From a virus, in IMG/VR virus record IMGVR_UViG_3300029787_000098, positions 4,316-43,101 of that record: a stretch of DNA of 38,786 nucleotides. The stretch is one strand, 5' to 3'. Each line of letters opens with the position of its first letter. The first letter of the stretch is position 1. Of this stretch, positions 1-38,786 are shown piece by piece. The notes under the pieces are model-generated. The model searched no databases. It had not been told where the DNA came from and saw only the letters and a list, made by a program, of their open reading frames with translations. A program made the translations under genes and the position numbers.

Positions 1-39
1 TGTTACAGACGATCTCTTTAACCTAAAAGGTGTTGCCAT
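1..39 (-). CDS. N-terminal stub of a tail fibre-like/structural protein, cut by the window edge
   Basis: An ATG on the minus strand at 39-37 opens a frame that stays open to the window edge and reads MATPFRLKRSSVT. Starts of the type MA-x-P-x-R-[IL]-K-R-S-x-V are, to my knowledge, common in marine myovirus fibre and structural proteins, where the following region usually reads like GELAxN. Only 13 codons are visible, so the family call rests on this signature and on the late-promoter sequence GATAAATA 48 nt upstream (94-87). There is no strong Shine-Dalgarno sequence. The gene lies downstream of, and co-directional with, the small coiled-coil gene at 93-284. Confidence 0.55.
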   Translation of the reverse strand, partial: MATPFRLKRSSVT

Positions 40-66
40 TTATTATATTGGGTATTTACCAGATGT

Positions 67-80
67 GACTTATATAAGTC
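67..80. other. Perfect 14-bp palindrome in the leader of the left-edge gene
   Basis: GACTTATATAAGTC is an exact inverted repeat with no spacer. It lies between the late promoter (94-87, minus) and the ATG at 39, so it would sit in the mRNA leader. It could be a dimeric-protein site, or a very short RNA hairpin. A chance AT-rich palindrome cannot be excluded. Confidence 0.35.
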
Positions 81-86
81 TCTTTC

Positions 87-94
87 TATTTATC
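87..94 (-). promoter_or_regulatory. T4-type late promoter (GATAAATA)
   Basis: The minus strand reads GATAAATA, matching the T4 late consensus TATAAATA except at the first base. It overlaps the stop codon of the 93-284 gene and precedes the ATG at 39. The same arrangement, a late promoter on the preceding stop codon, recurs at 25741 and 30981. Confidence 0.6.
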
Positions 95-284
95 ATTCTT
101 TTGGATGAGGTGTTATTGTAGGTGGAACTGATGGATCTAGATTCTCCAATGCTTCAATCGCACCTAATATTTTTAGATATTGCTCTCTTTTCTCATTAAA
201 AACTTTTTCTAGATCAGATAACTGTGTTTCGAGTATTTCTTTCTTTTCAGTTAATTCATCTAACATTTTATCAGGTTCCATCAT
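93..284 (-). CDS. Small charged coiled-coil protein, unknown function
   Basis: This 63-residue protein begins MMEPDKMLDELTEKKEIL. It is dominated by one amphipathic, charged helix (about residues 3-48) with heptad-like leucine and isoleucine spacing, followed by a Pro/Thr-rich tail (PSVPPTITPHPKE). I do not recognise a family. Small coiled-coil proteins occur among phage chaperones and regulators, but nothing here assigns a role. A sigma70-like promoter (339-312) lies directly upstream, unlike the late promoters of its neighbours, which would suit early or middle expression. Initiation could be at either of two adjacent ATGs, with no clear Shine-Dalgarno. The coding call is supported by composition, promoter and tight packing rather than by homology. 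Confidence 0.6.
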   Translation of the reverse strand: MMEPDKMLDELTEKKEILETQLSDLEKVFNEKREQYLKILGAIEALENLDPSVPPTITPHPKE

Positions 285-311
285 GGTTAAATAATAATAG
301 GTATATTATAT

Positions 312-339
312 ATTATACACTAAATAGTAAAAAAGTCAA
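312..339 (-). promoter_or_regulatory. Sigma70-type promoter for the small coiled-coil gene
   Basis: The minus strand shows TTGACT (339-334), a 16-nt spacer and TATAAT (317-312). The predicted start, near 305, leaves a leader of about 20 nt before the ATG at 284. The element overlaps the oppositely directed late promoter at 320-327. This is the clearest host-type promoter I see in the window. Confidence 0.5.
320..327 (+). promoter_or_regulatory. T4-type late promoter (CTAAATAG) for the tail fibre
   Basis: CTAAATAG lies 18 nt before the fibre ATG at 346. The identical octamer, also followed by T, precedes gp4 at 37325. This supports CTAAATA as a late-promoter variant in this phage. Confidence 0.6.
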
Positions 340-345
340 AGTTAT

Positions 346-3300
346 ATGGCGTTCACAAAAGTTGTTGGTGCTGGTATTCATACTTTATCAAACATCGCAA
401 GTCACAACATAAACTCTTCAGGTATCATAACTGCCACAAAATTTGTTGGGCCTTTTGAAGGCAGTATTGTAGGTACTAGTGCAACTTTTACAGGTAATGT
501 TTCAATTGCTGGAACACTTACTTATGAGGATGTAAAGAATGTAGACTCGGTTGGTATTGGTACATTTAGAGAAGGAATATTCTTACCAGATGAGAAGAAA
601 GCAGAATTTGGAAATGTAGCGGGTAGTGCAGATTTACAGATATATCATAGTCCAAGTAACAATAATAATTCTTTTATAAAACATACAAGCACTGGTGCTC
701 TAAAGATAGCAGCAGATCATTTTCGTTTTAGAAATGCTGGTGATACCACAAACATACTTAACGGACTCTCAGGTGGTGCAGTAACTTTATATTTTAATAA
801 TTTAGAAAAATTAAAGACGACAAGTGATGGTATTGAGGTTCCTGATGCAATAACTCATACTAATGATACAAATACAAAGATAAGATTTCCTGCTGATGAT
901 ACAGTTACAGTTGAAACTGCTGGTAGTGAAAGACTTCGCATCGACTCAAGTGGTAGATTACTTTTAGGAACCACTACTGCAGGATTCTCCACCGCAGATG
1001 ATTTAACAATCGCAACATCTGGTTCTACAGGAATCACCATAAGAACAGGAACAACTAATCAAGGTAATATTTATTTTGCTGATGGCACATCAGGTGCATC
1101 ACAATATGCTGGTTTAATATCTTATAATCATAATACTAATCATATGTTTTTTGGTACCAATGATGGCACTGAAAGACTTCGCATTGAGCCAGATGGTCAA
1201 GTAGTGCTTGGAGGAGCTGGTAGTCGAAATGTAGGATTTACACATAGATTTCAAATTGAGGATACTGACAGTCAACCACATGGATTAAGTATAATTTCTA
1301 ATCGTGCTAATCAGTATGGTGTTCATATTGATCTTGCTAAATCAAGAGGATCAACTAGAGGAAGTAATACTATAGTTCAAGATGACGATAACCTTGCAAA
1401 TATAATTTTTAGAGGTGCAGATGGAACCGACTTAGCAACACCATCAGCAAAAATTAGTGCTGATGTAGATGGAACGCCAGGATCAAATAATGTTCCTGGT
1501 CGTCTTACTTTCTGGACTCAGACAGCTGGTGGATCAATAACAGAAAGACTTCGCATCCATAGTAATGGTTTTATGTCTCTAGGATCTGGTAGTGCTCCTA
1601 CAAAATTTGGTATTCGTGGATCTAGTGGTACAACTGATGCAACAATGCAAATTGTTGGTAATGGTGTTTCAACATTATTATTGGGACAAGACTCGGATGG
1701 TGGAGTAATTCGAGGACAGGGTGGACAAAGTGTTCTTAAATTTAGAACAGGTGGAGGTGGTGATACTGCTGCTGCATCTGGAGGAACAGAAGTATTCCGT
1801 CTTCGTGGTAGTAATTTCTTGATAGGTACAACAGCTTCAAGAGCAATAGCATCTACACATACTTCCAGATTTCAAATTGAGGGTACAGGAACAGATACTT
1901 CTTCTGCACATATTATCTTTAATAGTAATAGTCAGACAGGAGCATTTCTATTTTTAGGAAAATCTAGAGGCACATCAAACGCATCTAATGCTCTAGCAGC
2001 AAATGGTGATCAACTAGGAACAATTTCTTTTCATGGTGCAGATGGCACAGATATTCAAAGTGAAGGTGCGTATATTAGAGCACAGGTAGATGGAACTTCT
2101 GGTAGTAATGATATGCCTGGTAGACTTGTATTTGCAACAACTGCTGATGGCTCTAGTTCTGCAACAGAAAGACTTCGCATCACATCAGATGGCAAATTTG
2201 GTTTCAACGATACTGCTCCAGAAAGAACGATGGATGTTAGAGGATCAAACTGTATGATCCAACTTGAGGGAACTGGTGGTAATGGAAGACAGTGGAGTTT
2301 AGCTAGTTCAGATGATGCCACAGGCACTGCAGTTGATGGTGGCCCTTCTGGTACTTTTGCAATTTATGATGATACTGCTGGTCAAGCAAGACTTCGCATC
2401 AACTCTGATGGTAATGTTTCATTTTTTGTATCGGGAGACACTCTAAAAGTTGATGGATCAGGTGCATATGGAATATCAATTCATAATACTAATAGTCCAT
2501 CAATGGGTCATTTGTTTATCTATGGTGATAATGGACTAATTCGTTTCCGTAATAGTTCTAATACTTATACAGCACAAATAGGATATACCGAAAGTACTAA
2601 TAATCTATTCTTGTATAACCAAGAAGGAGGAACAACTCTTAATATAAATGCAGATGGAGCTAAGCTAGGTGATAACGACAAATTTCTTGCTGGAAATAGT
2701 GATGACCTACAAATTTATCATGATGGATCAAATAGCAGAATCCACGATGGAGGCACAGGTGTTTTAGCTATATCTGGTAGTGAAGTACATATACAAAATG
2801 CTGCTCAATCAGAAACTTGTGCAAAATTTATTCAAAACGGATCCGTACAATTATATCATGATAACAATATAAGAGCATATACAGCTGCAGATGGATTGGC
2901 ACTTTCAAGAGTAAATACATTCCCCAATCCAAATAACACTGGATCAGAAATCACTGGTGCTATGTTAGATATTGGTGGTAACTTACATCTTGAGGAAAGA
3001 TATCCTGCTGGTGCATATGTTGATAGACAAGATTTAGTATTCAGATTTAATACAGGATATGGACAAGGATTCACAGATAAGTTTAGATTTACGTCAGGTG
3101 GAGTTTTAACTACAACTGGTAGTTTGGGGGTTGCAGTTGCTAACCCAACAGCAAAATTACATACAAGTGCTGCTTACAATGAAACAGGTGCGATAATTAG
3201 TGGTGGTGCACTGGGATATAATGATGCATTGCAAGTTAATACTGCGAATGGTCATGCACGTCTTACAGTTGCTGGTGATGGTGAAATATACGGCCCAACA

Positions 3301-4275
3301 GCAGGAAGAAAGAACTGGTTTGATAATGGATCTTTTGATTGCACTTTTGGTGGAAGAAAAAATAATACATCAATGGATCATGGAAATCATCACGCATATG
3401 GATGGGTAACTGATAGATTTATGTCTCGAAATTCAGTTGAATGGAGTAGGTCTACAAATGTTCCAACGGGTAAAGGATTTTCATATTCAACACTAACAAA
3501 TGGTGCTGGTGGTGGGATAATGCAAGCAGTTGAACTTCCAGACTACGGAGATATGGGTGTCTTTACACCAGGATCATATTGGTGTGTAAGTTTTTGGTCT
3601 ACTGCAAGTGCTAACGCATCAACAACAGCATTTAGTTATGATTTAGGGTCAACAAAAACAGATATACCTGGTGTAGGAAGTGGTACATATGCAACAACAG
3701 GTGAGACTGCATCTGGAACGAGCACTGGAACATTTAACAGATACTACAGAGTATTTGGCCCAATGCCAAGTTCTATAATCTCAGGTGCTACTTCTGCTTA
3801 TTGGACATGGTATTTTTCTGCTGCTGGTTATACAACTGGATTTCAACTTGAAAGAGTTCCAACTTCAACATCAAAACCAACTCCATATGAACATGTGCAT
3901 CCTTCAGTAACAATTGCAAGATGTAGAAGATATTGTTTTCGACTTGAAAACACTCGTTTAATGAATGGTTATAAAAGAAATGATACTGAAATTTACTGGC
4001 ATGTAAACACTCCCGTTCCTTACCCTCATATGCCAGCAGGATCTAATCAAAATGTTTCCCCACTTGGTGCTTATGCAATAAGCACAGGAATATTAACTAA
4101 TTTCCAAAGTCAACTACAAAATCCTGCTCTTAGTTCGCAAACTATGGCAATATTTGGGTATAGTCCAGCTTCATCAAGTTTTATACTGAGAGGAAATACT
4201 AGTTGGAGTTCCACACACGCAATAGCACCATCTTGGGAGAGTATGGAAGTAGAGTTTGGACATGGACACTTCTAA
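346..4275 (+). CDS. Large tail fibre / receptor-binding adhesin with repeated shaft modules
   Basis: This 1309-residue protein starts with an anchor of the marine-myovirus type (MAFTKVVGAGIHTLS, then SGIITATKFVG and AGTLTYEDV). The shaft has DLQIYH motifs near residues 95 and 787, and ERLRI-type beta-turn repeats near 195, 276, 400 and 608, with a variant (ARLRI) near 681. A module of about 100 residues from RFQIE to ERLRI is present twice (about 301-404 and 508-612). The distal part from about 986 (GRKNWFDNGSFDC) resembles a jelly-roll tip. It contains a FQLER...TPYEH...ARCRRY stretch near 1166-1196, typical of phage receptor-binding tips. No S74-type chaperone is visible at the C-terminus (ends EFGHGHF). 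It is followed after 23 nt by the 815-residue gene, apparently in one operon. Role in host recognition is inferred. Confidence 0.85.
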   Translation: MAFTKVVGAGIHTLSNIASHNINSSGIITATKFVGPFEGSIVGTSATFTGNVSIAGTLTYEDVKNVDSVGIGTFREGIFLPDEKKAEFGNVAGSADLQIYHSPSNNNNSFIKHTSTGALKIAADHFRFRNAGDTTNILNGLSGGAVTLYFNNLEKLKTTSDGIEVPDAITHTNDTNTKIRFPADDTVTVETAGSERLRIDSSGRLLLGTTTAGFSTADDLTIATSGSTGITIRTGTTNQGNIYFADGTSGASQYAGLISYNHNTNHMFFGTNDGTERLRIEPDGQVVLGGAGSRNVGFTHRFQIEDTDSQPHGLSIISNRANQYGVHIDLAKSRGSTRGSNTIVQDDDNLANIIFRGADGTDLATPSAKISADVDGTPGSNNVPGRLTFWTQTAGGSITERLRIHSNGFMSLGSGSAPTKFGIRGSSGTTDATMQIVGNGVSTLLLGQDSDGGVIRGQGGQSVLKFRTGGGGDTAAASGGTEVFRLRGSNFLIGTTASRAIASTHTSRFQIEGTGTDTSSAHIIFNSNSQTGAFLFLGKSRGTSNASNALAANGDQLGTISFHGADGTDIQSEGAYIRAQVDGTSGSNDMPGRLVFATTADGSSSATERLRITSDGKFGFNDTAPERTMDVRGSNCMIQLEGTGGNGRQWSLASSDDATGTAVDGGPSGTFAIYDDTAGQARLRINSDGNVSFFVSGDTLKVDGSGAYGISIHNTNSPSMGHLFIYGDNGLIRFRNSSNTYTAQIGYTESTNNLFLYNQEGGTTLNINADGAKLGDNDKFLAGNSDDLQIYHDGSNSRIHDGGTGVLAISGSEVHIQNAAQSETCAKFIQNGSVQLYHDNNIRAYTAADGLALSRVNTFPNPNNTGSEITGAMLDIGGNLHLEERYPAGAYVDRQDLVFRFNTGYGQGFTDKFRFTSGGVLTTTGSLGVAVANPTAKLHTSAAYNETGAIISGGALGYNDALQVNTANGHARLTVAGDGEIYGPTAGRKNWFDNGSFDCTFGGRKNNTSMDHGNHHAYGWVTDRFMSRNSVEWSRSTNVPTGKGFSYSTLTNGAGGGIMQAVELPDYGDMGVFTPGSYWCVSFWSTASANASTTAFSYDLGSTKTDIPGVGSGTYATTGETASGTSTGTFNRYYRVFGPMPSSIISGATSAYWTWYFSAAGYTTGFQLERVPTSTSKPTPYEHVHPSVTIARCRRYCFRLENTRLMNGYKRNDTEIYWHVNTPVPYPHMPAGSNQNVSPLGAYAISTGILTNFQSQLQNPALSSQTMAIFGYSPASSSFILRGNTSWSSTHAIAPSWESMEVEFGHGHF
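1246..1557 (+). repeat. Fibre shaft module, copy 1
   Basis: This segment runs from RFQIE to ERLRI and contains GADGTD and VDGTPGSN...PGRL. It corresponds to copy 2 at 1867-2181. The starting 15 nt (AGATTTCAAATTGAG) are identical in both copies, and the span between the two landmark repeats is 297 nt here against 300 nt in copy 2. Confidence 0.8.
1867..2181 (+). repeat. Fibre shaft module, copy 2
   Basis: Second copy of the RFQIE-to-ERLRI module, with GADGTD and VDGTSGSN...PGRL at matching places. It is offset from copy 1 by 621 nt (207 codons), so the two copies are in the same frame and direct orientation. Confidence 0.8.
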
Positions 4276-4281
4276 TAAATA
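4274..4281 (+). promoter_or_regulatory. T4-type late promoter (AATAAATA)
   Basis: AATAAATA overlaps the last two bases of the fibre stop codon and ends 17 nt before the ATG at 4299. It could give the 815-residue gene its own late transcript. Confidence 0.45.
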
Positions 4282-4298
4282 ACTAAAAAGTAATATAA

Positions 4299-6746
4299 AT
4301 GGCATTATATCCAAAGAATCAAAAAGATTTCCCAATATCAAAAGCATATAAAAGAGTAGGTATTAGAAGAGATCAAAATCTTGGAGATTTATCTAGTTCA
4401 TCACAAGGATTAGAAAATCTTTTAGATTCTTTGGTTGACACCACTGGTGAGAATTTTATTGTAAGTGATTTAAATTCAATTAAAAATATTTTTGCAAGAG
4501 GATTAGAGGTTAATAACTATAGAAATATCATAGGAAGTTCAGTCAAATTTACAACTCCTGTTGGAGAAACAGCATCGTATGACCCAAGAATTACATATCA
4601 AAATCGTTTAGATAAATTTGAATCATTTTCAGGAACACCGAGACTTGCAGGTGGAGAAGGATTAACAGCAAATTATTTTCAAAATGATCAGATAAACTTT
4701 ACTTCACTTACAAGTTTTCAATATAATAAATCAAACGGAAATCCTTTAGATCCAAATCTCTCTGAATCGAATGTTTTTTTAGCAACAACATCTGAGGGAT
4801 TAATCGCAAATGATAATTTTTGGGAACATGGAGAATTTTCATACACAGCAAAAGTTCACCCACAATCTGTAAAAGCAAGTGGTGGAGTAATGTGGGAAGG
4901 TTATTATATTCCGAGAAATACTGGTAGAACTACATTTAGTGTATCCTCAACTGGATTCTTTACGATGGATTTTGCAAAGGAGGGATACTTTGAAACTAAT
5001 GATAAAGTTCAAACACCAGCATCACAATCTACAATAGGTGTTGGACAAACTTATACAAATTATATGAGAGTTGGAGTATCAACAGTTGTCACAGGAACTG
5101 GTGGTATTGGTAATACGATGGCCGTGCCAGTAAATAGAATACCAACTATTGGAATTGGTATGACTGTTAGTGGTTCAAATATTAGTGGAGTTCCACTAGT
5201 ATCAGGAGTTAACAGTACTAATGGAGTCATAAGTTTAGAACCTTCAGCTGGAATAACAAATTCAGTGAGTGGTACATTATCTGGAAGTAATAATATTACC
5301 TTTTCTCGAACTTTTGGAAATAGTGTTAGTAGAACATTTTCAACTCAAGTTTTACTTGCTTTTGAAAAATATCGTATAAGAATTCGTTACTTTCATCCAC
5401 AGGTATTAGATAACGATAATACATTAAACAATCAAATTAAAGATATAGAAAAATCAATTACAATACATCATCAACCAATAGGTGCAAATAATATTGGTGA
5501 TTTACATTTTAGTTATCTATTTCCAATGGATTATGATTTCTCTAATACAGTAAAGGGAGATTTTAATCGATATCTTGATAAATCTGTTCTTTTTGGTGGT
5601 ACAGAAATAGGAGTTGGTATTGGAGAGAGGAGTAATTTTAACGAATATGTAAGATTAAAATCAACAAAGAAAGTAGACCTCAGATATAAAGTCAAAGAAA
5701 ATTTAACAAAAATAACAAAAGTATCAGCAAGAAATGGAAGTTTTGAATCTGGAAGTAGAGTTGTTGGTATAAATCCAACTTCAAGTATCGAAGTTGGAAA
5801 TTATGTTTTTGGAACAAATATTCAACCTGGTACAAGAGTAGAACAAATATCAATCAATAAATTTTTAGTTTTAAATAAACCAGCTGGAGGATCTGGATCT
5901 CAAACTCAAAGTCTAAAATTCATAGATCATCGTGGATTTGTTAAAAAAATAACAGGAACTGGAAGTGGTCTTCAAATAACTGGAATTACAACTGCACTCA
6001 CAGCATCATCTCAGTCTTTTGCAACTATTGACACCGATGTGCAACCAGATATGGTCATAATTGGTTCTAACACAAACACATATACTAAGATTCTTAGTGT
6101 TGATGAAGGTTCTAGAACATTAAACATAAGTAGAAATGTAACTACAACTGCCACTACAGATTACTACATCTATCAGTCAAGAGGTTTAAAGGATAACAGT
6201 ATTCAACAGTTCTGTGATCGTTTTAATACAACAACTGAAGGGCCTGATATTAGATGTTTAGTTTCAAATGTTTCATCAACATTACCAATCGGAACTACAG
6301 TAATCACTGTAGATAACACCAGTAATTATTCAGTGATTCAGGCAGGTTGGGAACTTCAGGGAGCATATTTTGGAGCAAATGGAATATCAATATCTAGTGT
6401 GGGTGGTAATGGTTCAATAACTTTATCTAGTGGCATCACGAAACCTCTTCCCGATGACGCACAATTTACTGCAGTGTCACCAGATAAAGATCAGAATGGA
6501 GATTATCAATTATGCTGCCCACCAACAGATACATCACCACCATTTAATGCGAGTGAAGAAGGATTGGACACAATTAGTAGCACAGCACCAAATTTTGAAT
6601 TAGTTGATGGTAATTTAATATTTGATTCATTAATCATACAAGATACAAATTCCAACGCATCAGACGCAAGTGCTTCGGGTACAGTAAATCGTAAGATTGA
6701 TATCAAAACACCACTAGGAAATTATAGACTACTAGCAACAACTTAA
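4299..6746 (+). CDS. Virion structural protein with PA14-like region
   Basis: This 815-residue protein has an N-terminal segment (MALYPKNQKDFPISKAY...VGIRRDQNLGDL) whose RRDxNL core recurs in the convergent gene at 6813-8075. Residues about 118-230 resemble a PA14 domain: GLTANYFQND, then FWEHGEF, a WEGYYIPRNTGRTTF strand and GFFTMDF. It seems to resume near 355 with YRIRIRYFHP, which fits a PA14 fold with an insertion. PA14 domains are known carbohydrate-binding modules. The rest is Ser/Thr/Gly-rich beta structure. It is probably a baseplate-attached appendage made with the fibre upstream. The PA14 call is by eye and needs a profile search. The gene ends tail-to-tail with the minus-strand block, 66 nt away. 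Confidence 0.75.
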   Translation: MALYPKNQKDFPISKAYKRVGIRRDQNLGDLSSSSQGLENLLDSLVDTTGENFIVSDLNSIKNIFARGLEVNNYRNIIGSSVKFTTPVGETASYDPRITYQNRLDKFESFSGTPRLAGGEGLTANYFQNDQINFTSLTSFQYNKSNGNPLDPNLSESNVFLATTSEGLIANDNFWEHGEFSYTAKVHPQSVKASGGVMWEGYYIPRNTGRTTFSVSSTGFFTMDFAKEGYFETNDKVQTPASQSTIGVGQTYTNYMRVGVSTVVTGTGGIGNTMAVPVNRIPTIGIGMTVSGSNISGVPLVSGVNSTNGVISLEPSAGITNSVSGTLSGSNNITFSRTFGNSVSRTFSTQVLLAFEKYRIRIRYFHPQVLDNDNTLNNQIKDIEKSITIHHQPIGANNIGDLHFSYLFPMDYDFSNTVKGDFNRYLDKSVLFGGTEIGVGIGERSNFNEYVRLKSTKKVDLRYKVKENLTKITKVSARNGSFESGSRVVGINPTSSIEVGNYVFGTNIQPGTRVEQISINKFLVLNKPAGGSGSQTQSLKFIDHRGFVKKITGTGSGLQITGITTALTASSQSFATIDTDVQPDMVIIGSNTNTYTKILSVDEGSRTLNISRNVTTTATTDYYIYQSRGLKDNSIQQFCDRFNTTTEGPDIRCLVSNVSSTLPIGTTVITVDNTSNYSVIQAGWELQGAYFGANGISISSVGGNGSITLSSGITKPLPDDAQFTAVSPDKDQNGDYQLCCPPTDTSPPFNASEEGLDTISSTAPNFELVDGNLIFDSLIIQDTNSNASDASASGTVNRKIDIKTPLGNYRLLATT

Positions 6747-6820
6747 AAAAGGTTTTTGGTTAATTTTTTGCCGAAATTTTTTTTCCGACTTTTTTGGAAT
6801 TAAAAGTTAATTTTAGTTTT
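6742..6820. repeat. 79-nt intergenic element, copy A, with conserved hairpin
   Basis: This AT-rich element lies between two convergent genes and extends into both stop-codon regions. It matches copy B (25426-25504) along almost its whole length, with one one-base gap and the shared core TTTTTTTTCCGACTTTTTTG. On the minus strand, 6789-6770 can fold as a 7-bp stem (two G-U pairs) with an A6 loop. On the plus strand the same stem has two C-A mismatches but is followed by a U-tract. It may serve as a transcript end for both converging operons. No classical strong terminator is present. Confidence 0.7.
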
Positions 6821-8075
6821 CAGTTAAAAGTAAAAAGTATGACTCTTGGTTTCCGTTTGCATCCTGAACTTTAACTGGAATCTTATGAGTGAACGAAGAA
6901 GCAACCTCTCCAGATACAGATCTTATATCAGTTCCAATACCAGTAATTACCATTGAATTAGTACCATCTAAAAATGCTAATTCACCAATTGAAACTTCCT
7001 CTGCAGATGTTGTTAACGCAGTTCCAACTTTATTCCAAGGATTATTATCACTTGAGAACGCACGAGTATCTCCAATGTAAACACCAGGTGATCTTCGAAC
7101 TGGATTATTATTACTTATATTTGAAGCAAGGTTATTATAATTATTTGGGTCGTTTGTGACTACAGAACCTTCAAATGCTATGGGATCAGTGGTTGTTATG
7201 TCAGAATCACCTCTATATTTTTTACCCATAAAATATTCAGCAGTCTCTATATTTGCTTGAGTCGAATCCATCGTACCATTTATAGATCCACCATCCAAAT
7301 ATGAAAATTCTTCATCTTGTATATCAGGTTGAATATAATTAATTATCTGCTGTTGATGAACTGGATCCTTACGATCAAATTGAAAATTATCTGGAGTTAA
7401 GGCCGCTCCACCAGCAATCGTTATTGTATTAAATCCTACAGTTGATGGACTTGTAGACAATTTAAATTTTGTCAAACCATCAGAATTACTTACATAATAA
7501 TCAGTATTCGGTGAAAGAATTGTAGTTCCTGAACCCACTAATTTAACTTCCTGACTTACATTTATTACGTCATCTTTTGTAAAAGAAAATATATCGGATG
7601 CAGATAAAGAAAAACCTATCCCTGTAACAGATGTATATGTTTCTGTAAGGGCAGATCCAACTTTACTGAAACTAAAAGTTTTCAAATCATTTGAAGTTCC
7701 TACAACTGAAAACTCACCATTCACAATGTTTGCTCCTGCACCAGTAATTCCACTAATTTTGACCAAATCTCCAAATTTAATTAGATGTGAATTAATTAAT
7801 GATACTTGTATTGTTGTACTTCTATTTCCATCATTATCAATAACTCCATTTGCTGTGATGCTAGTTATTCCTATAACTTTATCATTCGCAGTTGAGAAAA
7901 ATCCATCAGAGTCAACAGCATAAAACGGAATGCTGGATAAGTTTCTTAAATTATTTTGTAAAAATGAAATATCTTTACTAGTTCCTGAACCTGCGAGGTT
8001 ATCAAACGCAGTCCGATCATCTTCCGTCTCTTTTAAATTTAAATCCCTTCTAAATCCTTGGTTCTGAATTGCCAT
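6813..8075 (-). CDS. Baseplate/tail appendage protein with RRDxNL N-terminus
   Basis: I choose the start MAIQNQGFRRDLNL at 8075 (420 residues) over an upstream ATG at 8108. The 8075 ATG overlaps the stop of the LRR gene by one base (TAATG) and has GGAGG at a suitable distance, as elsewhere in this block. The N-terminus (GFRRDLNLKE...AFDNLAG) parallels GIRRDQNLGD...GLENLLD in the 4299-6746 protein. Residues about 82-135 form a small beta module (NSHLIKFGDLVKISGI...NGEFSV...KTFSFSKVG), which recurs in the giant protein at 18204-25331. The C-terminal half has YRGDSDITTTDP and RRSPGVYIGD. The function is unassigned. The position at the distal end of the baseplate operon suggests a peripheral virion protein. 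Confidence 0.75.
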   Translation of the reverse strand: MAIQNQGFRRDLNLKETEDDRTAFDNLAGSGTSKDISFLQNNLRNLSSIPFYAVDSDGFFSTANDKVIGITSITANGVIDNDGNRSTTIQVSLINSHLIKFGDLVKISGITGAGANIVNGEFSVVGTSNDLKTFSFSKVGSALTETYTSVTGIGFSLSASDIFSFTKDDVINVSQEVKLVGSGTTILSPNTDYYVSNSDGLTKFKLSTSPSTVGFNTITIAGGAALTPDNFQFDRKDPVHQQQIINYIQPDIQDEEFSYLDGGSINGTMDSTQANIETAEYFMGKKYRGDSDITTTDPIAFEGSVVTNDPNNYNNLASNISNNNPVRRSPGVYIGDTRAFSSDNNPWNKVGTALTTSAEEVSIGELAFLDGTNSMVITGIGTDIRSVSGEVASSFTHKIPVKVQDANGNQESYFLLLTEN

Positions 8076-10747
8076 TAACTTAGACCTCCATTTACTGAGA
8101 TATTCCAACCATTTTGAACCAAGATAAGAGCCTTTTCTTTTACTTCATCAGATGGAGTTTCATTGACACCAACACTATTTTTATTACCTCTTAAATTAAC
8201 AGTCACTCCACCACGTTTTATCGCATTCCAATTATCATATAAATCTAACAATATATTATCTTGAGTGGTTTGATTCAAATTATTATTTGATAAATCAAAA
8301 TATCTAATCCTATATAGAGATCTAAATGAACCCACTTTATATGCTGATAGTTGATTATTATATAAAGTCAAGTACCTCAAGTTAGTGCAGGTGGTAAAGT
8401 CTGGAATCTCACCTTTTATTTGATTATTATGTGCATAATAATACCACAAATTAGGAAGATTATTTGGTTCTCCAATTCCTGTAAAACTATTATTTTGAAG
8501 AAATAGATAACGAAGATTAGATAAATTAGTAAAAGCAGGTATCGTACCAGTAAAATTATTTCTTGTGATATTTACATAATGAATATTTTGATTGTTTCCA
8601 AAATTAGGAAGTGAACCTGAAAAAGCATTTTGTTGTACCCAAATATGATGTAGTAACGGATTTGAACTAAAATCAGGTAAATCTCCATTTACTCTACCAT
8701 ATGAACGGAACCAAAAATAACCCAAATTTGGATTTTGTTTAAATGCATCAACATTTATTGGTTTTGCCAATAAATTAGGTGAATCAATGTAAATATTTTC
8801 TATACTTGGAGAATTGAAAAAAGTACCACTTGTAATTACATGAGTTTGTGATCCGTCTGCAATTCCTGGTGCACCACCTTTGATGCCCGTATATCTTAAA
8901 TCTAATGTTTTTAAATTTATATTTGAAAAATTATATGGAAAATTTATTGATCCCAAGCCAGTTGCGTAAAATGATAAACTTTCCAAAGAACTACAATTTT
9001 CAAATCTGTATGAAGTTCCACTTACAAGAGGATTTGAACCTCCACCATATGAATAAGTTTGATTATAAGTTTTTAATGATGGAGAATTTTGCATATTAGC
9101 AATTCCCAAACCAGTAGAACTATAATTGATTGTGACTAATTTATCTTTACTTGCTAAATCAAAATTACCAGAACTTTTCGCATCAGTTAAGTAATAATTA
9201 CCAGAAACGCTCAAGGTAATCAAGTTAGGTGCTTTTTTGAATGAATATGATCCATTTGAAAGTGATTCCGTAGAAACAGATAATGAACCATCTGAGGAAT
9301 TAGTTTTTGCTATCTGAACATTACCAGAAGTAACTTCATTTAAATCTACACTTCTAAAATCATTACTTGTAATATTATAAGATGTAACATCTTCAGGCAT
9401 ATCAGGACAAAAAGAGTCTCCACCCGAATTATTTGTTAACCCACTATCAGGTTTATCATCAGGATGAAAATATGCTCCACCACCTCTACCTAAATTTAAA
9501 GAAGTTAAATTTGGTAAGTTTACTGATATTAAATGTCTTTCAATTGAACCATAAAATGTTCCTTCCATATTCAATGTTCTCAAAGTATTACTAGGAGTTT
9601 TTATTTTATCCATAATGAGATTATTGAACTTTCTTTCAAATTCATTATCACTTAAATAGAAAGGATTTCTCATTAATGAAAGTGTATTTATTTCTGGTGC
9701 AACAAAAGATACATTAGGAAATAATTTAAGTTTATTATATGCGAAATCTAATCTAGTGCAATTTTCTAATCTTGTTGCTGGCAATTCTCTTATATTTGCT
9801 GATCTTATTTCAACTTGTGTAATGTATTTTGGATTATAATAAAATTTTATAAATCTCTCTCTTGAAACTGGTGATCTAAAGCGTATACTTGATTCTCCTG
9901 TTCCTCTGTTTGCAAAATTTGAATATCTACTTGCATTACCAGTTTCAACTATTTTCCAACTAGCTGGAATTGAACCACCCTGTGTATAATTTATATTAAC
10001 TTTGGCATTTAAATTTCTAAAAAATCCCTTGAAAGTTAAAGGTATACCTTTCATTGCATACAAGTATACAGTCTGTCCATTAAGGTTGCATTTAATTTTA
10101 GAAGTGGGAACCTCTGATTGAAATTCCTTTACTTCTGGAACTAAAGTTGTTTGTAATCTTGGTTGACCAAATGGCCCTACAAATCCAGATTGTGGTAAAG
10201 TGTTACTACTATCATTTCCTAATGCTTGAGTCGCAGTTGATTGCTGCCCAAATTGTAATTGACCACCTGATACAATACTGACTCTTGCACCATAAGATAT
10301 CCTTGATTTTTTTTGTGTATCTAAATTTTGATTATTTGCTCTTGGATCTGAAGAACTCCATGCACTTACTCTTGATGTTGATATGTCTGCCAACTTACCA
10401 GGATTAGTTCCATCCAAAAAACGATAGCGAATCGCACTACCACTTAAAGATCCGTTAATATCTAAGTTACCAAATAATGTTTGATCTGTTCCTGCACGAT
10501 CAGTCAGTAAACTATTAAAAATACTTGCTTCACCTGAAAATCTTGTTAGAGTTTTATAAATTGGGGTTCTTAAACGAGAAAAACTAAACCAATCATAACG
10601 ACTCATTCCTTCATTACCAGATCCTTTAATTATCTCCAAGTCTAGAGGATTAAGTCCAAGATTTATAAGTGCAGTATTTTTGTTTCTTACATCAGATAAT
10701 TCACTTTTAATATTCAGACCAAATATTTTAGGGTTCGTAAGTGCCAT
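8075..10747 (-). CDS. Tail protein with leucine-rich repeats (LRR)
   Basis: This 890-residue protein begins MALTNPKIFGLNIKSELSDV and continues with NPLDLEIIKGS and RYDWFSFSRLRTPIYKTL, an anchor type I know from marine T4-like virion proteins. From about residue 315 onwards it shows leucine-rich repeats, clearest at 687-845, where units such as FTGTIPAFTNLSNLRYLFLQN and IKGEIPDFTTCTNLRYLTLYN follow each other. The GxIP signature is that of the plant-receptor LRR class. The LRR part is presumably a solenoid exposed for ligand binding, and the N-terminal part the virion anchor (inference). Its start overlaps the upstream stop (TAATG) and AAGGAG lies within the last codons of the upstream gene, so translation is coupled. 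Confidence 0.8.
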   Translation of the reverse strand: MALTNPKIFGLNIKSELSDVRNKNTALINLGLNPLDLEIIKGSGNEGMSRYDWFSFSRLRTPIYKTLTRFSGEASIFNSLLTDRAGTDQTLFGNLDINGSLSGSAIRYRFLDGTNPGKLADISTSRVSAWSSSDPRANNQNLDTQKKSRISYGARVSIVSGGQLQFGQQSTATQALGNDSSNTLPQSGFVGPFGQPRLQTTLVPEVKEFQSEVPTSKIKCNLNGQTVYLYAMKGIPLTFKGFFRNLNAKVNINYTQGGSIPASWKIVETGNASRYSNFANRGTGESSIRFRSPVSRERFIKFYYNPKYITQVEIRSANIRELPATRLENCTRLDFAYNKLKLFPNVSFVAPEINTLSLMRNPFYLSDNEFERKFNNLIMDKIKTPSNTLRTLNMEGTFYGSIERHLISVNLPNLTSLNLGRGGGAYFHPDDKPDSGLTNNSGGDSFCPDMPEDVTSYNITSNDFRSVDLNEVTSGNVQIAKTNSSDGSLSVSTESLSNGSYSFKKAPNLITLSVSGNYYLTDAKSSGNFDLASKDKLVTINYSSTGLGIANMQNSPSLKTYNQTYSYGGGSNPLVSGTSYRFENCSSLESLSFYATGLGSINFPYNFSNINLKTLDLRYTGIKGGAPGIADGSQTHVITSGTFFNSPSIENIYIDSPNLLAKPINVDAFKQNPNLGYFWFRSYGRVNGDLPDFSSNPLLHHIWVQQNAFSGSLPNFGNNQNIHYVNITRNNFTGTIPAFTNLSNLRYLFLQNNSFTGIGEPNNLPNLWYYYAHNNQIKGEIPDFTTCTNLRYLTLYNNQLSAYKVGSFRSLYRIRYFDLSNNNLNQTTQDNILLDLYDNWNAIKRGGVTVNLRGNKNSVGVNETPSDEVKEKALILVQNGWNISVNGGLS

Positions 10748-13700
10748 TATTGCTCCTTGTAATTAAGAGTTAATTGTATGTTTCCAGTATCTCCACTAGA
10801 ACCATCAAGTTTTTTAGCAGTCAAAAATGTAGCTTCCAAATTTAAATTATCTGGAGTGATAACATTACGATCAACTCCAAATATTTTAGTCATATCAATT
10901 TCTTTTGTTTGATTTGCACCAATAAAAAAGATATCTTTTGTTATAGTGCTACTTTCTCTCAACTTTTGTTGATTTTGTACATCAACCTCTGAAGAGGATA
11001 ATCTTTTTACTGAAATAAAGTTGGTTGGTGGTAATCCAGTGGTATCAGCATTACCAGAGGCGTTATCTATTGCACCTACAGATCCATTTGTCACTGCTAG
11101 TACAGGAGATACAGTTGTCTGAGTTTCTCCAATAGTTTCTTTAACTGAAATATTATTTATTTTTGAATTATCTTTTAATTTTCCAACCAAATATAATGGG
11201 AAAACTGAATATTTAAATAACTTAGATTTAATTCCACCTATAGCATTAGAAGTCAATGTTACTGGTCTTCCAATCACTGTTATGTTATTAGGATCAGATG
11301 TGCCAAGATCACCACTTATTTTAATATATGAAAATACATTTCCAGAACCACTATCTTGAAATGTTATTGGTTCTCTACTATTGACTACAGTTCCATTTGG
11401 TTTTGAAGTTAATTCAAATGTAATAGGTGTTACTACATTATTTGTTGCGTCACTTGGATCACGATAAACAACTTGACCACCTACCCAATCAGTGATAGTA
11501 GATGAAAATGTTCCTTCAACTTTTAAGTAGTATCCTTCACTATTATCTGTTGCTCCTGTCTCTGGATTTTGTTGATATATTTGAACAGTGTTTGATGGAC
11601 TTATCGGAGTGGGAACTGCAACCTCAAAAGTTGCCAAGGAACATCTTCCACCACCAGGATTTGCTACTGATGGAATTCTAGAGTCAATACCCATTCTAAC
11701 TTGAGGACTTCGAGCAGACCAAGATTCACCAGTTTCAAATCCATCCTCATTCATTCCAGCCCAAGCGTTTGTGTGCTCACCAAATAAAATTTCTTTGTTT
11801 GGTAAGATACTTGTTGTCATTCCAGCAGATGCAGGTGAGGGAGATCCACCATTATTACCTACACCTTGATATTGTGTCCAAGGTAAATCTTGAGCATCCC
11901 ATCCAGTTAAAACATTTCCAGCAACTGTTGGTTTTTTATCAGTTAATCCAATCATAAAATCTGCAAAGTGAGTGTTACTCTTGTATGATGAAATTCCGTC
12001 TTGATTATTTGGATTTATAAATTGTACTTCAACTTTAGATCCATTTATCGGATAACTTGATGCAAAATGAACATCATAATTACTCAAACGAATTTCGTGT
12101 GGATAAGTTCCTAATCCAATTGCAGAAACTGAACTTCCACCAACACCTGTAAGGGGATTAATAAGACCATAATCTATTACTGCGTTAACTCCACCAATTT
12201 CTCTTGAACCATAATTAGGATATGCATCTAATCCTGGCCCCCATCCGTATACCTTTGCTGACTCATATCTTGTTGGCCCTCCATAAGTAGTTCCTGTTAG
12301 TGGAGTATCGACAGCAGTAATATATGCATTGAAAAGAGATGGTGCGATTACTTTCGTTCCAATATCATTTTCGGTAAAATATACATCACTTCCAATACCA
12401 GTAATTTGATTTCCAGAATCAAATTTTATCCTCATATTTCTACCAGTCACAGTTGTTCCTACACCAGGAGTAAATACGTGACCGAAACCAGGACAAGCCT
12501 TACAAGTTTTGACCTTTACTTCTGCTAGAGAATCAGATGACATACTCATTTTTGTTGGTAGTATTAACTTTCTATTTGCTATTTCTACACCAGTGCTATT
12601 CACTATCACATCTTTTGGTTTAATACCTATCAATGCTGCTTCTGATGTCCTATTAATTTGTTTTGGTTGCAATCCAGTTGTTGTTGAAAACTGCTCGCTT
12701 GTCCCTTCATCTCCACCATCAATATAATATGATGCACCGTATTTGTAGACATACTGTGGTGTTCTGATATTTGCTGTATCTCGAACATTAACAGAGTATT
12801 TAAATCTAAAATATGAATCTTGTAAACATGGTTGTCCTAATTGGTTTTCAATAACAAGAGTATGGACTACTATCCATCTTGCTTCACCAGCACCTGAAGG
12901 GATATATGCATAGAATCTCGCACCAATTGCACCATACCAACCAAACTCAATCTTCCACATCGTAACTTTTTCTGGTCTAATTGTGTAACCAGATGGCCCG
13001 TTTCCATTTAAAGGATCACCATTGAATTTATCTCTTGGTATTTCTACAGTCCAATATGTTTTATTATCGAATGGATCACCACTTCCTATCTGTGGTTGAA
13101 CTGTATTATAACTTGTACCATTAATACTAACAGATAATGTAGTAGATGGATCTAATCCATTTCTGACAAGAACACTATTAGATAATGGAATCGTGCTTCT
13201 ACGAATAATTGATAACTGACCTGCATAGATCTTAAACATATATTGATCAGTTTTATTTGCAACTCCCCACTCATTAAACATACCAGGAACTGGTTCTGTA
13301 GATGCTCTAGATCCAAAAGTAAATCCACTTATTCGACCTGGTTGATATCTAAAAACTCTTCTTGATTGTATTGTACTAACCCTACGCAAACCAGTTGAGT
13401 ATCCTGGCCTTGTATTACCAGAATTAAATCTACTTCTTAATACTTCACCAGTTCCAATAGTACTGCTCGATAATCTTTCGGTTAAATTTGCAAAAGTTAA
13501 AAACTCTCCCGTAACTGGATCTTTTAAATTAGTTCCTCTCGCAATATCTCTGTAAGTATCAGTCCAAGTATCTATTTTTGCAAAAGCATAATCAAAATTA
13601 TCTTGACCTGGTAATTTTTTATATGAAACTTCAACTGCACTTCCAGATCCATCTGGTTCTACATCATCAGGATCTAAAAATCTACTTATCCAATCGGAGG

Positions 13701-14802
13701 AATAACCTGAAAGTTTTTGACTGAAAAGTTTATGTAAATCATTTCCATATCTAACAAAATTTAAATACTGTAAATATAAATCTGCGTTATAAAGTCCAAC
13801 TTTTGCAAATTTTGGCCCAAAAGGATAAGAATGTGAAGGAGGAAATGATTCAACTGTAATCGCAGACTCTTTAGTTATCTCATTTATTTTTGTTAAAAAA
13901 CGATTACCATATATTCTATTAATTCTACTATCCCAACTACCAAAACTGGATCCATCAGAATAACTAAAAGTCTCCCATTCATCAGAGTTTAATCCATACG
14001 ATGATACGTTTGAAAATAAACTTAATTGTGTTTCTGCACGATCAATACCAAGTAATGTTGTGCTAACTTCACTTGTCTCTCTGAATATCTCTGCTACCTT
14101 TAAAACATTATCTACATTAGTTACAACTGCCTGTTGATAATCCATGAATTCAACTCTTTCACTCGTTGATCCACCAGAGACAACTACGTTATTCGATAGA
14201 GTGATTCTATCGTAATCTTTCTGAGAAACAATCGTACCATCAGGAATACCACCACCTATTACTTTATCTCCAATATCAACATTAACTATACTCGACAACT
14301 TATCTTCATCAAAATATATGTGATTATAATCTCCTCCCTGATTACTAATAGTTCTTACTTCAACTGCATTAGGAAAATTAGCTAAGGTAACTATTCCTGC
14401 ATTAACTTGTAATATATTAACTACATTTGGTGTTGTTGTTCCAATTCCTACTATGCCTCCATTAGTTTGATCTATGAATAATGCAGTTTGTCCAAGACCA
14501 GTTTTAGTAACTATTACATCAGCATCAAAATTAACACCGTAAGTACCAGTTTCAATTCCAACTGTTCTAATTAATGTTCTAGTTTGAGATTCTTTTGCTT
14601 GTGAGGGAAATACAATCGACGTTGATCTTTCTGCTGTGGTATCAGCAAGAAAATACTGATCAACTTCAGTTATTAGAGGGTTTCCAAATTCATCAGTTAG
14701 TATCTCACCATTCGCAATATTATAGAGGGGTTTCTCGTCTGATGGTACTACGGATACTGGGCGTTTATCGTGCCCAATCTTAACATCCTTTCCTCCATTC
14801 AT
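10747..14802 (-). CDS. Large virion structural protein, paralogue of the 14806-18201 gene
   Basis: This 1351-residue protein shares three ordered blocks with the adjacent 1131-residue protein. They are SEVSTTLLGIDRAETQLSLF near residue 244, FRYQPGRISGFTFG near 484, and KIEFGWYGAIGARFYAYIP plus GAGEARW near 614-640, followed by KYGASYYIDGGDEGT near 685. It carries about 190 extra N-terminal residues with DQYFLADTT and VGIGTTTPN strands. A CKACPGFGH motif may bind metal or form a disulphide. Both proteins end in -EQ. I do not recognise a T4 gene number. Size and position suggest a peripheral baseplate or appendage protein. The ATG follows the previous stop by 3 nt, with GGGAGGAA upstream. Confidence 0.75.
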   Translation of the reverse strand: MNGGKDVKIGHDKRPVSVVPSDEKPLYNIANGEILTDEFGNPLITEVDQYFLADTTAERSTSIVFPSQAKESQTRTLIRTVGIETGTYGVNFDADVIVTKTGLGQTALFIDQTNGGIVGIGTTTPNVVNILQVNAGIVTLANFPNAVEVRTISNQGGDYNHIYFDEDKLSSIVNVDIGDKVIGGGIPDGTIVSQKDYDRITLSNNVVVSGGSTSERVEFMDYQQAVVTNVDNVLKVAEIFRETSEVSTTLLGIDRAETQLSLFSNVSSYGLNSDEWETFSYSDGSSFGSWDSRINRIYGNRFLTKINEITKESAITVESFPPSHSYPFGPKFAKVGLYNADLYLQYLNFVRYGNDLHKLFSQKLSGYSSDWISRFLDPDDVEPDGSGSAVEVSYKKLPGQDNFDYAFAKIDTWTDTYRDIARGTNLKDPVTGEFLTFANLTERLSSSTIGTGEVLRSRFNSGNTRPGYSTGLRRVSTIQSRRVFRYQPGRISGFTFGSRASTEPVPGMFNEWGVANKTDQYMFKIYAGQLSIIRRSTIPLSNSVLVRNGLDPSTTLSVSINGTSYNTVQPQIGSGDPFDNKTYWTVEIPRDKFNGDPLNGNGPSGYTIRPEKVTMWKIEFGWYGAIGARFYAYIPSGAGEARWIVVHTLVIENQLGQPCLQDSYFRFKYSVNVRDTANIRTPQYVYKYGASYYIDGGDEGTSEQFSTTTGLQPKQINRTSEAALIGIKPKDVIVNSTGVEIANRKLILPTKMSMSSDSLAEVKVKTCKACPGFGHVFTPGVGTTVTGRNMRIKFDSGNQITGIGSDVYFTENDIGTKVIAPSLFNAYITAVDTPLTGTTYGGPTRYESAKVYGWGPGLDAYPNYGSREIGGVNAVIDYGLINPLTGVGGSSVSAIGLGTYPHEIRLSNYDVHFASSYPINGSKVEVQFINPNNQDGISSYKSNTHFADFMIGLTDKKPTVAGNVLTGWDAQDLPWTQYQGVGNNGGSPSPASAGMTTSILPNKEILFGEHTNAWAGMNEDGFETGESWSARSPQVRMGIDSRIPSVANPGGGRCSLATFEVAVPTPISPSNTVQIYQQNPETGATDNSEGYYLKVEGTFSSTITDWVGGQVVYRDPSDATNNVVTPITFELTSKPNGTVVNSREPITFQDSGSGNVFSYIKISGDLGTSDPNNITVIGRPVTLTSNAIGGIKSKLFKYSVFPLYLVGKLKDNSKINNISVKETIGETQTTVSPVLAVTNGSVGAIDNASGNADTTGLPPTNFISVKRLSSSEVDVQNQQKLRESSTITKDIFFIGANQTKEIDMTKIFGVDRNVITPDNLNLEATFLTAKKLDGSSGDTGNIQLTLNYKEQ

Positions 14803-14805
14803 GGA

Positions 14806-17800
14806 TCACTGTTCCTCCCAAGTGATACTTGCGTTAGTAGTTGCTATGGGTGTTCCAGAATTATATAATCCTTCTGAAGATCCTACAACAAATAAACTCT
14901 CCACCACATTTGTAAGTGGGAATGATAGATACTCTTTATTATAATCAAAGTATGATGATAAGTCAAACTCTTCACCAGATGCAGGTACAAACAAACTTGC
15001 AACTACTGTTCCCGTTTTTGGAATTGGTGCTCTTACTTGAGGACTTATTTTGATTGATGATAATGTATCTAATGTAAATTCACTTACTGATGATGTTGTC
15101 CCTAACCCTTTTGGATTAGATTGCTCTTCATATAAGAAAGTAGAATTTTTTATTAATTCAATGTCATCACTTGTTGAATCTTCTGCTCTGAAATAATAAC
15201 CTGCTGTCCCAGTGGTTGCTGATCTTCTCTCAAGATATCCAAATATTGTAATTATCTTATTAGCTGGATCATTTTTAAACTTACCTCTGAAATATCCGTA
15301 AACTCCAGTGCCTTCACTTAGGTATGAGTTATTTGAAACAGTGATTAAGGATGATTTTCCTCTCTTTCCAATATCTTTATCTACAGACTCATTCAAACTT
15401 AGAGAACCGTTAATAGTAGAGGTTGTCTGGAATATAGGTGACTTAAGTAAATCAACTTTTATCATTGCAGTTGATCCAGTAGAAAGTCGAGTTGGATAAA
15501 CCTGAGTTCGGTTTCTTACATCTTGACCCAAACTGCTTGTGATAAAATCTCTACACTTCAAACCAACTAGAGGAGTTGGACGATTTGCTATGATTGTTAC
15601 TGTTCCACTTGGAACTGCAGCAAGAGGACTATTAAGGAAAAGATTACTTCCATTAACATATGAGATTTCAATATTCTGATCTAAGTCATTTCCAGTAATC
15701 ACCTTTGAACCAACATAGAATGAAGTTCCACTAATACCTGCACTTCCTCCAGCTATAATGTAAGGTTCAGTAGCAGTAGAGTTAGAGAAGTTAACTTGTG
15801 TTGCTGCTGTTCCAACATTAACAATTCTCTTTGATCCAAACACTTCAATTCCAGTTGGTGTTCCGTGACTGAATAATTTTACAGTTCCTCTGTCACCACC
15901 ATCAATGTAGTATGAAGCACCATACTTAACAATATGTTGAGAAGCAGATCCATAACCAAATCCACCAATTCTATTCGCAGTTTCATTATGTGTATCAGTT
16001 GAATATCCAAATTTAGTATTAGCTAAAGCACTAGAGTTACCATTCCCTGAACCACCACCATATACCATATATGTAATTGGTAGAGTTGCATTACCTAGAG
16101 ATGATCCCTTTAATTGGTTAGATGCTCTTAAATGATGAACACGTACCCATCTTGCTTCACCTGCACCAACAGGAACATAAGCAAGGAATAGAGCACCAAC
16201 AGCACCATACCAAGAGAATTCAATCTTGTACATAGTAACTTTATCAAACTCAAGATTCCATATACTTGTATCTGTTTGAAGAGTATTTGTTGCTGAATCT
16301 ATAACATTTGATCCTGCACGATTGTTTGCTGTTACATCACTGTATAGTAAGTTATCAGTTAAATTATCTAAACGATCACCACTAAATCTAGATCTTGGAA
16401 CACGATATTCATATACGTTCCAGAAATCTTTCTTGACATTTTGATTTATCCAATGTTTATAGAAATCATTGACAAGACTAATTTGTGCTTCAAGAGTAGC
16501 AGTAGCAGTTGTTGCTAGAGTAGTATCAATATACCCTTCTGGATTTAATCCATCCTTATCAAAGTACTTATAAGGGAACATTCCAGATCTCTTCGTAGAA
16601 CCGTAGATATTTGTATTTGGTATTACATTATTAGCAACTGGTCTCACAAATGGAACTGGAGTTGTGACTGAATGTCCTGCTTCTGTACTATTAGTTACAG
16701 CAACTGCCTTACTATGATCCGTAAACGCAGGTCTATAGTTAGATGTAATTGCTTCACTTATTTGTTTCAGAGATACAGTTGTAATTCCAGTTGAATATGC
16801 ATACTCAATACTGTTTACCTTATAAATTCTTCCATCTACCAATCCAGATAAGGCACTACCATTGCTTCCTTTACTGTATGAAACATATTGACTTGTGCTT
16901 AAACCAAGAACCACACCACCAGAATGATAGAAAGTTTCAACAGTCGATACACCAACATTAACAGTGAATGAAGTTGTAGTTCCTACTTGTAGAATGTTGT
17001 ATCCGAAAGTTCTGTCTGGATATTTCTTCAGACCATTTCCCTGAATTGTTGACTGTTTATTTCCTGAAGCGTCTATGAAACTAAACTCACAAGTCATTCC
17101 AATTCCACTTAAGTGGACGTACTTACCAACAGAATAATTATGAGCATTGTGACAAGTAACTGTCATCAAACCTGTATCAATATCATATACTGTGTTTGAA
17201 ATACTTACACCCATTCCAGTATTTGATGCGAATGTCAAAGCACCATCTACTGTTGACGTAATACCAACTGTTACTTCGTCTTGAAGTAATGATGGATCAT
17301 ACATTGCAGCATGAGTCATCATTAGATTATCACGATAGATAACCATACTTCCAAGACCAACGTTTTCAAATCCTACAGGAGTTGAATCGTGTCCAGCTGG
17401 ATAACTAGTTCCACCAAAACCAGCCGCTTTACCTGATTTATCATCAGGACTTTCATTTCCTCTTGGTGCTAATACATCTTCAGGATTAGTTGCACCAAAG
17501 TCTGATGTCTGACCACTTGTTGAAAAAGTTACTGGATTATTGAATAGAAGTGATTGGGTTCTTCTTACTACACAGAAATTATCTCCTTGTCCGTTATTTC
17601 TTGTCTCCCAATAATATCCATCAAAGTTATCAAATATTCCATACTTACGAACAGCTGGATTAAATATTGAACTACCGATATCCTCTGTATCAACTGCTCC
17701 ACTTGTATCAGTTGTTGAAGGATTCATTACCGTGGTTTTTACACCAAATGTAGCAGCAGAAACACGACCTGGTTGGTATCTAAAAAATCTTTTTGAAGTG

Positions 17801-18201
17801 AGAACTGCAGTTTTATCTACAGGTGCTTCTAAAAGAGCACCAGCTTCTGCAGGTATGTGAGTCAAACCATGACCCATATTTGCATTAATACCACCGTAAT
17901 ATCCAGATACAGCAACTTCATTGAAAACTTCTGGTTCAGCTGCCCATTCTGTTGGGTTTACGTCATATGTGTTTACGTCTGCAAATATACCCAGTGCAAC
18001 TTCTGATCTTGGAATTCCTAAAAGTGAAAGTGCAACCTCAGATGCAACTTTATTTTGTTCTGCAACAGGAATTGTTGACTGATCACTTGCAATAACAACG
18101 GGAACAGATTTTTCAGATTTTTGTTGACCAGGAGGGACTGGAGCAGTCCTTCCTACAACAACCACAGAGGCATTATTATTAACATTAGTGTTATCAGGCA
18201 T
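14806..18201 (-). CDS. Large virion structural protein, paralogue of the 10747-14802 gene
   Basis: This 1131-residue protein opens with a Pro/Val-rich segment (VPPGQQKSEKSVPVVIASDQ). It then shows the same block order as its neighbour: SEVALSLLGIPRSEVALGIF near residue 53, FRYQPGRVSAATFG near 135, KIEFSWYGAVGALFLAYVP with GAGEARW near 656-685, and KYGASYYIDGGDRGT near 757. Near 340 it has a beta module (TCHNAHNYSVGKYVHLSGIG) like those in the giant protein upstream. The C-terminal region (VFPTRLSTG-like strands, SIKISPQVRAPIPKTG) is probably a further beta domain. The function is not assigned. A tandem duplication of an ancestral tail gene is the simplest reading. The start lies 2 nt after the preceding stop, with CGGAG as a possible ribosome site. 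Confidence 0.75.
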   Translation of the reverse strand: MPDNTNVNNNASVVVVGRTAPVPPGQQKSEKSVPVVIASDQSTIPVAEQNKVASEVALSLLGIPRSEVALGIFADVNTYDVNPTEWAAEPEVFNEVAVSGYYGGINANMGHGLTHIPAEAGALLEAPVDKTAVLTSKRFFRYQPGRVSAATFGVKTTVMNPSTTDTSGAVDTEDIGSSIFNPAVRKYGIFDNFDGYYWETRNNGQGDNFCVVRRTQSLLFNNPVTFSTSGQTSDFGATNPEDVLAPRGNESPDDKSGKAAGFGGTSYPAGHDSTPVGFENVGLGSMVIYRDNLMMTHAAMYDPSLLQDEVTVGITSTVDGALTFASNTGMGVSISNTVYDIDTGLMTVTCHNAHNYSVGKYVHLSGIGMTCEFSFIDASGNKQSTIQGNGLKKYPDRTFGYNILQVGTTTSFTVNVGVSTVETFYHSGGVVLGLSTSQYVSYSKGSNGSALSGLVDGRIYKVNSIEYAYSTGITTVSLKQISEAITSNYRPAFTDHSKAVAVTNSTEAGHSVTTPVPFVRPVANNVIPNTNIYGSTKRSGMFPYKYFDKDGLNPEGYIDTTLATTATATLEAQISLVNDFYKHWINQNVKKDFWNVYEYRVPRSRFSGDRLDNLTDNLLYSDVTANNRAGSNVIDSATNTLQTDTSIWNLEFDKVTMYKIEFSWYGAVGALFLAYVPVGAGEARWVRVHHLRASNQLKGSSLGNATLPITYMVYGGGSGNGNSSALANTKFGYSTDTHNETANRIGGFGYGSASQHIVKYGASYYIDGGDRGTVKLFSHGTPTGIEVFGSKRIVNVGTAATQVNFSNSTATEPYIIAGGSAGISGTSFYVGSKVITGNDLDQNIEISYVNGSNLFLNSPLAAVPSGTVTIIANRPTPLVGLKCRDFITSSLGQDVRNRTQVYPTRLSTGSTAMIKVDLLKSPIFQTTSTINGSLSLNESVDKDIGKRGKSSLITVSNNSYLSEGTGVYGYFRGKFKNDPANKIITIFGYLERRSATTGTAGYYFRAEDSTSDDIELIKNSTFLYEEQSNPKGLGTTSSVSEFTLDTLSSIKISPQVRAPIPKTGTVVASLFVPASGEEFDLSSYFDYNKEYLSFPLTNVVESLFVVGSSEGLYNSGTPIATTNASITWEEQ

Positions 18202-18203
18202 TT

Positions 18204-21200
18204 TTAAGTAACTCCGACTCTTCCTTTAGCGATAGTGAATATTCTCCTTATAGATATATAGTCGCCATCAACAACTGTCTCTCCGTGAGATGTGGCATTT
18301 ATTGATGAGAAATTAAATATGACTCGATCAGAACCAAGTCTTTCTTGAACTGTAAGTTCTTTGCTTTGTATATTTGGCCCTGTTTGGTGTCCTGTTAGTT
18401 TTACAACGTCTCCAGTTGTAATTCCAGAAATTTGACCTGCGTTGTCCAATCTAATTATGTACTGAGTACACGCAACACCAACAGTTCCAATTCCTTGATA
18501 GTTTCCACTATTCGCCCAGTAACCAGTTTGAATACCAATAAACGTTGTGAATCCAGTTGGTGCTGTTTGGAATTCTGTTCCAATAATTTCATAACCAAGT
18601 GCGGTGCTTGAACCAACGTAAGATGCTAATGTTGCAGTGCTTGCTTGTGTTGATTTAAGTTGAACATAACCATTATCTCTTCCAGATACTCCTGCACTAT
18701 CTTGTGTAAGAACATCAAAGGTAAAGAACTTGCTTCCAAGAGATGCAGTGCGAGTTGTGCTGTAAAGTCCGACCATTGTTCCGATACCTGCAACAATAGA
18801 AACCTTACTGCTACTGATATCTTTTCCTTCACCATCTTCAATGTAAAGTAGTTCTGGGCCAAAGAAGTCAGTTGTGGTATCAATAGTTATATTGATCGAA
18901 TCAAAGTCTGTATCGTAGATATCAGGTGAAGCAATAAACTCATCAGCAGGGCCAAGAATTACATTGCTTTGTGTAGTAATCTTACCAGTTGCATATGCAT
19001 CAATACCACTACCACAATTTCGAATTATGTTTCCACCAGTAGCAACAACACTTGTTACAGATACGTCAAGAGCACCAGGATAATTTTCAAATAATGTATC
19101 ATTAATTCTGACAGTTTCTGAATTTTGAACATCTATTGGTCTAAACTCATTATACCTGTCAGTCTGTCCACCATCAACAATCGTGCTATTCTCTACAGCT
19201 ATACGTCTAGAATTTCTAGCATATAATCCACCTCCACCAGAATTTCGAATCTCCATGTCTTTAAAGAGTATGGATGTTCCACCCCCAAAGGTAAGTAAAT
19301 TGTTTTCACTTTCTAATGTGAATAAAAGATTGTTTGAACTGTTTCCATCAAAAGTTACATCTGCAACTGTCACATCAGTTGGATTGGTTGTTCCAACACC
19401 AACTAAATTACCATCAAAAGGCAATGCAGTTCCACCACTTACACCTTGATCAGTAGCATCAGTACCATAATATTGATACTTAACAATACTATTCTTTCCA
19501 TTTCCTCTCAAAGTAAATTGAGTAGGAATAGTAAGTTTGTTAGTAAGGTAAGTTCCACTTGGAAGATCTAAGTAGTTTCCTCCAGCTGCACTGATACTTG
19601 TTATTGCATCAGATAATGCTTTAGTATTATCATGAACAACTTTGACTGTAGAAGTTGTTCCAAATCCTACTGTTCCATTCAAATTATAATTTCCACTTAC
19701 TGTAATGAAGTTGGAACCAACAGCAGTTACTTGGTCAATATCCCATCCTCTACCACCAACAGAACGTGGAACGACTGGGAAATGAATTTGATTTGTTAAT
19801 GTAGTATCACTATCTGATCCTAAGAACTCATTGACAGTTCCTTTTGCACTCCAAGCAGTTTGCTCATAAACTCCATAGTCTTTCCAATTGATATCAACAG
19901 TGCTGTTCTCTAACTCTTTCTGACCAAGAGTAGCAATCAATCTTGCATTATTGATATTTGCATTTCCTGCAGTTCCAACTCCAGTAAAGTTTTGACGGTA
20001 GACTAAAATACCATGATTTGTGTCAGTTCTTTTTAAGGTGAGAGAATTATGATTTGTATCATTGAAACTTTGTATATTTGTGTTAGCAACTCCAACTCGA
20101 TTACCAGATCCTGCATAAGAACCACTTAAATCAATCTGTGATGATATACCAACTTTACCATTTCTCATATGATATTGTGCTTGCCAATAATAATAAGTCA
20201 CTCCACTGCTACTTCCTACTTTTGTTATCTTCACTGTATTATCTAAAATAGGTGCAGGAACCACTGCACTATCAGATGATTCAGTTACACCAAACATTTT
20301 AACTCTTTCACCAACAAAGAATTTTGAAGTTGATATTCCAGAAATTCGTAATTTACTACTTACAATTGATCCAGTTCCTTGATATATTGTTCCATCATTA
20401 CTAACTCCTAAACTTCTTAATTCATATGCAGATAATTCATGTGGATCAATCATTTCATAACCACTACCATCATCTTTAACTTTGATGATGCGGTTTCTTG
20501 CGTATGTTGTTTCTTCAGTTGCATCAGGTAAGTCTGTTAACTTGAAGTTTTCATAAACATTTGCACGGATTGTTCCGTTTACATCTAAATCAATATCAGT
20601 ATTTGGATTGACAGTTTTAATACCAACGTTTTGAGTATCCTTATTAACTACTAATGATGGATTTGTATCATCACCAACTTGGAAGAATGCATTGTTTAAT
20701 GCGTTTCCTTTGATTAAAAGTTTAATAGCTTCAATTCCACCAGATGAATCTGTGGATGTTATTTTATTTGTAAAGTTGACAGGGCCATTAAACTCTGATG
20801 GTAAGTTTTGATTTGCACCACCACCAACACGAAGTGTATTGCGAATGAATACATCATCAAAGGTTATAGAATCAGAATCTGCAACTTCACCTAATATTAA
20901 TTCTCTTGGTTGTACTCTATCTCCACTGAAGAAATCACCACGATCATTCATACCAGAGAAGAATACAACACCACCTTTTTCTTCTTTTGATATTGAAAGT
21001 AATTCTTCTTCCTCTTCGAGTGTTCTTTCAATTAACTGTGGAAGTGAAGTTGAGTAGTTACCTGGCCCATATCCGATGTACTCGAATGTATGACCAGAAG
21101 CACGGATGGTTGAGAATCTGTGTAGTTCTGATGGAATTGGATTTATCTTTCTAACCACTGATGTATTATCGTGTGCTACAGATTGAGTTCCCAATACACC

Positions 21201-24200
21201 TCGAAGAACTGTTAAATCAGAGGCATTTTGTTTCTGTATCACTCTCATAACTTCATTATCTACTTGTAAGAAGTCACCAGTGCTAACACCAACAGTGCTT
21301 ACTATCTTTAAAGTAGTTTGAGTTGGGGCAGTGCCAATACCTGCGTCCATTGTAGTTGTAAATCCAACTAATATTGGAGACAAACTTCCAGATATTTTCT
21401 CTGCAGCAAGAGAACTATCCTGACCATAAGAATTTAGAGAATACTTAAGTAAATATCCTGTATGTGCACTTGATGTGGATATACCAGATCTAGAACCAGT
21501 ATCCATTGTAAATGTAGTAAGTCCTACTTTTTCTTTAACAACGAAATCATAACCATTATAATTTTGTTGTGATGTTCCACTAAATCCTTCTAACTTAATT
21601 TTATTTCCAACTGATAATCCATGACTGATATCTGTTGTAACTGTAACAACTCCACCTAGAGTTGTATTTGCAACACCTACAATATTTGATATCTCGACTG
21701 CTTTATCTAAAACAGTAAATATTCCATTCGTTGTTCCAACAGGGCCAGTGTATATTCCTGCAGTGACTGGAATTGTCTGTCCTTGAGGAACATTATAGTA
21801 ACTAACAGAGTTAGTACTAGGAACTTTAAGTATTTTAAAGAGACCATTATATCCACTGTTGTTTCTGTTTCCAATTGATCCGACACCAACAACCTGTATT
21901 GCTTTACCGACTGCGTTATCAATTGCATCTACTCGAACAACACCACCAGTTCCACCAGATACACTCATTGTCATACCAATACCATAACCACTTCCACCGT
22001 GACTAAGTTCTACACTGGTAATTGTTCCACCTGTTCCTGTTACAACCTTGGCAGTTGCACCACCTCCTGTGATACCAACTCCAGTAAGAGAAACGTCATA
22101 TAATGTTGAGTTTGCACCATAACCAGTTCCAAAAGCAGTTAATTGAAGAGTTGTGATCGCATTTAGATTATGTTCTACGTTTGATGAAATGGTTGTGAAA
22201 CCTGCGTTTACACTTGAACCACCAGTGACAGCAAAACCAACACGATTATCTCTGAGATAATTAATAACTGTCTCTTTTGTTATACTGTTGACTGGATCAT
22301 TTATATTAACCTGTCCAAGAAGATCATTTGAAGCTGCCGAAACTGCTTGATCTGGATCGTTATTAAGATTATCTCTATCAACTGTAGGATATAGATTTGT
22401 AAAATTCTGTTTGTATCTAAGATTGGAAAACTCAGAAGAAGTTGGCGATATATTTCCAATTAAACAAGTCAGATAATAAACACCATCCTGTTGACCAGTA
22501 ATATAATCTTGAATTGTTTCTACATCTTGTATTGTATATGTTGTATCATATTCACTTCTCTTAAATGTTGGTAATTTTGTTCGATCACCACCAGCACCAC
22601 GTAAAGTTGCTAGATTATTTGTAAATGTTCCACCAAGTTTTGTATTTGAATATGAAAAACTTTTTGCTGATGGTGTTGTAGTTACGGTAAATGTACCATT
22701 ATATCCAGTGTTTCCAAGGCCTGTAGTATTCGTTGAACTTAATACATTTTGAACAACAACCTGATCGTTAACACTTAGTTTATGTGGAAATTCTGAAGTT
22801 ATAGTAACAGTACTACCAGTGCTTGAGATACCTGAAATAACTTTTGGGTTACGATTTGAAATTACAGTTGAATTTGAGTTTACTATTTCATCTTGAACAG
22901 TCTTTGATTCCTGTAATGTGTAATTTTTCTCTGGTTTCTTCGCAATAGTCTCTGTAAATTCTTTTGGAATTACATAACGTAAACGATAGATACGATCATC
23001 TAAGGCACGAGTTTCAGCAACTCTCTGAACATAAGTTGCAGAGTTATTTGCTATAATTTCTGTAGAGAATCCAACAAATCCATTATAAATTTTATTTGTT
23101 GTTGTAGAGAATGATCCTAGAACATACCAGTTATTTTTGGCAGTATCAAACTGAATTGGATGTCCAACATCACCAGGAACTTTATCTGTGACTCTACTGA
23201 TTACAGTGAGGACTCCACCCAACTTGTTATCAATAGTAATTGCAGTTCCACGTAAAGCATCATTAAGAGTATTTGCAAGTTTAATTTTATTTGTTGCACT
23301 TCCCAAAATTACAAAATACTTTTTACTAATTTTGATTCCATCTGGAGTTCTACCATCATCTGCAAGAACAACAACTGATTCTCCAGTCAAGAAATTATGA
23401 TTTGCAGTTAGAGTTATCTCTGCACTAGCACCTGTGGTAATTACGTTTCCAGTTGTGTTTCTAGAAACTGTGAATCTTTTCTCAGAGGATGGGCCATCAC
23501 CAGATGCAACTGGCATTAAGATTGGAGATGTAAATGTTGTGGGTGCTCCACCTACATTAACATTTAAATATAGAACATCATCTTTCTTTGCACCGATTTT
23601 AAAACCATTTGCAACGTTAGTTGGGGGATTGGTTACGTCTTTCTCACCTTGTATATAAAGTCTTGCTGTTTGACCAGTTCCAACATTTGCAAGAGTCATT
23701 GCTGGATCTAAAGTTCTCCAGATGACGTTTGTTGATTCTTTCTGTAAATCTTTTGGTGGAACAATGTGAGTTACATATCCAGTATCATCACGATCAAATG
23801 GATCTTTTCTAAATCCTTTTGATACTAATGCTTTTGCACCAAAGTTTGAGTTAGAGTTGGTGATTGATTGCTCACCGCCTGATTCAGATAGGAAATGATT
23901 TGCATATCCAATCGCAAAAACAGAAACTGCCTGAATAAATGAGTCATTTGAACATTTAATATGGAAGTTTTCATATCTCTTTCTATAGACTGCGTTTTGG
24001 TTAGTATATAATGGTGTCTTGAATCTATCTCCTGATTCACTTTTTGCATTTACTGAATCAATATAGTTTCCAGTTGCTGGTTTGTATATTACAAATGCCT
24101 TATCATCTTTCTGTAGACCAATACCAGTAAACTGAGCAACAACCATAGATTTAAATCCAGTTGCTTTTGATCCATCAGCATGTAGACCACACATACCAAA

Positions 24201-25331
24201 GACAGATCTGAGTGAGCAGTTGAAGATATATGGTGAAGCACCAGTAACACTGTCAGCTTCTATCTCTACTTTCATTGATGCTGTTGTAGTGATTACATCC
24301 TGTGCTGGATCACCATCCATTGTGTAAGTAAATTGTCTTTCACTTGTAATTCCACTAACACTATAAGTTCCATCATAAAATGTATTTCCAATACCAGTGA
24401 TTAAAATCTGATCATCTATGGTTAAACCGTGCTCGTCTTTTGTAACTACAGTCGCATTAATTCCAGTTGAAGTTAATTTTTCAATTGTTAAATTATTAGG
24501 TGATAAATCACCAACGATCTTAGATTCTGGAGTATTTGGTTCGAAGTCTTGTCTTGCAGGAAAATCTGGAATGTTTCTATTTCCAGTATCGGCACCATAA
24601 GCATTCATCAACTTGAAATAATACATCTGCAAGTCACTTAATGATGTGAGTTCCTCCTCATTCTGACCATCAGCATACTCAAAACAAGTCAACTTGTGAT
24701 GTGATATTCTTGGATTTCTTTTTTCAGTAAAGTTTTTACTATAATATACTGACTGATTCGCATCAAACATACTGAATTGCCAGAAGTAGCAACCACCAGT
24801 GACACGGAACAGTGCAGATCTTGGAATTACACTATCTAAAACGTCTGGATTTGGTACATATAAAGGTCTTATCTTTGTCTTTCTTAAGTCTAAACCTACA
24901 ATTGATGTTCCTTTTGGAACAATTACTCCACCGTTAACAGAGTTAAATCTACGTAAAACATTATTTGAATTATTTAAATCAAATATTGATGAGTTATTTA
25001 AAAGTAAACTTTCACTTGTAACATTTCCTGAAATATCTAATAATTGTGCAGTTGCACCGTTCTGTTTAATGAATAATCCTGGTCTGTTGTCTATTGTATG
25101 TTCACCTGGATACAATAATATTGTTGTTCTATCGAATCTATCGTTATTAAATCCTGATTGATATGAAAATCTAGCTGCCTCAATTAGTGCTCTTTGTATT
25201 GTAACAAAAGGTCTTGTTAAAGAATTTCCTCTATTGTCAAAACTATCTGTAGCATCTAGATCAGATGGATTTACATAAAGGATATTACCATTGGTATTTA
25301 CTAGAAAATTTTCTAACCTTGAAAGGGGCAT
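18204..25331 (-). CDS. Giant virion protein (2375 residues) with beta-helix and repeated small beta modules
   Basis: The N-terminus (MPLSRLENFLVN...ILYVNPSDLDA...TRPFVTIQRALIEA...TILLYPGEHTIDN) resembles the beginning of a pectate-lyase-type beta-helix, residues about 15-150. Small modules with the pattern H-x-[LF]-x(3,4)-D/E-x-V/I, followed by YNGT and FTY-like strands, recur near 283, 637, 837 and 1222. A GSGYG-containing repeat lies near 1060-1120. SGHTFEYIGYGPGNYS, EEEEELLSISKEEKGG and SGMNDRGDF near 1415-1475 form a conserved marine-myovirus signature. Residues about 1900-2125 are a right-handed parallel beta-helix of the glycan-lyase type (LDLPSGTYLTNKLTI, GNGKNSIVKY, ADVTFDGNSSN, ARNSRRIAVENSTIVDGG). 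I do not see a definable catalytic set. It is probably a long appendage or wedge protein. A late promoter lies 35 nt upstream. Confidence 0.8.
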   Translation of the reverse strand: MPLSRLENFLVNTNGNILYVNPSDLDATDSFDNRGNSLTRPFVTIQRALIEAARFSYQSGFNNDRFDRTTILLYPGEHTIDNRPGLFIKQNGATAQLLDISGNVTSESLLLNNSSIFDLNNSNNVLRRFNSVNGGVIVPKGTSIVGLDLRKTKIRPLYVPNPDVLDSVIPRSALFRVTGGCYFWQFSMFDANQSVYYSKNFTEKRNPRISHHKLTCFEYADGQNEEELTSLSDLQMYYFKLMNAYGADTGNRNIPDFPARQDFEPNTPESKIVGDLSPNNLTIEKLTSTGINATVVTKDEHGLTIDDQILITGIGNTFYDGTYSVSGITSERQFTYTMDGDPAQDVITTTASMKVEIEADSVTGASPYIFNCSLRSVFGMCGLHADGSKATGFKSMVVAQFTGIGLQKDDKAFVIYKPATGNYIDSVNAKSESGDRFKTPLYTNQNAVYRKRYENFHIKCSNDSFIQAVSVFAIGYANHFLSESGGEQSITNSNSNFGAKALVSKGFRKDPFDRDDTGYVTHIVPPKDLQKESTNVIWRTLDPAMTLANVGTGQTARLYIQGEKDVTNPPTNVANGFKIGAKKDDVLYLNVNVGGAPTTFTSPILMPVASGDGPSSEKRFTVSRNTTGNVITTGASAEITLTANHNFLTGESVVVLADDGRTPDGIKISKKYFVILGSATNKIKLANTLNDALRGTAITIDNKLGGVLTVISRVTDKVPGDVGHPIQFDTAKNNWYVLGSFSTTTNKIYNGFVGFSTEIIANNSATYVQRVAETRALDDRIYRLRYVIPKEFTETIAKKPEKNYTLQESKTVQDEIVNSNSTVISNRNPKVISGISSTGSTVTITSEFPHKLSVNDQVVVQNVLSSTNTTGLGNTGYNGTFTVTTTPSAKSFSYSNTKLGGTFTNNLATLRGAGGDRTKLPTFKRSEYDTTYTIQDVETIQDYITGQQDGVYYLTCLIGNISPTSSEFSNLRYKQNFTNLYPTVDRDNLNNDPDQAVSAASNDLLGQVNINDPVNSITKETVINYLRDNRVGFAVTGGSSVNAGFTTISSNVEHNLNAITTLQLTAFGTGYGANSTLYDVSLTGVGITGGGATAKVVTGTGGTITSVELSHGGSGYGIGMTMSVSGGTGGVVRVDAIDNAVGKAIQVVGVGSIGNRNNSGYNGLFKILKVPSTNSVSYYNVPQGQTIPVTAGIYTGPVGTTNGIFTVLDKAVEISNIVGVANTTLGGVVTVTTDISHGLSVGNKIKLEGFSGTSQQNYNGYDFVVKEKVGLTTFTMDTGSRSGISTSSAHTGYLLKYSLNSYGQDSSLAAEKISGSLSPILVGFTTTMDAGIGTAPTQTTLKIVSTVGVSTGDFLQVDNEVMRVIQKQNASDLTVLRGVLGTQSVAHDNTSVVRKINPIPSELHRFSTIRASGHTFEYIGYGPGNYSTSLPQLIERTLEEEEELLSISKEEKGGVVFFSGMNDRGDFFSGDRVQPRELILGEVADSDSITFDDVFIRNTLRVGGGANQNLPSEFNGPVNFTNKITSTDSSGGIEAIKLLIKGNALNNAFFQVGDDTNPSLVVNKDTQNVGIKTVNPNTDIDLDVNGTIRANVYENFKLTDLPDATEETTYARNRIIKVKDDGSGYEMIDPHELSAYELRSLGVSNDGTIYQGTGSIVSSKLRISGISTSKFFVGERVKMFGVTESSDSAVVPAPILDNTVKITKVGSSSGVTYYYWQAQYHMRNGKVGISSQIDLSGSYAGSGNRVGVANTNIQSFNDTNHNSLTLKRTDTNHGILVYRQNFTGVGTAGNANINNARLIATLGQKELENSTVDINWKDYGVYEQTAWSAKGTVNEFLGSDSDTTLTNQIHFPVVPRSVGGRGWDIDQVTAVGSNFITVSGNYNLNGTVGFGTTSTVKVVHDNTKALSDAITSISAAGGNYLDLPSGTYLTNKLTIPTQFTLRGNGKNSIVKYQYYGTDATDQGVSGGTALPFDGNLVGVGTTNPTDVTVADVTFDGNSSNNLLFTLESENNLLTFGGGTSILFKDMEIRNSGGGGLYARNSRRIAVENSTIVDGGQTDRYNEFRPIDVQNSETVRINDTLFENYPGALDVSVTSVVATGGNIIRNCGSGIDAYATGKITTQSNVILGPADEFIASPDIYDTDFDSINITIDTTTDFFGPELLYIEDGEGKDISSSKVSIVAGIGTMVGLYSTTRTASLGSKFFTFDVLTQDSAGVSGRDNGYVQLKSTQASTATLASYVGSSTALGYEIIGTEFQTAPTGFTTFIGIQTGYWANSGNYQGIGTVGVACTQYIIRLDNAGQISGITTGDVVKLTGHQTGPNIQSKELTVQERLGSDRVIFNFSSINATSHGETVVDGDYISIRRIFTIAKGRVGVT

Positions 25332-25365
25332 CGTATTAGCACACTAAAATTTTTTTCTTCTGTCT

Positions 25366-25373
25366 TATTTATC
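25366..25373 (-). promoter_or_regulatory. T4-type late promoter (GATAAATA) for the giant gene
   Basis: The minus strand reads GATAAATA, with its near edge 35 nt upstream of the ATG at 25331. It would start transcription of the 18204-25331 gene and the genes downstream, which are packed without gaps. Confidence 0.6.
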
Positions 25374-25425
25374 ACGAAAGAAAGGGCGGGCACTCCTTCT
25401 ATATGGAGATCTTTTGTACTCCCAC

Positions 25426-25504
25426 CTCAAAAAGGTTTTAGACTGATTTTTGGCCAGAATTTTTTTTCCGACTTTTTTGAAATTGAAAGGTCATTTTGAT
25501 TCTT
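25426..25504. repeat. 79-nt intergenic element, copy B, with conserved hairpin
   Basis: It matches copy A (6742-6820) in length and sequence. It begins with CTCAAAAAGG (CTTAAAAAAGG in A), shares the core TTTTTTTTCCGACTTTTTTG, and ends around the stop codon of a minus-strand gene. The minus-strand hairpin (25472-25453) has the same 7-bp stem. A G-C pair in A is G-U here and the adjacent G-U in A is G-C here. The remaining part of this 159-nt intergenic stretch holds the late promoter at 25366 and no gene that I can support. Confidence 0.7.
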
Positions 25505-25718
25505 CCTCATCCTCATCCTTTAAGAATGATTCCATAACTTCTTTTAGTTTTTCATAATAAAGTGGTTCTCCACGTAACTCAGCAAGTTTTGCAATCGCAA
25601 CAGATTCAACACAAGTCCAATATGTTTCTCCACTTACAACATGCTCGTCAGTAAAGTACGCTGCAATATCCTCTTGAAGATATTGAAGTTCTCTTAGTGT
25701 CTCTCTCTGAATTTCCAT
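25491..25718 (-). CDS. Small conserved-looking acidic protein, unknown function
   Basis: This 75-residue protein (MEIQRETLRELQYLQEDIAA...) is predicted all-helical, with SGETYWTCVESVAIAKLAELRGE in the middle and a very acidic end (KDEDEEESK). The helix with VAIAKLAELRGE looks like a small structured domain, not noise. I have a weak recollection of similar small proteins in marine T4-like phages but cannot name a family. It has its own late promoter (25748-25741), overlapping the upstream gene's stop, and is followed by element B. It could be a chaperone or regulator for the fibre-like proteins around it (speculative). Confidence 0.65.
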   Translation of the reverse strand: MEIQRETLRELQYLQEDIAAYFTDEHVVSGETYWTCVESVAIAKLAELRGEPLYYEKLKEVMESFLKDEDEEESK

Positions 25719-25740
25719 AGTTTAATTGTTGAGTATGCTT

Positions 25741-25748
25741 TATTTATG
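25741..25748 (-). promoter_or_regulatory. T4-type late promoter (CATAAATA)
   Basis: CATAAATA on the minus strand includes the TAA stop of the 25744-26658 gene and lies 22 nt upstream of the ATG at 25718. Confidence 0.6.
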
Positions 25749-26658
25749 AAATTTCTATTAAATTGAATTTGTACTTCTTACCATTAATTCTATTAATCAG
25801 AAACAGATCATTTGTACCCTCTTGAATTGTCCAAGTCCCTTGAGTTCCATCTACCTCATTTCCAACACCTACTGGTTCGTCTGTATTTGAAGGTGAAGTC
25901 ACATTAGAAAGTTGTAAGTCACCCGTAAATATATTTCTCCATCTCTTAGTTGATGAACCCAAATCCTGTGAGTCATCTGCATCAGGCGTTACATTACCAA
26001 CAATAGTAACATTACCTTCAAATTCTGATACACCAGTTACTTTAAGAGTATCGGTTTCAAGTTCTCCTCTTACATCAACTCCATCTGTTTTTGTTGCTAA
26101 CTTGTATGTTGCACTACCATCAAAATATAATTCAACTGCATTATTATCTTTAATTACTAGACCATTCTCTCCAGAGACTGCTTGTAGTTCAAGATTACCT
26201 GCAACAGATCTTATATTACCATCAATATTAAGATGACTGCTCATCGTAATAGATGGAACAGAAAGAACATTTGTACTTGGATTATACTTTATGCCTGCAT
26301 CTACTCTGATTGGATTATTGCCACTACTTGTACCCACAAATGCAACAAACTGATCTGCGTTTGTTGAATTTAAATTAGTTCCAACATTAACAGCATTCGC
26401 AGTGCTACCTGTCGAGGGATCAATCCATGCTAAACCACTTCCTGTTGATGATAAAACTTTTCCTGCTGATCCTATACTATCAGAACTGTCTTTAATTCCA
26501 CCATCTGGATAAAGAAAACCAGTAACAGTATGAATACCACTGGCATTTATATTTGAACAGTCTATATCTTCACTAGGAAATATTCCAAACTCAGATCCAC
26601 CAGCCAACATACTATCTAAGGTAGTGCCCGTTGTAATACCAGAATAAAACTTTGCCAT
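25744..26658 (-). CDS. Short tail fibre-like structural protein
   Basis: This 304-residue protein has the layered beta signature of marine phage fibres. It includes GLVIKDNNAVELYFDGSATY near residues 167-186, then DLGSSTKRWRNIFTGDLQLSN near 235-255. The end, GTWTIQEGTNDLFLINRING-KKYKF, is a compact C-terminal strand set that I recognise from T4-like marine structural proteins. The N-terminal half has GIHTVTGFLYPDGGIKD and VLSSTGSGLAWIDP, typical of shaft repeats. The start overlaps the upstream stop (TAATG) with AGGAGGAC before it. It likely forms part of a spike or fibre attached near the hub. Confidence 0.75.
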   Translation of the reverse strand: MAKFYSGITTGTTLDSMLAGGSEFGIFPSEDIDCSNINASGIHTVTGFLYPDGGIKDSSDSIGSAGKVLSSTGSGLAWIDPSTGSTANAVNVGTNLNSTNADQFVAFVGTSSGNNPIRVDAGIKYNPSTNVLSVPSITMSSHLNIDGNIRSVAGNLELQAVSGENGLVIKDNNAVELYFDGSATYKLATKTDGVDVRGELETDTLKVTGVSEFEGNVTIVGNVTPDADDSQDLGSSTKRWRNIFTGDLQLSNVTSPSNTDEPVGVGNEVDGTQGTWTIQEGTNDLFLINRINGKKYKFNLIEIS

Positions 26659-27410
26659 TAGCGTGTCCTCCTATCATAATGATAACCAGCAATTGAATAC
26701 TGATCGTTCTTGCCTGGATAATCTTCGGGTGAGTTTCCTTCATACTCTGGAATCAGAGGTTCACCATCTTTTCTCTCACCATAAACTATGTAACTACAGT
26801 GAGTTGGAAGATTACCGTGGTTCTTGACTATAATTTTGTTTGTTGCAACTGTATAATATAAGTATTGATAAACTCCAATCGGAGTTAGATGTACTGTAAT
26901 TGTTTTGGTGTCAACTAAATCTTTCCAGTAATCAGGAAGTTCAATCACTTCACCATCTTTTAGAATACCTCGATGATATACTCCTCCCTCTGGGCCTTCT
27001 AAACAAACATATCTGAGTCGATGATTTTCTTTGGTTGGGTGTTTGATGTCAAATCCTTTCCAACCTTGAACATTTATACTACCTCTAAAAGTTGAGTACG
27101 TTGTACCAGTAACTTTAAGATCTTTTGTAATTGATTGACTTCCTGCTACAAAAATATCTCCAAAATATTTACTGTTACCAGTTACATTAAGAGAATCGGT
27201 TATTCCAAGTTTACCAATGGGACTTTCTGGCACTCCTATTGTAACTGTTGCTTTACCACCATCAGAACTACAATCTCCAAAAATTGAAAGACCAGCAGAG
27301 GTAAAAATTCCAGCCTTAGTGTATGTTCTTTGACCAGAATTTACTTTTGAGTGGTCGGGAGTTCCTATGTGTAATCCTATAGTTTGAATTTCTACGTTTC
27401 TTATTGACAT
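26658..27410 (-). CDS. Fibre-like protein with conserved knob domain
   Basis: This 250-residue protein has an N-terminal half of short fibre strands (LNVTGNSKYFGDIFVAG, ITKDLKVTGTTYSTFRG). From about residue 115 it carries a globular domain with KGFDIKHPTKENHRLRYVCL, EGPEGGVYHRG, ELPDYWKDLVD and VHLTPIGVYQ. This HP-x-K-E/EGPE/Y-x-RG/LTP combination is a recurring C-terminal domain of marine phage virion proteins and resembles trimerising fibre knobs. No catalytic Ser-His of an S74 peptidase is evident. It ends with YSIAGYHYDRRTR. It starts 9 nt after the spike gene stop. It may cap or decorate the spike or a short fibre. Confidence 0.75.
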   Translation of the reverse strand: MSIRNVEIQTIGLHIGTPDHSKVNSGQRTYTKAGIFTSAGLSIFGDCSSDGGKATVTIGVPESPIGKLGITDSLNVTGNSKYFGDIFVAGSQSITKDLKVTGTTYSTFRGSINVQGWKGFDIKHPTKENHRLRYVCLEGPEGGVYHRGILKDGEVIELPDYWKDLVDTKTITVHLTPIGVYQYLYYTVATNKIIVKNHGNLPTHCSYIVYGERKDGEPLIPEYEGNSPEDYPGKNDQYSIAGYHYDRRTR

Positions 27411-27419
27411 AATCTTTTA

Positions 27420-28130
27420 CTAATTATTTGGACTATCTGCTATTTCTTTTACGATTTCCCACTCTGTTTTCAAATCTTCATGAAATTCATATAAAGTTGG
27501 ATCAGTTCCACAACTAGTTTCAATATCTTGTTTCTCACTATGTAGTGTCATAGTCCCTGTACAAACAATTCTTTTATTATCTGTTACATCTTCCGTGTAA
27601 TCACCACCAACTTCATGAATCATATCTTCACCAGCATCTAATTTTATATCTTTTCCTGCTATTAAATTTATATCTTCACCTGCTTGCAATTGAATATTCT
27701 TTCTTGCTTTAATATTAACTGTACCTCTCACAGACTCAATATGAATCACACCGTCTTTTGCATAGATTACAATACCTGCTTCACCATCTTTATCAAATCC
27801 ACCTTTTCCAGTTTTTATTCCATCAGAAATCAATTCCAAAGATGCGTTACCCACTACCTTTGCATTACCAGTATTAGTAAACAAAATTCCTTGACCAGAT
27901 TCAGTGTCTAATTGAAATTCGGCAAGATCATGTCTTTTGAGATCATTTCCACCAGTTATTTCAAAAGTAGGATATCCCCTACGGTAATAATCTTTCAATC
28001 TTTCAATCTGTGTTCCAACTTCTGCCTCAACTAATTTTTTAATTTCATCTTGAGTTAAACCCTCTGCATATCTAGAGAGTGGTGGTTTTTTTATTAGTTT
28101 TTGAAACTCTTCTGATTTATGTTGAGCCAT
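27420..28130 (-). CDS. Baseplate central spike protein, gp5 C-terminal beta-helix type
   Basis: This 236-residue protein has an N-terminal helical region (about 1-55, LTQDEIKKLVEAEVGTQIERL) and then a regular beta-helix from about 75 to 205. The clearest repeats are GTVNIKARKNIQLQAGEDI, NLIAGKDIKLDAGEDM and IHEVGGDYTEDV. The repeat pattern (xIxLxAGxDI) is that of T4 gp5C and VgrG spikes. The preceding gene encodes the OB-fold hub, so the gp5 functions appear divided between two genes. TAATG overlap and the Shine-Dalgarno GGAGGAGG, embedded in the upstream Gly codons, make it strongly coupled to the hub. Role: membrane-puncturing spike (known for the family). Confidence 0.8.
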   Translation of the reverse strand: MAQHKSEEFQKLIKKPPLSRYAEGLTQDEIKKLVEAEVGTQIERLKDYYRRGYPTFEITGGNDLKRHDLAEFQLDTESGQGILFTNTGNAKVVGNASLELISDGIKTGKGGFDKDGEAGIVIYAKDGVIHIESVRGTVNIKARKNIQLQAGEDINLIAGKDIKLDAGEDMIHEVGGDYTEDVTDNKRIVCTGTMTLHSEKQDIETSCGTDPTLYEFHEDLKTEWEIVKEIADSPNN

Positions 28131-30724
28131 TAGTAACCTCCTCCATATCCACCACCAGAAGAACCAGTATCAGTTCCAGTTGATGTGGATGTATCTGTTG
28201 TGCTAGTCGTATCCATAGTTGGAGTTGTAGGATTATTCACAATTGTTGGGGTTGTATTCACATTTAGAGTGGGAGTTTCTGTCACCGTTTGAGTGGGAGT
28301 TTCTGTAGGGGTCTCATAAGAGGATGATGATACCACAGGATTACTTAGACTCTCCTCTATTGTATCATAAATTATTGAATCTGACACACCGTGTGTTGCT
28401 CCTGTCATCTTTAAACCACTTGACATTACGTGGTAAGGCCCTGAATATTCAACACCATTAACAAAACCAACAGGATCTCGATTGTCACCAATACAATCAA
28501 CCACATTATCAATTCCAATGAGTGGTGTTGTCTTCCTCTTATCTGCATTGACATCCTTTTTGAATTGAGGTGTGAATGACATAATTGGAACGACTTTCGC
28601 ACCAACTCCTGTTGCTGTACTGAATTTTGTGATTGGGAAACGATTATATTCAATAGTAGAATCAGAGGGAACTGTTACACCTAAAACTTCACCATCTGGA
28701 GAGGTAATGATTGGAAACTCATAATCTCCTATTACGACTGTATCATCTGGACTATAATTAAATCCTGGTGAATCCAAGAATACATCTTCAACTGTTCCAA
28801 CAACATTAGTTCCAATTCCAACTGACTCATCATCTGTTGTATTCACACAATAACCGTATCCAGTTTTCATCAACACTACTTTTTGAATAACACCGTCCTT
28901 CACTAATGGTCGAGCAAAAGCACCCTTTCCATTTCCAGTGTTATCAACTACAACTAAACCTGTTGTCTCATCATATCCACTACCACCATTGATAACTTCA
29001 ATTGAAAATATACGATTATCATTTCCAACAATTGGTAGTAGTTCTGCACCTGTTCCTGTTCCAGATACTTTAACAACTGGTGGTAAACATTTCGGATAGA
29101 TAAATCCTGGTGGTGTTGGAGTAATGTCGTCCTGAGTCGTTGGGTTTATAACTCTATTATTACAAGCATCAAACGCAAGATTCTGTGCTCCGAAGAGTGA
29201 GGTCTGGGATAAAGCACTCTCAATTGATCCTAGTCCCAATAATCCTAATGTATCATCAGCATCACTTATTGCTTGAGTATTATCAATTGTATCTTGTAAG
29301 GGAACTCCATTTACACTTACATCACTTACATCTTCTCCTTTTAATACTCTATCCTTTGCATCAGTTAATCCTCTTGATATATTATCAAACATATTAATTT
29401 TAGAAACTTGATCACCCCAATCATCAGGTGCTGCTGGTATAATACCACCTGCAAATGCAGAACTCCAAGTTTTTGATGGTGTACATGGTGGAGCACCACA
29501 TTTATTAAGAAAACCTAGTAATCTTTTTGCCATTGCAGCTGGGCCTCTCAAGAGACCTGTAATAGATGATAGACCTCCAACTAACCAGTTAAGTCCACTC
29601 ATAATACCACTCAAACCTTTCTCAAGAGTATCAAAAACTTTTGCGAAAATTCCTGATACAAACTGATCAACAGCACAAAGTGCACCGTTCACAATTTTCC
29701 CAAGAAGATTGTTAAACATATTTTTTATGACAGCACCAATTCCACCAAGAACATTTTTAAATACACAAGCAATCAATCCTAAAATACCTGTTGATGCTTT
29801 TTGTGCACCCTTACTTGTATTTTGATTCTTTCCAGCTATTGAAGTTTTAATATCTGCGAGTAACTTAGAGAACTTTTTATTTAATTTTTTAAGTATTTTT
29901 TTTCGGATATTGTTTACTGTTCCTTTAAGCAATCCCGCCATCTGTTCTTTAACCATATCGAGTTGATAATCCATGTTAACAATTTCATTTGTTATTGGAT
30001 CTATCCAAGTTCCAAGATTATTATTTAACTTTTGAGTTCCACTAATAAAATCTTGAAGCAAACCTTGTGCTTGACTTACAACATTGCCTCCACACTTATC
30101 AATGGAACTGATTTTTATCGTTGCACTATCTTCTAAAAATACAGAAGCAAGATTTTGTTCTCCCTTATACACATAAATTGAAGTATCAAATGTTGGAGTA
30201 TCAAACTTAGAATAGTCTTCAGTTGTAAATGAAGCAAAGTTTTCAAATATGTCTTTATTATATTGATGTGCTTTATATTTACTTGTATCAAAACTGTGAG
30301 AAAATAAATTTTCAGTACTTAAATCTGGATCACTATTCCTTTTCCTTTTATTTTCTACTTGTAACTGTGCCTTTGGTAATACTGAGAATATCATTGGCAC
30401 TTGACCATCAGGGCCATCAGCAAAAAATCCTAAAACACTCTCTCCACCAACAAGACATAAAGTTTCTCCAATACCGCCTGTTCCATCTCCAACATTTGCA
30501 GATGGTAGAAATTGAGCCCAACGACAATCTTCATCAGGCAGTTCGGACTTTTCAAAAGTATCATATCCACAAACTCTTATCTTTGCTCGATGTGATTGTT
30601 TACCATCAAAATTTAAGGCATCAGCAGTTCCCTTCCAGTGTTCTTGCGGAACAACTTTCGCAAAGAACCATTGGAATCCATCTTTACCAGCAAAGTTAAT
30701 TGTTTGTAGGGTATCTAAACTCAT
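28130..30724 (-). CDS. gp5-like baseplate hub protein with OB-fold, no lysozyme domain seen
   Basis: In this 864-residue protein, residues 1-125 fit the gp5/VgrG OB-fold: FQWFFAKVVPQEHWKG, RAKIRVCGYDTF, DCRWAQFLPSANVGDGTGG and VLGFFADGPDG. A Gly-rich amphipathic/hydrophobic region spans about 310-425. A GSGY-type repeat region (IEVINGGSGYDETTG, VLMKTGYGYC, VFLDSPGFNY) spans about 560-710. Residues about 751-795 carry GPYHVMSSGLKMTGATH...IIYDTIEESL, followed by a Thr/Pro/Ser-rich tail ending GGGYGGGY. This last cassette is shared with the tube protein at 36095-37324. I see no T4-lysozyme catalytic motif. Start overlaps the CP12-like stop (TAATG), without a Shine-Dalgarno, indicating translational coupling. 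Confidence 0.8.
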   Translation of the reverse strand: MSLDTLQTINFAGKDGFQWFFAKVVPQEHWKGTADALNFDGKQSHRAKIRVCGYDTFEKSELPDEDCRWAQFLPSANVGDGTGGIGETLCLVGGESVLGFFADGPDGQVPMIFSVLPKAQLQVENKRKRNSDPDLSTENLFSHSFDTSKYKAHQYNKDIFENFASFTTEDYSKFDTPTFDTSIYVYKGEQNLASVFLEDSATIKISSIDKCGGNVVSQAQGLLQDFISGTQKLNNNLGTWIDPITNEIVNMDYQLDMVKEQMAGLLKGTVNNIRKKILKKLNKKFSKLLADIKTSIAGKNQNTSKGAQKASTGILGLIACVFKNVLGGIGAVIKNMFNNLLGKIVNGALCAVDQFVSGIFAKVFDTLEKGLSGIMSGLNWLVGGLSSITGLLRGPAAMAKRLLGFLNKCGAPPCTPSKTWSSAFAGGIIPAAPDDWGDQVSKINMFDNISRGLTDAKDRVLKGEDVSDVSVNGVPLQDTIDNTQAISDADDTLGLLGLGSIESALSQTSLFGAQNLAFDACNNRVINPTTQDDITPTPPGFIYPKCLPPVVKVSGTGTGAELLPIVGNDNRIFSIEVINGGSGYDETTGLVVVDNTGNGKGAFARPLVKDGVIQKVVLMKTGYGYCVNTTDDESVGIGTNVVGTVEDVFLDSPGFNYSPDDTVVIGDYEFPIITSPDGEVLGVTVPSDSTIEYNRFPITKFSTATGVGAKVVPIMSFTPQFKKDVNADKRKTTPLIGIDNVVDCIGDNRDPVGFVNGVEYSGPYHVMSSGLKMTGATHGVSDSIIYDTIEESLSNPVVSSSSYETPTETPTQTVTETPTLNVNTTPTIVNNPTTPTMDTTSTTDTSTSTGTDTGSSGGGYGGGY

Positions 30725-30951
30725 TAGTCGTCATATACTAGACACTCTGGTTCATCAGGGTGCAAATCACAGAATACTTCTAAAACATTAGGATCGTGAT
30801 GATCTCCTGCTACTATCTCTTCGTGATGATGTTCCTCATACTCTATTAGATCATGCAACTCTTCTTTTGCATGTCTCTTCATTGGTTCAGAGGTGCTTGG
30901 ATCAGCAAGGATCTCTTTGTCCTTTGCAATATGGTCTTCTATGCTTTTCAT
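30724..30951 (-). CDS. Small protein with CP12-like C-terminus
   Basis: In this 75-residue protein, residues 1-45 are helical and charged (IEDHIAKDKEILADPSTS, KRHAKEELHDLIEYEEHHHEE). The C-terminus, LEVFCDLHPDEPECLVYDD, matches the C-terminal Cys-loop of CP12 (pattern C-x-x-NP-x-x-x-EC-x-x-YDD), including both cysteines and the final YDD. CP12 binds and inactivates GAPDH and PRK of the Calvin cycle, and the C-terminal loop is the GAPDH-binding part. The N-terminal Cys pair of CP12 and the AWD-VEE core are not evident. Its location between two hub genes, with an overlap to gp5-like, suggests either a virion/assembly role or an auxiliary gene riding on the hub operon. Shine-Dalgarno AAGGAGG is strong, and a late promoter lies upstream. 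Confidence 0.75.
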   Translation of the reverse strand: MKSIEDHIAKDKEILADPSTSEPMKRHAKEELHDLIEYEEHHHEEIVAGDHHDPNVLEVFCDLHPDEPECLVYDD

Positions 30952-30980
30952 TTTTTTCCTCCTTGTACTATGTACATTAG

Positions 30981-30988
30981 TATTTATG
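30981..30988 (-). promoter_or_regulatory. T4-type late promoter (CATAAATA) before the CP12-like gene
   Basis: CATAAATA on the minus strand includes the TAA stop of the gp27-like gene and lies 29 nt before the ATG at 30951. It would express the CP12-like, gp5-like hub and spike genes as a unit. Confidence 0.6.
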
Positions 30989-32444
30989 TTGCTATTTTTG
31001 GTTCCGATAGTCCATAAGAATCTCGAACTAACTTAAGAAAAGTTACATTCTTATTTGCCTCAATATGATGCCTTAGTGCTCTTATCAAATACTTACCACT
31101 CAAGTTTTGATCTTGCTCCTTTGGTTGACCATCATTTAAACGAGGAAAACTACACCTTATTATATCACCAACTTTCATATTTACATTCATTGGTATCGAA
31201 ATATTTAATGATTGTGTGAATAATAAATTATATCTTGCTAATGATTTTGCAATGTCAGTTCTCTCTGCGTTTTTTCCTCCAGTAGGTTCAAGTCCATCTT
31301 CACCTTGTCCAGTCACACCATGATCTGATATTCTAAACATATATCTAGATGTGCTACCATCAGTCTCTGGAACATTTGGAATTTTATCTTGGCCACCTAA
31401 TTTATTGTCTTTAATTTCATCAGCAAGATTGTAAGTGTAGAAACTCATCTCATGTGTCAGTACATTAAAATATTGAGTTTTGTTTACATACATTCCTGTA
31501 ATTAATGCTTTTCGGACATCTGTATTTTTTTCTACAATGTAATTTAATATCTGAAAATTAGCACTAAGTTTATTACTATCAATCGCACCCAAACCACGCC
31601 ATTCATATGGTTGATCCTCTGTTCCATGTATGTCAAAGTTTACAGTTTTTCCGTCAGCTTTCCCTATGCCATCCTGTGTTGATGAAACTAAACTATCAAT
31701 ACTTCTAAAATTAAATCCTGCCTGATTCTCATAAAACATAAAACCAGCAGTTCCTTTTGCTTTTCCATCAGTAGTTGCATCTTCACCGTCCTCTCCACTT
31801 GAAGAAGTAATATTTGATATTGATTTTGGGCCTAACCATTGTAATACATAAAATGGTTTTCTTGTATTACCCATAAAGGAATAAGTATTCGCAGTTGGTT
31901 CTGTGAATATCTCTTTTGATGTGTCCAATAATTTTCCATCAATTAATAATTCATCTACAATATCACTGATTGGTAGTGGTTTTTTTGCATCTCTCCCATA
32001 TCTTTTTTTACATCTAGTAGTTTCATTTCTAAGATATTCTACAGAGACAAGGTGTAAAGTAAATTTTGATGCTTGTCTTTGACTATCCATTGCACTCACT
32101 TTATAAACATACAATTCATTTAAACCAGGAATTATATCTCCATTCGCATCTAATTCACCAAATTGAAATCTACCAGATCCAGTTTGTATATCCATTGCTA
32201 CCATCTCTCCACCAGTAATCATCAACTCACTCACGATATTAACAGTTGATATCACTTCAATCTTCATTGAAACTGAAGGTGTCAGTATGTCTTCAAAGTA
32301 TTCGATTGATCGAACAGCATTTGATAGTTCTACTTTTCTACCAGATGCTTCATATGCTAACAGACTATCTGAATTTGTATTCTTTTTTGGTGGGGATTGT
32401 AGTTGGAAATACTGATACCCAAGTCCTAAAACTGTTTGTGCCAT
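30984..32444 (-). CDS. gp27-like baseplate central hub protein
   Basis: This 486-residue protein has features of the gp27/gpD hub family. An N-terminal beta domain (VELSNAVRSIEYFEDILTPS, MKIEVIST, ELMITGGEMVAMDI) is followed by YVYKVSAMDSQRQASKFTLH. A central segment has SFMGNTRKPFYVLQWLGPKS. The C-terminal barrel has LNISIPMNVNMKVGDIIRCS, then LSGKYLIRALRHHIEA and VTFLKLVRDSYG. The GKYLI...H.I...FLKLVRDS ending is typical of hub proteins that sit under the tube and hold the gp5 spike. Its neighbours (gp26 and gp51-like upstream, gp5-like downstream) support this. The start forms TAATG with the preceding gene. No sign of truncation. Confidence 0.75.
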   Translation of the reverse strand: MAQTVLGLGYQYFQLQSPPKKNTNSDSLLAYEASGRKVELSNAVRSIEYFEDILTPSVSMKIEVISTVNIVSELMITGGEMVAMDIQTGSGRFQFGELDANGDIIPGLNELYVYKVSAMDSQRQASKFTLHLVSVEYLRNETTRCKKRYGRDAKKPLPISDIVDELLIDGKLLDTSKEIFTEPTANTYSFMGNTRKPFYVLQWLGPKSISNITSSSGEDGEDATTDGKAKGTAGFMFYENQAGFNFRSIDSLVSSTQDGIGKADGKTVNFDIHGTEDQPYEWRGLGAIDSNKLSANFQILNYIVEKNTDVRKALITGMYVNKTQYFNVLTHEMSFYTYNLADEIKDNKLGGQDKIPNVPETDGSTSRYMFRISDHGVTGQGEDGLEPTGGKNAERTDIAKSLARYNLLFTQSLNISIPMNVNMKVGDIIRCSFPRLNDGQPKEQDQNLSGKYLIRALRHHIEANKNVTFLKLVRDSYGLSEPKIAT

Positions 32445-33775
32445 TATGAACCTGCCATTTTCATAAAGAATAAATCTTCAGTTGTATCGAATTCGAAATC
32501 AACAAAGACATTATTAGTTGGTGTTTGCAAATCTTCTGGTTTAGATACTAAAGGTGCTTTAATATTAGCATCAAATGGAATTGTCGATTGCCCTCCCTCT
32601 GGAAGATTAAATATATTTACCGATGTCTCATTATCTAACATAAGTTTTTCTGGATTAACACCAACGCCTGGTTTTCCTTCAAGAGTTCCATCAGCAAGTG
32701 GTGTTGGTTCCATAAGTGATTTAAGTATCATAAGTTTAGGACTAGAAAACATTCCCCCTAAGAAGGTTGTGAACTTTGCAGCTGGACTATTTAAAATACG
32801 ATTTGATAATTTATTAAACTTATCAAATTGAGTAAGTTGTTTAGGAGTTATTTTTTTAGGAACCTCTGGTGCATCAAAGAATTTTGATCTATCAATAGTT
32901 GCTCTAGTTTTTCTTTTGTCACTTTTGTTTATTGCATCTAGTAAATCATCAAATCCTTTATTAACTCTATCTAATTTTTTTAAATCTGGATCAATTTGTG
33001 CATCTAATACTTTTGCTTCAGCTTTAGGATCAAATTTATTTTTTAGTTGTTTTTCAAATTCTATCTGATTCAATCTATCAGTCATTGATTTGACAATATC
33101 TCTTGTATCATCAGCACCAATCTTTGGTTTAATGTTTTGTTTCTTAATTTTCCTTCCTTTACTTAAATCTTCTACAGTTGGCACTTGTTCACCACTTTGT
33201 GTGGTAGCAGTTCTAGTTTTTGTTTTTTGATTAATTTTTTTTGTGAACTTTTTTTCTTCTTTAAGAAGGTCATCACCAATTTTCTGTCTTCTATCATCTC
33301 TTATTTCTAATTTTTTTCCAATTCTTTTTAATCTTTCTTTTCTTCGTTGTATTCTATTTTTTCTAGTGTTTTCTAGTAACTTTGATTTTCTTTTTGCAAC
33401 AATTTCTAATACATCTTCACCACTTTTTACATTACTTTTTCTTTTAATATTCTGATCTACTTTGTAAGTCTGCATTCCTGCTTTTTCAAGTGCATTGGCA
33501 GTAACATTTTCTCCATCTTTCAAACCACTACCACCACGGCTAGCAGCAAATGCTAAGAGACCTAATCCCAAACCACCTGCGGCTAGTAAACCAGTTTTCT
33601 TTTTCTCATCTGGTAGTTTTATATCTTCAACTTCTTTTGTGTTATCTTTTATAAATTTTAAAAAAGTTCTATAGTCACTCTTTCTTTCAAATTTCAATCT
33701 TGAAATTTTATTTTTTTGAGAATATGGGTTTAACTTCTCAGCAATATTTTTAACTGGTGAATTTGAAAATAACAT
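32444..33775 (-). CDS. Lys-rich protein with one hydrophobic segment; tape-measure region candidate
   Basis: This 443-residue protein is not a recognised family. A short hydrophobic Gly/Ala/Leu segment lies near residues 58-80 (TGLLAAGGLGLGLLAFAAS). Residues about 100-260 are extremely Lys/Arg-rich and likely helical/coiled (RKNRIQRRKERLKRIGKKLE, DDRRQKIGDDLLKEEKKFTK). The C-terminal third is less charged and ends with VFVDFEFDTTEDLFFMKMAGS. Helix, basic rod and hydrophobic insert fit proteins ejected from, or packed in, the tail lumen. The position between gp51-like and gp27-like is where a tape measure is expected. It may work with the 459-residue neighbour (inference). Confidence 0.6.
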   Translation of the reverse strand: MLFSNSPVKNIAEKLNPYSQKNKISRLKFERKSDYRTFLKFIKDNTKEVEDIKLPDEKKKTGLLAAGGLGLGLLAFAASRGGSGLKDGENVTANALEKAGMQTYKVDQNIKRKSNVKSGEDVLEIVAKRKSKLLENTRKNRIQRRKERLKRIGKKLEIRDDRRQKIGDDLLKEEKKFTKKINQKTKTRTATTQSGEQVPTVEDLSKGRKIKKQNIKPKIGADDTRDIVKSMTDRLNQIEFEKQLKNKFDPKAEAKVLDAQIDPDLKKLDRVNKGFDDLLDAINKSDKRKTRATIDRSKFFDAPEVPKKITPKQLTQFDKFNKLSNRILNSPAAKFTTFLGGMFSSPKLMILKSLMEPTPLADGTLEGKPGVGVNPEKLMLDNETSVNIFNLPEGGQSTIPFDANIKAPLVSKPEDLQTPTNNVFVDFEFDTTEDLFFMKMAGS

Positions 33776-33779
33776 TCAA

Positions 33780-35159
33780 CTATCCCATGTAAACATTATA
33801 TAAATTTTTTGCTGCACCTCTTTCCATTGCCAAATCACTATCCAGTGGACTATAGAAAGGAAGATTTATCATTCCAGAATCAGGAGGTGTGGAAGATATC
33901 TTAGTATCTTTTGATCCTCCGCCTGCGTTTTGATTATTTGAGGTTCCACTCTGTATTATATTAATATTATTTTTGTTTTTATTTGATGATTTGGAATTTG
34001 TAACATTATTGAAACGTTTGTTAAATTCTTCAATATTTTCTTTCCTAGTAGCATCAACATCAAATATTTCTGGTAATACTTGTTTGTTTTCAATAAAATC
34101 TTTTTCTTCTCCCTTTCTTTTTGCATCTATATAATTTTTTACATCCTCATAAAATCTTACCTTTGACTCAGATCCACCACGCATTGCAGCTGATTGTGAA
34201 ACCTGGTAATCAAGTAAGTCCAAATTCTTTGGTGAAGTTTCGACATAAGACACAACTGTCTTTAATCTTTCTTTCGTAGTCATATTATCATATCCCTCTG
34301 GATAAAAAGTTCCACCTAAACGCTCATTCGTCAAAAATGAAACTGCTGGATTCAAAAATTTACCACCAGTTTTTAAGAATTTTATTCCTGATTCTAATAA
34401 TTGTATTTGATTAGTAAGTTCTGTGGATCTTGTATAATCTTTCGTCCCTCTTTTTCCTGTTATTTCTTTTTTTTGTTCCTTTAATGTTTCAATTTGTTCT
34501 TGGAGATCACCTACATTTGATGCAATAACTGCTCTCACTGCCTGATCTCTATTCATCTCAGGATTTGCTTGCAACATCGTATCAATATCAGTGCCAACCT
34601 TTGCACTTAGATCATCTGTTAATTCTTGAACTCCAGCTGGGGCAAAGTTAGATAAAAAAAACTTTTCTAAAACTCTTCTTACAAGTCCTTCTATGATTGG
34701 TGCAAGTTGATCTCTTTTCTCTCTTAGAAATTTAAAAAATTCTGGTGCATTTCTATAAAGTAAATACCCAATTCCACCAGTCGCTATACCTATTAATGTT
34801 ACTAATGCTAACTTACCAAGTAACCCACCCAATAAACCTTTACCAAGAATACCAAGTGCACCACCTAAAAATCCACCTTTTGCCATTCCTCCAACATTTT
34901 TTTTCAATGTTTTTGCCATTGCAAAAGTACTCATCAATGATTCTTTAATTGACTTTAAATTTTTCTTAAGAATTTTCGTTGTTTTCTTTGAACCAAAAAA
35001 TTGCACATAGTTCATTGCAAATTTTTCGTTCTTATTTAATCCTTTAGATATTTTTTGTGTTGACTCTTGTACCTTATTAACACTATTTTTCGCAGCAACA
35101 ATCAATCCCCTACTTATAGGTTTAAAAGCGACTCTCGGTTTAATTGCTGGTGAAATCAT
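33780..35159 (-). CDS. Putative tape-measure / tail-lumen protein with membrane segment
   Basis: In this 459-residue protein, the N-terminal 90 residues are basic and helical (NKVQESTQKISKGLNKNEKF). A long hydrophobic Gly-rich stretch follows at about 92-135 (GGFLGGALGILGKGLLGGLL, then LALVTLIGIATGGIGYLLY). Then comes helical and coiled sequence (DQLAPIIEGLVRRVLEKFF, QEQIETLKEQKKEITGKRG) and an Asn/Ser-rich low-complexity stretch near 395-430. A hydrophobic insert within a helical protein placed directly after the gp26/gp51 pair is what is expected of a tail tape measure. The length is shorter than T4 gp29 (590). The start immediately adjoins the stop of the gp51-like gene. Assignment is by context. 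Confidence 0.6.
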   Translation of the reverse strand: MISPAIKPRVAFKPISRGLIVAAKNSVNKVQESTQKISKGLNKNEKFAMNYVQFFGSKKTTKILKKNLKSIKESLMSTFAMAKTLKKNVGGMAKGGFLGGALGILGKGLLGGLLGKLALVTLIGIATGGIGYLLYRNAPEFFKFLREKRDQLAPIIEGLVRRVLEKFFLSNFAPAGVQELTDDLSAKVGTDIDTMLQANPEMNRDQAVRAVIASNVGDLQEQIETLKEQKKEITGKRGTKDYTRSTELTNQIQLLESGIKFLKTGGKFLNPAVSFLTNERLGGTFYPEGYDNMTTKERLKTVVSYVETSPKNLDLLDYQVSQSAAMRGGSESKVRFYEDVKNYIDAKRKGEEKDFIENKQVLPEIFDVDATRKENIEEFNKRFNNVTNSKSSNKNKNNINIIQSGTSNNQNAGGGSKDTKISSTPPDSGMINLPFYSPLDSDLAMERGAAKNLYNVYMG

Positions 35160-35336
35160 TTACATGCTTGCTTGTTTTGCTTTCAGATTTTCATCTTCAA
35201 TATATTGATTCAATAATCCTAAGTAGATATCTCTCTCCCAAGGAATCATATTTTCAATTTCAGTCAAAGAATATTTATGGTGTTGCATCAGGGCAAAGTT
35301 TAATTTAAAGTATGACTCAAGATCCATGTGAGCCAT
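35160..35336 (-). CDS. 51: gp51-type small baseplate hub assembly / tail chaperone protein
   Basis: A 58-residue protein, MAHMDLESYFKLNFALMQHH..., ends ...LKAKQASM. The MQHHKYSLTEIENMIPWERDIY core is characteristic of the short proteins that follow gp26 in marine T4-like phages and are usually labelled gp51 (baseplate hub assembly catalyst). It is far shorter than T4 gp51 (about 249 residues). A WER-x-IY motif also occurs in small tail-assembly chaperones of other myoviruses, so a tape-measure chaperone role is plausible. It starts 2 nt after the gp26 stop and its own stop directly adjoins the ATG of the next gene. Initiation could also be at the second Met (residue 4). Confidence 0.75.
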   Translation of the reverse strand: MAHMDLESYFKLNFALMQHHKYSLTEIENMIPWERDIYLGLLNQYIEDENLKAKQASM

Positions 35337-35338
35337 AA

Positions 35339-36061
35339 CTATTCGAAAAAACTTGTTATACCCTCCAGTTTCACATCACTTTCAACTTTTGTATTTGGAT
35401 TAGTTACTTTAATCATATGAGATAATTTTGGCATGGTCGCAAAAAAATCTTCAATTTGTTTAAATTGTTTTGAATCTAAAGTTCCTAACCAATCATTTAG
35501 TTCTTTTGTAGTACAATCACTTGCTGACCAAGACTCCTCTTGACTGTAAACCATATCAATACATGATGCAATCATTTTAAATGAAGATTCAATAGATACT
35601 TTTTCTTCACTATTAATTACAAAATTAGATTCAACAAACTGACTCAATGATGGGTATTTCATTCTTAATGTAAACACACCATCCAAATTTATATCAAGAT
35701 TATGTTTCTCATCCTTTTCAACTTTAATTTCATCAATGTAAATTTTGACTGGAACTGTTGTAGTCCCATCATCAGGACAAGTGACAATGATATCTACAGA
35801 TTCACCTACAGATTTCCCTCTTATGTTTAAAAAGATATATTCAATGTCAAATGTAGGAAGTTCATCTATTTTAATTCTTGTGCTTATGCAAGATTTTAAA
35901 GTAGATTTAACTGCCTCTGTAATTTGTTTTTGATTTTCACTCTCTAATGCAAGAATTAATATTTTTTCTTCTTTAACAAGGAATGGTCTATATTTTATTT
36001 TTTTCCCCGTCGATGGTAAAACCAATTCATAAGTCGGGGTCGCTATTTGTGGTAAAGGCAT
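35339..36061 (-). CDS. 26: gp26 baseplate hub subunit
   Basis: In this 240-residue protein the N-terminus is diagnostic: MPLPQIATPTYELVLPSTGK followed by KIKYRPFLVKEEKILILALE, the conserved opening of T4 gp26 and its marine relatives. It is followed by IKIDELPTFDIEYIFLNIRGKSVGE, a beta region with CPDDGTTTVPVKI, and a helical C-terminal half (WLGTLDSKQFKQIEDFFATM). T4 gp26 is 208 residues, so the length fits. In T4, gp26 with gp51 is needed for hub assembly and is a candidate tape-measure chaperone. The upstream gene is the tube protein (33-nt gap). The leader contains GAATAAAATA, at best a weak late promoter. Confidence 0.85.
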   Translation of the reverse strand: MPLPQIATPTYELVLPSTGKKIKYRPFLVKEEKILILALESENQKQITEAVKSTLKSCISTRIKIDELPTFDIEYIFLNIRGKSVGESVDIIVTCPDDGTTTVPVKIYIDEIKVEKDEKHNLDINLDGVFTLRMKYPSLSQFVESNFVINSEEKVSIESSFKMIASCIDMVYSQEESWSASDCTTKELNDWLGTLDSKQFKQIEDFFATMPKLSHMIKVTNPNTKVESDVKLEGITSFFE

Positions 36062-36094
36062 AATATTTTATTCAGTATTGTATATAGCAGCGTT

Positions 36095-37324
36095 TTAGTA
36101 ATTATAATAACTACTTCCATAGTAACTTGAACCAGACGAAGAGGAACTTGAACTTGAAGATGATGAGGAACTAGTACTAGAACTCGTTGACCCAGAGGAA
36201 TCTGTAGTTGTTGTAGTGGTTGTAGTGTCAGTTGTTGTTGATCCACCTCCAGTTGTTTCAGTAGTTTCAGTTGTTTGAGATGTTCCAGACCCAGCTGTGG
36301 TTTGCGTTTCAGTCTGTGGATTAGTCTCCGTTGTTGTTGGGCCTGTCGTAGATCCATCTGGTAGACTCTCTCCTATTGTATCATATATTATAGGATGTGG
36401 TTCAGATGTATGTTCTGCACCTACCATCTTTACACCCATATGTTCATGATATGGCCCGTAATATGGTTTACCACTTACATATCCAACTGGTGCAGTTGGT
36501 TCAGCACTACCTGAAGTTGATGACAATTCATTTATGAATCTTCTTGGTCTAATTGGATTGACTTGACCTAATTGTGAATTAAATACTGCCTCTCTCACAG
36601 ATTGTTGTGCATTACCATGTTTTTCAATTGTATGTCTTAAGTAACTAAACACAACTGTTACTTGTAAAAAAGAACTTCCATCATAAGACATTGGAACAGC
36701 ATTGATATCAACAGGAAAAGTATCGATAAAACGATAAGTCAACAGTGGCATATTTTTAAATGTATTGTTCTTATCATTTGGATTTTGTAAGAAGTCTCTC
36801 TCAAACTTTGTGATTGATATCATTCTTCTATAATCATCTGGATATCTAAATCTTGAATATGTGTTTCTTTCTTGATAAGTACCTAACTGACTTCCTTCAG
36901 ATCCATCATATCTACCATTAGTTTCATTATAAACTGGATTAATATAATTCATCCACTCTTCAAACATACGTAATACATTATAATCATTATCAATATAAAA
37001 AGTTAAATCAAATTGATTGTATATTTTTCTTGATGCAAATCTTTCTATCATTCCTTGACGACTTCCCATCTCTTCTGAGATATCAAAAGAAGCACCAGGT
37101 AGAGATGCTTGAGAACATAAGAAATCATACTTTTGACTTGTGGAAGTTGTATCATTAAACAAACCACAGTTAGTTAAGTATTCAAATAGACCTAAATTAT
37201 TTCCAATACTGCTTCTACGCACAAGATCTAACGATACCTTGAACTGACTTGATATCGCAAGTTTCGAAAATATTGGACTTGCATTGGGTATACTTAAGTG
37301 TAAATCTTCTGATCTTATTGCCAT
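36095..37324 (-). CDS. Tail-tube fold protein (gp48/gp54/gp19 type) with a C-terminal cassette
   Basis: In this 409-residue protein, residues 1-270 follow the gp19-type tube fold: CSQASLPGASFDISEEMG, then RKIYNQFDLTFYIDNDYNVL, MFEEWMNYINPVYNE, FRYPDDYRRMISITKFERDF, YRFIDTFPVDINAVPMSYD and FLQVTVVFSYLRHTIEK. In T4 the tube protein gp19 and the tube initiators gp48 and gp54 share this fold. Its position next to gp26 favours a gp48/gp54-type initiator. Residues about 279-321 carry GYVSGKPYYGPYHEHMGVKM and IIYDTIGESL, and residues 322-409 are Thr/Ser-rich, ending GSSYYGSSYYNY. The same C-terminal organisation is found in the gp5-like hub. Gene number not decidable by eye. Confidence 0.75.
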   Translation of the reverse strand: MAIRSEDLHLSIPNASPIFSKLAISSQFKVSLDLVRRSSIGNNLGLFEYLTNCGLFNDTTSTSQKYDFLCSQASLPGASFDISEEMGSRQGMIERFASRKIYNQFDLTFYIDNDYNVLRMFEEWMNYINPVYNETNGRYDGSEGSQLGTYQERNTYSRFRYPDDYRRMISITKFERDFLQNPNDKNNTFKNMPLLTYRFIDTFPVDINAVPMSYDGSSFLQVTVVFSYLRHTIEKHGNAQQSVREAVFNSQLGQVNPIRPRRFINELSSTSGSAEPTAPVGYVSGKPYYGPYHEHMGVKMVGAEHTSEPHPIIYDTIGESLPDGSTTGPTTTETNPQTETQTTAGSGTSQTTETTETTGGGSTTTDTTTTTTTTDSSGSTSSSTSSSSSSSSSSSSSGSSYYGSSYYNY

Positions 37325-37332
37325 CTAAATAG
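37325..37332 (+). promoter_or_regulatory. T4-type late promoter (CTAAATAG) for the gp4 operon
   Basis: The octamer is identical to that before the tail fibre at 320-327 and lies directly at the start codon of the divergent tube gene. Transcription would begin only a few bases before 37341. A TTG start there would have no leader, which favours the ATG at 37361. Confidence 0.55.
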
Positions 37333-37360
37333 TTTTTAAATTGATCCTGATAATATATGT

Positions 37361-37754
37361 ATGTCATATAAAGGAAAATATTAATAGGTCTTTGTGGGAA
37401 AGAAAATTTATGAACTACTGCGATTTAAATGAAACAGTAAGTGAATGGCAGTCTGAAGAGTTCTGGATTCCTTATCGCAGTCCCGTGGATAATCGTGTTC
37501 ATCGTTACTTTCCAGACTTCTTTCTAAAATATATTGACAAGAAAGGAAAGAAAAGAACTATGGTTGTTGAAGTCAAACCAAAGAAAGAAACTAAGATGCC
37601 AAATGTGAATCCAAAGAAAAGAACAAAGTCATGGGCTCACTCAGTACAAACATATGCAGTCAATCAGGCAAAATGGAAAGCAGCAAGAGAGTTCTGTGCT
37701 GATCGTAACATCGAGTTTAAAATTATGACTGAAGATAATCTAGGTATCAAATGA
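37361..37754 (+). CDS. 4: gp4 head completion protein with disrupted 5' end (frame change after codon 7)
   Basis: The frame ending at 37754 encodes RSLWERKFMNYCDLNETVSE..., IPYRSPVDNRVHRYFPDFFL, MVVEVKPKKE and SVQTYAVNQAKWKAAREFC. This matches T4-like gp4. Residues WE, PDF and EVK form a PD-(D/E)xK/TnsA-like nuclease signature. Head completion is the known role in T4. The ATG at 37361 reads MSYKGKY, the conserved gp4 N-terminus, but then meets TAA/TAG, and the rest of gp4 lies in another frame. Roughly 15-18 residues that normally follow are missing. In-frame alternatives are TTG at 37341 (too close to the promoter) or ATG at 37410 (would lose conserved RSxWE). Either a real deletion or an assembly error. 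The stop overlaps the next ATG (ATGA). Confidence 0.75.
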
Positions 37755-38227
37755 CTATCGGAGAAAGAATAAGAGACAGAGCACGAGTAGAAGCAAATGC
37801 AAGTCCAGATTGGTATGCAAATGAATTGTATGCTGAACTTTCTGATGTTGCCGAAACTCGCTTTCCAGAAATAGGAGAACTTTGTTTCTTTTCATACACT
37901 GCTTCGTTTCCAGAAAAGTATCCATTCTATGATCGCAGACCACTTGTATATGTAATGGAATTTCAACAAGATAAGATGCTTGGTGGTAACTTACACTACC
38001 TAAATCCAGACTATCGTGATGGAGTTGCAAAAGGTCTTGTCAATAAAACAAGTCTTATCTTACCAAAGAAGACATTACACAGATATTTTTATAGTAACAT
38101 CGGAGACATTTTTATCATTCCACCTGATCCTGAAGAGTATGAAAGTGTGGCACAATTGGTAACTGAGAATTTCTCTGATAAATACGGACAGAAGGTATCA
38201 CCACAAAAGGCTTGGAATAGTATTTAA
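37751..38227 (+). CDS. Conserved myovirus protein of unknown role following gp4
   Basis: In this 158-residue protein the N-terminus is helical and charged (MTIGERIRDRARVEANASPD). The core carries GELCFFSYTASFPEKYPFYD, RRPLVYVMEF, MLGGNLHYLNPDYRDG and LPKKTLHRYFYSNIGDIFII. The combination YDR-PLV...LGGNLHYLNP...R is one I have seen in T4-like phage virion proteins, but I cannot assign a gene number. It does not resemble T4 gp53. It is coupled to gp4 by a 4-nt overlap and abuts the next ATG (TAAATG), so it belongs to the head-completion/baseplate operon. Confidence 0.7.
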   Translation: MTIGERIRDRARVEANASPDWYANELYAELSDVAETRFPEIGELCFFSYTASFPEKYPFYDRRPLVYVMEFQQDKMLGGNLHYLNPDYRDGVAKGLVNKTSLILPKKTLHRYFYSNIGDIFIIPPDPEEYESVAQLVTENFSDKYGQKVSPQKAWNSI

Positions 38228-38786
38228 ATGTCATTAAATCAGGTTAGAAATATACAAGACGGAAACGAAACTTTTGAAGTTTGGTCAAATAGTGATGCCA
38301 GCAACTGGGAAATTAGAAAGTCTAGACCATCAGCAGGTGATCCTGGATATTCAGCATATGGTATATTAGGTGGTGAAGGTCTAGATTTAACTTCACCAGA
38401 AGTTGTTGTAAGAGATAATATCTATGTAAACAATTATACTAATGCGGATTTATCTTTAGATGTAAAAAATCAAGTTTTTAAGGATTTAAAAAGTGGATTT
38501 GGTGAAAGTGTTAACACTGGTCTTGATGGAGAGGAAACAGCACCACCGCCACCGCCACCAGAGACAGATAATAACGAATTTCAAGGAGCAAGCAATCAAG
38601 AACTTCAAGAACGCATTAGTGTAAACTATAAAGGATTACATAGTTCTGATCGTTTTTTACAAAGACTAAGTTTAAAAAATTTAAAGTATCCATTAGATGC
38701 TGACTATGGTAATACACAAGATTATATTCAAATAAATCAGTTTACATACCAAGCAACTAGTCCCAGTATTTTATTCGGAGGTAGTG
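38228..38786 (+). CDS. Start of a large virion structural protein, cut by the window edge
   Basis: The frame is open from the ATG directly after the previous stop to the end of the window (186 codons visible). It begins MSLNQVRNIQDGNETFEVWS. It contains ASNWEIRKSRPSAGDPGYSA and ILGGEGLDLTSPEVVVRDNI, a PPPPPP linker near residue 102, and then LKNLKYPLDADYGNTQDYIQ-INQFTYQA. The last block (YP-D-DYGNTQDYIQI) looks like the start of a domain from large marine T4-like baseplate proteins. The gene is unassigned. The proline run suggests an unstructured hinge between an N-terminal anchor and the main domain. Confidence 0.65.
   Translation, partial: MSLNQVRNIQDGNETFEVWSNSDASNWEIRKSRPSAGDPGYSAYGILGGEGLDLTSPEVVVRDNIYVNNYTNADLSLDVKNQVFKDLKSGFGESVNTGLDGEETAPPPPPPETDNNEFQGASNQELQERISVNYKGLHSSDRFLQRLSLKNLKYPLDADYGNTQDYIQINQFTYQATSPSILFGGS

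Follow-up and report, generated by a model that had tools for sequence, protein, structure and literature searches.

When CP12 is oxidised, its C-terminal loop enters the active site of GAPDH and, together with PRK, locks the Calvin cycle off, so that NADPH is left for the pentose phosphate pathway and for phage nucleotide synthesis. Many marine cyanophages encode a CP12 with which to turn off carbon fixation in the host. Among cyanophages, S-RSM4, in which cp12 is accompanied by gnd, zwf and talC, halts host CO2 fixation sooner than S-PM2, which is without these genes (PMC10452541). CP12 without the N-terminal Cys pair of the classical (N/C) subclass is a recognised class; the review that describes it names cyanophages among the exceptions to the classical layout and marine picoplankton as the group without the classical form, and reports that the presence of the core motif AWD_VEE varies between cyanobacterial CP12 classes, with cyanophages listed as exceptions (PMC3906501). 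The CP12 of Synechococcus elongatus PCC 7942, which work on that strain describes as a dark-light switch of the cycle, is also without the N-terminal pair (PMC11257934).

Positions of cp12 "near gp5" in phage genomes were reported by Sullivan and colleagues in 2010 (PMC3037559). The order gp27-like, cp12, gp5 occurs in the isolates S-SSM7 and S-SCSM2R, where the middle gene is annotated as CP12, in S-PRM1, where it is called hypothetical, and in Sf-FS3, where it is called a carbon metabolic regulator. Elsewhere, cpeT and sometimes tRNAs or other genes separate cp12 from gp5 (Syn9, P-SSM4, S-SM1 and S-CAM8), and in P-HM1 and P-HM2 the gene adjoins talC, away from the gp5 hub genes.

The DNA analysed here, called the window below, is a stretch of 38,786 nucleotides from a viral contig of 43.6 kb (IMG/VR record IMGVR_UViG_3300029787_000098). 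A short minus-strand open reading frame within it, which translates to MKSIEDHIAKDKEILADPSTSEPMKRHAKEELHDLIEYEEHHHEEIVAGDHHDPNVLEVFCDLHPDEPECLVYDD, is very probably a cyanophage cp12 auxiliary metabolic gene at the common gp27-like/gp5 junction, encoding a putative GAPDH-binding inhibitor of the Calvin cycle (Table 1). The gene is ordinary, as known phages already have a CP12 annotated at this position between tail genes. The CP12 of S-SSM7 (YP_004324068.1, T4-like gene cluster 337) shares with it the 228-bp length, the family and the neighbours, a tail protein upstream and gp5 downstream, but the two proteins are 63% identical and S-SSM7 has a small gap before gp5 rather than a one-base overlap. 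The closest named protein, and the best match among phage records, is the CP12 of P-TIM68, with 83% identity across all 75 residues, although its gene adjoins baseplate wedge genes and not the gp27-like/gp5 junction. In a megablast search for a close named genome, the sole match was a short piece of the gp26/gp51 region. A search of the contig, itself a fragment, found no gene for transaldolase (talC), which is frequently located close to cp12.

Table 1. Features of the cp12 locus, in window coordinates
Feature	Position	Strand	Basis
gp5-like baseplate hub / tail lysozyme, 864 aa, downstream neighbour	28130..30724	-	phrog_1922, 248.5 bits
cp12 gene, 75 aa, C-terminal-Cys-only CP12 type	30724..30951	-	PF02672, phrog_627, 361 phage records
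Codons of the 19-residue C-terminal tail LEVFCDLHPDEPECLVYDD, with Cys61 and Cys70, plus stop codon	30724..30783	-	conservation, GAPDH-complex alignment
Ribosome-binding site AGGAGG	30958..30963	-	direct reading
Palindrome TGTAC-ATA-GTACA between motif and ribosome site	30964..30976	-	conserved in closest relatives
ATAAATA promoter-like motif, overlapping the gp27-like stop codon	30981..30987	-	motif counts
gp27-like tail hub protein, 486 aa, upstream neighbour	30984..32444	-	phrog_350, 302 bits

The assignment to the family is carried by profile searches. The protein matches Pfam CP12 (PF02672) at 44.3 bits, twice the curated cut-off of 22.7, with residues 3-74 aligned to positions 4-70 of the 70 in the profile, and a six-frame search of the contig returned the CP12 family again. 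It also matches phrog_627 at 122 bits, and relatives were found in at least 361 phage records (E 1e-5), all bearing the names of cyanophages except one "Marine virus", with CP12 or carbon metabolic regulator frequent among their annotations. Against solved structures, a phmmer search with the single sequence gave nothing significant (best E 0.099) and a family profile was required; built from 32 relatives, it matches, over positions 2-75, CP12 chains from GAPDH complexes of known structure (6gfo, E 3.8e-6) and further structures (6kez, 3qv1, 2lj9 and 3b1j). The tail by itself aligns to the CP12 peptides of the GAPDH complexes 3zdf, 3b1j and 6gfo. The monomer as modelled by AlphaFold (mean pLDDT 78.8) has helices at 4-16, 22-47 and 56-63, and Foldseek searches with the model ranked the CP12 of GAPDH complexes at the top, yet insignificantly (E 1.6). 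Insignificant structural matches are to be expected of a conditionally disordered protein, and the model is therefore left out of the evidence. At the site of the AWD_VEE core motif, which is not present, the window protein reads EELHDLIEYEEHH. Because the Pfam match and the profile match both span the whole protein, the gene encodes a full-length CP12 homologue, related throughout and not at the tail alone. An earlier note on this DNA had recognised CP12 from the tail; the identification was right, and the profile match makes it stronger than was claimed.

That note had also described the tail, its two cysteines and the missing N-terminal pair exactly, as the minus-strand reading shows, and had considered the protein a possible half-CP12. 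The comparison with hosts removes the grounds for this. In an alignment of 94 phage sequences (59 distinct) with 31 CP12 genes taken from a sample of picocyanobacterial host-family genomes, Cys61, Pro65, Glu69, Cys70 and Tyr73 are invariant, so that the cysteine pair on which the CP12 resemblance was partly based is conserved in all homologues compared. Two of the outcomes that the note would have counted as refutation, a missing profile match and unconserved cysteines, are thus contradicted. The window protein has this C-terminal pair and the acidic Tyr-Asp-Asp end of CP12. Cys61 and Cys70 are the sole cysteines in 31/31 host proteins, the N-terminal pair being absent from these as it is from the window protein. 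Its absence excludes, on the evidence of the alignment, the classical subclass and not the CP12 family; since host-family and cyanophage CP12s share this form, it is the norm rather than the sign of half a protein, and a special truncation is rejected. The CP12s of Prochlorococcus and marine Synechococcus, of this C-terminal-Cys type, align with the window protein over the full length and have the same two cysteines, the YDD end and no N-terminal pair, but lack a phage insertion around residues 45-49 and are at most 59% identical to it. In a tree of 90 sequences and 77 columns, the hosts form one group split from the phages with support 100, and the window gene lies among other uncultivated marine phages, where 77 columns leave the finer branching unsettled.

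The host set was assembled by way of the family to which a Prochlorococcus single-cell genome belongs. A Prochlorococcus single-cell genome holds a phage-type cp12 on a 189-kb contig (QCLS01000003.1) and a host cp12 on another contig; this suggests an infected cell. Another cellular assembly, a MAG binned as "Euryarchaeota", contains a contig (PAZU01000055.1) with gp27-like, cp12 and gp5-like genes in cyanophage order and two further CP12 matches in the same bin. The contig is probably phage contamination.

The place between two hub genes is as the earlier note had described it, and its overlap with the gp5-like gene amounts to one base, 30724, shared by the stop TAA and the ATG (TAATG). This one-base overlap recurs in 42/64 scored relatives. 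Where 700 nt or more of sequence is available to either side of cp12 (70 loci), the order gp27-like, cp12, gp5-like holds in 51; three loci have the gp27-like gene only and 16 neither; the viral loci were picked by closeness to the query, so these counts are no census. Other features of the region concern its tail genes. Just downstream of the gp5-like gene, 27420-28130 (minus strand) encodes a separate 236-aa protein with a DUF2345 match just below cutoff and matches to phage hub lysozyme and baseplate profiles; it may be the spike portion of gp5, carried as a gene of its own. The gp5-like match is split over two consecutive overlapping frames in contigs L025, L026 (5222-7615 and 7594-8871), L030, L031, L037, L041-L044, L046-L049, L062 and L085, a recurrent pattern that may reflect a split gene, a frameshift or tandem copies. 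A minus-strand gene at 8075-10747 encodes an 890-aa protein that has leucine-rich repeats (LRR_4, LRR_8) close to the C-terminus, in a region that holds very large probable tail proteins, one of 2375 aa (18204-25331).

The wedged position and the recurrent overlap with gp5 are what recommend the other proposal of the earlier note, a factor of the virion or its assembly that evolved a CP12-like loop; such a protein would partner the gp5-like and gp27-like hub proteins, and its likeness to CP12 would be confined to the tail. The homology, by contrast, extends over the full length, and in P-TIM68, P-HM1 and P-HM2 the gene lies at a distance from the gp5 hub genes. More telling is the manner in which the gene is inherited. 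In contigs L006, L007 and L009-L011, cp12 is 94-97% identical to that of the window at the DNA level, whereas identity between the adjacent hub proteins is just 21-47% (21-56% when L012 is included). Against these six contigs, the share of four-fold degenerate sites that differ is 0-6% in cp12 and 38-69% in the hub genes, where differences have reached saturation, and dS is 0.23-0.34 for cp12 as against about 1 or more for hub genes on the same contigs. DNA from just upstream of ATAAATA through cp12 aligns at 85-89% to L009, L010 and L011; in these three contigs the flanking hub genes can hardly be aligned to those of the window. The converse is seen between L012 and L034, which are 98.5% identical on both sides and fall to 80-85% inside cp12. 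An assembly chimera is possible for any single contig, but the pattern is seen in several independent ones. Neither the dS values nor the L012/L034 pair gives any sign of co-evolution of cp12 with the hub genes, and the gene is, as judged from these alignments, exchanged independently of them. The ATAAATA motif, the TGTACATAGTACA palindrome, the ribosome site and cp12 act together as one cassette, about 280-320 bp long, that recombines (30724-31034 in the window; also L006, L007, L009, L010, L011, L012 and L034). Such recombination between hub backgrounds speaks against a structural role, and convergence of a virion factor on the CP12 tail is rejected as highly improbable, given the whole-protein homology and the exchange independent of neighbours. 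The site beside the hub genes most likely reflects a shared place of insertion or a location in an operon, with no virion role implied; a virion proteome exists for S-SM1. Still further from credible is a decaying or chance CP12-like reading frame, which has small size in its favour and nothing more. Relative to L006-L011, its six closest relatives, the window gene has 7-11 codon changes that are synonymous and 0-1 that are not, with dN near 0, a pattern that indicates strong purifying selection. Together with the CP12 profile match and the cysteines invariant across 94 phage sequences, this conservation refutes that reading.

Another issue is when the gene is expressed. The earlier note had given it its own late promoter and a strong ribosome site. 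The ribosome site is present, and the palindrome beside it recurs with the same letters upstream of cp12 in L006, L007, L008, L009, L010, L011 and L034. ATAAATA is rarer than chance across the window (10 found, 19 expected) and enriched within 70 nt upstream of genes, on their strand, where it occurs at 4/20 (P = 1.4e-5 when compared with random 70-mers and 0.015 when these upstream sequences are shuffled). Such enrichment is consistent with a cyanophage promoter, without proof of lateness, and at the level of the motif a promoter belonging to cp12 is plausible but weak. As for "late", ACATAAATAC also precedes cp12 in P-HM1 and P-HM2, and because the auxiliary metabolic genes of P-HM2 are reported to be exclusively middle-expressed (PMC5082946), the motif does not fix timing. 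The stoichiometric use with gp5 that the earlier note had suggested is conjectural.

These observations bear on a reading that is compatible with a GAPDH inhibitor and concerns timing only, namely that a cp12 at the hub junction is made with the late tail genes, so that the Calvin cycle would be shut during assembly and not in mid infection. In its favour, cp12 follows the gp27-like gene at -4 to +7 nt in 45/60 relatives, none of them with an ATAAATA of its own, while the other 15/60, window-type loci included, leave 25 nt or more between the two genes and all have the motif; ATAAATA also precedes other window genes in their own orientation, among them that for the 2375-aa protein. The occurrence of ACATAAATAC before the cp12 of P-HM2, a phage with auxiliary genes reportedly of the middle cluster, counts against it. 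No transcript data were found for a hub-junction cp12, and we regard the shift in timing as tentative, somewhat more doubtful than not.

The window protein is thus most likely a GAPDH-binding inhibitor of the Calvin cycle. The sequence comparisons show its family membership, conservation, purifying selection, gene order and independent exchange; the mechanism of CP12 and the shut-off of the Calvin cycle by phages are taken from the literature, and the binding of GAPDH by this protein and the time of its production are inferred. The protein would most likely be produced during infection and oxidised at Cys61-Cys70, and its C-terminal helix and tail would dock into the photosynthetic GAPDH of the host, perhaps helped by an N-terminal helical hairpin in contact with PRK. 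The predicted outcome is a blocked Calvin cycle, with NADPH and carbon kept for the pentose phosphate pathway and nucleotide synthesis. Counting against this explanation are the identity to host CP12, which is at most 59%, the insignificant Foldseek rank of CP12, and the presence of cp12 among structural genes in 51/70 fully flanked loci, unexpected if the protein is needed before virion assembly. No paper that tests the binding of phage CP12 to GAPDH was found in the literature searched.

Phage CP12 is a textbook case of how a virus rewires ocean carbon fixation, to which the window instance adds little alone. What is mildly new is the cassette-wise exchange of cp12 between hub-gene backgrounds, together with the question of timing for the hub-located copies. 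A broader picture, which we consider unlikely on present evidence, is that a large group of uncultivated marine cyanophages keeps cp12 in a late tail-hub operon. The shut-off of the Calvin cycle would then be tied to virion assembly, in contrast to the middle phase of P-HM2, and the gene would be swapped between unrelated hub genes as a cassette with its promoter and ribosome site.
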